A stretch of DNA of 64,000 nucleotides, from assembly GCA_018827375.1 (NCBI GenBank), contig JAHJYW010000014.1:62001-126000 (forward strand). The letters run 5' to 3'. A program made the translations under genes and the position numbers. Below are positions 1-64,000 of this stretch, one piece after another. The stretch comes from Alphaproteobacteria bacterium. Its GTDB lineage: Bacteria > Pseudomonadota > Alphaproteobacteria > Caulobacterales > Hyphomonadaceae. The notes below the pieces were generated by a model. It did no database searches. It saw nothing but the letters and a program-made list of their open reading frames with translations, and had not been told where the DNA came from. The first letter of the stretch is position 1, and every line of letters starts with the position of its first letter.

Positions 1-113
1 ACATCGCGAACTGGGTTGTCTTTGTCATCGGCAAGATGGTGGGCGCCGTGGCGGTGTCGATGATCATGCGGCGGCGGGAAGACCTCGGCCTGACGGATCC
101 GGCCGAGGCCTGA
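1..113 (+). CDS. C-terminal end of a membrane protein (partial)
   Basis: An open frame enters from the left edge and stops at the TGA at 111-113. About 36 residues are visible. They contain a hydrophobic stretch (WVVFVIGKMVGAVAVSMIM) followed by a basic RRR and a short polar tail, as expected for a last transmembrane helix with a cytoplasmic C-terminus. Family cannot be assigned from so little. It converges on aqpZ with only four bases between the stop codons. Confidence 0.5.
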   Translation, partial: IANWVVFVIGKMVGAVAVSMIMRRREDLGLTDPAEA

Positions 114-117
114 AGCG

Positions 118-804
118 TCAGGACGGATCTTTTTCGAGAAGCCCGAAACGTGCCTTCATGCCGGCAAGTCCAGCGCCGACCAGCGGCGCGAGCAGGAAGA
201 GCCAGAGCTGGGACATTGCCGGTCCGCCCGCGAACAGGGCCGGGCCAAAGCTGCGCGCAGGGTTTACCGACACGCCTGTGACCTGGATGCCGACAATGTG
301 GATGGCTGTCAGCGTCAGGCCGATGGACAGGCCTGCCATTGGAGTCGGCGCGGCGAGGTTTGTCGAACCAAGGATGACGACCAGGAACAGGAAGGTGGCG
401 ACCACCTCAAAGATGATGGCGGCTATCAATCCATATTCACCCAGATAGCCGGGTCCCCAACCGTTCTGGCCGAGCCCGTTGACGGCGACATCATAGCCCG
501 TCTTGCCGCTCGCGATGAGTAAGAGGATGCCGGCACCGATCGTGGCGCCAATGAACTGCGCGAGCCAGTAGGTGAGCATGGTCTTGCCGTCCATGCGCCC
601 CGCGACGAAGGCGCCGAAGCTGACTGCCGGGTTCACGTGGCAGCCGGAGATGTGGCCGATGCCATAGGCCATGGCCACAATGGCAAGGCCGAAGGCGAAG
701 GCGATGCCGAGTTGTCCGACTTGGTCACCGGCCAGAACGGCCGAACCGCAACCAAAAAGAACAAGAGTCAGGGTGCCGATCAGCTCGGCTGCAAAGACTT
801 TCAT
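118..804 (-). CDS. aqpZ: Aquaporin Z (MIP family water channel)
   Basis: Inner-membrane water channel. I start it at MKVFAAELIG because GGGAGG lies a few bases upstream; the longer 259-residue ORF adds an unrelated leader. The resulting 228 residues match AqpZ length (about 231). Both NPA boxes are present, HVNPAVSFG near residue 58 and SVNPARSFG near 181. By motif alignment to E. coli AqpZ, the selectivity-filter Phe, His and Arg are kept (F38, H169, R184), but the usual Thr two residues before VNPAR is Val. Water selectivity rather than glycerol is the likely function. It is transcribed divergently from the TonB receptor. Confidence 0.93.
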   Translation of the reverse strand: MKVFAAELIGTLTLVLFGCGSAVLAGDQVGQLGIAFAFGLAIVAMAYGIGHISGCHVNPAVSFGAFVAGRMDGKTMLTYWLAQFIGATIGAGILLLIASGKTGYDVAVNGLGQNGWGPGYLGEYGLIAAIIFEVVATFLFLVVILGSTNLAAPTPMAGLSIGLTLTAIHIVGIQVTGVSVNPARSFGPALFAGGPAMSQLWLFLLAPLVGAGLAGMKARFGLLEKDPS

Positions 805-946
805 GGTTTCCCTCCCAGGAATATGGCGGCCCCACGCCGCCAGTCTGGAAATTTGCTGCAGTTTCGGGATTTCGGCAATTGACATGTTGTGATGCACAGC
901 TAAAAAAGTGAAACGTTATTCTATTACATAAAACAGGTTTCCTCCC
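805..946. promoter_or_regulatory. Divergent promoter region aqpZ / TonB receptor
   Basis: This 142-base gap must hold both promoters. Next to the receptor is an AT-rich run (gttattctattacataaaa) that stands out from the GC-rich surroundings and could contain a -10 element. The run looks faintly like a Zur-type site but the symmetry is poor, so no operator is claimed. The receptor ribosome site is the tttcctccc segment just before its ATG, which gives weak Shine-Dalgarno complementarity. Confidence 0.4.
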
Positions 947-2941
947 ATGAAATACCTATTAGCTGCAGTGGCCACAGCGCCGCTTCTTGCCGGCATGGCG
1001 CATGCTCAAGCCGAAGATGAAGTCCGCATTGAACAACCCGTGATCGTAACATTGCCCGGGCCGCAGCGGACCGCCGGGGAATTGGTCAGCAATGTGGCTT
1101 CGCTCGACCGCAAGGCACTCGTCGAAGACTTGTCTTCGACACTGGGAGATACGCTGGACCGTCAGCCCGGCGTCGCATCAACGTCGTTCGGCCAAGGCGC
1201 AAGCCGACCTGTCCTGCGCGGCCTTGGCGCAGAGCGCGTGCAGGTGCTGACCAATGGTATCGGTGTGATCGATGTGTCTGCGGCGAGCCCGGACCACCAG
1301 GTGGCGGCTGACGGGATCGACGCCGTGAAGGTGGAGATCCTGCGTGGGCCGGCAGCGCTGGTCTATGGTGGCCAGGCGATTGGCGGCGTGGTCAATGTGA
1401 TCGACGGCCTGATCATGGAAGACCTGCCCAAGCGGCCGATCTCCGGCGAGGCCTATGCGGCCAGCAACAGTGTCAATGATGGCACGGAGGCCGGGGGCCG
1501 GGTGCAGGGCGTCATGGGATCGCTGGTTGGAACACTTTCTGCCTCGACACGCGATTTCGGCAATTATGACATTCCTTCCTCAGCCCAGTCTGATCGCCTG
1601 CGCGCTCAAAACGGTGAGCCGGCCGGACCTGATGGTGAGCTGCCGAACTCTTTCGTCCAGACCAATTCGCTTGCAGGCGGCCTGTCATGGGTCGGCGACA
1701 ATGCCTTCCTCGGCGGCGCCGTGCGGCAACAATCGTCGCAGTATGGTCTGCCGCTTGAAGAAGAAGCCTTCATCGACCTGACGCAGACGCGTTATGATGT
1801 GCGCGGCGGGCTCAATATCGACAATGGCTTCCTGACCAACATCAAGGCGGCTGCCTCTGTGGCCGATTATGAGCATACGGAGTTTGAGGGGCCGGGTGAA
1901 CCCGGCACTATCTTCAAGACGGAAGGTTTTGAAGGCCGCATCGAGGCTGGCCACGTGCTGGGCCCGCTGGAAGGGGAATTCGGTATCCAGTATGCGGACA
2001 GCTCCCTCGACGCCATAGGCGACGAAGCCTTCATCACGCCGACGGATACAACGAGCCTTGGCGTGTTCCTTTACGAAACGCGGGACTTTGACAGTGGCCT
2101 TGGTATTGAGGGCGGCCTGCGCGTGGAGCAGGTCGACCTGGACAATGAGAACGCCGGCAAGGTCAGCTTTGATCTCGTCAGTGGATCGGCTGGCGTTCAC
2201 AAGCATTGGGCCTCGGGTTGGTTCATCGGCGGTCAGGTCGCATGGGCCGAGCGTGCGCCGAACCAGAGTGAACTGTTCGCTGACGGTCCACACCTCGCGA
2301 CCGAGCAGTTTGAGGTTGGCGACGTGAACCTGAGCAAGGAACGCGGCCTGAACGTTGAAGGCACGGCGCGCTGGGAAAATGACACGATGAGCTTTGGTGT
2401 GAACCTGTTCCACACCGACTTTGCTGACTTCATCTCATTGGCGCCAACGGGCGCGATTGAGGATGACTTGCCGGTCTACATTTTTGTGCAGCAGGATGCC
2501 AAGTTCACGGGTGGTGAGGCTTTCGCCAACTATCAGCTCCTGGACGGACCGCTGAAAGCTGACTGGAAGTTTGATGCCGGGGTCGACTTTGTGAATGCCG
2601 AGTTCGATGACGGATCGGACGTGCCCTATGTGCCGCCGGTAACGCTGAATGCCGGCGCCGAAGCCGACTGGGGCGCGCTGGCGCTAGGCGCGAAGCTGAC
2701 CTGGGCGGGCGATCAGGATTCGCCGGGCGTCGGCCAGCTGGCGACCGACGGTTATGTGACGGCAGACCTGCATGCGGATCTCGACATTGCACGCTATGGC
2801 TTTGGCCGCGAGGGGACGAAGCTTTTCCTTGAAGCGCGCAATGTGAGCGACGAGGAAGTGCGCATGGCGACCAGCGTGCTGAAGGACAGCGTGCCGCTGC
2901 CGGGCCGGAACATAAGGGCGGGTATTCGCTACTTGTTCTAG
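947..2941 (+). CDS. TonB-dependent outer-membrane receptor, ZnuD-like
   Basis: A 664-residue outer-membrane receptor. It has a Sec signal peptide (MKYLLAAVATAPLLAGMAHA), a plug domain at about residues 30-150 with RPVLRGLG and ILRGPAALVYGG, a 22-strand-type barrel, and a C-terminal aromatic residue (GIRYLF). The plug segment DVSAASPDHQVAAD and the barrel segment SELFADGPHLATEQFE are typical of the ZnuD/zinc-receptor branch, which imports zinc or zinc complexes using TonB energy. A long His-rich loop is not obvious, so the substrate is inferred. It is monocistronic, followed by a strong hairpin. Confidence 0.85.
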   Translation: MKYLLAAVATAPLLAGMAHAQAEDEVRIEQPVIVTLPGPQRTAGELVSNVASLDRKALVEDLSSTLGDTLDRQPGVASTSFGQGASRPVLRGLGAERVQVLTNGIGVIDVSAASPDHQVAADGIDAVKVEILRGPAALVYGGQAIGGVVNVIDGLIMEDLPKRPISGEAYAASNSVNDGTEAGGRVQGVMGSLVGTLSASTRDFGNYDIPSSAQSDRLRAQNGEPAGPDGELPNSFVQTNSLAGGLSWVGDNAFLGGAVRQQSSQYGLPLEEEAFIDLTQTRYDVRGGLNIDNGFLTNIKAAASVADYEHTEFEGPGEPGTIFKTEGFEGRIEAGHVLGPLEGEFGIQYADSSLDAIGDEAFITPTDTTSLGVFLYETRDFDSGLGIEGGLRVEQVDLDNENAGKVSFDLVSGSAGVHKHWASGWFIGGQVAWAERAPNQSELFADGPHLATEQFEVGDVNLSKERGLNVEGTARWENDTMSFGVNLFHTDFADFISLAPTGAIEDDLPVYIFVQQDAKFTGGEAFANYQLLDGPLKADWKFDAGVDFVNAEFDDGSDVPYVPPVTLNAGAEADWGALALGAKLTWAGDQDSPGVGQLATDGYVTADLHADLDIARYGFGREGTKLFLEARNVSDEEVRMATSVLKDSVPLPGRNIRAGIRYLF

Positions 2942-2951
2942 GAACGCCTCA

Positions 2952-2995
2952 GGGGATGACCGGGCCGGGCGAGTGCCCGGTATCCGGTCATTCCC
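2952..2995 (+). terminator. Long hairpin after the TonB receptor
   Basis: The outer arms ggggatgaccgg and ccggtcattccc form a 12-bp stem with one G-T pair. Inside it, ccgggc-gagt-gcccgg forms a 6-bp stem with a tetraloop. The hairpin begins ten bases after the receptor stop. The trailing run is only gtattctctt, so it may end transcription inefficiently, protect the 3' end, or be a copy of a dispersed palindromic repeat. Confidence 0.6.
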
Positions 2996-3054
2996 GTATT
3001 CTCTTCATGCCTGAGTGGTCCAATGTTGGGGTGGATTTTCAAGGAGGAGAGAGC

Positions 3055-3411
3055 ATGGCAACGGGCGCCAAGGACTACGCCGCCATTACGGACGGTATCA
3101 ATCATGGCATTTCGGGCCTTCGTCAGTCGGGTGCGCTCGACACGATCTCGGCTTTTGGCGCAATGTCGAAGGCCGCCATGGCTGATGGCGCGCTCGACAA
3201 GAAGACAAAGGAATTGATCGCCCTGGCAATTGGTGCGGCGAAGCAGTGCGACGGCTGTATCGGCTTTCACACCAAGGCCCTCAAGCGCCTCGGCGCGACC
3301 GATCAGGAAGTGGCAGAAACTCTGGGTGTTGCCGTATACATGTCGGGCGGGCCCGGCCTTATGTATGCGGGCGACGCGTGGCTGGCCTGGCAGGCACTCG
3401 AAGACCGCTGA
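3055..3411 (+). CDS. Carboxymuconolactone decarboxylase / AhpD-family protein
   Basis: A small helical protein of 118 residues with the AhpD core KQCDGCIGFHTKAL. The CxxC with a following His is the catalytic signature of AhpD-type alkylhydroperoxidases. I start at MATGAKDY because aaggaggagag precedes that ATG; the 151-residue ORF has an upstream extension without a ribosome site. The likely role is thiol-dependent peroxide reduction or a related redox reaction. No ahpC is nearby, so the partner is unknown. It ends nine bases from the convergent thyA stop. Confidence 0.8.
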   Translation: MATGAKDYAAITDGINHGISGLRQSGALDTISAFGAMSKAAMADGALDKKTKELIALAIGAAKQCDGCIGFHTKALKRLGATDQEVAETLGVAVYMSGGPGLMYAGDAWLAWQALEDR

Positions 3412-3420
3412 ACGACCTGA

Positions 3421-4215
3421 TCAGACCGCAACGGGCGCCTTGATATGGGCGTGGGGCGTGTAGTTTTCGACCTTGAAGTCCGCGTATTCCCAGCCGAAGA
3501 GATCAGTCTTGTCAGGATTGAGCGTGATCGAGGGCAGGGCGCGTGGTTCACGCGTAAGCTGCAGCTGTGCCTGCTCGATATGGTTCAGGTAGAGGTGGGC
3601 ATCACCGAACGTATGAACGAACTCGCCGGGTTTTAGCCCCGTTGCCCGGGCCATCATCAGGGTTAACAGCGCATAGGATGCGATGTTGAATGGAACACCG
3701 AGGAAAATGTCGGCCGAACGCTGGTAAAGCTGGCAGTTCAACTTGCCGTCCATGACATTGAACTGGAACAGGCAATGGCAGGGCGGCAGGGCCATTTCAT
3801 TTACATCGGCCGGATTCCACGCCGACACGATCAGGCGTCGCGAATTCGGATTCGTGCGGATTTCGTCAAGCACCCACTGGATCTGGTCAATCACGCGGCC
3901 GTCCGGTGCGGCCCAGCTGCGCCATTGTTTTCCGTAGACGGGACCAAGGTCGCCATTGGCGTCTGCCCAGTCGTCCCAGATGGAAACGCCGTTATCTTTC
4001 AAAAACTTGATGTTTGTGTCGCCCTGTAGAAACCACAGCAGTTCCACAATGATCGAGCGCAGGTGCAGCTTCTTGGTTGTGACCATCGGGAAGCCGTCTG
4101 AAAGGTCGAAACGCATCTGGCGACCGAACACGGCGCGCGTGCCTGTGCCTGTCCGGTCTGCCCGCTCAAAGCCGTTTTCCAGGATGTCTGACAAGAGGTC
4201 GAGATACTGTTTCAT
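3421..4215 (-). CDS. thyA: Thymidylate synthase
   Basis: Makes dTMP from dUMP with methylene-tetrahydrofolate. Starting at [10 protein letters not shown] gives 264 residues, the exact length of E. coli ThyA. The active-site cysteine lies in [10 protein letters not shown], and [11 protein letters not shown] and the dUMP-binding [18 protein letters not shown] are present. The listed 546-residue ORF is a false extension running antisense through the neighbouring TadG-like gene. No dihydrofolate reductase gene follows. The upstream gap is shared with the divergent TadG cluster. Confidence 0.97.
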
Positions 4216-4368
4216 GCGGGCCTCGCGTGCGATTCGTTGGTTAAAGATATTAACACAAACTTGCTTCCAATGACCAACATTCAGGCATGCGACGAACCAA
4301 ATTGAATGAATATTATGAAATAGATGCTTTCGTATCCAAGAGATAATCACGCTGGGGCAGGTACGACA

Positions 4369-5724
4369 GTGAAATCGACAAAGTTGAATAGTCTGATGAA
4401 CCGTTGGCGCGCTGAGACACGCGGCAATATCGCCATTATTTTCGCGCTGTCTATCATCCCGATTCTCTCCATCGTCGGCGTCGCAATCGATACGCAGATG
4501 ACGATGACCCAGAAGAACAAGGTGCAGTCTGTCATCGACAATGCCGTCATCTACGGCTCGCGGTCGATGCAGGCAGGAAAATCCCGCGCCGATGTGACCA
4601 AGGAAGTGAATACTTACGTTGCTGCACTGCTGAAACAGCAGAGCAGCACACTGACCTGCACAGGCGTTGCGCTTCAGTATGTTGATGGCAAGCAGGACCT
4701 CAACGCCACCATCCTTTGCGCCCAGCCGACGACACTGTCGAACCTGTTTGGCCAGACCAAGATGGAGTTTCGCGTCCAGTCGGGGTCGACCTATGGTATC
4801 GGCAAGCTGGAGGTCGCCTTCGTGTTCGACGTCTCCGGCTCGATGCGCAGCAATGGCAAGATGGGTGACCTGAAGGTTGCGGCGCGCAATGCTGTCGATA
4901 CGTTGATGCCGCCTGACGTCGAACTTACCAATCCTGATGATGTGCGCGTTGCGATGGTGACTTATGACACCAAGGTAAATGCTGGCGCCTATTTCGAGGA
5001 CGTGACGAACAAGAAGGCAAAACGCACAATCTACCACACCTATCGTCAATGCCGGTATCAATGGGGTAGCTATTGCTACGGTGGTTATACCAACGTGACG
5101 GTGTCAACGCAGGTCAACAACTCATGCGTACAGGAACGGCTGGGCTCGCAGGCATTTACCGATGACGATCCGGGCCCAAGTGCCTGGCTGGAAGCCGCGG
5201 ACCCTGTGTTCGATGAATACTACGGGAGATGGTCGAGCATCCCTTCGTGCAATGACATTGGCCCTCAGCCTCTGACGAGCAAACGCAGTGATCTCTACGC
5301 CTATATCAATGATCTCGACGATTATGGAAGTACGGCCGGACATATGGGCGTGGCCTGGGGCTGGTACCTCCTGGCGCCGAAATGGAGTTCGGTGTGGCCT
5401 TCTGCGTCCAAGCCGCTGCCCTATGACGAGCCGGATGCGACCAAGGCCATGATCATGATGACCGATGGCGAATTCAACGCCTACTATAGTGGCAATACGC
5501 AGGGTAATTCCTTCCAGCAAGCCCAGAAAATGTGTGATGCTGCCAAGGCGGAAGGGGTCGTCATTTACACAGTCGCCTTCCAGGCGCCGAAGCAGGGCAA
5601 GGATATTCTGAACTATTGTGCGAGTTCGTCGGACTTTGCGTTCACGCCTGACAATGGCCAGGAGCTGGAAGATGCCTACAACATGATCGCTCAGTCCATC
5701 TCAGACCTTCGCATCACATACTAG
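4369..5724 (+). CDS. TadG-like protein with von Willebrand A domain, copy 1
   Basis: First of three tandem paralogues. The N-terminus ([20 protein letters not shown]) is the single hydrophobic segment of TadE/TadG pilus-assembly proteins, followed by [14 protein letters not shown] von Willebrand A domain begins at [11 protein letters not shown], with the metal-binding DxSxS, and continues to MMTDGEFN. Several cysteines suggest disulfides outside the cytoplasm. The C-terminus [10 protein letters not shown] recurs in all three copies. I chose GTG 4369 because it gives the same leader length as copy 2; ATG 4324 and ATG 4396 are alternatives. Likely a surface-exposed, metal-dependent adhesion or pilus-associated protein. 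Confidence 0.8.
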
Positions 5725-5777
5725 ATGTGAGGAGGGCGTCCCGCGGTCTCGAGCGAGTTTGGTAAACGACCTCTTGC

Positions 5778-5800
5778 GCAGACCTTCGGAAAACGTCTGC
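5778..5800 (+). other. Hairpin between TadG-like copies 1 and 2
   Basis: The arms gcagac and gtctgc enclose an 11-base loop in the 156-base gap after copy 1. There is no T-run. It might be a processing or partial-termination element setting different levels for copy 1 versus copies 2-3, which themselves are only 29 bases apart. Confidence 0.3.
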
Positions 5801-5880
5801 TCTGCCTAACGCGCCGAAAATCTCTATGGGCGATACTGGCAGATGGGAGCGGCCAGAATGGCTGGGTAAGAGGCGCTATC

Positions 5881-7422
5881 ATGTTGGATATTTCGAAACA
5901 TCGGCCTCAGCGCTGTTTCGTGCGAGATGTGCGCGGCAATGTGGCAGCGATTGCAGCCCTTACAATCATTCCTATTCTTTGTATCGTCGGTATCGCCATC
6001 GATTTCCAGATGGCTGTCACCCAGAAGAACAAGGTTCAGTCCGTTATCGACAGCGCCGTGATTGCAGGATCGAAGGCCATGCAGGCCGGCGAAACGCAGG
6101 ACGAGATTCGCCTGATGGTGAAGAACTACGTGAATGCGTTGATCCAGGTTCAGGGCAGTGGCCTGACATGTGAATCGCCAAAGATGACCTTCACGGATGG
6201 CACCCAGGATATTGATGCCAGTATCAGCTGCTCGCAAAAGACCACGCTGTCACAACTGCTCCACCGTGAGACGCTGGATTTCCAGGTCTCTTCCGGCACG
6301 ACCTATGGCGTCGGAAACGTCGATGTCGCCTTTATTTTCGATGTCTCCGGTTCGATGAACTCGAATAACCGGCTTGAAAATCTCAAGACGTCCGCCAAGA
6401 CAGCCTTCGACGAACTCCTGCCCGATGACCGGGAGCTTGATGGCACCGTCCGGATTGCGTTGACCACATATAATGCGAACGTGAATGCCGGCGCTTACTT
6501 TGATAAAGTGACACGCAAGATCACTTTGGGAACGGATTCATCGACTGGCTCCAACTCGGCGAAGTCACGGTATGACGCCTACAACAACCGTGTGCTGATT
6601 GATCAGTCGACAGGAAAGCGCTTCTTCTACTACGAGCGCACGACCTGCAGCTACAACTGCAGCTATAGCAGCAGCTGGACCATAACGCCCAAGCGCCGCT
6701 GGTTCGAGACGGACATTGGCGACAATACATGCGTCTCGGAACGGGTGGGTGTGAATGCCTTCACCGATGCGGCTGGCGGCACGGGCGCTGATGATTCCAT
6801 GATCGTGGGGAACCCGCTCTGGAACTGGAATACCTATATCAGCTACAAGAATAGCGGCTCCAATGAGGTGGAGTATGGCGGCGCCAACTCGTCCAGCGGT
6901 GCGTTCAACCCGACGCCCGCTCAGTGCGAGAACTCGTCGCCCATGCCGCTCACAGAAAATAAGACGCAACTCAAAGCCTATGTCGATGCGCTGCACGCAG
7001 GCGGCGGCACGGCCGGTCATCTTGGCATTGCCTGGGGTTGGTACCTGATTTCGCCAAGCTGGAATTCCATCTGGCCTACGGCCTCCCACCCCTGGCCATG
7101 GGAAGAGCCGGACACCGCAAAGGCCATCATCCTGATGACCGATGGCGAGTTTAACCAGACACACCCATCCGTCAGCAAAAGCTCGATCCAGCTGGCCATG
7201 GAATTCTGTGATGCCATGAAGGAAGAGCCCTACAATGTGCAGATCTACACAGTCGGGTTTCAAGTGCCAAACAGTGCAGCCAAGACACCCAGCGGCGCCA
7301 CCATTCTTGATTATTGCGCAACGGATGCGGGTCACTCATTCACACCAAACAATGGTGAAGAACTGACCGATGCATACCGGGCGATTGCACAGTCCATTTC
7401 GGATTTGCGCATCACACGCTAG
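5881..7422 (+). CDS. TadG-like protein with von Willebrand A domain, copy 2
   Basis: Second paralogue, 513 residues. It has the hydrophobic TadG-like segment (GNVAAIAALTIIPILCIVG) near residue 20 and a von Willebrand A domain opening with VAFIFDVSGSMNS and closing around LMTDGEFN. A central insertion rich in Tyr, Ser and Cys (ERTTCSYNCSYSSSW) is longer than in copy 1. Shared blocks with the others include GGTAGHLGIAWGWYL and the end [11 protein letters not shown]. Export and anchoring in the inner membrane with the A domain outside is the expected topology. Copy 3 follows at 29 bases, so the two are probably co-transcribed. Confidence 0.82.
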   Translation: MLDISKHRPQRCFVRDVRGNVAAIAALTIIPILCIVGIAIDFQMAVTQKNKVQSVIDSAVIAGSKAMQAGETQDEIRLMVKNYVNALIQVQGSGLTCESPKMTFTDGTQDIDASISCSQKTTLSQLLHRETLDFQVSSGTTYGVGNVDVAFIFDVSGSMNSNNRLENLKTSAKTAFDELLPDDRELDGTVRIALTTYNANVNAGAYFDKVTRKITLGTDSSTGSNSAKSRYDAYNNRVLIDQSTGKRFFYYERTTCSYNCSYSSSWTITPKRRWFETDIGDNTCVSERVGVNAFTDAAGGTGADDSMIVGNPLWNWNTYISYKNSGSNEVEYGGANSSSGAFNPTPAQCENSSPMPLTENKTQLKAYVDALHAGGGTAGHLGIAWGWYLISPSWNSIWPTASHPWPWEEPDTAKAIILMTDGEFNQTHPSVSKSSIQLAMEFCDAMKEEPYNVQIYTVGFQVPNSAAKTPSGATILDYCATDAGHSFTPNNGEELTDAYRAIAQSISDLRITR

Positions 7423-7451
7423 CGCGGTGAACACAGGAAGTCGGGGGACCT

Positions 7452-8960
7452 ATGGCAGGCAAGTTAATCAGGCGATGGAGCGTGTCCAATGGGGCCAATG
7501 TCGCTATCATGGCCGCATTGTTCATTCCTGCTATATTGGCACTTGGCGGTGTGGCGATAGACTTTCAGTATACGGTTCGTCAAAAGAACAAGGTACAGTA
7601 TGCGCTGGACTCGGCTGTTCTCGCAGGCGCCCTGTCGCGTCAGGCCGGAGCCAGCGAAGACGTCGTCGAGGCATACATACGCGCCTATACCGAGGCGCTG
7701 ATCGGGCGTCAGGGCGGCGGCATCTCGTGCACGTCGGTGGCGGTGACTTTCAATCCTGACAACAAGGATATCCGTGGCACCCTCCGATGTGACCAGCCGA
7801 CCTTCATGTCCGATCTCATCGGTTTCGAAAAGCTGAGCTTTCCCGCCTCATCGACATCAACTTATGCGGTCGGCAAGGCGGATGTCGCTTTCGTGTTCGA
7901 CGTGTCGGGATCAATGAACAGTTATAATCGCCTCAGCCTGCTCAAATCGGCCGCTGAAGTCGCGTTTGATGAATTGCTGCCCGACGACCAGCCACGCAGT
8001 GGCGAAGTGAGGCTGGCAATTGCCACCTATAACAATGCGGTCAACGCGGGCGACTATTTCAACGCCGTGACGCGCAGCCAAACACTCACAGCCGATGCCA
8101 GCAATTCTGCCGCACGCAGCACCTATGATACGTACAATGGTGCGCGGATGATCGATGCTTCATCCGGCAAACGGTTCTTCTATTACGAACGCGAGCGCTG
8201 CCCTGGCGGATCTTGCACTGGCGAGTGGGATGCCGCGCGCCAGCCATTTGAGAATGCGAGTATTCGGGACACCTGCGTCTACGAGCGCACGGGAAACGAC
8301 GCCGCAACGGATGACGCACCAGGTTCGTCTAAATGGATCGGCGCAGGCAACCCACGCTGGAACTGGTGGACCGGCAATTCCAACAAGCGCAACGGCCAGT
8401 GGGAAATCGAATCCAGCAATGGCGACAGTTCGCGCGGCGCCTATGACATGAGCTTTGCCGATTGTCGGGCGTCAGGCCCGGTGCCGCTGACAGAGGACAA
8501 GGCGGCCCTCAAAGCGCATGTGCAGTCACTTAGTGCGAATGGCGGTACGGCAGGCCATATCGGTCTTGCCTGGGGCTGGTATCTGGTCTCGCCGAACTGG
8601 GCCGATATCTGGCCGGAGCCGTCTACGCCGCTTGAGTACAATACCAAGCAGAACGTCAAGGCTGTCATCCTGATGACGGATGGTGATTTCAATTCCTATC
8701 ATCCAACGGCCAGTAAAAGTTCGTTCCGGCAGGCGCAGGACCTCTGCGACACAATGAAGGCGGCGCCATCAAAGATTGAGGTCTATACGGTCGGCTTCCA
8801 GGTGCCGAGCAATGTGCAGAAGACCGGGGATGGGCGGACAATTCTCGAATATTGCGCCACCACGCCAGCCTATGCCTTCAACGCCACGAATGGCGAGGAA
8901 CTGGCCGCCGCGTATCGCTCAATCGCGCAGTCGATTTCGGAACTCCGTATCAAGCAGTAA
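7452..8960 (+). CDS. TadG-like protein with von Willebrand A domain, copy 3
   Basis: Third paralogue, 502 residues, started at an ATG preceded by tcggggga. The N-terminal segment NVAIMAALFIPAILALGG is TadG-like. The A domain contains [18 protein letters not shown] and ends near LMTDGDFN, so the metal-site residues are intact. It shares FFYYER with copy 2 and GGTAGHIGLAWGWYL with both. Copies 2 and 3 look closer to each other than to copy 1, which fits stepwise duplication. It overlaps the convergent MarR-GNAT gene by 11 bases at the stop codons. Confidence 0.82.
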   Translation: MAGKLIRRWSVSNGANVAIMAALFIPAILALGGVAIDFQYTVRQKNKVQYALDSAVLAGALSRQAGASEDVVEAYIRAYTEALIGRQGGGISCTSVAVTFNPDNKDIRGTLRCDQPTFMSDLIGFEKLSFPASSTSTYAVGKADVAFVFDVSGSMNSYNRLSLLKSAAEVAFDELLPDDQPRSGEVRLAIATYNNAVNAGDYFNAVTRSQTLTADASNSAARSTYDTYNGARMIDASSGKRFFYYERERCPGGSCTGEWDAARQPFENASIRDTCVYERTGNDAATDDAPGSSKWIGAGNPRWNWWTGNSNKRNGQWEIESSNGDSSRGAYDMSFADCRASGPVPLTEDKAALKAHVQSLSANGGTAGHIGLAWGWYLVSPNWADIWPEPSTPLEYNTKQNVKAVILMTDGDFNSYHPTASKSSFRQAQDLCDTMKAAPSKIEVYTVGFQVPSNVQKTGDGRTILEYCATTPAYAFNATNGEELAAAYRSIAQSISELRIKQ

Positions 8961-9906
8961 GCGCGTCGAGCGGATAGGACATGGCGACATCACACCGGTC
9001 ATAGCGCTGGCCATACGTGGCGAGCATACCGGCGTCATGTTCGAAGCCGAGCTTTTCGTAGAGGTGGATGGCAACCGCGCATTTGCGATTCGTAAGCAAA
9101 TAGAGGCTGTTCATCTCCATGGTGCGCGCCCGTTCCAGGGCCTTCGCAAGCAGGAACTCGCCTGACTTGCGGCCCCGCGCCGATTTCAGGACGCCCATTT
9201 TCGTCAGCTCGAAATGACCGTCCTTGACCGGCATCAGTGCGCACGTACCGACAATGCCCAAGCCGCCGGTGGACACGAAAAGGATCATGCCGCCCTTGTC
9301 GATGATCAGTTCGCGCGGGTTGGAAAGGATCGCAATGTCATTGGGTTCCAGCGTGAACATCTCGGAAATCCACTCGGCATTGATGTCGTGGAAAGCACCG
9401 GCGAGATCATCTGAGAATTCAATAAGGGCATGCCCGTTCATCGCGCGGGCAACGAGTGATCTTTCATCGAGCGCGGCTTCGATCCGGGTGATCTGGTCAA
9501 GCAGGCTTGCATCAGGCCCGGCCGCCATTTCCGCGGCGGCCCGGGCGACGTGTGGCCAGACATCGCGCTTCATCCGGGCGACGGCAGCGGTACCCGTTTC
9601 GGTAAGGGAGATCGTTTTCTGGCGGCGGTCCGCGTCGGATACCGTGGTGTCGACAAGGCCCATGTCGATGAGGCCAACAAGGCTTCGGGTCACAGCCGGC
9701 TGGCTCACGCCCAGCGCATCGACGGCCTCACTCACGGTTAACGGGCCATAGCGGTCGAGCGCGGCGAGCAGGGGAAAATGGCTTGGCTGCGTAAGGAAAC
9801 TGTTCTGCTCGAAAATCTGGGTTGCCTCGGCCTGCATGCGTTCGGCGAGGCGCTTCAATCGGCTTCCCAGCGCAAGATAGCCAAGGTCCTGCAATATATC
9901 TGGCAT
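8950..9906 (-). CDS. MarR-family regulator fused to GNAT acetyltransferase
   Basis: One polypeptide with two domains. Residues 1-150 are a winged helix of MarR type (LTVSEAVDALGVSQPAVTRS, then DADRRQKTISLTETG). Residues about 165-318 are a GNAT fold (KMGVLKSARGRKSGEFLLAKAL, NRKCAVAIHLYEKLGFEHDA). Such MarR-GNAT fusions are known, but their acetyl substrates are mostly undefined. I start at the second ATG of ATGATG because ggagggc sits at proper spacing. A perfect palindrome lies just upstream, so autoregulation is likely. Confidence 0.87.
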   Translation of the reverse strand: MPDILQDLGYLALGSRLKRLAERMQAEATQIFEQNSFLTQPSHFPLLAALDRYGPLTVSEAVDALGVSQPAVTRSLVGLIDMGLVDTTVSDADRRQKTISLTETGTAAVARMKRDVWPHVARAAAEMAAGPDASLLDQITRIEAALDERSLVARAMNGHALIEFSDDLAGAFHDINAEWISEMFTLEPNDIAILSNPRELIIDKGGMILFVSTGGLGIVGTCALMPVKDGHFELTKMGVLKSARGRKSGEFLLAKALERARTMEMNSLYLLTNRKCAVAIHLYEKLGFEHDAGMLATYGQRYDRCDVAMSYPLDALTA

Positions 9907-9920
9907 CATGCCCTCCGCTA

Positions 9921-9942
9921 TATACATAACACGTTATGTATA
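9921..9942. promoter_or_regulatory. Perfect palindromic operator of the MarR-GNAT gene
   Basis: Two 10-base arms, tatacataac and gttatgtata, are exact inverted repeats around a 2-base centre. The site ends 15 bases upstream of the chosen start codon and 10 bases downstream of a consensus TTGACA (minus strand, 9958-9953), so bound protein would block the promoter. Size and symmetry fit a MarR dimer. It is about 80-90 bases from the likely ssrA start, so an effect on ssrA is possible but unproven. Confidence 0.8.
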
Positions 9943-10024
9943 AGCCCGTTGCTGTCAATATGGCTTGGGGCAATATCAGGCGCGTGACGCTAAGGCCTTT
10001 CATCTGGCGCCATTGTCCCCTATA

Positions 10025-10350
10025 TTGCACCTGTCTTCGGACTATGGCGATAAACGCGCGTGTAATAAGCGGCTCGGACCCGGGGGCGGTACCCGGCGAC
10101 TCCACCACAAGCAGGCTCAGGCATTCTTCGCCTGTTTCTGACGGGGTCGAAATAGTATCGACGGACGTGTAAAGACGAGGCCTTCACCGGATTGAGCCCC
10201 CTTAGAAGCTCAAATCAACATAGTTGCAAATGACAACCATGCTGAAGGTCAACTGCTCGCAGCGTAGCTGTACGTAGTTAACCGCTTTAACTCCTAAGGA
10301 TTCAGCTCCTTAGGCGGGGCCCGGAGGCGCCTGGCAACAGAAGCCTCCAC
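10025..10350 (+). ncRNA. ssrA: Transfer-messenger RNA, circularly permuted two-piece form
   Basis: Rescues stalled ribosomes. The acceptor piece comes first and ends in CCA at 10105-10107, after a T-arm (ccggg, 7-base loop, cccgg). The coding piece starts ggggtcg at 10143. Its first seven bases pair with cgactcc before the CCA end, including the G-U at the third pair that alanyl-tRNA synthetase recognises. The tag frame at 10226-10267 reads ANDNHAEGQLLAA, then stop. A hairpin (cctaagga/tccttagg) at 10293-10314 and a final stem follow. The 5' end is estimated from a tatatt box at 10021, so it is approximate. Confidence 0.93.
10108..10142 (+). other. Intervening segment removed from pre-tmRNA
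   Basis: The 35 bases joining the acceptor CCA to the first base of the coding piece would be cut out to give two RNA chains. The segment contains a small hairpin, caggc-attcttc-gcctg, as often found in permuted tmRNA precursors. Ends are inferred from acceptor-stem pairing. Confidence 0.75.
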
Positions 10351-10356
10351 TTTTCT
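10323..10356 (+). terminator. Terminator of ssrA
   Basis: Arms ggaggc and gcctcc with a 14-base loop are followed by acttttct. Position right at the end of the tmRNA coding piece and the T-rich tail fit an intrinsic terminator. It lies just outside the convergent amidohydrolase stop and may serve both. Confidence 0.6.
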
Positions 10357-10360
10357 CCCC

Positions 10361-11788
10361 CTATTCGCGGTAATCGAGCGGCGGTTCACGGTCGCCGAGC
10401 AGCGACTTGTATTCGTAATTTTCGCCCCGAGCGGCGTCGAACTCGACGCGCGCGGCCTTGCGCAGTTTCGGGTCCTTGTAGAGCTCGATCGCGGCGAGCG
10501 TCAGTGTCTTGGCGGCCACTTGTGCGCCTTTGTAACCGATTGTCATGCCGCTGGCGGCCGTCGCCTGCCAGCTATGCGCGGATGTACCCGGCACCCATGT
10601 CGCTGTGCGCAAGCCAACTGTCGGGACCGCATAGGACACATCTCCCACATCCGTCGAGCCATAGCCAAGCGAGACCTCGTAGGGCTGTATCTCATTCTCG
10701 CTCCCGAGTGGCAGCCCCGGCTTGCTGAAGCTCTTGTAGATTTCCTCGGCGAAGGCTTCTTCTTCCGGCGTGTAGGTAATGCCGCCGACTTCGCGCAATT
10801 TTGAATCCATCATCTTCGCGAGTGTCTCGTTGACCAGAAGCGGATTGTTGCCGTGGATGATTTCCCAGTCGACGGTTGTGCCTGTGCCAAGCGCTGCGCC
10901 ACGGGCGGCGTCCTCCAGCCGGGCCCAGATTTCCTCGACGCCTTCGGCATCCGGATGGCGGACGTAGTAGAAGACCTCGGCAAAGTCCGGCACCACATTG
11001 GGCGCGACGCCACCTGAGGTGATGACATAGTGGATGCGGGCGTCCTGGGGCACATGCTCGCGCATCATGTTGACCATGTAGTCGAAGGATTCGACGCCAT
11101 CGAGCGCGGAGCGACCACGTTCCGGCGCCCCGGCGGCGTGCGCGGAGACGCCATGGAAGCGGAACTTGGCCGAGCGGTTGGCGAGCGAAGTGCTGGCGGA
11201 GGCGGAGTTTTCGTCATCGGCATGCCAGTGCAGGGCGATATCGACATCATCGAAGAGGCCATCGCGCACCATGTAGACCTTGCCGCTGCCGCCTTCTTCG
11301 GCGGGCGTACCATAAAGTCGGATCGTGCCGGGTGTGCCGGTCTTTTCGAGCCAGTCGCGGATGGCCAGCGCAGCGCCGACCGAGCCTGCAGCAAAGAGGT
11401 TGTGGCCGCAGGCGTGACCGGCATGCTTGCCTTCAATGGGCATGCGATCCGGGCTGGCATCCTGATTGATGCCGGGCAGGGCGTCGAACTCGGCCAGCAC
11501 GGCAAGGATGGGTCCGCCGGAGCCATAGCTGGCGACGAAGGCGGTCGGGATTCCAGCGACCCCTTGTTCAATTGCGAAACCGGCATCCTTCAGCGTCGAC
11601 TGCAGCAGGCCCGATGACTTCTCTTCCTGATAACCAACTTCGGCCCAGTCCCAGATTTGCTTGGCGATGGCGGCCGTCTGGTCATAGCGCGCATCGACGC
11701 CGTCGAGCACCGCCTGGTCGCCTTTGGACTGTGCGTGAGCGCAAGCGGTGAGGGCGAGGGCGGCAAGACTGGGGGCGAGAAGGCGCAT
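10361..11788 (-). CDS. M20D amidohydrolase, AbgB-like, exported
   Basis: A 475-residue metallohydrolase of the M20 family, closest in pattern to the p-aminobenzoyl-glutamate hydrolase subunit AbgB. Metal-site motifs include HAGHACGHN and the catalytic region TPAEEGGSGK, with HWHADDE downstream. The start MRLLAPSLAALALTAC has ggagttcc upstream. The leader has a possible lipobox (LTAC) but AHAQ could also be a signal peptidase I site. It would cleave amide-linked amino acids in the periplasm. The next gene on this strand is an amino-acid permease, which suggests uptake of released products. Confidence 0.85.
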   Translation of the reverse strand: MRLLAPSLAALALTACAHAQSKGDQAVLDGVDARYDQTAAIAKQIWDWAEVGYQEEKSSGLLQSTLKDAGFAIEQGVAGIPTAFVASYGSGGPILAVLAEFDALPGINQDASPDRMPIEGKHAGHACGHNLFAAGSVGAALAIRDWLEKTGTPGTIRLYGTPAEEGGSGKVYMVRDGLFDDVDIALHWHADDENSASASTSLANRSAKFRFHGVSAHAAGAPERGRSALDGVESFDYMVNMMREHVPQDARIHYVITSGGVAPNVVPDFAEVFYYVRHPDAEGVEEIWARLEDAARGAALGTGTTVDWEIIHGNNPLLVNETLAKMMDSKLREVGGITYTPEEEAFAEEIYKSFSKPGLPLGSENEIQPYEVSLGYGSTDVGDVSYAVPTVGLRTATWVPGTSAHSWQATAASGMTIGYKGAQVAAKTLTLAAIELYKDPKLRKAARVEFDAARGENYEYKSLLGDREPPLDYRE

Positions 11789-11892
11789 ACTGGAACTCCG
11801 ACGGTCAAGGTTTCTGTCGGCCCCAGACTGTCGCATGGGGCCGATGGAAACAAGGCGTATGAGAGGTTTGTTGGCGCGATCTGGCCTTCTGT

Positions 11893-13476
11893 CTACTCGA
11901 CGGGCGGGACGGGTTGCGGGGGAACGTCCTCGCTGAGCTCAGGTACTTCCAGAACGCCCCGGCCAAGGTGGCTGTGGCCGCGGCTGTAGAAGAAATAGAT
12001 CAGCAGGCCAACCGCGCCCCAGACAGGCAAAACCATTTGCGCAACGAAAGGCAGGTTGAAGTAAAGCCCGAGACAACCGAGCGCCGCGATGGGCGCGATC
12101 AGCCATATCAGTGGCGTGCGGAACGGGCGGTGACGATCAGGATCGGTGCGGCGGAGAATCATCACGGCAAGCGCCACCATGAAGAAGGCGAACAGCGTAC
12201 CTGAGTTCGAGATGTCGGCGAGCTGGCCGACCGGGAAGAAAGCGCCCGCAATGGCGACCACGATGCCGGTAAAAATTGTCATCTTCCAGGGCGTGCGATA
12301 TTTCGGGTGCACGTCCGCCAGGCTTTCCGGCAGCAGGCCATCACGCGCCATGACAAAGAAAATGCGCGTCTGACCGTAGATCATCATCAGGATGACCGAT
12401 GGCAGGGCAATCGAGGCGGCGAGGCCAACCAGGTTGCCGATCAGTGGGAAATTGATCCGGCGCAGCGTTTCAGCCAGAGCCTCCTTGGAACAGACGATGG
12501 GGGCCGTGCCTTCACGCGCCAGTTCCGCGCAGCGATTGGCAAATCCGATACCGTCGGGGCCGAGTACAATCCCAGCCGCATCGCGAACCGGCTGGGCGCC
12601 CACGGTGCCGACAACGCCTGCCGCGACGAAGAGGTAGAAGATCGTACAGATCGCCAGTGATCCTAGCAGGCCGATCGGCACGTTGCGCTGCGGATTCTTG
12701 GTTTCTTCGGCGGCCGTCGACACGGCGTCGAAGCCGACATAGGCGAAGAAGATTGATGCGGCCGCGCCAATGACCCCCAATCCGTCATGACTCATTATCC
12801 CGGTCGGCAGCAGGGGCGAGAAATTCTCGCCTTTCAGCAGCGGCATGCTGAGGACGATAAAGGCTGTCAGAGCTACGATCTTGATGGCCACGAGCACGGC
12901 ATTGACCGAGGCGCTCTCGCTGGTACCGAGGACGAGCAACCAGGTAACTGCGCCCGCGACCAGAATGGCCGGCAGGTTGACCACGCCATGGCTGAAATCG
13001 ACGGTCGGCATGAAGCCGACGAGGCCCCATGCCGGCCCGCTATTCAGGAACTCGGGCAAGCCGAACCCGGTCGTATGCTCAATCAGACCCATCACATAAC
13101 CAGACCAGCCAACGCAGACCGCAGAAGCGGCGACCGCGTATTCTAGGATCAGCGCCCAGCCGACCATCCAGGCCAGCAATTCGCCCATCACGGCATAGGT
13201 ATAAGTGTAGGCAGAGCCCGATACGGGCACCATCGAGGCCAGTTCGGAGTAGCAAAGCGCGGCCACGGCGCAGACAAAGCCGGCGATCACGAATGAGAAC
13301 ATCATGCCCGGCCCGGCCTTTTGTGCGGCGGCAGCCGTCAGCACGAAAATACCGGTGCCGATGATGGCGCCGATGCCCAGCATGGTCAGCTGGAAGGCGC
13401 CGAGTGAGCGGTGAAGTGATTTCTTCTCCGCGGTCGCCAATATGGCGTCCAGCGATTTCACGCGGTCAAATATCAT
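11893..13476 (-). CDS. APC-family amino acid permease
   Basis: Inner-membrane amino acid/proton symporter or exchanger of the cationic amino acid transporter type. The first helix carries GIGAIIGTGIFVLTA, the substrate-binding loop of APC permeases, and about 12 hydrophobic segments follow. I start at MIFDRVKSLDA (527 residues); the 557-residue ORF adds 30 poorly conserved residues. It has an enlarged loop with two cysteines (FANRCAELAREG, IVCSKEAL) between helices. The tail ends in a short proline-rich stretch (DVPPQPVPPVE). It lies upstream of the amidohydrolase on the same strand. Confidence 0.87.
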   Translation of the reverse strand: MIFDRVKSLDAILATAEKKSLHRSLGAFQLTMLGIGAIIGTGIFVLTAAAAQKAGPGMMFSFVIAGFVCAVAALCYSELASMVPVSGSAYTYTYAVMGELLAWMVGWALILEYAVAASAVCVGWSGYVMGLIEHTTGFGLPEFLNSGPAWGLVGFMPTVDFSHGVVNLPAILVAGAVTWLLVLGTSESASVNAVLVAIKIVALTAFIVLSMPLLKGENFSPLLPTGIMSHDGLGVIGAAASIFFAYVGFDAVSTAAEETKNPQRNVPIGLLGSLAICTIFYLFVAAGVVGTVGAQPVRDAAGIVLGPDGIGFANRCAELAREGTAPIVCSKEALAETLRRINFPLIGNLVGLAASIALPSVILMMIYGQTRIFFVMARDGLLPESLADVHPKYRTPWKMTIFTGIVVAIAGAFFPVGQLADISNSGTLFAFFMVALAVMILRRTDPDRHRPFRTPLIWLIAPIAALGCLGLYFNLPFVAQMVLPVWGAVGLLIYFFYSRGHSHLGRGVLEVPELSEDVPPQPVPPVE

Positions 13477-13657
13477 GTCGGGAAATCTTTCAGGCGAGAT
13501 GCCTATGGGAAAAATGATAGAAGCAATTTCTGGCGGCGCAAGATCGATTCCGGCGCGTATCTGCACGTCCTGTCCCGGCTGGGAAATTTCATCGCATTCG
13601 CCCGATTGCCTGCGTGAATTCCTTTCATTGGCTACGGAACGGGCCGTTTTGACCCTT

Positions 13658-13670
13658 TAGACGCAGTCTA
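13658..13670. promoter_or_regulatory. Short palindrome upstream of the PepSY gene
   Basis: tagac-gca-gtcta is an exact 5-bp inverted repeat in the gap between divergent permease and PepSY genes, with a ttgacc just upstream. It could be an operator. The arms are short, so chance is a real possibility. Confidence 0.3.
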
Positions 13671-13770
13671 TAGGGGAATGCCCGAATTACCGGGATTGCA
13701 GTTTCGTGCATTTCAGGGGCACCAAGCTGCGGGCATCTGCTGCCCCGGAAAATTCAACAACGCACAAGGT

Positions 13771-14493
13771 ATGTCGCCCGTGAAAGCCACCTCAACTACA
13801 CCTGCCAAGTCGCGGAAAAAACGGGAGGCCTTCCTGCCTTTCCTGCCGAAATTCATGAGCGGCACGAAGACACTTCGCTGGCTGAAACGTGTTCATGCGT
13901 GGACGGGCCTATGGGGCGCGCTGATCTTCCTGATGATGGGAACAAGCGGCTTCCTGCTGAATCACAGGTCGACCGCGAAGATCGACACGGGCGCGCCAAA
14001 GGAAGTGTCTTCTGTCGTTCTCGAGGTCGATCCTGCCGCAATCGGGTCAAAGGAAGAACTGGCTTCGTGGGCACAGGAGAGGTTCGGCACAAGCCTCACG
14101 CCGCGTGGGTCCACCGCCGAACCGTCCCGCGGAGGAAAAGGAGACAGCGCCGTGTTCATGGACACGGAAGTCACGCCGGTTGAAGTCTGGATGCAATCCT
14201 TCAAGGGACCCAATGGCTCCCTCGTCGTGGAATATGCAAAAGGCGCGACCACCGTGAGCGCCACCCGGAAAGCCGAAAATGTCCTTGGCCTCATCAAGAA
14301 CCTCCACAAGGGGAGCGGTCTCGGCATTCTATGGATCCTGTTCATCGACCTCACCGCGGGTGCGCTCATCACGATGAGCCTGACGGGCGCCTTGCTATGG
14401 AGCCAGCTGCACGGGCCGCGCCTTGCGGCGATCGGCATCGTGACTGGCTGCCTGACGCTCGGCCTGTTTGCCGCGCTTCCGCAATTTATCTAG
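13771..14493 (+). CDS. PepSY-associated transmembrane protein
   Basis: About 240 residues from MSPVKATS, whose ATG follows aaggt. A first helix WTGLWGALIFLMMGTSGFLLN is preceded by the conserved KRVHAW, the usual entry of PepSY_TM proteins. A periplasmic PepSY-like region follows, then IKNLHKGSGLGILWILFIDL and a final helix pair. Relatives often act with siderophore receptors in iron reduction or uptake, but no such gene is adjacent here. An upstream ATG at 13678 adds 31 residues without known features. It converges on the PLP enzyme with one base between stops. Confidence 0.8.
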   Translation: MSPVKATSTTPAKSRKKREAFLPFLPKFMSGTKTLRWLKRVHAWTGLWGALIFLMMGTSGFLLNHRSTAKIDTGAPKEVSSVVLEVDPAAIGSKEELASWAQERFGTSLTPRGSTAEPSRGGKGDSAVFMDTEVTPVEVWMQSFKGPNGSLVVEYAKGATTVSATRKAENVLGLIKNLHKGSGLGILWILFIDLTAGALITMSLTGALLWSQLHGPRLAAIGIVTGCLTLGLFAALPQFI

Positions 14494-14494
14494 G

Positions 14495-15733
14495 TCAGCT
14501 GTAGCGCGCCTCGACCTTTGGCCCGGCCTTGCCGGCTGCGACAGCCTCAACGCTGGCCTTGAGGTCAGCCAGATAGGCGTCGACTACGTCAGCATGCTTC
14601 GGCGAAAGCATGAGGTGCAGGCTAGGTGGCTCCTTGGTGACAGAGGTGAACCAGCCACGCCGGTAGATTTCGCCATAGATGGCGAAGGCGTGATGCTCCG
14701 GATGGCGGAATGCAACGAGGCCAAGCATCGGGTTTCCGAGAATCTCGAAGCCGAGCTGTTTGACGCCTTCCTCTATGCGCTCGCGCGTTTTGCACACGAG
14801 CCCCTGCTTCTCACGGTAGCCTTCAACACCAAGCGTGTTCATCACCGCCCAGGCCGCAGAGATGGCGCCGCCGGGGCGTGTGCCGGCCAGCGTCGGCGTT
14901 TTCATTGGCGCACCTGACCAGCCAGCCATGTCGAACGGCATATGTTCATAGAGCGCTTCGGAGCGGAAAAGCACGGTCGAGGCGCCCTTGGCGCAATAAC
15001 CGTACTTGTGCAGGTCGGCGCTCATGGACAGGACTTGCGGCACCTCGAAATCGAATGGCGGAACAGGCACGCCGTTCATCCGCGCGAAGGGCGCGAAATA
15101 GCCGCCGACGCAGGCATCGACGTGCAGCCAGACATTCTTCTTCGCCGCGACCTCGCCGAGCGCGGCAATCGGGTCGATGATCCCATGCGGAAAGCTGGGC
15201 GCCGAGCCGACCATCATGATCGTCGCGTCATCGACTGCTTGGCCCATGGCGACCGGATCGGCTTCGTAGGCGCCATCGGTTTTCAGGGGCACGCGGCGGA
15301 TTTCGATATCCATAAGGTGCGCCGCCTTGTCGAAGGCAAGGTGGGCCGACTGCGCGAGCACGATATTGGCGCCCTCGCGCGGCTTGCCATTGGCGCGGGC
15401 ATAGTCGCGCGCGGTCTTGATCGCCATCGTGATCGAATCGGTGCCGCCCGATGTCATCGCGCCCGTTGCGCCTTCCGGGCCATGCAGCAGCTCCAGCCCC
15501 ATGGCGATGACCTCTTTTTCCATCTGCGCGAGACTGGGGAAGGCAAGGGGGCCAAGGCCGTTCTCGGCCATGTACATCCCGTAGGCCTCATGTTGGACGT
15601 TGGACACGTCCTCGCCGGCATTGAACACGTAGACCGCCGTGCGGCCATCACGCCAGGCCGCATCACCGCCGCCGCGTGCCACCATGTCGGCTTTCACCTC
15701 GCTCCAGTCGCGTCCGTGTTCTGGCATCTTCAT
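14495..15733 (-). CDS. PLP-dependent decarboxylase, sphingosine-1-phosphate lyase-like
   Basis: A 412-residue fold-type I pyridoxal-phosphate enzyme. The PLP lysine is in SADLHKYGYCAKGAS, and GGTDSITMAIK and WLHVDACVGGY form the cofactor pocket. The HKYGY-x-x-KG-S pattern is that of sphingosine-1-phosphate lyases rather than of amino acid decarboxylases, though plain group II decarboxylases are close. The reaction could be cleavage of a phosphorylated long-chain base to ethanolamine phosphate and an aldehyde. Unlike eukaryotic enzymes it has no N-terminal membrane anchor. No sphingolipid synthesis genes are in view. Confidence 0.82.
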   Translation of the reverse strand: MKMPEHGRDWSEVKADMVARGGGDAAWRDGRTAVYVFNAGEDVSNVQHEAYGMYMAENGLGPLAFPSLAQMEKEVIAMGLELLHGPEGATGAMTSGGTDSITMAIKTARDYARANGKPREGANIVLAQSAHLAFDKAAHLMDIEIRRVPLKTDGAYEADPVAMGQAVDDATIMMVGSAPSFPHGIIDPIAALGEVAAKKNVWLHVDACVGGYFAPFARMNGVPVPPFDFEVPQVLSMSADLHKYGYCAKGASTVLFRSEALYEHMPFDMAGWSGAPMKTPTLAGTRPGGAISAAWAVMNTLGVEGYREKQGLVCKTRERIEEGVKQLGFEILGNPMLGLVAFRHPEHHAFAIYGEIYRRGWFTSVTKEPPSLHLMLSPKHADVVDAYLADLKASVEAVAAGKAGPKVEARYS

Positions 15734-15878
15734 GGCGTGTGCTTCTCCCGCATCTCGTTGATATTTTTGCAGTCAGCCTATACGCATGAGCTCGCCATGA
15801 CCAGCGTGTGCAATGTGGCGCTGATTCTGTTTCTGCCACTGCAGATCGGGCTATGCAGACATCCCCCATGAGGCGACA

Positions 15879-15905
15879 AGGCGAGGTGAAAAATAATCCT
15901 CGCCT
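15879..15905 (+). promoter_or_regulatory. Hairpin in the sspB leader
   Basis: Exact 8-bp arms aggcgagg and cctcgcct enclose an 11-base A-rich loop, about 90 bases before the sspB start. Position fits a 5' leader structure, but the transcription start is unknown. Confidence 0.4.
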
Positions 15906-15993
15906 GCCGTGCGAAGCCCGTTGCCGGGTGAAGGTGCCGGGCATAGTGTACGCGAAACTAACCAACACGAGAATCGAGGGTCGATCAGCGAAC

Positions 15994-16458
15994 ATGACGG
16001 ACTATATCGGATATGATGCGCTCACCCAGGCCGCCATGCGCGGCGTCGTACGCGAGGCGCTGAAGCGCGCGCTGGCCAATGGGGGCCTGCCTGGCGAGCA
16101 TCATTTCTACATCACGTTCCGCACCAAGGCGCCCGGCGTGAAAGTCGCCGACTACCTGACCGAGCGCTTCCCGGAAGACATGACCATCGTCGTCCAGCAC
16201 CAGTTCTGGGACCTTGAAGTCAACGAAGGCCACTTCGAGATCATCCTGAAATTCTCCGGCGTCCCGCAACACCTGTTCGTGCCTTATGCCGCCATCACGC
16301 GCTTCGTCGATCCGTCGGTGAATTTCGGGCTGACCTTCGAGAACCCGACCAAGGACGACGCTGTCATCGCGCCCGCCGCAGCCTTTCAGGCCGCGGAGCC
16401 CGAGCCGGCCCCGGCTGCCGGCACCGTCGTCAATCTTGACGCTTTCCGGCGCAAATAG
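15994..16458 (+). CDS. sspB: ClpXP adaptor SspB (alpha type)
   Basis: Tethers ssrA-tagged proteins to the ClpXP protease. The protein has 154 residues from MTDYIGYDAL; the 216-residue ORF has an upstream extension with no support. The substrate-binding domain (HFYITFRTKAPGV, LTERFPEDMTIVVQHQFWDL) is followed by a flexible Ala/Pro-rich linker and the tail VVNLDAFRRK, which is the ClpX-docking motif of alphaproteobacterial SspB. The tmRNA that encodes its tag lies about 5.7 kb upstream. gaggg is somewhat far from the ATG, so translation may be modest. Two thioesterase genes follow closely. Confidence 0.93.
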   Translation: MTDYIGYDALTQAAMRGVVREALKRALANGGLPGEHHFYITFRTKAPGVKVADYLTERFPEDMTIVVQHQFWDLEVNEGHFEIILKFSGVPQHLFVPYAAITRFVDPSVNFGLTFENPTKDDAVIAPAAAFQAAEPEPAPAAGTVVNLDAFRRK

Positions 16459-16470
16459 GTTTCCGGCGCA

Positions 16471-16926
16471 TTGGCAGAGACAGACAAGCCCCGCATCAGC
16501 GACGCTGACATGCTCGCCCGTTTTCAGGGCTCCAAGAAGCGTCCGCCCTGTTCCGACACACTCGGGATGACCCTGGTCGAGGTCGAGCAGGACGCGATGC
16601 GGATCCGCATGGATTTTGACGTGCCGCAGATGTTCGCCAACCCGACCGGCGCGGTGCAGGGCGGGTTCATCTCGGCCATGCTGGACGAGGCGATGAGCAC
16701 ATGCGTCATCATCGCGTCCAATGTGACGATGACGGCGCCAACCCTTGAAATGAAAACAAGTTTCCTGCGCCGCCTGATGCCAGGGGCTGCCAGCGTCGAT
16801 GCGCGTATCCTGAAGCTTGGCAGGTCGGCTGCCTTCATGGAGGCAGAGTGTTTCGGTCCTGAAGGCGAACTGGTCGCCAAGGCCACAGCGACGGCGATCC
16901 CGATGCCATTCAAGCGCCTCGGCTGA
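16471..16926 (+). CDS. PaaI-family hotdog thioesterase, first of a pair
   Basis: A single hotdog domain of about 151 residues, predicted to hydrolyse acyl-CoA. The motif GAVQGGFISAMLDEAMSTC carries the G-G-x-x-x-x-x-x-D/E pattern of PaaI enzymes. The start is read as TTG 13 bases after sspB; ATG 16510 is the other choice, and neither has a clear ribosome site. Its stop overlaps the next start by one base, so the two are translationally coupled and may form a heteromer. Substrate unknown. Confidence 0.83.
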   Translation: MAETDKPRISDADMLARFQGSKKRPPCSDTLGMTLVEVEQDAMRIRMDFDVPQMFANPTGAVQGGFISAMLDEAMSTCVIIASNVTMTAPTLEMKTSFLRRLMPGAASVDARILKLGRSAAFMEAECFGPEGELVAKATATAIPMPFKRLG

Positions 16927-17366
16927 TGAGCTTTGATGCGCGCGGATATTGGCAGGACATCCTGGGGAATCCGGACAAGCGGCCACCCGCGACGGCCTTC
17001 GTCAATTTCGAACTGATCGGTTTTGATCCGGAGGCCGGCTGGTGCGAAGCGGCTTTCCTCGCGCCATCGCAGGCCGCCAATCCGGGCGGGAATGTGCAGG
17101 GCGGATTCGTGACTGCGATGCTGGACGAAGTCATGTCGGTGGCTGGCTCAATCGTGCAGGGCGGGCCTGCCATGTCACCCACACTGCAGATGACGACAAG
17201 CTTTATCCGGCCTGTTCCTGTCGGTGTACGCCTCATTGGCCGTGGCCAGGTCGTGCGCCGGGGCCGTGCCGCCATCTTCACCGAAGGCTGGTTGCATGAT
17301 GAAGCCGGCACCTTGCTAGCGCAGGCGACTGCCAGCTGCATTCCCCGCGCGATGGACTGGTCATAG
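16926..17366 (+). CDS. PaaI-family hotdog thioesterase, second of a pair
   Basis: A 146-residue hotdog protein with GNVQGGFVTAMLDEVMSV at the same place as in the upstream gene, so the pair arose by duplication. The two differ substantially outside the core. Acyl-CoA hydrolysis is expected. The ATG overlaps the upstream TGA (tgATGag). The cytochrome P450 gene begins 77 bases on with its own ribosome site, so co-transcription is possible. Confidence 0.85.
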   Translation: MSFDARGYWQDILGNPDKRPPATAFVNFELIGFDPEAGWCEAAFLAPSQAANPGGNVQGGFVTAMLDEVMSVAGSIVQGGPAMSPTLQMTTSFIRPVPVGVRLIGRGQVVRRGRAAIFTEGWLHDEAGTLLAQATASCIPRAMDWS

Positions 17367-17443
17367 ACTGACGCGGGAATAATTGGGCGTTACCGCTTTC
17401 CTTGTGTTATCCTCCCCACAAAGAAGACTATTGGGAGGAAAAC

Positions 17444-18673
17444 ATGGCCGATGATGAGAGCACGCTAGCCGTGCCGCAATCCGTAATCGAGGTGACGGCT
17501 TTCATGCCGGATGCCCGCAGCAATCCGCACCCGAAGCTGAAGGCGCTGCGCGAGAATTGCCCTGTGATGCGCGACGAGATGGCCAAGACCTGGTTCCTCA
17601 CGCGCTATGGCGATGTCCGCGCGACGGTGAACGACCGGTCGTTTGTGCGTCACCCGCTTCAATCGGAGGAGGGCTCGATCTCGCGCCAGCTGATTGAGGA
17701 CGAGGACGAGCCGGGCCGCACAAGCATCCTGTTTCTCGACGAGCCTGATCATTCGCGTGTTCGCCCACCGCTCGCCAAGGCTTTCTATACACGCATCAAC
17801 AAGATGAAAGCCGAGATCGAGGCCATCGTGGACGAGACGATCGAGGCGGCGCCTGCCAGTGGCCGGTTTGATCTCATGGCTGAGATTGCCGTGCCGATTC
17901 CCGTTCTGGTCATTGCGCGCATCCTGGGCGTGGACGAAGACCGCCTGCCGGAATTCCGGCAATGGTCGGAAGACGTGATCCTTGGCCTCAATCCCGTGCG
18001 CACGCCGGAAGAGACGGCGCGCATGGAAACGGGCAGCATCGCGCTCGACACTTATTTCCGGGAACTGATGGAAGCCCGGCGCGCTGCGCCCGGCGACGAC
18101 CTCATCTCCGACATGGTGCAATTGCAGGCGAGCGGAGACGCGCCGCTCAGCGATGACGAACTGGTTATCAATCTCGGAGCGCTGCTCGTCGGAGGCAACC
18201 TGACGACCACCGACCTGATCGGCAATGGCGTCTGGCTGTTCCTGACGCATCCGGATCAGATGGCCGCCTTGAAAGCCGATCCCGGGCTGGGTTCGCAGGC
18301 CGTCGAGGAAGTGCTGCGCTTCGAGGCGCCCGTCTCTGCCACATCGCGCATCCTCGAGACGGACAAGGCCGTTGCCGGCTGTCCCATGAAGCACCGCCAA
18401 GTCGTGTTCTGTTCGCTGGCCTCGGCCAATCGCGATGCTGAGACGTTCGATGCGCCGGATGCGTTCGACATCACTGTGAAGCGGCCGAGCCACGTTGCGT
18501 TCGGCGGTGGCCCGCATATCTGCATCGGCGCCCCGCTGGCGCGCATGGAGGCACGGCGCGTGTACCAGAAACTGTTCGAGCGCTATCCGGATATGCGCCT
18601 GCCGCAGCAGGACATGGTGTGGCGGGCCCTGCCATTTTTCAGGGGCTTGGAGCGGCTCGACGTAGACGTCTAG
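17444..18673 (+). CDS. Cytochrome P450
   Basis: A soluble bacterial P450 of 409 residues, started at MADDESTLAV after tgggagg. The oxygen-binding I helix reads VGGNLTTTD, the ExxR is in EEVLRFEAP, and the heme loop is FGGGPHICIGAPLARMEA with the proximal cysteine. It needs ferredoxin and reductase partners, none of which are adjacent. Oxidation of a hydrophobic small molecule or fatty acid is likely. Neighbouring thioesterases hint at lipid metabolism but do not define the substrate. It ends three bases from the convergent rusA stop. Confidence 0.93.
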   Translation: MADDESTLAVPQSVIEVTAFMPDARSNPHPKLKALRENCPVMRDEMAKTWFLTRYGDVRATVNDRSFVRHPLQSEEGSISRQLIEDEDEPGRTSILFLDEPDHSRVRPPLAKAFYTRINKMKAEIEAIVDETIEAAPASGRFDLMAEIAVPIPVLVIARILGVDEDRLPEFRQWSEDVILGLNPVRTPEETARMETGSIALDTYFRELMEARRAAPGDDLISDMVQLQASGDAPLSDDELVINLGALLVGGNLTTTDLIGNGVWLFLTHPDQMAALKADPGLGSQAVEEVLRFEAPVSATSRILETDKAVAGCPMKHRQVVFCSLASANRDAETFDAPDAFDITVKRPSHVAFGGGPHICIGAPLARMEARRVYQKLFERYPDMRLPQQDMVWRALPFFRGLERLDVDV

Positions 18674-18676
18674 CCG

Positions 18677-19036
18677 CTAGTCCATCGCCTCGGCGCTAAG
18701 CCAGATGCCTTCGCGCTCGCCCACACGCCGCTCGACCAGCAGGCGGGCGACCTGGTGGTCATCGTCGAACACATTCCCGGTGAGGCTGTCGAGCAGGGCC
18801 TTGGCAAGATTGTCGAGGTCCATCCAGGGCGGCTCGCCGGTATATTCCATCACGATGTGCACGCTATAGTCGCCAAAACCGGGGCGCAGGGGCGGGAAGT
18901 CCTTGCGGAAGAACTCCTTTAGCAGGCCCTTGTAGTATTTGGTCTGCGTCGTCAGGCCGGTGCACCGCACTTCCAGAGCGCCCATCTCCGTGATGCGCGC
19001 ACGGACTTTTCCGGACTGTATCCAGCCCTCGTTCAA
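18677..19036 (-). CDS. RusA-family Holliday junction endonuclease
   Basis: A 119-residue nuclease resembling RusA, which cuts four-way DNA junctions as a dimer. The active-site block is complete: DLDNLAKALLDSLTGNVF followed by DDDHQV, giving the conserved Asp residues and the Lys. RusA genes are usually phage-borne, but no other phage gene is visible and composition matches the neighbours. The ATG overlaps the end of the upstream L7/L12-like gene, so the two are coupled. A domesticated repair or replication-restart role is an inference. Confidence 0.85.
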   Translation of the reverse strand: MNEGWIQSGKVRARITEMGALEVRCTGLTTQTKYYKGLLKEFFRKDFPPLRPGFGDYSVHIVMEYTGEPPWMDLDNLAKALLDSLTGNVFDDDHQVARLLVERRVGEREGIWLSAEAMD

Positions 19037-19335
19037 TGCCGTGTCATCCCGCGCGCGGCCATGCGTGCCTCAATGGCTTCCTTGGAATTCTTCAGTCCAA
19101 GACCGGTCGCATCCCGCAGCAGCTTGATGGCGGCAAGTTTCCGGCCTGCGGCTATCTCGGCGTCGATATCCATCCAGCGCGATATCGTGACCTGCTTGAC
19201 CGCTGCATCCACCTCTTCCCGGCTCATAAGGGCGGGGGAGACCGTACCGCGTCCATTTCCCCGCACCAGGAAGCCCAGCACGAACGCAAACACGAGCGCG
19301 AAAAGAATGACGGGGTCTGAGAGCTTGTCGATCAT
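19033..19335 (-). CDS. Membrane-anchored protein with ribosomal L7/L12 C-terminal-like domain
   Basis: 100 residues: one transmembrane helix ([17 protein letters not shown]), a linker, then [26 protein letters not shown], which matches the C-terminal domain of ribosomal protein L7/L12 (the K-x-x-R-x-x-T-G-L-G-L-K-x-x-K helix). In ribosomes that domain recruits translation factors; here the N-terminal dimerisation part is replaced by a membrane anchor. Function unknown. It precedes and overlaps the RusA gene by four bases and is divergent from fumC. Confidence 0.75.
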
Positions 19336-19443
19336 GATGACATGTTAGGCGTGCCGATCCCTTTTGGCCACCTTGCCCAATGCGGCCTGCATGCTAAACC
19401 CCGCGCCAGACATATCCAGCGCATTCCAACGGAGCCCTTCTTC

Positions 19444-20838
19444 ATGGCCAATAACCCAACCCGCACCGAAACCGACACAATGGGCCCTGTTGAGGTCGCT
19501 TCCGACCGCTATTGGGGCGCGCAGGCTGAGCGCAGCCTCGGAAACTTCAAGATCGGTTGGGAAAAGCAGCCAGAGCCCATCATTCGCGCGCTCGGCATTG
19601 TGAAAAAGGCCGCCGTGCAGGCCAACATGGATCTCGGCAAGATGGATCCAGAGCTGGGCAAGGTGATCGTGCAGGTTGCCGACGAAGTGATTGACGGCAA
19701 GTTGAACGACCATTTCCCGCTCGTCGTTTGGCAAACGGGTTCCGGCACGCAGTCGAACATGAATGCCAATGAGGTGATCTCGAACCGCGCCATCGAAATC
19801 CTCGGCGGCGAGATGGGCTCGAAAAAGCCGGTCCATCCGAACGACCATGTGAACATGAGCCAGTCGTCGAACGACACCTTCCCGACCGCCATGCACATTG
19901 CCTGCGCCGAGGAAGTGACGCACCGCCTGATCCCGGCCCTGAAGCACCTGCACGCCGCGCTCGACGCCAAGGCCAAGGCCTGGGCCGACATTATCAAGAT
20001 CGGCCGCACGCACACGCAGGACGCAACGCCGGTGACGCTTGGCCAGGAATTCTCCGGCTATGCCCAGCAGGTCGAGAATGGCATCGCGCGCATCGAATCC
20101 ACGCTGCCCATGCTGATGCAACTGGCGCAGGGCGGTACAGCCGTCGGCACGGGCCTCGCCTCGCCGGTCGGTTTTGCCGAGAAAGTGGCCGAGAAGATCG
20201 CCGCGATCACAGGCCTGAAATTCACGTCCGCCCCGAACAAGTTCGAGGCCCTCGCCGCGCATGACGCTATGGTCTTCACGCATGGCGCAATCAGCACGGT
20301 GGCGATGAGCTGCTTCAAGATCGCCAACGATATCCGCTTCCTCGGTTCAGGCCCGCGCTCCGGTCTTGGCGAACTGGCCCTGCCGGAAAACGAGCCCGGT
20401 TCATCCATCATGCCCGGCAAGGTGAACCCGACCCAGTGCGAGGCGCTGACGCAGGTCTGCGCGCACATTCATGGCAATAATGCCGCCATCGGCTTTGCCG
20501 GCAGCCAGGGCCATTTCGAGCTTAACGTGTTCAACCCGATGATGGCTTACAACTTCCTCCAGTCGACACGCCTTCTGGCGGACGCTGCCATCAGCTTTAC
20601 AGACAATTGCGTCGTCGGCATTGAGCCGCGCCTTGAGAATATTGCGACAGGACTCAAGAACTCGCTGATGCTGGTGACGCCGCTCAAGGAAAAATACGGC
20701 TACGACCGCGCCGCCAAGATCGCCAAGACGGCCCACAAGAACGGTACAACCCTGCGCGAAGAAGCCATCAAGGACGGCATCCCGGGCGATGATTTCGACA
20801 ATATCGTCGATCCAAGCAAAATGATTTCGCCGGGCTGA
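19444..20838 (+). CDS. fumC: Fumarate hydratase, class II
   Basis: Interconverts fumarate and malate in the TCA cycle; iron-free homotetramer. Starting at [11 protein letters not shown] gives 464 residues (E. coli FumC has 467), with ggag upstream. Signatures present are [13 protein letters not shown], the catalytic [13 protein letters not shown], and [15 protein letters not shown], the family loop with catalytic Ser. The 54-codon extension in the listed ORF is not supported. A short ggcgc-gctt-gcgcc stem follows the stop. Confidence 0.97.
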
Positions 20839-20905
20839 TCACAGGCGCGCTTGCGCCGTTCCCGCCGCTCCTTCAGAACGTCGGGCAAACAGGAGGAACA
20901 TCAGG

Positions 20906-21715
20906 ATGAGCATGGATTTCAGCAATCTCTTTTCGGTCGAAGGCAAGACGGTCGTCATCACGGGCGGTTCGCGCGGCATCGGCGAGATGATCGCGGCGGG
21001 CTTCCTCAGCCAGGGCGCCAAGGTCATCATCTCGTCGCGCAAGGCGCAGGCCTGTGAAGAGACGGTCGATCGGCTGAAAGCCGAGTATGGCGGCGAGATC
21101 TATGCCATCCCGTCAGACGTGGGCACGCTGCTTGGCATCAACCACCTCGCCGACGAGATCGCCAAGCGCGAAGACAAGATCGACGTGCTCATCAACAATG
21201 CGGGCGTGGCATGGGGCGCGACGCTTGAAGACTTCCCGGAAGCTGGCTGGGACAAGGTGATGGACGTCAACGTGAAAGGCGTCTTCTTCCTCACGCAGAA
21301 ACTGATGCCGCTGCTGCGCAAGTCCGCCAGCGCGGAAGAGCCCGCCCGCGTGATCAACATCGCCTCGATCGATGGCATGCACACGAGCCCGATGAGCGGC
21401 TTCGCCTATGGCACATCAAAGGCCGCCGTCATCCACCTGACGCGCTTCATGGGCGCGCATCTGGCGGGCGAGCACATCCTCGTCAACGGCATCGCACCGG
21501 GTCCTTTCCCGACCTACATGCTGTCCACCGGCGTCGGCTTCAAAGGCGAGACCGAGGGTGTGGATTGGGATTCCGTTTCCAGCCGTAACCCGTCAGGCCG
21601 TGTTGGCGCGCCGAGCGACGTGGCCGGCCTCTCGATCTTCCTGTCGTCCAAGGCGTCCGCCTATATCACCGGCCACACCATTCCGTGTGATGGCGGTATC
21701 GTCTCGTCGAGCTGA
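20906..21715 (+). CDS. Short-chain dehydrogenase/reductase
   Basis: NAD(P)-dependent oxidoreductase of 269 residues with a Rossmann fold. The cofactor motif is TGGSRGIG, NNAGVAWG follows, and the catalytic Ser-Tyr-Lys is in the stretch containing YGTSKAA. The C-terminus has GAPSDVAGLSIFLSSKASAY, typical of FabG-like reductases. aggaggaacatcagg precedes the start. RGIG followed by no acidic residue but SSRK suggests NADP preference. Substrate is not evident. It is 67 bases from fumC and may be independently expressed. Confidence 0.9.
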   Translation: MSMDFSNLFSVEGKTVVITGGSRGIGEMIAAGFLSQGAKVIISSRKAQACEETVDRLKAEYGGEIYAIPSDVGTLLGINHLADEIAKREDKIDVLINNAGVAWGATLEDFPEAGWDKVMDVNVKGVFFLTQKLMPLLRKSASAEEPARVINIASIDGMHTSPMSGFAYGTSKAAVIHLTRFMGAHLAGEHILVNGIAPGPFPTYMLSTGVGFKGETEGVDWDSVSSRNPSGRVGAPSDVAGLSIFLSSKASAYITGHTIPCDGGIVSSS

Positions 21716-21839
21716 TCGCCGCCCTCGGCAAGTCTTCTGCAGGAATGTGTGGAGGCTTGCCGGCAGGGGGTGGCGCGATTCCTGTGCGGGTTTAGATTGG
21801 CGCGAGAAGAATCACTTCCGCCCAGAAAGGCAGATATCC

Positions 21840-22136
21840 ATGTCCAAACCTCCCGTCGGCTCCAAGGATAACCCGTCCCAGTTTGACGTGATCGGCAAGC
21901 TTGCCGACGACGAGCCTTATTTCGTCATCCGCGCGCATGACCCGCTCTCTTCGGCGCTGGTCGAGCTGCACGCCTATATCGGGGCTGGCCAGTCCGGCGC
22001 AGCGCACAACAAGCTCGCCGAGATCATGGCCATGACATCGGCCCGCGCCCCGCGCCCGGCCTCCAGCCCGAAATACCGCGAGACCTTCGCGATTTCGCTG
22101 GCCATGGAACAGTGGCGCGAGACCCACAAGGACTAG
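21840..22136 (+). CDS. Conserved hypothetical protein
   Basis: 98 residues starting MSKPPVGSKDNP, after an aaagg ribosome site. The ORF track reads through from an unrelated upstream start at 21558. The protein has no signal peptide or membrane helix and includes FVIRAHDPLSSALVELHAYI. I do not recognise a characterised family. It lies three bases before the GNAT gene, so the two are an operon together with the small gene that follows. Confidence 0.72.
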   Translation: MSKPPVGSKDNPSQFDVIGKLADDEPYFVIRAHDPLSSALVELHAYIGAGQSGAAHNKLAEIMAMTSARAPRPASSPKYRETFAISLAMEQWRETHKD

Positions 22137-22139
22137 GCC

Positions 22140-22730
22140 ATGCAGCTGGCGCCGGTGACGCTGGCGGACGCGAATGTCCGCCTCGAGCCTTTTGATCCGG
22201 CGCTATATGGCGCAGCCTTGCGGGCCTTGGCCGATAGCGCACCTGAGCAGTTCGTTCTCTGGTCGCACCGCGGGCCGGGTGATTGGGTCGGCCTGTGGCT
22301 GGAAACGATCGCTGCGCGTGCGGCGGCGGGCACGATGATCCCGTTAAGCGTCCTTTCTCCGGATGGCGCCATCTTTCTTGGCATAACCAGCTATCTCGAC
22401 CCCAATGCGGTCAACCGAAGCGTCGAGATCGGGATGACCGTCTATGCGCCAGACGCGGCGGGTACAGCCGTCAACCCGGCGGCGAAGCGCCTGCTTCTCG
22501 CCCATGCGTTCGGGCAAGGGGCTGTGCGCGTGCAGTTCCAGGTGGATGACCGCAACAAGCGCTCGCAATCGGCTGTCCTGAAGCTTGGCGCGAAACGCGA
22601 AGGCATCCTGCGCAATCACCGTACCCTGCCGGACGGCTTCGTCCGCGACACGGCGTTCTTCTCTATTATCGACACGGAGTGGCCGGAAGTGAAGGCGCGT
22701 CTCGACGCTCGACTGGCGGCCCCTGTCTGA
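22140..22730 (+). CDS. GNAT-family N-acetyltransferase (RimJ/RimL-like)
   Basis: A 196-residue acetyltransferase. The pattern SVEIGMTVYAPDAAG, NPAAKRLLLAHAF, then VQFQVDDRNKRSQSAVLKLG and AKREGILRNH is that of RimJ/RimL and related ribosomal-protein or small-molecule acetyltransferases. GTAVNPAAK occupies the acetyl-CoA pyrophosphate loop. It starts three bases after the upstream stop. The substrate cannot be predicted; relatives modify protein N-termini or amino groups of metabolites. Confidence 0.88.
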   Translation: MQLAPVTLADANVRLEPFDPALYGAALRALADSAPEQFVLWSHRGPGDWVGLWLETIAARAAAGTMIPLSVLSPDGAIFLGITSYLDPNAVNRSVEIGMTVYAPDAAGTAVNPAAKRLLLAHAFGQGAVRVQFQVDDRNKRSQSAVLKLGAKREGILRNHRTLPDGFVRDTAFFSIIDTEWPEVKARLDARLAAPV

Positions 22731-22743
22731 GTATCCTGAAGCA

Positions 22744-22938
22744 ATGACCACGCCGATCAATCTCAACAAGGCCCGCAAGGCAAAGGCGCGTTCTGCGAAG
22801 GAACAGGCCGCCGCCGAAAACCGTGCCAAGTTTGGCCGCACCAAGGTTGAGAAGTCGTTGGAGCAGGCCCGCGCCGAGAAACTCGCCCGGCTCACAGAGG
22901 GCCACCGCCTGGACGAAGACCCCGAAAAACAGGGTTAA
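22744..22938 (+). CDS. DUF4169 family small basic protein
   Basis: 64 residues, very rich in Lys, Arg and Ala: INLNKARKAKARSAKEQAA and ANRAKFGRTKVEK match the DUF4169 pattern found across alphaproteobacteria. It is predicted to be helical, with no enzyme features. Charge suggests nucleic acid or ribosome contact, but no function is established. It is 13 bases after the GNAT gene and likely the last gene of that operon. Confidence 0.8.
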   Translation: MTTPINLNKARKAKARSAKEQAAAENRAKFGRTKVEKSLEQARAEKLARLTEGHRLDEDPEKQG

Positions 22939-23011
22939 TCAGGTCCTATCGAACGGCCCCGGCTTTGCACTTTGCTCTGGTGAAGTGTTCCAAACCGGGA
23001 GTGGCCGTCAG

Positions 23012-23134
23012 ATGAAAAACATCCTCATCAAATTCGTGTTCTGCGTCGCAGCCTTTTCAGGCGGGATTGCCTGGGGCATCGCTGCCGAAGCGGCGGAATC
23101 CGGTGTCACGCTGGCCACGATGTTCGGCTACTAG
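23012..23134 (+). CDS. Small membrane or secreted peptide (40 aa)
   Basis: MKNILIKFVFCVAAFSGGIA begins a 40-residue frame with a typical signal or membrane segment, ending ESGVTLATMFGY. cgggag lies upstream at usable spacing. The track lists it only as the end of a longer out-of-context ORF. It stands alone in a 200-base gap and could be a genuine small membrane protein. I do not recognise a family. Confidence 0.5.
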   Translation: MKNILIKFVFCVAAFSGGIAWGIAAEAAESGVTLATMFGY

Positions 23135-23137
23135 GTC

Positions 23138-24142
23138 CTAGCTCCCGCTCTTCGGCAGGCTGCCATCCAGCAGCATTTCATCATAGCGACGCCCTGATAC
23201 CCGTTCGAGCGCATCAAAGATGGGCTTTGCCGACTTGACGTCCAGCAGCGGGATCTGGCTGGCCAGCTCGGATGCGCGGGCATAGCGCAGCTGCGCCGTT
23301 TCCATGTCGCCGCGTGCCTCTGCGCAGGCCCCCTGATTGTGAAGCACCGCCGGTGCACGCGGGTATTCGCGGGCCAGTTCGTCCCATTGGGCGCAGGCCC
23401 CGAGGAAGTTGCCGTTCCGTGTTGCTTCGACCGCCAGCGTGAAGCGCGTATCATTCTGCTCTTCCGGGATCAGGCCTTTCTGCATGATCTCTGCACGCAG
23501 GGTTTTGTTGTACGGCGCAATATCATAGCGAAAGCGCCGGACGGCATCGATAACAGCGTCATGGACCAGGCCGATGGGCGCGTCATACGGATTATAACTG
23601 CTGCGATAGGGATCACGGTAGGTGCCGGTCTCGACCGTGCCGTCACGATACTCGGCGATGTCGATACACGTTTCGCGCGCTGCAGAGCCGGGCTGAACAG
23701 AGGTGAACACGGGCCGGTTGGCGCCGAGGTCAACCAATGTCGCCGTCACTGAGACGGTGACCGTCTCGTTCGTGCATTCAGTTTCCACAATGCCCTGACG
23801 TTTGCAGTTGAACAGGCCCTCATGTTCCACACAGCGCCGGTCGCGTTCATAGCGCACTTCGGCTTCCCAGCCTTCAATGGCAACACCGCCTTCATAAAGG
23901 CTGTCCGGTGCGCCGGCAGACCGTGCGAACCAGGGGCGGCCATCCAGACTGATTTCCGAGATCATGGCGCCAAATTCCGCTTCCGCCACATCGCCGCCAG
24001 GGCCGCGGAAGCGGCCGACGTCGGGATCACGGAATTCAGCGGCCTGAGGATAGTTCGGCGCGATTCGTGCCTCGTAGTCATATCCGGGCGTCTGGCAGGC
24101 CGCCAGAAACACCGTAGCCAAGGCCAATAGGCTATACCGCAT
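23138..24142 (-). CDS. Lipoprotein with C-terminal TPR-like region
   Basis: A 334-residue lipoprotein, MRYSLLALATVFLAACQT, with the lipobox LAAC and an aggggggac ribosome site. The middle is beta-rich and contains Cys pairs (RRCVEHEGLFNCKRQ, ETECTNE). The C-terminal part (GNFLGACAQWDELAREYP, RAPAVLHNQGACAEARGDM) looks like one or two tetratricopeptide repeats. Topology suggests outer-membrane anchoring in the periplasm. I do not recognise a named family; an envelope assembly or scaffold role is a guess. Confidence 0.75.
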   Translation of the reverse strand: MRYSLLALATVFLAACQTPGYDYEARIAPNYPQAAEFRDPDVGRFRGPGGDVAEAEFGAMISEISLDGRPWFARSAGAPDSLYEGGVAIEGWEAEVRYERDRRCVEHEGLFNCKRQGIVETECTNETVTVSVTATLVDLGANRPVFTSVQPGSAARETCIDIAEYRDGTVETGTYRDPYRSSYNPYDAPIGLVHDAVIDAVRRFRYDIAPYNKTLRAEIMQKGLIPEEQNDTRFTLAVEATRNGNFLGACAQWDELAREYPRAPAVLHNQGACAEARGDMETAQLRYARASELASQIPLLDVKSAKPIFDALERVSGRRYDEMLLDGSLPKSGS

Positions 24143-24303
24143 GGAAACAGTCCCCCCTTTAATCACGTCCGATTCGCAGACTGTTGAAGTCGGCGTGAAC
24201 CCTCCATGAACCGGTGCCCTGAGGCGACCCTTAGGTCAATGGTTGACGCGAGCGGGAGGCGACGCCACTTGATTGCTTCAGAATTCAATGGAGCCTGCCC
24301 AAA

Positions 24304-25410
24304 ATGACCAGCCCGCTTTTCAAACCGCTCAAGATAAAGTCGCTCAACCTCCCTAACCGGATCGTTATGGCCCCCATGACACGCAGCAAGTCGCCGGGCG
24401 GCATACCGGGCGAGGATGTGGCGGACTATTATGCGCGCCGGGCGGCCGCTGATGTCGGCCTGATTGTTACTGAGGGCACCACGGTCAAGCGGGGCGGGGC
24501 GTCGAATGACCCCAACGTGCCGAACTTCCACCGCGCTGATTCGCTCGCCGGCTGGAAACGTGTCGTCGAGAAGGTTCACGCCAATAAGGGCCTCATCGCT
24601 CCTCAGCTCTGGCACCAGGGCATGATGCGCAAGCCCGGTACCGGCCCGGAGCCCGAGGCGCCGACTGACAGCCCGTCCGGTGTTACACATTCCGGCAAGG
24701 AAGTTTTCGAGCAGCCCACCAGCGCCGAAGTCGACGACATGGTCATGGCATTTGCGAACGCGGCTGGCGAAGCAGCCCGCATCGGCTTCGACGCCATCGA
24801 GATCCACGGGGCACACGGCTACCTGATCGACGAATTCTTCTGGGACGTGATGAACAAGCGTGATGACCGCTTCGGCGGATCGCTGCCGGAGCGCGCCACT
24901 TTCGCCGCGGACATCATCAAGGAAACCCGCAAGCAGGTCGGGCCGGACATGGCGATCATCCTGCGTTTCTCCCAATGGAAACAACAGGATTACACCGTGA
25001 GGCTCGCCCATACGCCAGCCGAATACGAAGCCTTCCTCAAGGTCTTCGTTGATGCAGGTGTCGACGTGCTCCACGCCTCGCAGCGCCGCTATTGGGAACC
25101 CGAATTTCCTGAAGTCGACGGCGAGAACGGCCTGAACGCGGCTGGCTGGGCGAAGAAACTGACCGGCCTGCCGGTCATCACGGTCGGCTCTGTCGGCCTG
25201 ACGGGCGACTTTGAAAAGGCCTTCCGCGGCGAGGGCGCCACCATCCGCAAGCTTGACGATCTTGAAGAGCGTCTTGAGCGCGGCGAGTTTGACATGGTCG
25301 CTGTAGGCCGGGCCCTGCTGCAGGATCCGGATTGGGCCAAGAAAGTGCGTGAAGGCCGTCTCGATGAACTCGCGAACTATGACGCAAAGTCGCTTGCGAC
25401 GCTCTACTGA
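24304..25410 (+). CDS. Old Yellow Enzyme-family NADH:flavin oxidoreductase
   Basis: A 368-residue FMN barrel that reduces activated alkenes, nitro-esters or quinones with NAD(P)H. Motifs: MAPMTRSKSPGG near the N-terminus, HQGMM, the substrate-binding IEIHGAHGYLIDEF with paired His, RDDRFGGSLPERATF-like KRDDRFGGSLPER, and the FMN-phosphate end VAVGRALLQDPDW. The His-x-x-His pair (rather than His-x-x-Asn) is seen in a subset of this family. tggagcc precedes the ATG. It is probably a single-gene unit. Confidence 0.92.
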   Translation: MTSPLFKPLKIKSLNLPNRIVMAPMTRSKSPGGIPGEDVADYYARRAAADVGLIVTEGTTVKRGGASNDPNVPNFHRADSLAGWKRVVEKVHANKGLIAPQLWHQGMMRKPGTGPEPEAPTDSPSGVTHSGKEVFEQPTSAEVDDMVMAFANAAGEAARIGFDAIEIHGAHGYLIDEFFWDVMNKRDDRFGGSLPERATFAADIIKETRKQVGPDMAIILRFSQWKQQDYTVRLAHTPAEYEAFLKVFVDAGVDVLHASQRRYWEPEFPEVDGENGLNAAGWAKKLTGLPVITVGSVGLTGDFEKAFRGEGATIRKLDDLEERLERGEFDMVAVGRALLQDPDWAKKVREGRLDELANYDAKSLATLY

Positions 25411-25735
25411 AGCACGAAAATTATTGAGCGTAGACGGAAAATGTGGAAATGTCGGGCGCATGAAAGTGTGTGTCTGGCACGCCAGAATGGCTGTAGCCGT
25501 CAAGGCGCAACACTTTTCCGTAGATTAATTCGCTTGATGGCCTGAGGCCTTAGACTGACGTTCCGTTTGCCTCCGGGAAATGTTCGGTTGCGGCACCGGT
25601 ACTTGCGTTCCTGTTAGCCCCGCTTGTCATCCCTGTTTAATTCCGGGCTGGCAGGCGGGGTCATTTTCATCCGATTGGCATGCGCCCTCGTACACATGGA
25701 CAGAACGTTCCATGCTGTCACAGGAGATGTACGAC
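25411..25735. other. Intergenic gap before the DUF3833 gene
   Basis: 325 bases without a credible gene. The only clear structure is the hairpin at 25618-25660. Short frames here lack ribosome sites or family features. The promoter for the following gene is presumably in its last 80 bases. Confidence 0.5.
25618..25660 (+). terminator. Terminator-like hairpin
   Basis: ccccgcttg pairs with caggcgggg (9 bp, one G-T) across a 25-base loop, followed by tcatttt. It is about 200 bases after the oxidoreductase stop and 75 before the next gene. It could end read-through or structure the next leader. Confidence 0.4.
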
Positions 25736-26272
25736 ATGCGCCTCACGAAAGCCCTTACGCCCGCCCTCATCGCGGCCACCACGCTGGGCTCCGCCTGTGT
25801 CAGCCAGAATGTGACCCAGTTTGCCGACAGTCCGCGCCAATTGGTGCTTGAAGATTATTTTCTGGGCCAGACACAGGCCTATGGCGTGTTCGAGGACCGG
25901 TTCGGCAAGGTCCGTCGCCAGTTCAAGGTGGACATAACCGGCACGCTTGACGGTGACCGGCTGACCCTGACCGAAAATTTCAAATACGACGATGGAGAGC
26001 GCGATACCCGGGTCTGGGAAATCGATGTGCTCGGCAATGGCGCCTATCGCGGCACGGCCGGCGATGTGCCGGTGCCAGCGGAGGGCCAAGTCGCTGGCAA
26101 TGCCTTCAACTGGAAATACAAGGTAGACCTGAAAGTCGGCGATTCGACATGGAATGTCGGTTTCGACGACTGGATGTACCTGATGGAAGACGATGTGCTG
26201 CTCAACCGGGCCTATGTCACCCGCTACGGCATCGAGATCGGCCGGGTGACGATCGCTTTCCGGAAGCCCTGA
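25736..26272 (+). CDS. DUF3833 family protein, exported
   Basis: 178 residues from MRLTKALTPAL with caggag upstream. A signal-like leader is followed by a Cys (GSACVSQN); the residue before it fits a lipobox only loosely, but family members are usually lipoproteins. The body (LEDYFLGQTQAYGVFEDRFGK, DDGERDTRVWEI, FDDWMYLMEDDVLLNRA) matches DUF3833, a lipocalin-like beta fold of unknown role in the envelope. It lies 89 bases before uvrD. Confidence 0.82.
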   Translation: MRLTKALTPALIAATTLGSACVSQNVTQFADSPRQLVLEDYFLGQTQAYGVFEDRFGKVRRQFKVDITGTLDGDRLTLTENFKYDDGERDTRVWEIDVLGNGAYRGTAGDVPVPAEGQVAGNAFNWKYKVDLKVGDSTWNVGFDDWMYLMEDDVLLNRAYVTRYGIEIGRVTIAFRKP

Positions 26273-26361
26273 GGGGGGGCGTCTGGGCGGCGCTGTCGTC
26301 GTAAAACGCTTTGATGCCGTCGCAGACTAACACGCAGGCCAATCCCTGCTATATGTTCTGC

Positions 26362-28692
26362 ATGAGTTCCAATCCGAATCGTCTCTCGATCAGCCAGATG
26401 GCTGCTGCGCGTCCCCCCGCTGCTGCAGGCGAAGCTGAGTATCTGGCTGGCCTGAATCCTGAGCAGCGCGAAGCCGTGCTGCACACCGATGGCCCGCTGC
26501 TCGTGCTTGCCGGCGCCGGCACTGGCAAGACGCGCGTGCTGACCACGCGGCTCGCCCATATCATCGCCACCAAGAAAGCCTGGCCCAGCCAGACGCTGAC
26601 AGTCACCTTCACCAACAAGGCCGCGCGCGAAATGCGCGACAGGGCGTTGAAACTGATCGGCCCGGACGGCGAGGGCCTGCGCTGGCTCGGCACGTTCCAC
26701 TCGATCAGCGCGCAGATCCTGCGGGCGCATGCCGAGCTTGTCGGCCTGAAATCCAGTTTCACCATCCTCGACACCGACGATCAGGTCCGTCTTTGCAAGC
26801 AGATCATCCAGGCCGAGAACATTGATGCCAAGCGCTGGACGCCGCGCTTCCTCGCCAGCCTTATCGACGGCTGGAAGAACCGCGCTCTGACGCCGGACCG
26901 TGTGCCGTCCGAGGACGCGCACATGTTCGCCGACGGCAAGGGCATCAAGTGCTACGAAATCTACCAGAACCGGCTGAAGGTCCTGAACGCCTGCGATTTC
27001 GGCGATCTGCTGGTGCACAATATCACGCTGTTCCGCGAGAATCCGGACGTGCTGAAGGACTATCACTCCCGTTTCAAATACATTCTCGTGGACGAGTATC
27101 AGGATACCAACGTCGCCCAGTATCTCTGGCTGCGCATGCTTGCGCAGGGCAATCACAATATCTGCTGCGTCGGCGATGACGACCAGTCGATCTATGGCTG
27201 GCGCGGCGCTGAAGTGGACAATATCCTGCGCTTCGAGAAGGATTTCGCCGGCGCCAAGGTGATCCGGCTCGAGCGCAACTATCGCTCCACACGGCATATC
27301 CTCGCCGCCGCCTCCAGTGTGATCAGCCACAATCGCAGCCGCCTCGGCAAGACGCTCTTTGTCGGGGATGACAGCGACGCCGACAGCATGGATGCCGAGA
27401 AGGTCAAAGTGCGGGGCCTGTGGGACGGGGAGGCTGAAAGCCGCCTCATCGCGGATGACATCGAAAGCTGGGTCCGCGCAGGCGGCAAGCATGACGACTG
27501 CGCCGTTCTCGTACGTGCCTCATGGCAGATGCGGGCCTTCGAGGAACGCTTCATCATGCTGGGCATCCCCTACCGCGTCATCGGCGGCCCGCGCTTCTTT
27601 GAGCGCGCTGAAATCCGCGATGCGATGGCCTATCTGCGCCTCATCCGATCGCCGGATGACGATCTGGCCTTCGAACGCGTCGTCAACGAGCCCAAACGCG
27701 GCGTCGGCAACACGACGCTGGCAAAACTGCAGGCCTATGGCCGCGCCGATGGGCGCAGTCTCTACACGTTGACGCCCATGGTGCTGCAGACCGACGAAAT
27801 CAAAGGCGGCGCCAAGCGGGGGCTGACCCAGTTCATCGATCACATCAACATGTGGCGCGACAAGCTCGCCAATGGCCTGCCGCATACCGAACTGGCTGAA
27901 GTGATCCTCGAGGAGTCGGGCTATACCGACATGCTGCAGAAGGATCGCAGCCCGCAGGCCCAGACACGGCTCGACAACCTGAAGGAACTCGTACGGGCCA
28001 TGGGCGAGTTTGATACGCTGGCCGGCTTTCTTGAGCACGTGCAACTGGTCATGGATGCCTCCAGCGGCGGGGCAGGGGAAGACCAGGTCCAGATCCTGAC
28101 GCTGCACGGCGCCAAGGGCCTCGAATGGCCCATGGTCTTCCTGCCCGGCTGGGAAGAGGAAGTCTTCCCGTCCCGCCGCAGCCTCGACGAAAGCGGCCTC
28201 AAGGGCCTCGAGGAAGAGCGCCGCCTTGCCTATGTCGGCATCACCCGTGCCCGGGCGCGGGCCTATATTTCTTTCGTCGCTAACCGCCAGATCTATGGCC
28301 GCTGGCAGAGTGTCATGCCCAGCCGCTTCGTGGATGAACTTCCGCATGAACACGTCGACGCGATGAGCGAGACTGGCTTTTCGGGCCTTCCGGGCGGCGA
28401 AGAGGCCTTCAGCGGCACGATGGAAGATCTTGGCGCCCGCTCATCCTATTCCAGCCCCGGCTGGAAGCGGCTGCAGGAAAATGCCTCGCGCACCCCGTCC
28501 CGCGCGCCCGGCGAGGCCGGCCCTCTGGCCGCCACGTCCGGCGGAACCAGCGCCTTTAAGACAGGGTCCCGCGTGTTCCACGACAAGTTCGGCTACGGCA
28601 AGGTCGCCTTTTCCGAGGGCAACAAGCTGACGGTCGACTTCGACAAGACCGGCCGCAAGAAAGTCATCGCGACGTTCGTCACCGCGGCCTGA
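26362..28692 (+). CDS. uvrD: ATP-dependent DNA helicase UvrD/PcrA
   Basis: A superfamily 1A 3'-5' helicase for nucleotide excision and mismatch repair and for clearing RecA or stalled forks. Motif I is AGAGTGKTRVL, motif II is VDEYQDTN, motif III GDDDQSIYGWRGA, and motif VI YVGITRARARAYI. The C-terminal HDKFGYGKVAFSEGNKLTVDF is the Tudor-like RNA-polymerase-binding tail of UvrD/PcrA. About 776 residues from MSSNPNR; no ribosome site is strong, so the start could be further in. Confidence 0.93.
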   Translation: MSSNPNRLSISQMAAARPPAAAGEAEYLAGLNPEQREAVLHTDGPLLVLAGAGTGKTRVLTTRLAHIIATKKAWPSQTLTVTFTNKAAREMRDRALKLIGPDGEGLRWLGTFHSISAQILRAHAELVGLKSSFTILDTDDQVRLCKQIIQAENIDAKRWTPRFLASLIDGWKNRALTPDRVPSEDAHMFADGKGIKCYEIYQNRLKVLNACDFGDLLVHNITLFRENPDVLKDYHSRFKYILVDEYQDTNVAQYLWLRMLAQGNHNICCVGDDDQSIYGWRGAEVDNILRFEKDFAGAKVIRLERNYRSTRHILAAASSVISHNRSRLGKTLFVGDDSDADSMDAEKVKVRGLWDGEAESRLIADDIESWVRAGGKHDDCAVLVRASWQMRAFEERFIMLGIPYRVIGGPRFFERAEIRDAMAYLRLIRSPDDDLAFERVVNEPKRGVGNTTLAKLQAYGRADGRSLYTLTPMVLQTDEIKGGAKRGLTQFIDHINMWRDKLANGLPHTELAEVILEESGYTDMLQKDRSPQAQTRLDNLKELVRAMGEFDTLAGFLEHVQLVMDASSGGAGEDQVQILTLHGAKGLEWPMVFLPGWEEEVFPSRRSLDESGLKGLEEERRLAYVGITRARARAYISFVANRQIYGRWQSVMPSRFVDELPHEHVDAMSETGFSGLPGGEEAFSGTMEDLGARSSYSSPGWKRLQENASRTPSRAPGEAGPLAATSGGTSAFKTGSRVFHDKFGYGKVAFSEGNKLTVDFDKTGRKKVIATFVTAA

Positions 28693-28747
28693 CCGGGAAC
28701 CTTGGCCATCGCCACCCATTGGTCGGCAGGCGACAAGGTTAATTTCC

Positions 28748-29215
28748 ATGGCAGGTTATATCGAGAAAAGGCTCTATGATGGCGAGCATGTGGTCTATCG
28801 CGGCCGGTTTCACGGGCTGAGCTGGCTGCCGGGCTGGCTGGCCCTTATTTTCCTTGGCGTGCTGGTGGTTGGCGTCGTCATGTTCATCTCTGAGCAGATC
28901 CGCCTGCGCACCACGGAATTTGTTGTCACAGACCGGCGCGTTATTCTTAAATCGGGGTTCTTCCGGGCAGATGTCCAGGAAATCACGCTGGACGCCATCG
29001 AGGGCAGCGCAATTCACCAAGGCCCGCTTGGGCGCCTGTTTCGCTATGGCCGCCTTACGATACGCGGCCGGGGCGATACGCATATCCACTTTCCGTCAAT
29101 GGCCCGTCCGGCCCTTTTCCGGGCTGAAGCCGAACATGCGCGCCATGACAGTGAACAGGAGCCGGCCGACCGGATCGTTCGCGAGCTGGACGAAATTTCG
29201 GGACATGCCGCCTGA
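28748..29215 (+). CDS. PH-domain membrane protein (YdbS-like)
   Basis: 155 residues. After MAGYIEKRLYDGEHVVYRGR comes a hydrophobic hairpin (WLPGWLALIFLGVLVVGVVMF), then a bacterial PH domain with the recurrent TEFVVTDRRVILKSGFFRADVQEITLDAIEG. Such bPH2 proteins sit in the inner membrane; specific function is unknown. caaggtt precedes the ATG. It follows uvrD by 55 bases and could share its transcript. Confidence 0.82.
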   Translation: MAGYIEKRLYDGEHVVYRGRFHGLSWLPGWLALIFLGVLVVGVVMFISEQIRLRTTEFVVTDRRVILKSGFFRADVQEITLDAIEGSAIHQGPLGRLFRYGRLTIRGRGDTHIHFPSMARPALFRAEAEHARHDSEQEPADRIVRELDEISGHAA

Positions 29216-30762
<1,547 letters not shown>

Positions 30763-30799
30763 GGAAACGGGCAGAAAAAACGGCAAGGAAACAGGGCGA

Positions 30800-31684
30800 A
30801 TGGCGCGCCTAAGCCGATCAGGACAAAAACCGAAGCAGCGCTCAGCCAAGCGACTGATTCTCTTTGTCTTCATTTTCGGCGCGGCGGCCCTCGTGGTTGC
30901 CCAGTCGGCCCCTCAGATTCGTCACGTTTTCGATCCTGTCCGCACGACAGCCGGAGACCGGCTTGGTGGTGGCGACACGATCAGCCTCTGGGCCCGCATG
31001 ACCGGTCAGGTCGCCCGCGAGCGCCGTATCAAGGATCTTGAAGCCGAAGTGCGCGAACTTTCGCGCTACAGGGCGGCCGCCATTTCCATGGCCGAGCGCC
31101 TCGAAGCCTATGAGCAGATTCTGAACCTGATGGGCGAACCGCCCGTGCGCGGTGTCACGGCACGCGTCACAGCAGAAAGCGACGGTCCCTTCGCCCAGAC
31201 ATTGCTGGCGAATGCCGGTCGCGCCCAAGGCGTAGATCCCGGCGCAATTGCCCTCAATGAAGGCGGCCTCGTCGGTCGGGTCATCCAGCTCGGCGAGCAT
31301 TCCTCGCGCATACTCCTGATCACGGACTTCAATAGCCGCGTGCCTGTCATGGGCGAAGTGAGCGGCGTGCGCGCTATCCTTTACGGCGGACGCGACGGGC
31401 TTGGCAGCATGACGGACATGCCAGAGCGCACGGGCTTCATCGAGGGCGAACGTATTCTCACGTCGGCTGAAGGCGGCGCCTTTCCGCGCGGCCTGATCGT
31501 GGGCGAGGCGCGTCTCCTCAGCGGAGACTGGCGCGTGAAATATGGCATGGCGCGCCGGGCTGGCGGCTATGTGCAGATGATCCCGCCGCCGCTCATCGAT
31601 ACGCCTGTTGCGGTCGAAGAAATCCCGGTTTCCGACGAAGTTGCGCCTGAACAGGCGAGTGCTGCCCAGGGGGTGCGCCAGTAA
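30800..31684 (+). CDS. mreC: Rod-shape protein MreC
   Basis: 294 residues. A basic N-terminus and one transmembrane helix (LILFVFIFGAAALVVA) lead into a periplasmic coiled coil (ERRIKDLEAEVRELSRYRAA) and a beta domain with LIGR-like LVGRVIQLGEHSSRILLITD, the MreC signature. It links MreB to PBP2 and activates the elongasome. The C-terminal tail is Ala/Glu-rich. caggaaacagggcga includes the ribosome site. Its stop overlaps the mreD start by one base. Confidence 0.95.
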   Translation: MARLSRSGQKPKQRSAKRLILFVFIFGAAALVVAQSAPQIRHVFDPVRTTAGDRLGGGDTISLWARMTGQVARERRIKDLEAEVRELSRYRAAAISMAERLEAYEQILNLMGEPPVRGVTARVTAESDGPFAQTLLANAGRAQGVDPGAIALNEGGLVGRVIQLGEHSSRILLITDFNSRVPVMGEVSGVRAILYGGRDGLGSMTDMPERTGFIEGERILTSAEGGAFPRGLIVGEARLLSGDWRVKYGMARRAGGYVQMIPPPLIDTPVAVEEIPVSDEVAPEQASAAQGVRQ

Positions 31685-32235
31685 TGGCTACCCGCAAATC
31701 CGGTCGGCCGCGCAAGAGTCTCTGGTCCATTACAGGACCCACACCCCGCCTGTTGTTCGGGGCCTTCGCGATTGCTGCAATCGGCCTGCTTGGGCTGACG
31801 CCCAAGACCATGTTCGGCCTGTCCATCGCCTGGCCCTATGCCGCGCTATGGGGCGCGGTCGGTTGGGGCCGTGTTGGCATGTCGCTGCGGCCGATGATCC
31901 TTCTGATCGCTTTTGGCCTGATCCAGGATATCAGCTTCAACGCACCCCTCGGCTGTTTCGTCATCGTGAACCTCGTCGTCTATGGGTTCAGCGCCTGGAT
32001 CGCCGGGATGTTTGACGTAATGAACGAGCCCCTGGTCGCCGTCATCGCGCCGATCCTGCAATTCATTTCCGGTTTCCTCGTCCTCTGGCTGATGGCCAGC
32101 GCGCTTGAAGACCATGCGGTGCGGGCAACGCCGCTATTCGCCGCTTTCCTTACGACCGGCGTCATCTATGCGGCCTGCCACCGCCTGTTCGATCTTGGCC
32201 GGGCACCCGGCGAATCCGTGGGGCAGACGACATGA
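31684..32235 (+). CDS. mreD: Rod-shape protein MreD
   Basis: 183 residues, about five to six transmembrane helices, starting with a basic segment (RKSGRPRKSLWS). The region LIAFGLIQDISFNAPLGCFVI is typical MreD, where D and G are conserved. An inner-membrane part of the elongasome, interacting with MreC and PBP2. It overlaps mreC by one base and mrdA by four, so translation is coupled along the operon. Confidence 0.93.
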   Translation: MATRKSGRPRKSLWSITGPTPRLLFGAFAIAAIGLLGLTPKTMFGLSIAWPYAALWGAVGWGRVGMSLRPMILLIAFGLIQDISFNAPLGCFVIVNLVVYGFSAWIAGMFDVMNEPLVAVIAPILQFISGFLVLWLMASALEDHAVRATPLFAAFLTTGVIYAACHRLFDLGRAPGESVGQTT

Positions 32236-34163
32236 GCCGCAATCGCAGCATCGAAGACGATTTCACGCGCCGCATGGTCCTTGCCGCGAGCGCGGGTGGT
32301 GTTGTCTGGGCCGGGCTGGTCGCCCGCCTGTTCCAGCTTCAGGTACTTGAGCGCGAGAAATACCAGGCCGCCGCCGAAGACAACCATATCAAGCTGGCAC
32401 TTGCACCGCCGCAGCGGGGTCGCATCCTTGACCGGTTCGGCAAGCCGCTGGCGTCGCACCGCCGCGCGGGTCGTGTCTCCATCGTGCCTGAACAGACGCG
32501 CGATCCGGCCGGTACGCTGGCGCAGGTCGCCGCACTGATTGACCTGCCGGACGAACGTGTCGAGCGGCTGGCTGGCGAGATCACCGCCAGCCGTCGCCGC
32601 AATGCCGGCTTCGTGCCGGTCGTTGTCGCCAACGAGCTGACCTATGAAGACTTTGCGCGCATGAACGTGCATGCCGCCGAAATTCCGGGTGTGCAGGTCG
32701 AGATGGCGCTGACGCGGTCCTATCCGCGCGGCCGGGATTTTGCGCACGTGCTCGGCTACGTCGCCCGGGCGAGCCAGGACGACCTGGAACGCCTGTCGGT
32801 GGGCATGGAAGGGGACGAGGCCAAGCGCCTCGAGAAACTCTTCCGCCATCCTGACATGCGCACCGGTCGACAGGGCATGGAGCGCTTTGCCGAGGAATAC
32901 CTGCGCGGCAAGCCGGGCTTCCGCAAGCTGGTGACCAATGCCCACGGCCGCGTCATCGAGGAGATCCCCGACGATCGCTTCGCGCCTGTTCCCGGCAAGG
33001 ATCTCTACATTACCATCGATTCCGATCTCCAGCGCGCCACGATCGAACGGTTTGGCGAAGAGAGCGGCGCCGCTGTCATGATCGATATCGAGACCGGTGA
33101 TGTGCTCGCCATGGTGTCGACGCCGGCCTTTGACCCGAATGATTTCGTCAATGGCATTTCGGGCACGGCCTATGCCGAGCTGCGCGACAATCCGCAATCA
33201 CCGCTCTATCCGCGCGCGCATGGCGGTGTTTACCCGCCGGGCTCCACGTTCAAGATGGTTGTCGCCACCGCCGCGCTCGAATCCGGCGCCGTCAAACCGA
33301 CTGATCGTGTCACCTGCAATGGCTACTACCATTTCGGTAACCGCACATGGCACTGCTGGAAGAAGGGCGGCCACGGCACGATGGACATGCACAATGGCAT
33401 CAAGCACTCCTGCGACGTCTATTTCTACGACATCGCGCGGCGCACCGGCGTCGAAGCGATTGCCGCAACCGCGCGCAAGTTCGGCTTCGGCGAAGCCTGG
33501 ACACTCGGTATGACCGGCGCACGGGGCGGCCTTGTGCCGGACCCCGAATGGAAACAGCGCGCCGTCGGTGAGCCCTGGTATGAAGGCGAAACGCTGAACT
33601 TCGGTATCGGCCAGGGCCAGCTGGGCGTCACACCGCTCCAGCTTGCGCTGATGACGGCACGTATCGCCTCTGAAGGGCGCAGCCTGAAACCGCATCTTGT
33701 CGGCCTTGGCCCGCAATCGGACGAGGATGGCATCCTCGACCAGCCGCTCGACAAGGACATCATCAATATCATGAAGTCCGGCATGTACGGCGTGACCTCG
33801 GAGGCAGGCGGCACCGCATATCGCTCAGGCGATCTTGGCCTCGGCGGCCCCCGCATCGCCGGCAAGTCGGGCACCGCGCAGGTGCGTCGCATCACAATGG
33901 CTGAGCGCGACAAGGGCATCCGCAAGGGCCTCAATATCGAGCGCGAATTGCGCGACCACGCCCTGTTCGTCGCCTACGCGCCGGCAGACAATCCGAAATA
34001 TGCCTGCGCGATCGTGGTCGAGCATGGCGAAAGCGGCTCCGGCGCCGCCGCGCCGCTCGCGCGTGATATCCTGCGTTTCGCCATCGAGAACGATAGCGGC
34101 CGAAAGCCCGCCTATGGCAAGACGGCCTCCGTCACACCGCCCGGACAGGGTGAGCCGACATGA
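32232..34163 (+). CDS. mrdA: Penicillin-binding protein 2 (elongation transpeptidase)
   Basis: Cross-links peptidoglycan during side-wall growth; partner of RodA. 643 residues: short cytoplasmic tail, a membrane anchor (MVLAASAGGVVWAGLVARLF), a pedestal domain (RGRILDRFGKPLA), then the transpeptidase. The active serine is in PPGSTFKMV, the SxN-type motif is HSCD, and the KTG-type motif is KSGTAQV. Starts at the ATGA overlapping mreD and ends in the ATGA that begins mrdB. Confidence 0.96.
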   Translation: MSRNRSIEDDFTRRMVLAASAGGVVWAGLVARLFQLQVLEREKYQAAAEDNHIKLALAPPQRGRILDRFGKPLASHRRAGRVSIVPEQTRDPAGTLAQVAALIDLPDERVERLAGEITASRRRNAGFVPVVVANELTYEDFARMNVHAAEIPGVQVEMALTRSYPRGRDFAHVLGYVARASQDDLERLSVGMEGDEAKRLEKLFRHPDMRTGRQGMERFAEEYLRGKPGFRKLVTNAHGRVIEEIPDDRFAPVPGKDLYITIDSDLQRATIERFGEESGAAVMIDIETGDVLAMVSTPAFDPNDFVNGISGTAYAELRDNPQSPLYPRAHGGVYPPGSTFKMVVATAALESGAVKPTDRVTCNGYYHFGNRTWHCWKKGGHGTMDMHNGIKHSCDVYFYDIARRTGVEAIAATARKFGFGEAWTLGMTGARGGLVPDPEWKQRAVGEPWYEGETLNFGIGQGQLGVTPLQLALMTARIASEGRSLKPHLVGLGPQSDEDGILDQPLDKDIINIMKSGMYGVTSEAGGTAYRSGDLGLGGPRIAGKSGTAQVRRITMAERDKGIRKGLNIERELRDHALFVAYAPADNPKYACAIVVEHGESGSGAAAPLARDILRFAIENDSGRKPAYGKTASVTPPGQGEPT

Positions 34164-35365
34164 GCCGCGACGGCTATACCGGTTTCAGCCGCGGCGAGGC
34201 GCGCACACGCACCGCCACCTCGCTGAGTTTCGAGACGATGGGCCCGCTGCGCCGGCTCGCGAAACTGCCATGGGGCTTCATCCTCCTGATCATCGCCATG
34301 GCGCTTACGGGCGTCGCGATGCTCTATTCCTCTGCCTATACCAACCCGGCTGAGCATAACCTCTGGTATCTCCAGCTCACGCGCTTTGGCATTTCCTTCG
34401 TGATGATGCTCCTGCTTGCCATGATGCCCCTCAGCTGGTGGCGCACACTGGCCCTGCCGGCCTATGCTTTCACGGTGCTTCTTCTGGTGCTTGTCGAGGT
34501 GATGGGTGTGACCGGCGGCGGCGCCCAGCGTTGGCTGCAGATCGGGCCGGTAGCCGTGCAGCCGTCAGAGTTTGCCAAGCTCGCCACCACGATGGCACTC
34601 GCCTGGTATTATGACCGGGTCATCACCCCGACATCGGGCCGCATACTCATTCATCTCGGCGCCGTGGGCATCATGCTGATCCCGGCTGCCCTGATCTTCA
34701 AGCAGCCTGACTTCGGCACCACACTGGCCCTCATTGCGTCAGCTGGTGTGGTCATCTTCCTGGCGGGCCTGTCGATGCGCGTCATCCTGGTCGGCATCCT
34801 GGCGGGCATCGCGGCCGTGCCGGGCATCTACTTCATCCTGGCAGACTACCAGCGCGAGCGGGTCGACACGTTCCTCGCCCAATTGTCCGGCGAAGCGACC
34901 AATGCGCTCGGTGAAAGCTACCAGATCGAACAGGGCCTGATCGCGATTGGCGGCGGCGGCGTGAACGGCAAGGGCTTCCTCCAGGGCATTCAGTCCCAGC
35001 AGGACTACGTGCCAGAGCAGCACACCGATTTCATCCTCACTGTCATCGGCGAGGAATTCGGTTTCCTTGGCACGACAGCGCTGCTCATCGGCTTCGCCGT
35101 TATCCTCGGATGGTCTTTCTATTCCGCCTCGCAGTCCCACAGCTGGTTCGGGCGGCTCGCATCGGCAGGCGCGGCCGCGACGGTGGCGTTCTATATCGTG
35201 TTCAATGTCGGCATGGTGATCGGCCTCCTGCCGGTCGTCGGCATGCCGCTCCCGCTCATTTCCTATGGCGGCACGGCCATGCTCACGACAATGGCCTGTT
35301 TCGGTCTCATCCTGTCGGCGCATATGCACAGAGACGAAAAGCTGTCCTCGACGGGCATCATTTGA
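34160..35365 (+). CDS. mrdB: RodA, SEDS peptidoglycan glycosyltransferase
   Basis: 401 residues with about ten transmembrane helices. SEDS signatures are present: GGGAQRWLQIGPVAVQPSEFAKL, KQPDFGTTLAL and LPLISYGGTAM. It polymerises lipid II for the elongasome together with PBP2. The first 35 residues are cytoplasmic and basic. Overlaps mrdA by four bases and ends the five-gene operon; the next gene has its own strong ribosome site. Confidence 0.96.
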   Translation: MSRDGYTGFSRGEARTRTATSLSFETMGPLRRLAKLPWGFILLIIAMALTGVAMLYSSAYTNPAEHNLWYLQLTRFGISFVMMLLLAMMPLSWWRTLALPAYAFTVLLLVLVEVMGVTGGGAQRWLQIGPVAVQPSEFAKLATTMALAWYYDRVITPTSGRILIHLGAVGIMLIPAALIFKQPDFGTTLALIASAGVVIFLAGLSMRVILVGILAGIAAVPGIYFILADYQRERVDTFLAQLSGEATNALGESYQIEQGLIAIGGGGVNGKGFLQGIQSQQDYVPEQHTDFILTVIGEEFGFLGTTALLIGFAVILGWSFYSASQSHSWFGRLASAGAAATVAFYIVFNVGMVIGLLPVVGMPLPLISYGGTAMLTTMACFGLILSAHMHRDEKLSSTGII

Positions 35366-35446
35366 CCCGCTAACAGACCCTGCAATTGATTTTCATGCCG
35401 CGCCCGCTAGGGTCGTGCGAAACAATCTACCCCGGGGAGAGGGCAT

Positions 35447-36862
35447 ATGGCAGGCATTGGCCGCAAGACAGACAAGTGGGGCTCGCGCTTCGGATTCATC
35501 ATGGCGGCGGTCGGTTCGTCAGTCGGTCTCGGCAATTTCTGGCGGTTTCCCTATACGGCGGGCGAAGAAGGCGGCGGCGCCTTCATCCTGATTTACATGA
35601 TGTGCGTTCTGCTCATCGGCCTGCCGCTGTTGATGGCGGAATATGCCATGGGCCGCAAATCCGGCATGTCCGCCGTCGAGGGCATCCAGTCGCTCGCACG
35701 GGCGGAGAGCAAGAGCCAAAACTGGGGCATCGCGCCCTGGATCGGCACGCTCACCGCGTTTTTCATTCTGTCCTTCTATGTCGTGATCTCGGCCTGGCTG
35801 ATCGCCTTCCTGCTCCAGTCCTTTGGCGGCTTCAATGGCATGGACGCAGCGGCTTCGGGCCAGAACTTCGCCGATACGATCGGGCAGGGCGAACATCCGC
35901 TTCGCTCCAAATGGTACATTCTTGCCCTGCTGGCCTGCTTCATCGGGGCCAATGTCTTTGTGGTCGGACGGGGCATCAAGGGCGGCATCGAAAAGGCGTC
36001 TTCCATCCTGATGCCGGCCTTCTTCGTTATGCTGATCGTGGTTGTCGGCTTCTCGGTCACCAATGGTGACACGGCTCGCGCAGCAGCCTTCATCCTGCAG
36101 CCGAAATGGGCAGATGTCGGCTTCGGCACGTTCCTCGCCGCCATCGGCCAGGCCTTCTTCTCCATCGGTGTCGGCGTCGGCCTGATGATCACCTATGGCG
36201 CCTATCTCTCGAAGGATACGGACATCACGCGCTCGTCGCTGATCGTCGTGGCCTCCGACACGCTGGTTGCCCTGATCGCCGGTTTTGCCATCTTCCCCAT
36301 CGTCTTCGCGGCAGGGCTCGATCCGGCCGGCGGGCCAAGCCTCTTCTTCGTGTCCATGCCGGTGGCCTTTGGTGCCATTCCGGGCGGCGCGATCTTCGCC
36401 TCGGTCTTCTTCGCGCTCGCACTCTTTGCCGCCTTCACTTCGTCCATCTCGCTGCTCGAAGTCGGCGTGTCCTGGCTTGAGGAACGTCAGGGCGTCACGC
36501 GTCTCGGCGCTGCGAGTGGCCTCGGGTTCGGCCTGTTCATGATTGGCGCGGCCTATGTCTTCTCGCTCGAATATCTCGACTTCATGGACTTCATGACCGA
36601 AGGCCTGCTCCTGCCACTTGGCGGACTGCTGACTGTCATCTTCGCGGGCTGGGTTCTCAGCCGCGAAATGCTGACCTCAGAGCTTGGCGAAGGCACAGTC
36701 ATGAATCTCTGGCGCCTCGTGATGCGCTGGTTCGTACCACCCTTTGTCGGGATCATTCTGGTCTTCGGGTTCATGGATAAAATTCAGGACCAGTACAACG
36801 TGCAACTGCCCGGCGCCCTTACGGTCCTGCTTGGCCCCAACTGGGTTGCCCCCGTCGAATAG
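35447..36862 (+). CDS. Neurotransmitter:sodium symporter family transporter
   Basis: 471 residues, about 12 helices. The first helix reads VGSSVGLGNFWRFPY, the NSS signature with the sodium and amino-acid binding loop, as in LeuT. The likely role is Na+-driven uptake of an amino acid. ggggagaggg precedes the ATG. Helix 6 (AFFSIGVGVGLMITYGAYL) carries the second unwound binding segment. Ends in a strong hairpin, so it is probably monocistronic. Confidence 0.92.
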   Translation: MAGIGRKTDKWGSRFGFIMAAVGSSVGLGNFWRFPYTAGEEGGGAFILIYMMCVLLIGLPLLMAEYAMGRKSGMSAVEGIQSLARAESKSQNWGIAPWIGTLTAFFILSFYVVISAWLIAFLLQSFGGFNGMDAAASGQNFADTIGQGEHPLRSKWYILALLACFIGANVFVVGRGIKGGIEKASSILMPAFFVMLIVVVGFSVTNGDTARAAAFILQPKWADVGFGTFLAAIGQAFFSIGVGVGLMITYGAYLSKDTDITRSSLIVVASDTLVALIAGFAIFPIVFAAGLDPAGGPSLFFVSMPVAFGAIPGGAIFASVFFALALFAAFTSSISLLEVGVSWLEERQGVTRLGAASGLGFGLFMIGAAYVFSLEYLDFMDFMTEGLLLPLGGLLTVIFAGWVLSREMLTSELGEGTVMNLWRLVMRWFVPPFVGIILVFGFMDKIQDQYNVQLPGALTVLLGPNWVAPVE

Positions 36863-36872
36863 GTTCGCGTAA

Positions 36873-36896
36873 GCCCCTCTCCTGCGCGAGAGGGGC
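36873..36896 (+). terminator. Hairpin after the sodium symporter gene
   Basis: Exact 9-bp arms gcccctctc and gagaggggc with a 6-base loop, ten bases after the stop codon. No T-run follows. Placement fits transcription termination or 3'-end stabilisation. Confidence 0.6.
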
Positions 36897-36937
36897 GCTC
36901 CACCTTATCCAACCCCCATGGCACCCGGCATATACTT

Positions 36938-37327
36938 ATGCCGATGCCAGCCTTCAGCCTCTACCGCCCCCTGCAGGGCCTGCCGTGGTATCTGCTGCCG
37001 ATCTGGCCGCTGATCTATTTCCGCATCCAGCGCTTGCGCGCGTGGTTCAAGGCAAACGGTGGCCCCGGTTCGCAGATGCTCTGGGCCGTCACAAATCATG
37101 GCCGGGTGGACGTGGTCTATCTGTCTGATGACATGGCCGATATAGTGAAACATCCATTGGTGCAGATCCCGCTTTCCCGCAGTTTCAACACGGCCTTGGC
37201 TGAACAATACGAACGCCCCGCACATCCCTGCCCCCGGCGCATGCGGGGGCCTCAGGTAATTTCGCTGGGAATACCTGCAAGAGATCCCGACCTGTCCGGC
37301 TACTTGGGTCCAATCCCTGACACTTGA
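36938..37327 (+). CDS. Hypothetical protein with possibly altered C-terminus
   Basis: 129 residues. The first 90 look like a real protein with strong GC at third positions and one hydrophobic segment (LPWYLLPIWPLIYFRI) followed by RLRAWFKANGGPGSQM and WAVTNHGRVDVVYLSDD. The last 35 run through a hairpin (37230-37250) and read as low-complexity Pro/Arg. The natural end may have been lost by a frameshift or repeat insertion. No clear ribosome site; the ATG at 36944 is equally possible. I do not recognise a named family. Confidence 0.5.
   Translation: MPMPAFSLYRPLQGLPWYLLPIWPLIYFRIQRLRAWFKANGGPGSQMLWAVTNHGRVDVVYLSDDMADIVKHPLVQIPLSRSFNTALAEQYERPAHPCPRRMRGPQVISLGIPARDPDLSGYLGPIPDT
37230..37250 (+). 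other. Hairpin inside the hypothetical frame
   Basis: gcccccg and cgggggc form an exact 7-bp stem with a 7-base loop. It sits where the coding signal of the upstream frame fades. It may be a terminator or a small palindromic repeat. Confidence 0.45.
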
Positions 37328-37392
37328 CCCCGAATCCAACTCAAGAACACCAGACACACAGTCCAAGCGCCCTCACAGGCGTCGCTGGCACA

Positions 37393-38382
37393 TCAGCCCT
37401 TTTTCGTCGGTCCGAACATCTCAGCCAGATCATCCGTGGCCTGTATGAGGTGGTCGACAATGCCGGGCTCCATCGACGAGTGGCCGGCATCGGGAATGAT
37501 ATGCAGCTCCGCTTTCGGCCAGACCTTGGACAGCGCCCAGGCCGTCGAGAGCGGCGTCACCACGTCATAGCGCCCATGAACGATCATGCCGGGCACATCC
37601 TTCAGCGTCCGTTCGCATTCCTCAAGCAGCCATGAATCGTGGGCAAAGAAACCGCGATTGACGAAATAGTGGCATTCGATCCGGGCAAAGGCATCAACGA
37701 AATCATCCTCGTTGAAGCGCGGCGGTGTCGTCACTGGGCCCTTGATCGAGAGCGTCTCGCCTTCCCAGCGGGCCCAGGCGCGGGCCGCTTCGATGCGCGC
37801 ATTCTTGTCGCTGCCGATCAGGCGCTTGTGAAAGGCGTTCAGCAGGTCCCCGCGCTCTTCCTCGGGGATCGGCGCGATATAGCGGTCATAGGAATCTGGG
37901 AACAGGCGGCTCGCGCCTGACTGGTAGAACCAGCTGATTTCGGCTTTTGACACGAGGAATACGCCGCGCAGCACCACACCCAGCACGCGCTCCGTATGCG
38001 TCACGGCATAGGCGAGCGACAGGGTCGAGCCCCAGGAGCCGCCGAAAACAACCCACTGATCCACGCCGACATGCGCCCGCAGGGTCTCCATGTCATCGAC
38101 AAGGTCCCAGGTCGTGTTCTCGCGCAGTTCCGAATGTGGGGTCGAGCGGCCACAGCCGCGCTGGTCGAACAGGAAGATGCGGTAGCGCGTCGGATCGAAG
38201 AAGCGGCGCATTTCGGGGTTTGAGCCGCCGCCAGGTCCACCATGCAGGGCAACAACCGGAATACCGTCCGGATTGCCTGATTCTTCCCAGTAAATCTCAT
38301 GAATATCTGAAACGCGTAAACGTCCGCTGCGGCGGGAATCGTGTCGTGGATACAATGTACGGCGGGTCTGGCGTTTATTCAT
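37393..38382 (-). CDS. pip: Proline iminopeptidase
   Basis: Releases N-terminal proline from peptides. An alpha/beta hydrolase of the S33 family, 329 residues from MNKRQTRRTLYP. The oxyanion loop is LHGGPGGGSNPEMR, DQRGCGRSTPH follows, and the nucleophile is in GGSWGSTLSLAY. The acid and His are near HGRYDVVTPL and IPDAGHSS. The ATG 24 bases upstream is an alternative start. A cytoplasmic peptide-degradation enzyme; single gene. Confidence 0.94.
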   Translation of the reverse strand: MNKRQTRRTLYPRHDSRRSGRLRVSDIHEIYWEESGNPDGIPVVALHGGPGGGSNPEMRRFFDPTRYRIFLFDQRGCGRSTPHSELRENTTWDLVDDMETLRAHVGVDQWVVFGGSWGSTLSLAYAVTHTERVLGVVLRGVFLVSKAEISWFYQSGASRLFPDSYDRYIAPIPEEERGDLLNAFHKRLIGSDKNARIEAARAWARWEGETLSIKGPVTTPPRFNEDDFVDAFARIECHYFVNRGFFAHDSWLLEECERTLKDVPGMIVHGRYDVVTPLSTAWALSKVWPKAELHIIPDAGHSSMEPGIVDHLIQATDDLAEMFGPTKKG

Positions 38383-38443
38383 GCGTTCTTCACTAATTGT
38401 CAGCAAGTCTTGGAACTATCACTGGACTTGGCTCTTTACCATT

Positions 38444-38459
38444 CGTAAGAATTATTACG
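38444..38459. promoter_or_regulatory. Inverted repeat upstream of the lipoprotein gene
   Basis: cgtaa and ttacg flank gaatta, an exact 5-bp inverted repeat in the gap between divergent pip and the lipoprotein gene. It lies in an AT-rich patch where promoters are expected. May be an operator. Confidence 0.3.
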
Positions 38460-38496
38460 GGTGGGGACCCGCAAGTGTGTTTGAGGTGGCTGTTTA

Positions 38497-39108
38497 ATGC
38501 GTAGCGTAGTCCTGAGTTTATCCCTATGCCTTCTTGGCGGTTGTGCAACCGTCTCCATGGTACCGGGCGAAACGACAGTGGAAAGTGGGCTCTCGCACAA
38601 CCAGTCCGCGTTACGCAAGGTTTCGGCTGAGTATGCCGACCGCGCCACAGAAGAGGGATGGGTCGAGGCTTCCGGCGGTCTTGCCGGCTTCGCAGACATG
38701 CTGATTAACGGCCGCGGCGACACGCCAGATGATTATGCTACCCGGATCGGCGCTGACACAAATGCCCCCGCCATCGTGCTTTCGCGCATCTCGGCCGACA
38801 GTGAAGCAGCCCGTACAGGCCTTGCCTCCGTTTCGGTCGAAGCCAAGGCCGTCCTGAACAGCGCGACAGCCGACGCCGCTTCCCGCACCGATGTGATGAG
38901 CTATGAACGTGCGCTTGTGCGTGCCCAGACGGCCTATCGCAACTTCCAGACTGCACTGGGCCAGGTTTCTGCTCGCGCCGACATGGACATGGATACAGCT
39001 CCCGTGGATGCAGAACTCGCCGACTTTGCCAACACGATCGATTCTGCCCGTGATACGGCTGACCAGCTGGCCGACAAATACGCCTCGCTGAATTCGATCG
39101 TCAGCTAG
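38497..39108 (+). CDS. Predicted lipoprotein, helical
   Basis: 203 residues beginning MRSVVLSLSLCLLGGCATVS, with lipobox LGGC. The mature part is Ala/Ser/Asp-rich and predicted helical, with long amphipathic stretches (ALVRAQTAYRNFQTAL, SARDTADQLADKYASL) that may form a coiled coil. It ends four bases inside the convergent DUF423 gene. No family recognised; an envelope structural role is possible. Confidence 0.7.
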   Translation: MRSVVLSLSLCLLGGCATVSMVPGETTVESGLSHNQSALRKVSAEYADRATEEGWVEASGGLAGFADMLINGRGDTPDDYATRIGADTNAPAIVLSRISADSEAARTGLASVSVEAKAVLNSATADAASRTDVMSYERALVRAQTAYRNFQTALGQVSARADMDMDTAPVDAELADFANTIDSARDTADQLADKYASLNSIVS

Positions 39109-39455
39109 CGACGCACAACGCTTGCTCCGGCCAGCGCCCACCCGACCAGAAATGATACACCGCCCAGCGGTACAATGGCGCCCAGCCATCGCGGTGCGCC
39201 CAGCGCCATCGCATAGAGGCAGCCTGAAAATATCACCACGCCTGCAATGAACGCCCAGCCGGACAGGCGCAAAAGACCCGTCTGGCTACTGATTGCAATC
39301 GCGAGTGCTGCGGCCGCATGAACGAGGCCGTAAAGCGTTGCCTTGTCCCACCAGTCCAGAGCATCCCCGCCAAGGTCCAGCCCGTGCGCCCCGAAGGCGC
39401 CGAGCGCGACGGCGGCAAAACCTGTGAGCGCAGCGGCCAGGCCCAGCCGGTTCAT
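39105..39455 (-). CDS. DUF423 membrane protein
   Basis: 116 residues, four transmembrane helices. The start LAAALTGFAAVALGAFGAHGL with the conserved GAFGAHGL motif and the later LYGLVHAAAALA and FSGCLYAMALG identify DUF423 (YwdK-like). Function unknown. It overlaps the upstream thioesterase by four bases (ATGA), so the two are translationally coupled. Confidence 0.88.
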   Translation of the reverse strand: MNRLGLAAALTGFAAVALGAFGAHGLDLGGDALDWWDKATLYGLVHAAAALAIAISSQTGLLRLSGWAFIAGVVIFSGCLYAMALGAPRWLGAIVPLGGVSFLVGWALAGASVVRR

Positions 39456-39880
39456 GCGTCCGCGACCGGTTTACGGGGCAGGGCATAGGTCACGATCGCA
39501 TGGCTTGCGGCTTTCTCTGCGCCCTCAATGCGCACATCCACATCCATCACGGCCAGCGCCTGGCCAATCTTCATGATCCGCGCATCGGCAATAACCACAG
39601 GCCCGATACAGGGCCGCAGGAAGTTTATGTTCAGGTTGCTCGTTACCGTCATCGGTTCGTGTCCCGTCACCGTCATCACCGCCATATAGGCGACCGTATC
39701 CACGAGGCTCATCTGCGTCGGCCCGGAAATATAGCCGCCTGGCCGCAAGTGCGTCTCATCAGCCACCAGCCTTACCACGGCCCGGCCTTTTTCCATCAGC
39801 GTCACTTCGCTGCGGTTTCCGGAACTCTTGAATGCACCCGCCAGGAATGTATTGGCCTCTACCGCCGTCATCTGTGACAT
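39452..39880 (-). CDS. PaaI-family hotdog thioesterase
   Basis: 142 residues from MSQMTAVEAN, whose ATG follows aagggagg; the listed GTG nine codons upstream has a weaker site. A hotdog domain (GYISGPTQMSLVDTVAYMA, then LNINFLRPC) likely hydrolyses acyl-CoA. Third PaaI-type gene in the window but clearly different from the 16.5-17.4 kb pair. Coupled to DUF423. Confidence 0.82.
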   Translation of the reverse strand: MSQMTAVEANTFLAGAFKSSGNRSEVTLMEKGRAVVRLVADETHLRPGGYISGPTQMSLVDTVAYMAVMTVTGHEPMTVTSNLNINFLRPCIGPVVIADARIMKIGQALAVMDVDVRIEGAEKAASHAIVTYALPRKPVADA

Positions 39881-39988
39881 GAATTGCGCTGCCTCCCTTT
39901 GCGTCACCCCTTGATGGGCTGATCTCCATCGTCCACCCTAAAGCCGACCCATCACCCGCCAAGAGGTGACCCCAAGGAAGGATATCCC

Positions 39989-41101
39989 ATGCTTAGCGCC
40001 GGTGACGAATACCCAATCCACCAGACCCCCGAACCCGTGGCCTATTCCGGCTCAGACCGGAATTTCTATGATCGGTATTTCTTTAACGGATACAGCGCAG
40101 ACGGCTCGACCTTCTTCGCCGCCGCCATGGGCGTCTACCCGCACCTGAACATCATTGATGGCGCCGTCTCCATTCTTCGCAATGGCAAGCAGGCCAGCGT
40201 CTATCTTTCCCGCCCGCTCAACATGGAGCGCATGGACACGCATGTCGGCCCGCTCTCGGTCGAGGTGATCGAACCCCTGAAAAAGATACGCCTGCGCCTT
40301 GAGGAAACCGAGGGCCTTGCCCTCGACGTCGAGTTTGAAGGCCGCGCCTTCCCGATTGAAGAGCCGCGGTTCACCCGTCGCCAGGGCCCGCGCATGATGA
40401 TGGACCTGACGCGCATGACGCAGAATGGTCGCTGGTCCGGCAACCTGCGCATGGATGGCACCGAGGTCGACATCAAGCCGGCTGACTTTACCGGTACACG
40501 CGACCGCTCATGGGGCGTGCGCCCGATCGGCGCGCCGGATGCCCAGCCGCTTATCCCGGCGCCGCCGCCGCAGTTCTACTGGATCTGGACGCCAACCAAT
40601 TTCCCGAACTTCTCAATGTTCTATCACGTCAACCATGACGAGACCGGAACGCCATGGAACACGCGCGCTGTCATCGTTCCGGATGGCGCAGACCAGGGCG
40701 GCGGCATGCACCTCGCCGATGCCAAGATGAACACGGTCTACACACCCGGCACCCGCCGTATGCAGAGCGCGCAGCTGGACATGACGGATGCAACCGGCCG
40801 TGCCCACAAGGTGACGTTCGAGCCGATGGGCACCTTCCTGATGAAGGGCATCGGCTATGGCCACGACAAGTATCGCCATGGCGCCTTCCGGGGTGACCAG
40901 CTGGCCATAGCGCGCGAGGACTTCGAGCCGGCAAAGATGCCGTGGCACGTCATCGAGAATCTGCACATCCAGGAAATCGTCCGTGCCAAGCACGAAAGCC
41001 CCGACGGTGTCGGTTCCGAAGGCATCGGCACGTTCGAACAGCTCTTCATCGGCCCCCATGCGCCGAGCGGCTTCAAGGATATCCTCGACCCGGCGAAATA
41101 G
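39989..41101 (+). CDS. Uncharacterised protein, CrtC/lipocalin-like architecture suspected
   Basis: A 370-residue soluble protein without signal peptide; aaggaaggatatccc precedes the ATG. It opens with YFFNGYSADGSTFFAAAMGVYPH and contains FTGTRDRSWGVRP in the centre, a pattern I associate with the carotenoid hydratase-like (CrtC/AttH) beta-barrel fold, where RDRSWG is recurrent. Many aromatic and Gly residues and FYWIWTPTNFPNF support a beta-rich lipid- or terpenoid-binding barrel. The reaction is unknown. It converges on the serine hydrolase. Confidence 0.7.
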   Translation: MLSAGDEYPIHQTPEPVAYSGSDRNFYDRYFFNGYSADGSTFFAAAMGVYPHLNIIDGAVSILRNGKQASVYLSRPLNMERMDTHVGPLSVEVIEPLKKIRLRLEETEGLALDVEFEGRAFPIEEPRFTRRQGPRMMMDLTRMTQNGRWSGNLRMDGTEVDIKPADFTGTRDRSWGVRPIGAPDAQPLIPAPPPQFYWIWTPTNFPNFSMFYHVNHDETGTPWNTRAVIVPDGADQGGGMHLADAKMNTVYTPGTRRMQSAQLDMTDATGRAHKVTFEPMGTFLMKGIGYGHDKYRHGAFRGDQLAIAREDFEPAKMPWHVIENLHIQEIVRAKHESPDGVGSEGIGTFEQLFIGPHAPSGFKDILDPAK

Positions 41102-41113
41102 GGGCCTGAGGCT

Positions 41114-42253
41114 CTAGGCGTTAAGCCCTTGCCATGCCTGCATGGCGAGGGTGATCGCCCGCATGTCTCCGGTCGTGGTGCCCTGCATCAGGTTCATCGC
41201 ATAGGACATGGTCGTGTGAGACTCCATGTCGATCAACGCGATGGATCCACCATAGCCGCCCCAGAACATGGAATGCGCGTTGAGGGCTGGCGACATCGGG
41301 CCGGAGAGGCCAAAGCCTAGACCATAGCGCACCGGAATCCCGAGGATCAGATCAGTGCCCTGAATCTGTTCTTCCAGTGCCTTGCGGCAGCCGGCTTCGC
41401 TCATGAAGCGCTTGCCACCCGCCATGCCACCATTGGCGAGGATCGTGTGGATCGTTGCCACCGAGCGGGCATTGCCGGTGCCGCCCGCCGCTGGTATTTC
41501 CGCGCCGCGCCAGGCGCGCGTCCGCGTCTCGCTGACATCGATGCCGGGATTGGTGAACGTGACTTTCTTGATATCCGTCATGGTCGGATCAGCCGATATG
41601 CTGGCATCCGCTGGCGGCTTCAGATCCGCGACGCGGGCGTCTTCGGAGGCGGGCAGGCCGATATGGAAATCCGCGCCCAGCGGCCCGGCAATCTCTTCGC
41701 GGAATAGGGTGCCGACGCTTTTGCCTGCCACGCGGCGAATGACTTCGCCAACAAGATAGCCCTGTGTGATGGCATGATAGCCGGGGGCAGTTCCTGGCGC
41801 CCACAAGGGCGCCTGCGCGGCAAGAAGGCTGGTCGCCTTCTCCCAGTCGTAGAGGTCGTCATTGGTCATGGGCTCGCGCCAACCCGACAGGCCCGCTGAG
41901 TGGCTCATCAAATGGCTGAACTTGATGTCGGCTTTTCCATTGGCGCCAAATTCCGGCCAGTACTTCGCGACAGGTGCGTCGAAGTCGAGTTCGCCGCGAT
42001 CGGCCAGCAGGAGGGCGGTCAGTGCCGTCATCGTCTTCGTGGTCGAATAGACGTTGACGATCGTATCCTTTTCCCAGGGGCGGGTCTTCTCGACATCGGC
42101 ATATCCGCCCCAAAGGTCGACGACCGTTTCGCCATCCTTCGTCACGCAGAAAGACGCGCCAATATCCGCGCCCGTATCCAGATGCGTCTGGAACTGGTCC
42201 CGAACGCCTTCAAATTTATCGTTCACAAATCCCTGTACTTCGGCTTTTGCCAT
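41114..42253 (-). CDS. Class C beta-lactamase-like serine hydrolase (EstB type)
   Basis: 379 residues. The SxxK motif lies in VYSTTKTMTAL. The second motif position holds YHAITQG, a Tyr but not the classic YxN, which fits esterases better than beta-lactamases. No signal peptide is visible, so it is probably cytoplasmic. Likely an esterase or carboxylesterase on small esters or lactones. cgggaggac precedes the start. It may share a transcript with the upstream epimerase. Confidence 0.87.
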   Translation of the reverse strand: MAKAEVQGFVNDKFEGVRDQFQTHLDTGADIGASFCVTKDGETVVDLWGGYADVEKTRPWEKDTIVNVYSTTKTMTALTALLLADRGELDFDAPVAKYWPEFGANGKADIKFSHLMSHSAGLSGWREPMTNDDLYDWEKATSLLAAQAPLWAPGTAPGYHAITQGYLVGEVIRRVAGKSVGTLFREEIAGPLGADFHIGLPASEDARVADLKPPADASISADPTMTDIKKVTFTNPGIDVSETRTRAWRGAEIPAAGGTGNARSVATIHTILANGGMAGGKRFMSEAGCRKALEEQIQGTDLILGIPVRYGLGFGLSGPMSPALNAHSMFWGGYGGSIALIDMESHTTMSYAMNLMQGTTTGDMRAITLAMQAWQGLNA

Positions 42254-42352
42254 GCCCGTGTCCTCCCGGTTCTTTTGTGATGAAACCCTAGGAGGTCAAT
42301 TTAACAACGGCAACGGGAAGATGGTCAGCGGTTCGCATCGCGTCGCGTCACC

Positions 42353-43336
42353 CTAGCCCCAGAGTGCGCTCATCGGCGGATCAATCCAGCCATCGCGGTA
42401 GGTAAGGCCGTTCGCGACATCATCCTTCAGCCAGAGCGGCCCGTCGAGGTCGGCCGCGTCGCAGAGGCCTGCCAGCAGCACAGCCGGCGCCATCGAGATG
42501 GATCCGGCCACCATGCAACCGACCATCACACCCATGCCGCTGGCCTTTGCGGCGCGCACCATGGCGAGCGCCTCGGTCAGGCCGCCGGTCTTGTCGAGCT
42601 TGACGTTCACGGCGTCATAGCGACGGGCGAGATCCTGGATATCGGCGCTCGTATGCGCGCTCTCGTCAGCACAGATCGCAACCGGGGCAGGGCGGCGGAC
42701 CAGCGCAGCATCATCCGCAGCCGGGAAAGGCTGTTCAATCAACACAACACCAAGATTGGCCGCGGCCTTCGAAATAGCAGGGAACTCGGCCGGCAGAAGG
42801 CCTTCATTGGCGTCGACAATCAGGCGGGCATCGGGCCGGGCGGCGTGCACCGCTTCAATGCGCTTCAGGTCTTCCGCACCACCCAGCTTCAGCTTGAGAA
42901 GGCGGCCCTGTGTGGTCTTAGCAGCTGAGGCCATGGCCTCGGGCGTATCGAGGCTGACCGTCACTGCCGTCTCGACGGGCTTTGGCTCCGGCAGGCCCGC
43001 AAGTTGCCAGACGGGCGCTCCGCTTAGCTTCGCTTCAAGGTCCCAGAGCGCGCAGTCCAGGGCGCAACGCGCGGCCCCAGCAGGCATCTGCGTCTGCAGG
43101 TCTGTGCGTGTCAGCCCGGTCTCCATGGCGCTCCGCATGGACTCGATGGCGGCCACCACGCTGTCGACGGTTTCGCCATAGCGCGCATAAGGGACACATT
43201 CCCCCCAACCGCTTGCGGCGTCCTGCTGTAGTCTGACGCGAACAGTGTTGGCCTCGGTCTTTGCGCCTCTGGAAATGGTAAACGCTGCCCTCAGGGGCGC
43301 GGAAACAGGGGTGATTTCAAGGTGCCGATTGCTCAT
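42353..43336 (-). CDS. Enolase-superfamily dipeptide epimerase / N-acyl amino acid racemase
   Basis: 327 residues from MSNRHLEITP. Catalytic residues are placed as in muconate-lactonising-type enzymes: KLKLGG near residue 148, metal Asp in IVDANEG (175), Glu in IEQPF (201), Asp/Glu in CADESAHT (224), and Lys in VNVKLDKTGG (246). This matches L-Ala-D/L-Glu epimerases, which recycle murein peptides, and also DgcA, the N-acetyl-D-glutamate racemase. DgcN is not adjacent. Divergent from the Mla operon by 87 bases. Confidence 0.87.
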   Translation of the reverse strand: MSNRHLEITPVSAPLRAAFTISRGAKTEANTVRVRLQQDAASGWGECVPYARYGETVDSVVAAIESMRSAMETGLTRTDLQTQMPAGAARCALDCALWDLEAKLSGAPVWQLAGLPEPKPVETAVTVSLDTPEAMASAAKTTQGRLLKLKLGGAEDLKRIEAVHAARPDARLIVDANEGLLPAEFPAISKAAANLGVVLIEQPFPAADDAALVRRPAPVAICADESAHTSADIQDLARRYDAVNVKLDKTGGLTEALAMVRAAKASGMGVMVGCMVAGSISMAPAVLLAGLCDAADLDGPLWLKDDVANGLTYRDGWIDPPMSALWG

Positions 43337-43423
43337 GCCTTGTCCCGATCGATCAAATTTGATCTTCTTCAATGCCCTTGCCTTAAGCATGTTTTGCTAG
43401 GCAAGTCAGGTAGTTACACACCG

Positions 43424-44557
43424 ATGGCAGACACAGTTTCCCCCGAATTCGCGCTTGATGAAAGCGGCGAACGCACCGTCCTCCGGTTGACCGGGGACTG
43501 GACCGTCCAGCATGTGCAGGATGTCGACGATGCCCTGCGCGCTCTGAACGTTTCATCTCCGCTGGCTGTGGATGTCTCCGATCTTGGAAAGCTCGACACG
43601 GCCGGGGCCTTTGTCATCGACCGCACATTGCGTGCGGCTGGCTCTGACGAGCAAGGCGAGCCGAACATTATTGGCGAACATCCAAACGCGTCTCGCCTGA
43701 TTGCGCAGATCCATGCTGTCTCGACGCCGGCTCCCGCAAGTCCGGCGCTGGATGGCGGCCTCATGGCGATGCTCGACCGCACGGGCCGGACGTTCATGCA
43801 CATCTTCGCGGAGAGTATTTCGACACTGGCTTTCCTTGGTGAAACGCTGGTCACCTGTGCCCGCCTCATCGTTCAGCCGTGGAAGCTGCGCTGGACCAGC
43901 ATAGTCGCCGTAATGGAAGAGTCCGGACTCGACGCGCTGCCCATCATTACATTCCTGTCCTTCTTCGTCGGCATGGTCATCGCCTTCATTGGCGCAACCA
44001 CGCTCAAGAGTTTCGATCTGGAGATCTATACGGTCGAACTGATCGGCTATTCCGAGCTGCGTGAATTTGGCGTCGTTCTGACGGGTATTGTGCTGGCGGG
44101 CAGAACGAACTCGTCCTTTACCGCGCAGATTGGCACGATGAAGATGCGTCAGGAAATCGACGCCATGCAGACGCTCGGCCTGAAGCCGATGGAAGTGCTC
44201 GTCGCGCCACGCGTTCTGGCCATGCTGATCATAACACCCGTGCTGGCCTTTGCCGCCACGCTGGCCGGCATTGCCGGTGGCATGATGGTGGCGTGGCTGT
44301 CGCTCGACATCAATCCGGGCGTCTTCATCCTTCGTCTCAGGGATTCCGTGCCCATCGACCAGTTCTGGGTCGGCATGTCCAAGGCGCCTGTCTTCGGCCT
44401 TGTCTGTGTGCTCATCGCCTGCCGCCAAGGCCTTAATGTCGGGGGCAGTGTCCAGTCGCTCGGCCGGGCGACCACCACGTCCGTGGTGCAGGCGCTGTTC
44501 TCGATCATCGCCATCGATGCCATGTTTGCGATCTTCTACATGGAGCTCGGCATATGA
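43424..44557 (+). CDS. mlaE: MlaE-family ABC permease with N-terminal STAS domain
   Basis: Inner-membrane permease of a phospholipid transporter. 377 residues from MADTVSPEFAL: residues 1-100 form a STAS-like domain (VDVSDLGKLDTAGAFVIDR), and the rest is an MlaE permease (VGMVIAFIGATTLKSF, ELREFGVVLTGIVLAGRTNSSFTAQIGTMK, EIDAMQTLGL). In enterobacteria the STAS protein (MlaB) is separate; the fused form is common in alphaproteobacteria. The ribosome site is weak. Overlaps the next gene by four bases. Confidence 0.92.
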   Translation: MADTVSPEFALDESGERTVLRLTGDWTVQHVQDVDDALRALNVSSPLAVDVSDLGKLDTAGAFVIDRTLRAAGSDEQGEPNIIGEHPNASRLIAQIHAVSTPAPASPALDGGLMAMLDRTGRTFMHIFAESISTLAFLGETLVTCARLIVQPWKLRWTSIVAVMEESGLDALPIITFLSFFVGMVIAFIGATTLKSFDLEIYTVELIGYSELREFGVVLTGIVLAGRTNSSFTAQIGTMKMRQEIDAMQTLGLKPMEVLVAPRVLAMLIITPVLAFAATLAGIAGGMMVAWLSLDINPGVFILRLRDSVPIDQFWVGMSKAPVFGLVCVLIACRQGLNVGGSVQSLGRATTTSVVQALFSIIAIDAMFAIFYMELGI

Positions 44558-45318
44558 GCGCCGAGCCGATCATTCGTATTCGCGATCTCGAGACGCGCTT
44601 TGGCACGCATACCGTGCATGAGCATCTCGACCTGGATGTGCAGCGCGGTGAAGTCCTGGGCGTGGTGGGGCCATCGGGTACAGGCAAATCGGTGCTGTTG
44701 CGCGCGATTGTCGGCCTGAAGCATCCCTCCGCGGGCACCGTTGAAGTGTTTGGGCACCAGCTCGATAAGTTGGGCGATGAAGAGCGCAACGGCATTGAGC
44801 GCCGCTGGGGTGTCATGTTCCAGGACGGCGCGCTGTTCTCAAACCTGACGGTTCGCGAGAATGTCATGGTGCCCATGAAGGAGCACACGACACTTGGCCC
44901 GAAACTTCGCGCCGAGCTTGCCGACATGAAGATCCGACTTGCAGGCCTTGAGCCCGATGCCGGCGACAAGTTTCCGTCAGACCTTTCCGGCGGCATGCGC
45001 AAGCGCGCGGCACTGGCGCGCGCACTGGCGCTCGACCCCGAGCTTCTTTTCCTTGACGAGCCAACGGCTGGCCTTGACCCGATAACGGCGGCAGGCTTCG
45101 ACACGCTTTTGCGCCAGCTGCAACAATCGCTGGGCCTGACCGTCTTTCTTGTTACCCATGATGTCGATACCTTGAATGCGGTTTGTGACCGGATTGCCGT
45201 ACTGGGCGAGAAAAAAGTGCTGGCGATTGGAACGATCGACGAACTGCGCGCCTTCGATCACCCGTGGGTGCAGGAATATTTTGGCGGCCCGCGTGGCCGT
45301 GCCGCCACCGGACACTAG
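44554..45318 (+). CDS. mlaF: MlaF-family ABC ATPase
   Basis: 254-residue ATP-binding subunit. Walker A is GPSGTGKSVLL, the signature is LSGGMRKRAALARAL, Walker B is LLFLDEPTAGLDP, and the His switch is LVTHDV. It drives lipid movement by the MlaE permease. The start ATGA overlaps mlaE. The C-terminal EYFGGPRGRAA is typical for this group. Coupled expression gives the complex in balanced amounts. Confidence 0.94.
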   Translation: MSAEPIIRIRDLETRFGTHTVHEHLDLDVQRGEVLGVVGPSGTGKSVLLRAIVGLKHPSAGTVEVFGHQLDKLGDEERNGIERRWGVMFQDGALFSNLTVRENVMVPMKEHTTLGPKLRAELADMKIRLAGLEPDAGDKFPSDLSGGMRKRAALARALALDPELLFLDEPTAGLDPITAAGFDTLLRQLQQSLGLTVFLVTHDVDTLNAVCDRIAVLGEKKVLAIGTIDELRAFDHPWVQEYFGGPRGRAATGH

Positions 45319-45332
45319 AATGGAGACCGGAT

Positions 45333-46286
45333 ATGGAAACGCGCGCTAATTATGCCCTCATCGGCGCTTTTGTGCTGATCGCGGCCTTCGCGGTTGCAGG
45401 CTTCGTGATGTGGCTGGGCCAGGCCCAGTTCCGACAGGATTTCAAAGCCTATGACATTGTCTTCGAGGGGCCGGTCTCACTCGAGGAAGGGGCATCCGTC
45501 CGCTATATCGGCATCAAGGTTGGCGAAGTCTCGACCGTTCGTATCGACCGCGCCGACACGTCCAAGGTGCGCGCCCGTATCCGCATTGACCGCGAAACCC
45601 CTGTGCGCAGGGACTCCACCGCCTCCATTCAGCTTGCCGGCATCACCGGTGCCACATTCATCCAGATAACTGCCGGTACCGGAGATCCGCTCGAAGCGCG
45701 GGCCGGCGAGCCTGTTCCGGTCATCAGGGCCGAGCGCACGCAGCTCGACGAGCTGTTCTCGGGCGGCACCGAAGTTCTCGGCAATGCCAACCAGGCGATC
45801 CAGCGCGTGAACCTGGTCTTCACAGACGAGAATATCGATGCGCTTTCGATGACGCTCAAGAATCTGGAATTGCTCAGCGGCAAGATCGCCCAGGACAATG
45901 GCCTTGCCGACAAGGCCTCGGCCACGCTGGATGATGTGTCGAAAGCCACGCGCAAATTCGAAGGGGCCTCAGCCTCGTTCGAGACGCTCAGCACCACAAC
46001 CAATACACGCGTTGCCGAACTGGCAGACCAGCTCGACCTCGTCGTTAGCGATGTACGCAGCATTACAAAGACCGCCAACGAAACGATCGAACAGAGCAAT
46101 CGGGCGGTCTCGGCTGCGGCTGATGCCATCGAGGGGCCCGCAACATCTGCCATCGAGGACGCGCGCCTCGCCAGCCAGGACCTGCGTATCCTGATCAACC
46201 GGCTTGACCGGGTTGCCCGAGAGATTGAACGCAATCCCCAGAGCTTTGTCGCTGGCGATCCCATTCCCTATGAAGGAGAGCGCTGA
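45333..46286 (+). CDS. mlaD: MlaD-family MCE protein
   Basis: 317 residues starting METRANYALIGAFVLIAAFA, with ggagaccgg upstream. One N-terminal transmembrane helix, then an MCE domain (SLEEGASVRYIGIKVGEVSTV), the lipid-binding ring-forming module. A long helical tail (FEGASASFETLSTTTNTRVAEL) may build a needle-like extension across the periplasm. It hands lipids between inner-membrane transporter and outer membrane. Stop overlaps the next ATG by one base. Confidence 0.93.
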   Translation: METRANYALIGAFVLIAAFAVAGFVMWLGQAQFRQDFKAYDIVFEGPVSLEEGASVRYIGIKVGEVSTVRIDRADTSKVRARIRIDRETPVRRDSTASIQLAGITGATFIQITAGTGDPLEARAGEPVPVIRAERTQLDELFSGGTEVLGNANQAIQRVNLVFTDENIDALSMTLKNLELLSGKIAQDNGLADKASATLDDVSKATRKFEGASASFETLSTTTNTRVAELADQLDLVVSDVRSITKTANETIEQSNRAVSAAADAIEGPATSAIEDARLASQDLRILINRLDRVAREIERNPQSFVAGDPIPYEGER

Positions 46287-46876
46287 TGTTGCGCCGTCTT
46301 GTTATCACGCTGGCCGCTGCCAGCCTCGCGTCCTGCGTCTCGCTCTTGCCAGAGCAGAAAGTCCCTGAGGGTCTCTACCGCTTTGGTCAGATTGAAACAC
46401 TACATCCGCTCGATGCCTCGATTATCATTCGTGAGCCGGAAGCTTCGCGTCTGTTCGGCGGTCGCGCCATTGCGGCCGAGGACAATAGTGGCGCCCTTCG
46501 CCTCGTGCCCGGTGTGGAATGGACTGATAGTGCCACCCGCATGATGCAGATTGCACTGCTCGATTCCTTCGGCAGTGAGGGTGCCGGTGTCGCCATCGGC
46601 TCCGACACGGGCGCAGATGCGGATTACGAACTTGCCTGGCGCATGTCGGACTTCACCCTGTCGGGCACGACGGCGCGATGCCGGATTCAGGCCACGCTGC
46701 TTGAAGGGCATTCGCGCAAGGTGCTCGCGCAGACAAGTGTTTCAACATCGGCTGTCGCGCAGGGGAGTGACAATGCCTCACGTGCAAAGGCCCTGACCGA
46801 TGCGGGCAGGGCCTGTGTCAGTGATGTCGCTGCGTTCGTGGCCGCGCAGGCCGTCGCGCCAGAACCGAAGTCCTGA
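46286..46876 (+). CDS. ABC-type transport auxiliary lipoprotein (PqiC-like)
   Basis: 196 residues with the leader VITLAAASLASCVSLL, lipobox LASC. The mature protein (YRFGQIETLHPLDASIIIREP, GRAIAAEDNSGALRLVPGVEW) matches the auxiliary lipoprotein family found beside MCE operons. It likely docks the MlaD ring at the outer membrane. No mlaA or mlaC is in the window, so this may be a Pqi/Mla hybrid type. Last gene of the operon, converging on an acyl-CoA dehydrogenase. Confidence 0.88.
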   Translation: MLRRLVITLAAASLASCVSLLPEQKVPEGLYRFGQIETLHPLDASIIIREPEASRLFGGRAIAAEDNSGALRLVPGVEWTDSATRMMQIALLDSFGSEGAGVAIGSDTGADADYELAWRMSDFTLSGTTARCRIQATLLEGHSRKVLAQTSVSTSAVAQGSDNASRAKALTDAGRACVSDVAAFVAAQAVAPEPKS

Positions 46877-46887
46877 CGCAAGGGTCC

Positions 46888-48090
46888 TTAGCCGGCTTTC
46901 ATCTCGTCGAATGGCAGGTCCTTGTCGACGCGCACGTCCTGGGGCAGACCCAGAACGCGTTCGGCGATGATGTTCTTGAGGATCTCGTCCGTACCGCCCG
47001 CAATACGCAGGCCGGGGGCCCACATGAAGCTCTGCTGGAAGATCGCGTCGGCTGGCATCGTCTCGGTATCATTGATGATGCCGTAATGGTCCTGCATCTC
47101 GATGGCCGAGTTGCAGATGTCCTGCAAATGGTTGGCCGTGATGATCTTGCCGATCGAGTTTTCCGGTCCCGGTGTCTGGCCGCGTGAGAGAGCGGTCATG
47201 GTGCGGAACTTCGTCAGCTTGTAGCCTTGCGCCGCGACATACCAGTCGGCCAGCTTCTCACGGAATGCCTGGTCGCCCATCGAGCCGGCATCCTTCGCAT
47301 AGTTCATGATCTCGCCCCAGTCCGGGCCGGGTGAACCGCCCACAGCGAGACGCTCGTTCATCAGTGTGACAAGGGCGACCTTCCAGCCGGCACCGACTTC
47401 GCCGAGGCGGTCGGAATCCGGAATGCGAACGTCCGTGAAGTAGACTTCGTTGAACTCGCGGCCGCCGGAGGCCTGGTGGATCGGACGCACTTCAACGCCC
47501 TTCTGCTTCATGTTCACGATGAACATGGTGAGGCCCTTGTGCTTTGGCACTTTCGGGTTGGTGCGCACGAGCACGATGCCGAAGTCGGAATAGTGCGCGC
47601 CTGAGGTCCACACTTTCTGGCCGTTAATTACCCACTCGTCGCCGTCTTTCACGGCTTTCGTCTTGAGGCCCGCAACGTCAGAGCCAGCCGATGGTTCGGA
47701 GAACAGCTGGCACCAGATCTCTTCGCCTTTCAGCGCCTTCTCGACATAGCGTTCCTTGTGCTTGTCGGAGCCGAACGCGATGACGGTTGGCACGCACATG
47801 CCTAGGCCGATGGCGAACGGGCCGGTCGGGGCATCATACTTGCCCTCTTCCTGACCCCAGATGACCGATTGCATGGACGTGCCGCCCCGGCCGCCCCATT
47901 CTTCAGGCCAGGTGATCTGAGCGAACTTGTTCTCGGCCTTGATCTTCTGCCAGTCCTTGGCGCGCTGCAGCGCATCCTTGCCGGAACCCGGCCGTGGGCG
48001 TGCGCCCGATTTCGGCTCGAGGTGCTTGTCGAGAAACGCACGGGCTTCGGCGCGAAATTCTGCTTCTTCTTTGGTGTCGTTGAAATCCAT
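46888..48090 (-). CDS. Acyl-CoA dehydrogenase
   Basis: 400 residues from MDFNDTKEEAEF, with ctggagg at good spacing. FAD-dependent alpha,beta-dehydrogenation of acyl-CoA. Motifs: QLFSEPSAGSDVAGLKTKA, NGQKVWTSGAHYSDFGIVL, and the C-terminal QDHYGII and RIAGGTDEILKNIIAERVLGLP. The bulk and the second dehydrogenase upstream on the same strand suggest a heteromeric alpha/beta ACAD pair, as in steroid side-chain degradation. Substrate not predictable. Confidence 0.93.
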   Translation of the reverse strand: MDFNDTKEEAEFRAEARAFLDKHLEPKSGARPRPGSGKDALQRAKDWQKIKAENKFAQITWPEEWGGRGGTSMQSVIWGQEEGKYDAPTGPFAIGLGMCVPTVIAFGSDKHKERYVEKALKGEEIWCQLFSEPSAGSDVAGLKTKAVKDGDEWVINGQKVWTSGAHYSDFGIVLVRTNPKVPKHKGLTMFIVNMKQKGVEVRPIHQASGGREFNEVYFTDVRIPDSDRLGEVGAGWKVALVTLMNERLAVGGSPGPDWGEIMNYAKDAGSMGDQAFREKLADWYVAAQGYKLTKFRTMTALSRGQTPGPENSIGKIITANHLQDICNSAIEMQDHYGIINDTETMPADAIFQQSFMWAPGLRIAGGTDEILKNIIAERVLGLPQDVRVDKDLPFDEMKAG

Positions 48091-48176
48091 ACTCAATTTC
48101 CTCCAGAAATAATTGTTTGATTTGACCGTTGCGACCACCTGGCCGCCATAATCACTTCCAATTTGCGCTGTCTAAG

Positions 48177-48245
48177 AAGGGTCGGGATATGCACCACACA
48201 GCATTGTGCTGGTCGTAGCGGATCTCGCACTAAGGACCCTTTTTT
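48177..48245 (+). promoter_or_regulatory. Structured leader of the Hcp-like gene
   Basis: aagggtc pairs with gaccctt across about 50 bases; the loop contains cagca-ttg-tgctg. The 3' arm overlaps the ribosome site aagga and is followed directly by six Ts and the ATG. The fold could close the ribosome site or act as a terminator, as in an RNA switch. No known riboswitch class is recognised. Confidence 0.5.
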
Positions 48246-48764
48246 ATGTTGAACTCGCTCAGGTATCTTTCGGTGGCCGCTTCTGCTTTGTGCATCATGG
48301 GTGCGGCTCAGGCAGACGGCATGATGAAATTCGACGGTGTCGATGTCCCGATCACGAACGTGTCGTTCAGTGTCTCGCGTCAGGCCGTTGTGGATCCCGA
48401 AAGCTTCATGCCGGTTGCGCCGGCCCGCAGCACGCTGGCCAGTGGCGCGATCTACGTGACGCGGACGTTTGATGCTGCTTCGGCCAAGGTCCTGCAGCAT
48501 GTTATCGACGGCGAGACGATGCCCAAATTCGAAATCATCGTCTCTGATTCCGCCGCCCCGACGCGAACCGTGTGGATGTTGAGTAATGTTGTCGTCAACA
48601 ATTACAGCACCTTCATGGGTGAGACCGGCGCACTCATCGAGAGCTTTGACGTCACCTATGACTCCGCATCGCTGCAGGTCTTCGCCGGTGCCGGCAAGAC
48701 GCCGAAGTCGAGCGTCAGCTGGACCGCTACCGCTCCCGCAGCCGAGCCCGGCCACGGCGAATGA
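48246..48764 (+). CDS. Secreted Hcp-like (type VI tube fold) protein
   Basis: 172 residues: a signal peptide (YLSVAASALCIMGAAQA) followed by an Hcp-like domain. KFDGVDVPITNVSFSVSR, then IYVTRTFDAASAKVLQHVIDG, KFEIIVSD and WMLSNVVVNNYST, with ESFDVTYDSASLQVF at the end, follow the strand order of Hcp tube proteins. Canonical Hcp has no signal peptide because it is exported by the type VI machine. No other type VI gene is in the window. It lies between two acyl-CoA dehydrogenase genes on the opposite strand. Function unknown. Confidence 0.72.
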   Translation: MLNSLRYLSVAASALCIMGAAQADGMMKFDGVDVPITNVSFSVSRQAVVDPESFMPVAPARSTLASGAIYVTRTFDAASAKVLQHVIDGETMPKFEIIVSDSAAPTRTVWMLSNVVVNNYSTFMGETGALIESFDVTYDSASLQVFAGAGKTPKSSVSWTATAPAAEPGHGE

Positions 48765-48773
48765 CATCCTGTT

Positions 48774-48801
48774 CAGGCGGCGCCCAGTCGGGTGCCGCCT
48801 G
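48774..48801. terminator. Bidirectional hairpin between convergent genes
   Basis: caggcggcgccc and gggtgccgcctg form a 12-bp stem (one G-T) with a 4-base loop, in the 58-base gap where the Hcp-like gene and the dehydrogenase meet. Symmetry and place fit a terminator for both, although T-runs are weak. Confidence 0.65.
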
Positions 48802-48822
48802 ACCAAGAAGGGGATGTCGAAA

Positions 48823-49938
48823 TCAGGCCGCATTCTTCGTTTCCAGCGAGCGGACGAGTTTCTCTTTCCAGACCTTGGGGCTGCCAGCCTGAACCGCGAG
48901 CAGCTTGGCCCGGCGGTAGAAGAGGTGGCAATCGACTTCCCATGTGAAGCCCATGCCGCCATGCGTCTGGATGTTTTCTTTTGAAGCAAACCAGAAGGCT
49001 TCCGATGCGGCCACGCGGGCAGCGGCGGCGGCTTCCGGCAGCTCGGCCGCATCCGTCGACAGCGCCCAGGCGCCATAGAAACAGTTCGAGCGCGCCACTT
49101 CGTTCTTGACGTACATCTCGGCCAGCTTGTGCTTGATGGCCTGGTTCCCGCCGATTGGACGTCCAAAAGCGTAACGCTCCATCGCATAGTCTTTTGCCAT
49201 TTCGAGGCAGCGTGATGCGCCGCCCAGCTGTTCAAAGGCGATCAGCACGGCCACGCGGTTGAGAATTTCGTCATTGAGGCTTGCGCCGTCGCCGGACTTG
49301 CCGAGCAATGTGGCAGGCGCCTTGTCAAAGGTGAGTTCGGCATGGCTGCGCGTTGGGTCGAGCGTCGAGAGAACCTTCTTCGACACGCCCTTGCCGGACA
49401 GGTCGACCAGCACGAGGCTTGCGCCCTTGCCGTCCTTGGCAAGCACCACGGCATGCGTGGCAATATCACCGTCCGTAACGGGAACTTTCACGCCGCTGAG
49501 CGTCTTGCCGTCAAACGTGGTTTTCAGGGAAGCCGCATCCGGGTTGCCGGGGCCTTCGCTGGCCGCGTAGCAGCCGATCACGTCGCCGGATACGATCTTC
49601 GGGAAGATGTCGGCCTGCTGGGCTTCGGAACCTGCGAGCTTCAGGGCTTCGGTGAAGAAGTATGCCGTCGAGGCCCATGGCACGGGCGCCAGAACGCGGC
49701 CCATTTCTTCGGCGAGCACGCACATTTCCAGCATGCCGAGCCCGAGGCCGCCATGCTCTTCCGGAATGGATGTGCCGAGCCAGCCCATTTCGACGACTTT
49801 CTTCCATACGCCTTCATTATAGGCTTTGGAGTCGTCGTTCAGGATGGCGCGCACTTCGCCCATCCCGCACTGGCTTTCGAGAAATTTGCGCGCTTCATTG
49901 GCGAGAAATTTCTGGTCCTCGGAAAAGTCGAAATTCAT
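48823..49938 (-). CDS. Acyl-CoA dehydrogenase
   Basis: 371 residues beginning MNFDFSEDQKFLANEARKFL. It has GWLGTSIPEEHGGLGLGMLEM and the C-terminal block FASKENIQTHGGMGFTWEVDCHLFYRRAK. The active-site Glu position is not as clear as in the downstream dehydrogenase, in line with a shorter beta-type subunit. The two probably work together although a gene on the other strand divides them. Upstream are a 22-base palindrome and a hairpin. Confidence 0.92.
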   Translation of the reverse strand: MNFDFSEDQKFLANEARKFLESQCGMGEVRAILNDDSKAYNEGVWKKVVEMGWLGTSIPEEHGGLGLGMLEMCVLAEEMGRVLAPVPWASTAYFFTEALKLAGSEAQQADIFPKIVSGDVIGCYAASEGPGNPDAASLKTTFDGKTLSGVKVPVTDGDIATHAVVLAKDGKGASLVLVDLSGKGVSKKVLSTLDPTRSHAELTFDKAPATLLGKSGDGASLNDEILNRVAVLIAFEQLGGASRCLEMAKDYAMERYAFGRPIGGNQAIKHKLAEMYVKNEVARSNCFYGAWALSTDAAELPEAAAAARVAASEAFWFASKENIQTHGGMGFTWEVDCHLFYRRAKLLAVQAGSPKVWKEKLVRSLETKNAA

Positions 49939-50065
49939 GGCGTTTGGCTCCCTGGGCCCCTTTGGGGGGATGTAACTTTGCTATGGAAGCAATCTAGCGC
50001 CCTTTACGTGCGCGGAAAGCCGTGACCCAGCGGAAATCCTCGATTTCGCGTTTGCATGACCCGGC

Positions 50066-50087
50066 GATAGGTCAAATTTCACCTATC
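50066..50087. promoter_or_regulatory. 22-base palindrome, putative operator
   Basis: gataggt and acctatc are exact inverted 7-base arms, and the centre holds the self-complementary aaattt; only one symmetric base pair breaks the 22-base dyad. It lies between divergent dehydrogenase and conserved hypothetical genes. Size and symmetry suit a TetR- or GntR-type dimer. Confidence 0.6.
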
Positions 50088-50114
50088 CCTTTCAGCTCAT
50101 TGAAAGGGGATTTT
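50085..50114 (+). terminator. Terminator-like hairpin in the leader of the hypothetical gene
   Basis: atccctttca pairs with tgaaaggggat (one bulged base) over a 6-base loop, then four Ts. It overlaps the 3' end of the adjacent palindrome by three bases, so only one structure can form in RNA. It precedes the 50151 start by about 40 bases and may attenuate it. Confidence 0.5.
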
Positions 50115-50150
50115 GGCAGATTTGGCGATTAGTCTGGGGGACACCAAACT

Positions 50151-50729
50151 ATGGCCAAGGCACTATTCCACAAGTCGCAGCGCGTCTTTGTCAAACCTGT
50201 CGGCACCTGGGCGCTGGTCGAGCAGGTCATTCCTCACTGGGTCAAGAATGTCGATGAGCCTCTGCGGGTGTCATATGATTGCGGGCTTGGTCGACGGTTC
50301 GAGGCCCATGAACTTGTCTCCGAGCAGACCATGCACAAGCACGAGCGACCCGAGGACGACGAGGAAGACTTCCTGCTCGAGCAATGGCGCATTGACCGCA
50401 AATTGATCAAATGGCGGGCCGACGCGATGCTTGGCATCGATCCCAATCCGAGCACCTATCCGGTGGTCGTCACAGATGATGGTGACTGGGGCGGCTGGCG
50501 GGTAACAGGGAGCGAATATGACCGGGATCCACGCCGGATCGAACATCAGGCCCGTATGATCGTACATACGCCGGATCTGATGCGCATCGCACGCCGTCTG
50601 GCTGATCTGGCCAGCCAAAATCCTGACGACCTGGCGGAAGGGGCGCGGCAGATGGCGGCGCGGTGCGCCCACATCCTGCGCCATGTTTACCAGTCGGATG
50701 ACGCGTCCGTTGCCACGGCTGCCGAGTAG
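50151..50729 (+). CDS. Conserved hypothetical protein
   Basis: 192 residues, soluble, no signal peptide. It starts MAKALFHKSQRVFVKPVGTWALVEQVIPHW and contains an acidic stretch (HERPEDDEEDFLLEQWRIDRK) and YPVVVTDDGDWGGWRV. The pattern resembles a conserved alphaproteobacterial protein of unknown function. ctgggggacacca precedes the ATG. It ends six bases from the convergent VanZ gene. Its leader has two overlapping palindromic structures, so regulation is likely. Confidence 0.75.
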   Translation: MAKALFHKSQRVFVKPVGTWALVEQVIPHWVKNVDEPLRVSYDCGLGRRFEAHELVSEQTMHKHERPEDDEEDFLLEQWRIDRKLIKWRADAMLGIDPNPSTYPVVVTDDGDWGGWRVTGSEYDRDPRRIEHQARMIVHTPDLMRIARRLADLASQNPDDLAEGARQMAARCAHILRHVYQSDDASVATAAE

Positions 50730-50735
50730 GCTGTT

Positions 50736-51122
50736 TCAGCGCGCCCGCGCAATCGCGAGGGCCAGCCAGGCCAAGGCCGCCCCGATACAAGCGCCCAAAA
50801 GGTTTGCCGCCCCGTCCAGCAGGGATGGCGTGCGGCCGGTGCCGGCCAGCGCCTGCGCGATTTCCAGCACGACGCCATAACCGACCGCCAGGATCGTTCC
50901 CCGCATGATGCGCTCGCGCCCCAGCCAGAGACAGATCAGGCCCGACAGAACCATATAGGCAATCGCATGCTCTGCTTTGTCGCTGAGGTGCACATCCGGA
51001 AGGGTCCGGCCTGGCACAAGCGACAGGATGGCGATGGCCACGGCGACAAGCAGGCTGGTTATCCCGGCGATGCGCCGAACATTGGGTGTCGCAAGGAAGG
51101 ACAATAGCTGCTTCATGCGCAT
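50736..51122 (-). CDS. VanZ-family membrane protein
   Basis: 128 residues, four transmembrane helices. SDKAEHAIAYMVLSGLICL and TPSLLDGAANLLGACIGAALAW are the conserved helices of VanZ-like proteins, with acidic residues in the membrane-facing DKAEH. Despite the name, most are not glycopeptide-resistance factors; function unknown. The track start at 51410 adds an unsupported 96 residues. Divergent from pepN. Confidence 0.83.
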   Translation of the reverse strand: MRMKQLLSFLATPNVRRIAGITSLLVAVAIAILSLVPGRTLPDVHLSDKAEHAIAYMVLSGLICLWLGRERIMRGTILAVGYGVVLEIAQALAGTGRTPSLLDGAANLLGACIGAALAWLALAIARAR

Positions 51123-51269
51123 GTTTTCCGTCTTGTTTCCTGCAGGCAAGGGGCTGTTTGCCCCTTGGAAACGGACCGTTCCGTCCCGATGTGAAGGATG
51201 CCAATGCTCGACGTGGTTTTCATCAGCCCGTATCGAGGACTTATCCTGCTGCCGTTTACCGGAGACATC

Positions 51270-53846
51270 ATGCGCACTGAAACCCCCGTTGCCGTCAAAC
51301 TCGTCGATTACGCTCCCTATCCGTTTGATATCGAGCATGTCGATCTTTCCTTTGTGTTGGAGCCGGACGCAACCAGGGTAACCTCGATCCTGAAGATCAC
51401 CCGCAAGCACGGTTTCGGAGATATGCCGCTCGCGCTTGATGGCGAGGCGCTGAAACTGGTTTCCGTCGAGATCGACGGCCGGGCGCTGACGCCATCTGAT
51501 TACGATCTTACCGAAGACGGGCTGATCCTGCCGAACGTCCCGGACACATTTTCCCTGCGCACCGTGGTCGAAATCGCCCCGTCAAAGAATACGGCGCTGT
51601 CGGGCCTGTACATGTCGGGCGGACGTTTCTGTTCGCAGTGTGAATCCGTGGGCTTTCGCCGCATCACCTATTATCCGGACCGCCCTGACGTGATGAGCCG
51701 CTTCTCCGTCACGATTGATGCGGACAAGGCCGCCTGTCCGATCATGTTGTCCAACGGCACACCGGGCGACGTGCAGGATGCGGGCAACGGTCGCCATTCG
51801 ATCACGTGGGACGATCCTCACAAGAAGCCGTCTTACCTTTTTGCGCTTTGCGCTGGCGACTATGATGTCTACCGCGACAGCTTCACGACCATGAATGGCA
51901 AGGAGATCGATCTCGCCATTCATGTCGACAAGGGCGACGCCCCGCGCGCCGCCTGGGCCATGGACAGCCTCAAGCGTTCCATGACCTGGGACGAGGAAAC
52001 CTATGGTCGTGAATACGACCTCGGCGTTTTCAACATCGTTGCCGTGCGCGACTTCAACTTTGGCGCCATGGAGAACAAGGGCCTCAATGTCTTCAACTCG
52101 GCCTATGTGCTGGCCGATGAGGACTCGGCCACCGATGCTGACTTCGAGGCCATCGAGAGCATCGTCGCGCACGAATACTTCCACAACTGGACCGGCAACC
52201 GCATTACCTGCCGCGACTGGTTCCAGCTCTGCCTGAAGGAAGGCCTCACCGTCTTCCGCGACCAGAACTTCTCCGCCGACATGCGCTCGCGTCCCGTGCA
52301 GCGCATCAAGGACGTCATACGTCTGCGCGCCCGCCAGTTCGCCGAGGATGCGGGTCCGCTGGCCCACCCTGTCAGGCCTGACCACTATGGCTCAATCGAC
52401 AACCTCTATACTGCGACCGTGTACGAAAAAGGCGCCGAAGTGATCGGCATGCTGCGCCGCATCATTGGCGAGGAGACATATCGCGCAGGCATGGACCTCT
52501 ATTTCGACCGCCATGATGGCCAGGCCGTTGCGATAGAAGACTTCTACAAGTGCTTTGAGGATGTGACCGGCAAGGACTTCACCCAGTTCCGCCTCTGGTA
52601 TGCGCAGGCAGGTACCCCGCGCGTGACCGTGACCGAAAGCTGGGACGAGGCCGCCGGGGAACTCACAATCAATATGTCCCAGACAACCCCTCCAACGCCC
52701 GGCCAACCCGACAAGAAGCCGGTGCCAATTCCGCTGGAACTCGCCCTGCTCGACGGCAAGGGTGGCACGGACGCATGGATGACCGTGCTTGATACGGCCG
52801 AAACGACGATCACCCGCAAAGCCCCCACCGGTCGCCCGCTCCTCTCAGTCAACCGCGACTTCAGCGCACCGATCCGCGTCGAACGTGAGCTGAGCCGTGA
52901 CCAGCGTCTCGCCCTCGTCGTGGCCGAAACGGATCCCTTCAACCAGTGGGAAGGCGTGCGCACCCTCGTCACCGAGGAAATCCTCAAGCTCTCCGAAGGT
53001 AGCCAGGCCAAGCCTGACAGCGAACTCGTCGGCGCGATTGCTGCCGCAATCCGCAATGCCGGCGACGACCCCGCGCTCGCGGCGCTGCTCACGCGGCTGC
53101 CCGAAGTCGGCGAACTGTTCCTTGAGCGCGAACCTGCAGACCCTGTTGCCCTGCACTCTGCCCGCAAGCGCCTCCAGTCGGCACTCGCGAATGCGCTCGT
53201 GGACACGGTGGGAACAACCCTCGAAGCCCCATCTCCGGCGCCGTATGCGCCTTCGGCTGAACAGGCAGGCATTCGGGCATTCCGGGGGGCTTGTATCAAC
53301 CTCCTTGGTGCATCCGAGGACAAGGACGCGCGCCGCAAGCTGTTGATCCTCTACAAAAAAGCCACGAACATGACAGAGCGGCTCGCTGCGATGCGTGCCC
53401 TGACAATGCACGGAAAATGCCCGGAACGTGACGAAGCGCTGGCTGATTTCGAGACAAACTGGAAACACAACCCGATTGTCATGGACAAGTGGTTTGCCGT
53501 GCAGGCCGGGCAGGGAACAGCCGAGACGGTTGCAGAACTGGCCGCCCACCCGGACTTCGACCTGAAGAACCCGAACCGCGTGCGTTCCGTCGTTGGCGTC
53601 TTCTCGACCGCCAACCTGTCCGCCTTCCATGCGCCGGACGGCTCAGGCTACCGCGCCGTGGAGGATATCATTCTCAAAGCTGATGCGGCCAACCCGGCCC
53701 TGGCTGCCCGCCTCATCACCGCTTTTGAACAATGGCGCATGCTTGAGCCAAAGGCGGGCGCGGCTGCAAAGGAGACGCTGAAGCGTCTGCAGGAAGCGAA
53801 ACTGTCACCCAATTCTGCCGACATTGTCGGGCGCGCCCTTGGCTAA
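51270..53846 (+). CDS. pepN: Aminopeptidase N (M1 family)
   Basis: Zinc aminopeptidase of 858 residues (E. coli PepN has 870), started at MRTETPVAVKL after ccggagac. The exopeptidase motif is FGAMENKGLN, and the zinc site is VAHEYFHNWTGN with the downstream Glu in LKEGLTVFRDQ. Ig-like and helical C-terminal domains follow, with DUF3458 pattern. It degrades peptides in the cytosol. The 24-codon upstream extension is not supported. Confidence 0.96.
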   Translation: MRTETPVAVKLVDYAPYPFDIEHVDLSFVLEPDATRVTSILKITRKHGFGDMPLALDGEALKLVSVEIDGRALTPSDYDLTEDGLILPNVPDTFSLRTVVEIAPSKNTALSGLYMSGGRFCSQCESVGFRRITYYPDRPDVMSRFSVTIDADKAACPIMLSNGTPGDVQDAGNGRHSITWDDPHKKPSYLFALCAGDYDVYRDSFTTMNGKEIDLAIHVDKGDAPRAAWAMDSLKRSMTWDEETYGREYDLGVFNIVAVRDFNFGAMENKGLNVFNSAYVLADEDSATDADFEAIESIVAHEYFHNWTGNRITCRDWFQLCLKEGLTVFRDQNFSADMRSRPVQRIKDVIRLRARQFAEDAGPLAHPVRPDHYGSIDNLYTATVYEKGAEVIGMLRRIIGEETYRAGMDLYFDRHDGQAVAIEDFYKCFEDVTGKDFTQFRLWYAQAGTPRVTVTESWDEAAGELTINMSQTTPPTPGQPDKKPVPIPLELALLDGKGGTDAWMTVLDTAETTITRKAPTGRPLLSVNRDFSAPIRVERELSRDQRLALVVAETDPFNQWEGVRTLVTEEILKLSEGSQAKPDSELVGAIAAAIRNAGDDPALAALLTRLPEVGELFLEREPADPVALHSARKRLQSALANALVDTVGTTLEAPSPAPYAPSAEQAGIRAFRGACINLLGASEDKDARRKLLILYKKATNMTERLAAMRALTMHGKCPERDEALADFETNWKHNPIVMDKWFAVQAGQGTAETVAELAAHPDFDLKNPNRVRSVVGVFSTANLSAFHAPDGSGYRAVEDIILKADAANPALAARLITAFEQWRMLEPKAGAAAKETLKRLQEAKLSPNSADIVGRALG

Positions 53847-53947
53847 GGTAGTTAACGCTTTCGTCAGCATTATTAACACTTAGGCAATGATTCCCCCTGA
53901 AAACGGTATACGGGTAAGTATGTCCAATTCAGGTGAATGGAGCCTCC

Positions 53948-56343
<2,396 letters not shown>

Positions 56344-56347
<4 letters not shown>

Positions 56348-56973
56348 GGTATCAGGTTCCAGTCCAGGATGCGCGCGCCATCCGGGCCGGCATCCACAAC
56401 GCCCCAGGCGCCTGTCTTCAGCTTCCGGTCGAGACCCTCTGGCTGCGTATCCACCACATCCGGCAGGAACCGCGCGATGCCATTGCTGGTGACGATCAGC
56501 ACATTTGCCTTTGCTTCCAGCGTTGCCGCGCGTTCCAGCAGGCTCGCCCAGGCATCACGCAAAGCGGCCGGGTCAACCTGCCAGCCCTCCGGGGGCGTTG
56601 CATCCCGGTCCCATGCCGCGAGCGCTTCGGCGCCAAGACGCGCAATCACCTTGTCCTCGGTCTGGTTTTCGTCCGGGCCGTAGTCCACTTCCGTCAGGAA
56701 GGGCAGGATGCGCAAGGCCGGTGCGTGTGGGCGGGCGTCAAGGATTGCGCGGGCCGTCTGCCGCGTGCGCAGGAGCGGTGAGCAGAAGGCTGCGCGGAAG
56801 GCCGTGTCGCGGAAATGCGCGGCCAGTGAATCAGCCTGCGTGCGCCCCGAAACGGACAGGGAAAGGTCCGTGCGTGCGCCCACACGGGTTGGTATGTCAC
56901 CCGCATCGAACGTGTTGCCGTGGCGCAGGATGATCAGGCGGGCCAATCGCTTACATCCTTGCCGGATCGCCAT
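56344..56973 (-). CDS. Histidine phosphatase family protein
   Basis: 209 residues with the catalytic LIILRHGNTFD (RHG motif, Asn for the usual Glu), FCSPLLRTRQTARAI, and VTSNGIARFL carrying the second active region. The last conserved His seems replaced by Asn in TSNGI, so activity may be altered. Phosphoglycerate mutase-like fold; substrate unknown. It overlaps the end of kdsB by 23 bases, indicating an operon, and converges on the kinase gene by four bases. Confidence 0.82.
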
Positions 56974-57760
56974 GATCGCGGATCAGGCGTTCTGCCAGGG
57001 CGACATCTTCCGGTGTATCAATGCCGGGAATGGCGATCGTGTCAGGTGCAACTTCAACGCACTGGATCGACATGCCATTCTCCAGAAGCCGCAGCTGTTC
57101 CAGTCCTTCAAGCTGTTCGTAATGGCCTTCGGGCAGGCTCACATATTGGCGCAAAGCTTCCAGTCGAAAGGCATAGAGGCCGATATGCCGACAGACGGGT
57201 GACAGATCGCCGGCCGCACGCAGTGCCGCTTCCTTGCGCATGGCTGGCAGGATGATTTTCGAGAACCAGAGCGCGCGGCCCGCGGTATTGTGGGTGAGCG
57301 TTGTGCCGGAAAAAGGCGTTTCCAGCTTGTGCGCGCGCAGGGCATCCAGCGCGTCCCATGTCAGGCGCACATAGGGCGTTGCCGCATCCGTGCCTGAGGT
57401 GAGAACGGCTTCAGCGACAGCGATGATGTGGGCTGGCGGGGTGAACGGCGAGTCGCCCTGCAGGTTGACCACGACCTGCGGGAGGACGCCGAGGGCGTCT
57501 GCGGCGGCAAGGGCCCGGTCGCTGCCCGATGGCAGGGCCGGGTCTGTCAAGACCACGGGAATGTCGCGTTCCTTGCAATGCGCCTCGATGCGCGCATCGT
57601 CTGTCGCGACCACATGTGCGGCATCTTCGAGGGCTGCCGCTGCCTTGGCCGCCATCGCTGCAACACGGCTGACCATGGACTGGCCGGCAATCAGTGTCAG
57701 TGGCTTGCCCGGGAAACGGGTCGAGCCATAGCGGGCGGGAACAACGATGAGCGTCTTCAT
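56951..57760 (-). CDS. kdsB: CMP-Kdo synthetase
   Basis: 3-deoxy-D-manno-octulosonate cytidylyltransferase, which activates Kdo for lipopolysaccharide core assembly. 269 residues starting MKTLIVVPARYGSTRFPGKPL, the cytidylyl-binding loop, with VVNLQGDSPFTPP and a C-terminal IDTPEDVALAERLI. The presence shows that the organism makes Kdo-containing LPS. Operon with the phosphatase and possibly the upstream lipoprotein (25 bases). Confidence 0.95.
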   Translation of the reverse strand: MKTLIVVPARYGSTRFPGKPLTLIAGQSMVSRVAAMAAKAAAALEDAAHVVATDDARIEAHCKERDIPVVLTDPALPSGSDRALAAADALGVLPQVVVNLQGDSPFTPPAHIIAVAEAVLTSGTDAATPYVRLTWDALDALRAHKLETPFSGTTLTHNTAGRALWFSKIILPAMRKEAALRAAGDLSPVCRHIGLYAFRLEALRQYVSLPEGHYEQLEGLEQLRLLENGMSIQCVEVAPDTIAIPGIDTPEDVALAERLIRDHGDPARM

Positions 57761-57785
57761 GCGGCGGGCACCTTGATCGCGTGGC

Positions 57786-58232
57786 CTAGAGTCTGTCCGG
57801 CCGCACGGATTGCGGGTCGCGCATCTCCTGCATCAATCCGATCAGCGGGCCAACCCATTCGAGTGTCGCCTCGCCGACGCCTTCATCTCGCAGGAATTGC
57901 GTGAAGGCCGGGATCAGTTCTGCATCGCCGCACTGGTCAACGGCCGCTTCCAGTTCCGGCACAATGATTGTCTGGAACGTGTCGGCAAAGCGCTCGATCT
58001 GTTTCTGCTTGGAGATCAGCTGCATGGCGACGAACGGATCAACGTCACCATCGGCATCCTGCAGGCGGCGCAGGTCATTGATCATGCCGCGATTGCTGGC
58101 AGCGAATTTCTTCAGCACCTTGTCGGTCTTGTAGTCTACCCATTCAGCCGTGCAGGGCTTGGGCTCGACGGAGGCACAGGCGGCGAGGCTGGCGAGTCCC
58201 AGTGACAGGATGGCAATTTTTAGTTTCAGCAT
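57786..58232 (-). CDS. Small lipoprotein, hypothetical
   Basis: 148 residues from MLKLKIAILSLGLASLAACAS, lipobox LAAC, with cggagcgg upstream; the listed start 11 codons earlier is weaker. The mature part is helical with two Cys (PKPCTAEW, VDQCGDAEL) possibly bridged. No family recognised. It stands 25 bases before kdsB on the same strand. Confidence 0.7.
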   Translation of the reverse strand: MLKLKIAILSLGLASLAACASVEPKPCTAEWVDYKTDKVLKKFAASNRGMINDLRRLQDADGDVDPFVAMQLISKQKQIERFADTFQTIIVPELEAAVDQCGDAELIPAFTQFLRDEGVGEATLEWVGPLIGLMQEMRDPQSVRPDRL

Positions 58233-58377
58233 GGCGACGTCCGCTCCGGCTTGATCATGCCGCACACTAGTGTGCGCAGGCGCAGGCGCAAAGGGCGGAG
58301 TGCTGTATGACGAAAAATGGCCCCGGTGCCAGAGACAGCGGGGCCATTGGGTATGGCAGAGACTGCGCGTCGAAAGC

Positions 58378-60285
58378 CTATTTATTGATCTCGATCGTGC
58401 GGCGGGACTCCTGCAACCGGATGAAAGCCGCTTTTTCCGCGTCTCGCAGCTGGCGGCTTTGCTTGATGGCGGCCAGTGTCTCTGCGGCTTTCAGGCGGGC
58501 GGCGTCACCGTCGACGCAGGCGACATGCAGATCATCGCCGTTGGGGCCTTTTGCACCCAGGATGCGGGTCTCACCCGGGGCAAGCTTTGCGTCACGGCAG
58601 GAAAGGGCCAGTGTCTCGAGCGCGCTTGTAATCTGTGCGTCGCGGGCTGCCTGATCGGCGCCATAGGCGGCTTCGATCTTGGCCTCCAGTTCGTCTGTCC
58701 AGCGCTCGATACGGGCTTCGACCGCGCGATTGGTATTTTCAGAATCAACGCCATAGGTGGCCTCCCATTTGGAGACGATATGATCCACTTCGGCTTCCCA
58801 TTGCGCCATGCTGCTTTCGTATTCCGCTGACCAGGCGTCCCAGGCGGCTTCATTTTCATCAGCCTGCTTCTCGGCAGCATGAGTAGAACTCGTGTGGCTA
58901 TGAGCGCCGCCTTCAAGTTCAGACATATCTGCGACGGGTGGAACCGGCGGCGTAGATGGCTGCGGCGGCATGGCGGGCATCGGTGGCAGGGGCGGCATGG
59001 CTTCGGGCACGGTAATGTTGCGGGTTTCTATGCTGATGCGATGGTTCAGGTCGGCGATTTCCGCTTCGATGGCCGGATCAGGCGTCGTGATGGGGTCTCC
59101 CAGCAGGACGAACTGGCGGTCCTCGACTTTCTTGCCATCGATGAACAGAGTGGAATTGTCGATCTTCAGGCTGCGTGTCAGATCTGTTTTCGCTTCTCCG
59201 GCACTCGCTGTCACCGAAGCTGTCGAGATGACTGCCACTGAACCAAGCAAGGCTGTCAGTCCCATGCCGGCCAGTCGACGGCGCTTCGTGGGGGCCGGGT
59301 AGGCCATGCGGCGCATGCGTTCTTTCAGGGAATGTGTCAGCGGCAGGCTGGCGGCCATCGGCAGGCGCTCCGGGACGGAAATCCGCACGGCTTTGAGCAA
59401 TGTTGAGCCGTAGGCGTGCGGGCTGGCCGCGCCGCAGCGCAGGACGTCGCTGTCGCAGGCAGCTTCCTGGTCTGTGCGGAAAGCCGTGCGCGCCATATAC
59501 GCGAGCGGGTTGAACCAGAGGCAGGCGACGAAGAGTTCCGCAACCTGGAGTGCCCAGAGATCTCCCCGCTTCACATGGGTCAGTTCGTGAGCGAGGGCTG
59601 CGCGTTGCTGGACCCTGTCATAATCAGCTTCGAACCAGGCTGGCAGGAGCACGATCGGGCGCAGGAGGCCGGTCACGAGTGGGCCGTTTGAGATCAGGCT
59701 GGTTGCAATCTGCGGTGTCCGTTTGAGGCCGATCTGGCGGGCAACATCATCCGCCAGTGCCTGCAATTGTGGTGAGGCTGGCGTTTTCTCGCGCGCGACG
59801 ACAGCCATGAAGCTATGCTGTGCGGCACTGTTGCGGACAAGGGCGACAAGTGCGCCGATGACCCAGATGGCCAGCAGGACAGTCATGGCCGACAGGGCAA
59901 CATCCATACCCGGAATGAAACTGCCGGACGGTGTGGAAGGAACAGTCGGCGAGATGGACAATGTGTGCGTCACAGGTGTTATCGCGCCGGATGGGACATC
60001 ACTGGAGGCCCAGACCTGGGAGGCTGCCGATCCACCGTCCATTGCTGCGTTTGACAGTGTCAGGTTTGGCGCAAGCCCAAGCAGGCTGACCCAGGAGATA
60101 CCCGTCGGCAGCGGCGGCATGACAAGACGCGCCAGCGGCAATAGCCAAAGGGCATAGGCGAGACCCGCACCAAACTCGCGGGCGACGGCCTTGCGGGCAA
60201 AGAGAACCACAAGGATCAGCAGCGAAACGGCCAGGACCATTTCCATGACGGATTTCGGATCAGGCGTGAGAAATTCAGTGATCAT
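58378..60285 (-). CDS. M56 (BlaR1/MecR1-like) membrane metalloprotease with large C-terminal region
   Basis: 635 residues. N-terminal helices (MVLAVSLLILVVLFARKAV) and the M56 protease core LAHELTHVKRGDLWA, with the third zinc ligand in TDQEAACDSDVL. After the last helix (about residue 350) comes a Pro-rich linker (PPLPPMPAMPPQPSTPPVPP) and a long acidic, Trp-rich coiled region ending in an Asp/Lys-rich helix. No penicillin-binding sensor domain is present, unlike BlaR1. It is coupled to the BlaI gene by a four-base overlap, so it probably cleaves that repressor. Confidence 0.88.
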   Translation of the reverse strand: MITEFLTPDPKSVMEMVLAVSLLILVVLFARKAVAREFGAGLAYALWLLPLARLVMPPLPTGISWVSLLGLAPNLTLSNAAMDGGSAASQVWASSDVPSGAITPVTHTLSISPTVPSTPSGSFIPGMDVALSAMTVLLAIWVIGALVALVRNSAAQHSFMAVVAREKTPASPQLQALADDVARQIGLKRTPQIATSLISNGPLVTGLLRPIVLLPAWFEADYDRVQQRAALAHELTHVKRGDLWALQVAELFVACLWFNPLAYMARTAFRTDQEAACDSDVLRCGAASPHAYGSTLLKAVRISVPERLPMAASLPLTHSLKERMRRMAYPAPTKRRRLAGMGLTALLGSVAVISTASVTASAGEAKTDLTRSLKIDNSTLFIDGKKVEDRQFVLLGDPITTPDPAIEAEIADLNHRISIETRNITVPEAMPPLPPMPAMPPQPSTPPVPPVADMSELEGGAHSHTSSTHAAEKQADENEAAWDAWSAEYESSMAQWEAEVDHIVSKWEATYGVDSENTNRAVEARIERWTDELEAKIEAAYGADQAARDAQITSALETLALSCRDAKLAPGETRILGAKGPNGDDLHVACVDGDAARLKAAETLAAIKQSRQLRDAEKAAFIRLQESRRTIEINK

Positions 60286-60644
60286 TTCTTGAGGTCCCCC
60301 AAAAGTTTTTCCAGGTCTTCGATGTCCTGAGGTGTCAGGCCGCGGCTGTCGGCCAGATAGGCGACAAGCGGCGCAGCGCGACCGGAAAATACCCGGTCGA
60401 TGAACTGGCCTGCGGCCTTGGCCTTGTAGGATTCTTCGTCAATCGCGGGGAAATAGAGATAGCGCCGGCCATCCTCTCGGGTGCTGACCGCACCTTTCTC
60501 GACAAGACGCGACAGGAGTGTCTTGACGGTTCGGCTGGTCCAGTCCTTGTCATTTGCGAGTGCCTCATGCACATCGCTGGCTGCGACGCCGGGTTGCTCC
60601 CACAGCACGCTTAGGACTTCGAGTTCGGCGGCCGATATTTTCAT
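60282..60644 (-). CDS. BlaI/MecI/CopY-family repressor
   Basis: 120 residues: winged helix with ISAAELEVLSVLWEQPGVAASDV and WTSRTVKTLLSRLVEKGAVS, then a C-terminal dimerisation part (GQFIDRVFSGRAAPLVAYLADS). Repressors of this family bind TACA/TGTA-type dyads and are inactivated by cleavage by a partner M56 protease, here encoded downstream. Two such dyads lie right upstream. Coupled expression and self-repression are expected. Confidence 0.93.
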   Translation of the reverse strand: MKISAAELEVLSVLWEQPGVAASDVHEALANDKDWTSRTVKTLLSRLVEKGAVSTREDGRRYLYFPAIDEESYKAKAAGQFIDRVFSGRAAPLVAYLADSRGLTPQDIEDLEKLLGDLKK

Positions 60645-60665
60645 TCCTGCTCTCTCCCCGAGATG

Positions 60666-60681
60666 GACTACACTCGTAGTC
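60666..60681. promoter_or_regulatory. BlaI-type operator 1
   Basis: gactac and gtagtc flank a 4-base centre, an exact dyad resembling the BlaI/MecI site. It is 21 bases upstream of the blaI-like start and in the divergent promoter for the DUF4197 gene. Paired with operator 2 at 25-base spacing. Confidence 0.8.
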
Positions 60682-60690
60682 TTACGTCTA

Positions 60691-60706
60691 GACTACATCT
60701 GTGGTC
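60691..60706. promoter_or_regulatory. BlaI-type operator 2
   Basis: gactac-atct-gtggtc is the same dyad with one mismatch. Centre-to-centre spacing to operator 1 is 25 bases, about 2.4 turns. Double operators are usual for this family and favour cooperative repression. Confidence 0.75.
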
Positions 60707-60837
60707 AACGCATTTCTGATGACAAGACTGTAACGTCCGGCTTTGATGCCGCAGCGATGCTCTTGTCTCTTCTATTCGCCAAGACGCTCCTGTAGGGTCG
60801 CGGCTTGTGGTCAGGGCGGCAAGTTGAGGAGAGGGCG

Positions 60838-61575
60838 ATGAGAATAGCGACATTCAGTGCGCTGGCGCTGGCGCTGTTGCCGACAGGCTGCGCGACAACC
60901 GGATCGGCAGGCGATTACGGCGCGATTCTCGGCGATATCATGCGGACGCCTGCTGGCCAGGGCACCCTGACGCAGGCTGAAATTGATGCGGGCCTGCGCG
61001 AGGCGCTGACAGTCGGCACCAATGCCGTGGCCTCGCAACTCGGCAAGACGAACGGCTATTTCGGCGACCCGCGCGTGCGCATACCGCTTCCCAAGACCTA
61101 TCGTGATATTCAGAGCAATCTTGCCCGTGTCGGCGCAAGCGGTCCGCTTGATGACCTGGAGCTGCGCATGAACCGCGCCGCCGAGGCCGCGGTTCCGGAA
61201 GCCAGAACGCTTATTCTTGGCGCCGTGAAATCCATCACGATCAATGATGCCCTGCAGATTCTGAATGGCGGGGACACGGCTGCGACGGATTATCTCCGTT
61301 CCCGCACAGAAACCCAGCTGCGCCAATCGTTCACGCCCTATGTGAGGCAGACACTTTCCCAGTCCGGCGCCTTTACTTCAATGGAGCAGGTTGCCGGCCA
61401 GTATGGCTTTGGGGGTGTCACGGGCAGCTTGCAGAACGACCTGACGCAGCATGCTGTGGGGCTCGGTCTCGATGGAATCTTCCTCTATGTGGCGGAAGAG
61501 GAAAAGAAGATCCGGGAAAATCCTTTGGCACGCACAAGCGAAATCCTGCGCCGCGTTTTCGGGAACCGCGCCTGA
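60838..61575 (+). CDS. DUF4197 lipoprotein
   Basis: 245 residues from MRIATFSALALALLPTGCAT, with gaggagaggg upstream; the lipobox is PTGC, a slight variant. The body (LREALTVGTNAVASQLGKTNGYF, RIPLPKTYRDIQ, MNRAAEAAVPEARTLIL, GGDTAATDYLRSRTETQL) matches DUF4197, an envelope family of unknown function. Its promoter region carries the two BlaI-type dyads, so it may be co-regulated. Stop overlaps the next ATG by one base. Confidence 0.87.
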   Translation: MRIATFSALALALLPTGCATTGSAGDYGAILGDIMRTPAGQGTLTQAEIDAGLREALTVGTNAVASQLGKTNGYFGDPRVRIPLPKTYRDIQSNLARVGASGPLDDLELRMNRAAEAAVPEARTLILGAVKSITINDALQILNGGDTAATDYLRSRTETQLRQSFTPYVRQTLSQSGAFTSMEQVAGQYGFGGVTGSLQNDLTQHAVGLGLDGIFLYVAEEEKKIRENPLARTSEILRRVFGNRA

Positions 61576-62555
61576 TGCGCAGAATTAAACGTGAGTTGAA
61601 AGCTGGCGGCGAGCTCGCAGGTATCGAGTTTGGAGACCCTATCAAGCCTTATGCGGCTGTATGGCTCCATGCGACCGGTTTCAATGCCATGACCTACCAG
61701 TCGCTTCTGGCGCCGCTCGGCCTCAGGGCCCGTATCGCAGCCCTCGACATGCGCGGGCACGGGCGCAGCACCTTGGCGGCCAAGCCGCGCAGCCTGAAGT
61801 CATGGAGCCGGTTTCGCGATGACGTGATCGAATGGCTTGAAAAGGAAGCACCCCAGGGCGTTGTCCTCGGTGGGCATTCCATGGGCGGCTGTGTGGCGCT
61901 TATGGTTGCGGGCAAGCGACCGGATCTGGTCAAGGGGCTGGTCCTCGTCGACCCGGTGATCCTCTCGCGCAAGGTCTATTTCTGGAATCATGTTTTCCCG
62001 CCGGTCTCGATGCTGATCGCGCGCAATGGCATGGCCAAGCAGGCGCGCAAGCGCAAGCCGGTGTTCAAGTCGTTCCGCAATGCGCTGGATTCCTATACGG
62101 GCCGAGGCGCGTTCAGCAGCTGGCGCGAGCCTTTCCTCGCTGATTACCTGCTTGATGGCGTTGATCGCGTGGACCATGCGGAAGCGGCCAACGCCGAACA
62201 GGAATGGCGCTTGTTGTGCGACCCGAAATGGGAAGCGGCGACTTTCGCGGCGCAGCGCAATCGCCCCTGGGCGGCAATGCGCAAGGTGCGCAAGAAGAAG
62301 ATCCCGATCACGATCCTGCGGCCGAACTCGGCATCCGTCATCAGCGGAAAAGTGCGCGCCCAGTTGATCCAGATGCATCCCAGCCTGATGATGAAACAGG
62401 TGCGCGGCACTTCGCACTTCCTGCCAATGGAAGCGCCGTATGAGGTGCGCGACCAGTTCTCCGCCTTCATCGCGCGGCTCGTGGAAGGCTTCACTGTCGA
62501 GGAAGATGGCCCTGTCGCCCGCTCTCTGAACGCGCGGCGCAGACGCGTAAGCTAG
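61575..62555 (+). CDS. Alpha/beta hydrolase
   Basis: 326 residues. LHATGFNAMTYQSLLAPLG has the HG-like oxyanion position, LDMRGHGRSTLAAK follows, and the nucleophile is in GGHSMGGCVALMV. The acid and His appear near LRPNSASVISG and GTSHFLPMEAP. No signal peptide. Likely an esterase or epoxide hydrolase-like enzyme; substrate unknown. Translationally coupled to the DUF4197 gene. Confidence 0.9.
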   Translation: MRRIKRELKAGGELAGIEFGDPIKPYAAVWLHATGFNAMTYQSLLAPLGLRARIAALDMRGHGRSTLAAKPRSLKSWSRFRDDVIEWLEKEAPQGVVLGGHSMGGCVALMVAGKRPDLVKGLVLVDPVILSRKVYFWNHVFPPVSMLIARNGMAKQARKRKPVFKSFRNALDSYTGRGAFSSWREPFLADYLLDGVDRVDHAEAANAEQEWRLLCDPKWEAATFAAQRNRPWAAMRKVRKKKIPITILRPNSASVISGKVRAQLIQMHPSLMMKQVRGTSHFLPMEAPYEVRDQFSAFIARLVEGFTVEEDGPVARSLNARRRRVS

Positions 62556-62585
62556 GCTAATCGATTAGAAAATCTGCAAAGTCGC

Positions 62586-62604
62586 TTGCGTGCCGGACAC
62601 GCAA
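62586..62604 (+). terminator. Hairpin after the alpha/beta hydrolase gene
   Basis: ttgcgtg-ccgga-cacgcaa is an exact 7-bp stem, 30 bases after the stop; an exact 12-base palindrome ctaatcgattag lies just before it at 62557-62568. No T-run. May separate the two transcription units. Confidence 0.4.
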
Positions 62605-62640
62605 CAGACATTGCGCGGATCATGGCTTCGGGTCTAATCG

Positions 62641-62656
62641 CTCCAGAATCCTGGAG
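62641..62656 (+). promoter_or_regulatory. Hairpin covering the ribosome site of the SLC13 gene
   Basis: ctccag-aatc-ctggag is an exact 6-bp stem with a tetraloop, and its 3' arm contains the ggag of the ribosome site. It could reduce translation initiation. Confidence 0.4.
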
Positions 62657-62665
62657 TTGATCCGC

Positions 62666-64000
62666 ATGGTCGAATTTCTGACCTCTTCCCCGATACAGAT
62701 CGCCATCGTCCTGTTCCTCGTGGCTGTCGTGTTTTTTGGGTTCGTGCGGGAATCCCTTCCTGCGGACGTTATTGCGCTTATGGCCATGGGCACGCTGATG
62801 CTGACCGGCATCATGAGCGTCAAGGAAACGCTGGGGGTCTTCTCCAATGCGGCGCCGCTGACCATCGCGGCCATGTTCGTCATGTCTGCCGCGCTCGACC
62901 GGACAGGCGTGATCGATCAGGCCGGACGATGGGTAACGCAGGCAACGCATGGCTGGCCGCCCATCCTGGCCATTATGGTGATGATGCTGGCAGTGATCTT
63001 CATGTCGGCCTTCATCAATAATACGCCTGTCGTCGTGGTGCTCATCCCGGTCGCCATCCGACTGGCCAAATCGCTCAAGATCTCGCCGTCCAAACTGCTG
63101 ATCCCGCTTTCGTTTGCGTCCATCTTCGGCGGCACGACCACGCTTATCGGCACGTCGACAAACCTCCTGGTGGATGGCGTTGCCCAATCGGGCGGGATGG
63201 CCCCGTTCGGCATGTTCGAGATCACGGCGGCCGGTGCGGTGCTCGCGCTTGTCGGCATGACCTATTTTGCGCTGGTTGGCTGGTGGCTGCTGCCCAACCG
63301 CGACACGCTGGCCGGCATGTTGCCTGACCAGAAGGAGCGCCGTTTCATTGCGCAGATCCTGATACCGATCGACTCGGTGCTGATTGGTTGCCCCCTGTCG
63401 GAAACCGGCTTTTCAGCGCAGCGCGGGTTCTCGATCATCGACGTGTTCCGCGAAGGCGTGTCGCTGAAGGCTTCGCTCGGTAAACTTATCCTGCGCGGCG
63501 GCGACCGGATCGTCTTGCGCTCGCCTGTATCGGAAATGCTTAGCCTGAAGGAACTTGGCCATGTTGCTATCGGTGCTGGTGCAGATGAGCCTTCGGCCTT
63601 CGAGCCTGTCCAGACGAGTGAAGTTATCATTGCCGAAGGCGTGATCGGCCCGCAGTCGCGCCTGATCGGCCGTCGCCTGCTCGGCCTCGGCCTTGCCCGC
63701 CTTTATGGCGTCTACATTATGGCGGTGCACCGGCGCGGCGAGAACATGGCCGAGCAGCTCGGCGAAATGCGTCTTGATGTCGGTGACACCGTGCTGGTCG
63801 AAGGTCCGGCTGCCGGCATGCGTCAGATGTTCGAGGATGGCGCGCTGAACAACCTGACGGCCACCAGCGACCGGGCTGTGCGGCGCGACAAGGCCGGCAT
63901 TGCGGTGCTCGCGCTTCTGCTGGTCATGGGGCTGGCGGCGTTTGAAGTGCTGCCGATTGCGGCGCTGGCCATCATCGGCGCGACGGCCGTTGTAGCGCTC
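62666..64000 (+). CDS. SLC13-family permease with two TrkA-C domains (partial)
   Basis: 445 residues visible, running off the right edge; absent from the ORF track for that reason. Starts MVEFLTSSPIQIAIVLFLV after ctggag. The helix pair with MSAFINNTPVVVVLIPV and GGTTTLIGTSTNLLVDG carries the DASS/ArsB-type Asn-Thr-Pro and Ser-Thr-Asn signatures. Two soluble RCK-C/TrkA-C domains lie at about 230-310 and 320-400 in a cytoplasmic loop. Transport of anions such as sulfate or dicarboxylates with sodium is likely. Confidence 0.9.
   Translation, partial: MVEFLTSSPIQIAIVLFLVAVVFFGFVRESLPADVIALMAMGTLMLTGIMSVKETLGVFSNAAPLTIAAMFVMSAALDRTGVIDQAGRWVTQATHGWPPILAIMVMMLAVIFMSAFINNTPVVVVLIPVAIRLAKSLKISPSKLLIPLSFASIFGGTTTLIGTSTNLLVDGVAQSGGMAPFGMFEITAAGAVLALVGMTYFALVGWWLLPNRDTLAGMLPDQKERRFIAQILIPIDSVLIGCPLSETGFSAQRGFSIIDVFREGVSLKASLGKLILRGGDRIVLRSPVSEMLSLKELGHVAIGAGADEPSAFEPVQTSEVIIAEGVIGPQSRLIGRRLLGLGLARLYGVYIMAVHRRGENMAEQLGEMRLDVGDTVLVEGPAAGMRQMFEDGALNNLTATSDRAVRRDKAGIAVLALLLVMGLAAFEVLPIAALAIIGATAVVAL

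Follow-up and report, generated by a model that had tools for sequence, protein, structure and literature searches.

Three tandem genes adjoining thyA (hereafter T1, T2 and T3) in the 64-kb stretch of DNA analyzed here (the window), which comes from a marine Hyphomonas-type bacterium, most probably encode alternative tips for the Tad pilus of a cpa/tad locus located about 48 kb away, in the form of vWA-bearing minor pilins of the TadG/CpaL family. The evidence for this assignment comes from the domain content of the three proteins and their intact metal site (MIDAS), the lack of any other TadG gene in the genome, the presence of tad machinery and its co-occurrence with the family across genomes, gene order, predicted fold and the unequal evolution of the copies.

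Organization of the three genes

The list of open reading frames in the window contains T1, T2 and T3 as three intact tandem genes on the + strand (Table 1). T1 is numbered here from the GTG start used in the original prediction, and an alternative in-frame ATG at 4324 yields a 466 aa product (4324-5724). Open frames antisense to T1-T3 (e.g., window 6565-7335) were regarded as shadow ORFs. All three products pass the Pfam cut-offs for both the Tad PF13400 profile (31.5-35.3 bits, with a cut-off of 22.3) and the VWA PF00092 profile (30.5-44.5 bits), and the recurrence of both matches in three out of three copies indicates that this architecture is not due to chance. These results bear out the original description of three tandem TadG-like vWA proteins. 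NCBIfam returned only weak matches below cut-off, namely to generic vWA models and to one from Liberibacter. The A-domain metal site is likewise intact, as had been predicted, with the MIDAS residues complete in T1, T2 and T3 (DVSGSM, the T of TAGHxG.AWGW and the D of MTDG).

Other aspects of the predicted architecture required adjustment. The motif set DVSGSM, TDGEFN and AQSISDLRI, originally attributed to each copy, holds for T1 and T2, but T3 presents TDGDFN at the metal site and SISELRIKQ at its C-terminus. In all three proteins the vWA domain is interrupted by an insert. The middles do differ between copies, as anticipated, but a Cys/Tyr/Ser-rich insertion is not exclusive to T2 and T3: the middle of T1 is also Cys/Tyr-rich, if about 50-57 residues shorter than in the other two copies. 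Eight cysteines are common to T1, T2 and T3 in the alignment.

Table 1. Window coordinates of the three tandem genes, their main segments and their neighbors.
Feature	Position	Strand	Description	Evidence
Copy 1 (T1)	4369..5724	+	451 aa from GTG; Tad N-terminus and vWA	ORF, Pfam, AF2
T1 PF13400 segment	4423..4557	+	N-terminal hydrophobic helix, pilin-like module	Pfam; model helix 17-68
T1 insert	5008..5268	+	87 aa; interrupts vWA domain	alignment, region table
T1 long beta-hairpin	5020..5118	+	two strands of ~15 residues each	model strands 218-232, 235-250
T1 hairpin tip	~5044-5103	+	peak variability in mature protein; two insert cysteines	ortholog alignment
Copy 2 (T2)	5881..7422	+	513 aa; Tad N-terminus and vWA	ORF, Pfam
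T2 PF13400 segment	5935..6069	+		Pfam
T2 insert	6514..6945	+	144 aa	
Copy 3 (T3)	7452..8960	+	502 aa; Tad N-terminus and vWA	ORF, Pfam, synteny, AF2
T3 PF13400 segment	7497..7631	+		Pfam; model helix 14-64
T3 insert	8073..8483	+	137 aa	
thyA	3421..4215	-	divergent neighbor, anchors conserved gene order	ORF, synteny
MarR/GNAT-type regulator	8950..9927	-	convergent neighbor, window's clade only; context, outside the system	ORF, synteny

T2 and T3 are separated by only 29 bp, and are therefore probably co-transcribed. In the intergenic region between thyA and T1 (window 4216-4368), several blocks, such as those near GTTAAAGATATTAAC and CCAAATTGAATGAAT..TATGAAATA, are kept in close relatives and constitute possible regulatory sites. 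CtrA-like TTAA-N7-TTAA boxes were not found upstream of T1, between the copies or upstream of the Flp gene, and hence a cell-cycle control common to T1-T3 and the tad locus could not be argued. The original prediction turned in part on whether the cluster lies inside, or is controlled together with, a standard tad locus; the cluster is not located inside one, and the scan for a shared CtrA-like box was negative.

Tad machinery in the genome and its relatives

The host genome (3.6 Mb, 99.9% complete) harbors T1, T2 and T3 as its sole PF13400 genes. On the contig to which the window belongs (C2), a complete tad/cpa locus maps to C2:6.4-18.6 kb, about 48 kb upstream of T1. This locus encodes two TadE proteins, a secretin N-terminal-domain protein, a 60-aa Flp pilin, a CpaA-type prepilin peptidase, CpaB/RcpC, the secretin CpaC, CpaD, CpaE, CpaF/TadA, TadB, TadC and a TPR TadD-like protein, and contains no TadG gene. 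A second tad-like locus, at C23:49.6-56.6 kb (L043:3593-10564), encodes CpaB2 (RcpC), the secretin CpaC2, an 88-aa lipoprotein-like ORF, CpaE2, CpaF2, TadB2 and TadC2, and lacks Flp, TadE, TadG and prepilin peptidase genes. The genome thus encodes, in total, three TadG-like proteins, two TadE and two Flp proteins, and two machinery loci. The earlier observation that no other tad genes accompany the cluster holds for the 64-kb window, in which no tad machinery gene was found, but not for the genome, where the proposed search for tad genes elsewhere returned both loci; the interpretation of the cluster as a stand-alone module was consequently dropped.

Several observations concern the second set of tad genes. 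Nearly every member of the genus has two RcpC genes, so that a second Tad machine devoid of pilin may be characteristic of the genus. The second Flp pilin gene of the genome is isolated (C9:28820-28957; L181) and flanked by MutT-type hydrolase and methyltransferase-type genes. Unlike the genome containing the window, one relative presents a very divergent 642-aa TadG-like gene just upstream of its second tad locus (L075:8586-10517).

The distribution of the family across genomes follows that of the Tad machinery. Of the 61 relatives, 58 have both PF13400 and RcpC/CpaB and 2 have neither; the single relative with RcpC alone is a fragmented genome of about 520 contigs. Among 241 class-level genomes, the vWA-TadG profile, which at weak E-values may catch other vWA proteins, and RcpC were found together in 98, the profile alone in 9, RcpC alone in 10 and neither in 124 (Fisher p about 3e-44, uncorrected for phylogeny). 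The place of the homolog is listed for 74 of the Alphaproteobacteria genomes, and in at least 37 of these it is located within 15 kb of RcpC, in or beside a tad locus. In ten genomes with both genes on one contig, the thyA-linked copy lies 57-78 kb from the main CpaB, although this linkage is not universal.

Gene order, divergence and predicted structure of the copies

A scan of named genomes identified family members in several species of Hyphomonas (H. oceanitis, H. chukchiensis and H. johnsonii, among others), in Henriciella and in Ponticaulis, and more distant members in Hyphomicrobium-type bacteria and Caulobacter. The three Hyphomonas species named each possess T1, T2 and T3. The analysis of synteny in the Hyphomonadaceae suggested with the original prediction revealed that the thyA-adjacent site carries from one to four family copies. 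T3 orthologs occupy this site in all Hyphomonas regions examined; in Henriciella and Ponticaulis, between one and three members of the family adjoin thyA. Orthologs of T1 are singletons found elsewhere in outer Hyphomonas species and adjoin T3 in the clade of the window, to which T2 is restricted. The T1, T2 and T3 lineages part deeply in the inferred tree, with T2 branching beside the entire T3 group. In L054, L055, L056, L057 and L081, CpaL-like copies of 607-737 aa with a DxTGSM metal site adjoin the T3 ortholog at thyA; these copies cluster apart from the others in the tree and apparently replace T1 and T2 in those Hyphomonas species. In another relative (L048:6858-9766), the presence of two T1-type copies results in four tandem genes, and in one of the two the hairpin cysteines are 22 residues apart, with an RG repeat in the intervening loop.

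The three copies have diverged unequally. Among the paralogs in the window, similarity is lowest in the insert, with 24-43% identity versus 43-65% elsewhere. Compared with orthologs in the window's clade, insert identity is 40-53% for T1, 78-89% for T2 and 65-80% for T3, and in all 45 within-clade genome pairs analyzed (four genus clades; pairs not independent) conservation of the insert is lower in T1 than in T3. The core of T1 also evolves somewhat faster than the T3 core. The most variable block of mature T1 spans residues 226-245, where mean pairwise identity drops to 0.26 versus 0.58 overall. The two cysteines in this block are kept in 21 of the 21 orthologs examined, and the loop between them ranges from 4 to 22 residues across species, with Arg, Lys, Trp, Tyr and Gly often abundant in it. 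Positive or diversifying selection on the T1 hairpin was considered and no claim is made for it; because dN/dS is below 0.25 wherever measurable and dS is largely saturated, we interpret the T1 pattern as rapid change under overall constraint and not as proof of diversifying selection.

AlphaFold2 models of T1 and T3, built from alignments of named relatives (pLDDT of 90.7 and 85.5, respectively), present an N-terminal helix of ~50 residues, a small beta module (strands 101-141 in T1 and 97-137 in T3) and an insert-split vWA domain. Structure prediction of the middles, which had also been proposed as a check, resolved the T1 insert as a long two-stranded hairpin (residues 218-250, numbered from 4369), with pLDDT above 90 around the variable stretch, and the T3 insert as a larger element of mixed fold. 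In searches against solved structures, adhesins and tip proteins of pili ranked at or near the top, with SpaC, Mfa5, PitA, RrgA and GBS104 among the best matches by fold and Mfa5, GBS104, PilB and SpaC by profile. The list of matches overlaps with the structural matches reported by Charrouf et al. for CpaL (SpaC, RrgA, Mfa5 and PilB).

Proposed role and relation to known pilus tips

A Tad machine, a pilin and a CpaA-type peptidase are encoded at the C2 locus. We infer that the N-terminal helix of each copy would insert in the inner membrane and undergo processing, and that the copy would then join the two TadE-type minor pilins, likely the counterparts of CpaJ and CpaK, to prime pilus assembly. 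The assembled copy would be carried to the tip of the pilus, acting in trans from its separate locus, and its vWA metal site and insert would there touch a surface or a partner and relay the force of retraction back in a mechanosensing role. The existence of three diverged copies and a single TadE pair suggests exchangeable tips, which would allow one machine to display different tips. The conserved inserts of T2 and T3 would reflect a ligand or a sensing function that is itself conserved, and T1 would contribute a fast-changing, Cys-closed hairpin finger.

One alternative to a Tad-dependent role, and the reading originally put forward, is that the cluster operates as an adhesive or sensing module of its own, without a Tad pilus. 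The window contains no tad machinery gene and the orphan position is conserved in the genus, as such a module would have it, but the same genome and contig hold a complete tad locus devoid of TadG, the family co-occurs with RcpC and has homologs inside tad loci elsewhere, and an independent secretion or anchoring route is not apparent. We hence regard it as very improbable. It is also unlikely that the copies serve different machines, with some assigned to the main Tad pilus and others to the C23 tad-like locus or to a pilus built from the orphan Flp on C9. The near-universal presence of two RcpC genes in the genus, a C23 locus without Flp, TadE or TadG, a second Flp gene standing alone and the distant TadG-like gene that does sit in the second locus of L075 speak for such a division of labor. 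T1-T3, however, have no positional link to the second locus; their cluster shares a contig with the main tad locus, and the spacing between the thyA-linked copy and the main CpaB recurs in ten genomes.

Functional equivalence of the copies, retained for dose or by chance, would fit their common domain plan and the short gap behind the probable co-transcription of T2 and T3, but is quite improbable given that the paralogs are far less alike in the insert than elsewhere and that their lineages part deeply and evolve at different rates. The low similarity of the middles and the different interspecies rates indicate, at the level of sequence, that the three proteins are probably not merely redundant. 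The same two features lend partial support to the original proposal that the copies may be specialized for different targets. A broader scheme, in which a single Tad machine shows one of three vWA tips, the Cys-closed hairpin of T1 is a contact finger diversifying between species under changing partners or pilus-binding phages, and T2 and T3 retain a sensing or adhesive function that is conserved, is put forward here tentatively. It may be objected that the T1 hairpin is loose, weakly constrained sequence instead of a contact surface and that a three-tip scheme over-reads drift. The saturated dS, the low dN/dS where measurable and the faster core of T1 are in line with this objection, but the invariant pair of cysteines and the confidently modeled long hairpin argue against it, and we consider it doubtful.

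The interpretation of T1-T3 as alternative tips of the Tad pilus can be set against known systems. The TadG proteins of tad loci, a tip component in current models, have the same PF13400 N-terminus and a vWA-type C-terminus, but T1-T3 lie outside the tad locus and number three. A vWA domain with a MIDAS is also carried at the pilus tip by SpaC, RrgA and GBS104 of Gram-positive bacteria, Mfa5 of Porphyromonas and PilB of S. sanguinis; those proteins belong to other pilus types with other modes of assembly, and the similarity is confined to the vWA fold. The closest parallel is CpaL of Caulobacter crescentus (CCNA_0199; PMC12607857), a vWA minor pilin of the Tad pilus that is implicated in surface sensing and whose orphan gene is not part of the pilus cluster. 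CpaL combines a pilin-like module with a vWA domain that has a DxS/TxS, T, D metal site and is split by a beta-rich insert, displays similar structural matches (SpaC, RrgA, Mfa5 and PilB), and has been modeled at the pilus tip (PMC12607857) together with CpaJ and CpaK (PMC12607857; PMC13170226). The surface-sensing role originally suggested for the cluster is supported in kind, but was already on record for the family (PMC12607857).

T1-T3 nonetheless depart from CpaL in several respects. They are three tandem, thyA-linked genes as opposed to one, they are shorter (451-513 aa versus about 620 aa), and their inserts of 87-144 aa, a hairpin in T1, differ from the two six-stranded barrels of CpaL (~180 aa). 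The homolog identified in Caulobacter, which resembles CpaL in length and MIDAS spacing, shares only ~30-40% identity with T1-T3 over the C-terminal part. Domain content, fold, metal site and genome context place T1-T3 in the TadG/CpaL family, but they do not qualify as strict CpaL orthologs, given their different insert and the separate grouping of the CpaL-like copies (607-737 aa) of other Hyphomonas species. Alternative tips have been described in the Kil Tad pilus of Myxococcus, where four alternative Tip complexes encoded in separate clusters serve one Tad pilus through several TadG-like proteins with variable exposed C-terminal domains (PMC12075869). The Kil tips, which serve in predation, are complete TadE/F/G-like sets, whereas here the TadG-like part alone is multiplied alongside one TadE pair.

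The gene family, its location away from the pilus genes, a tip with a vWA domain and a role in surface sensing were thus already known, as were alternative tips in another lineage. The papers searched on Hyphomonas Tad and TadG yielded no earlier description of the triplet, of its linkage to thyA or of the variable, Cys-closed hairpin of T1. The new elements here are a thyA-linked cluster of one to four tip genes, which is conserved throughout Hyphomonas and also occurs in Henriciella and Ponticaulis, and the unequal evolution of its copies. Orphan tip genes are usual in this group, and the lack of tad genes nearby should not be taken to mean that a gene of this family stands alone. These findings bear on how the tip of the Tad pilus recognizes surfaces and transmits force, a question for which CpaL was proposed as a sensor only in 2025. 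Three divergent proposed tips, one conserved across the genus and one fast-changing, offer a natural experiment, in which the variable hairpin of T1 points to a possible contact site.
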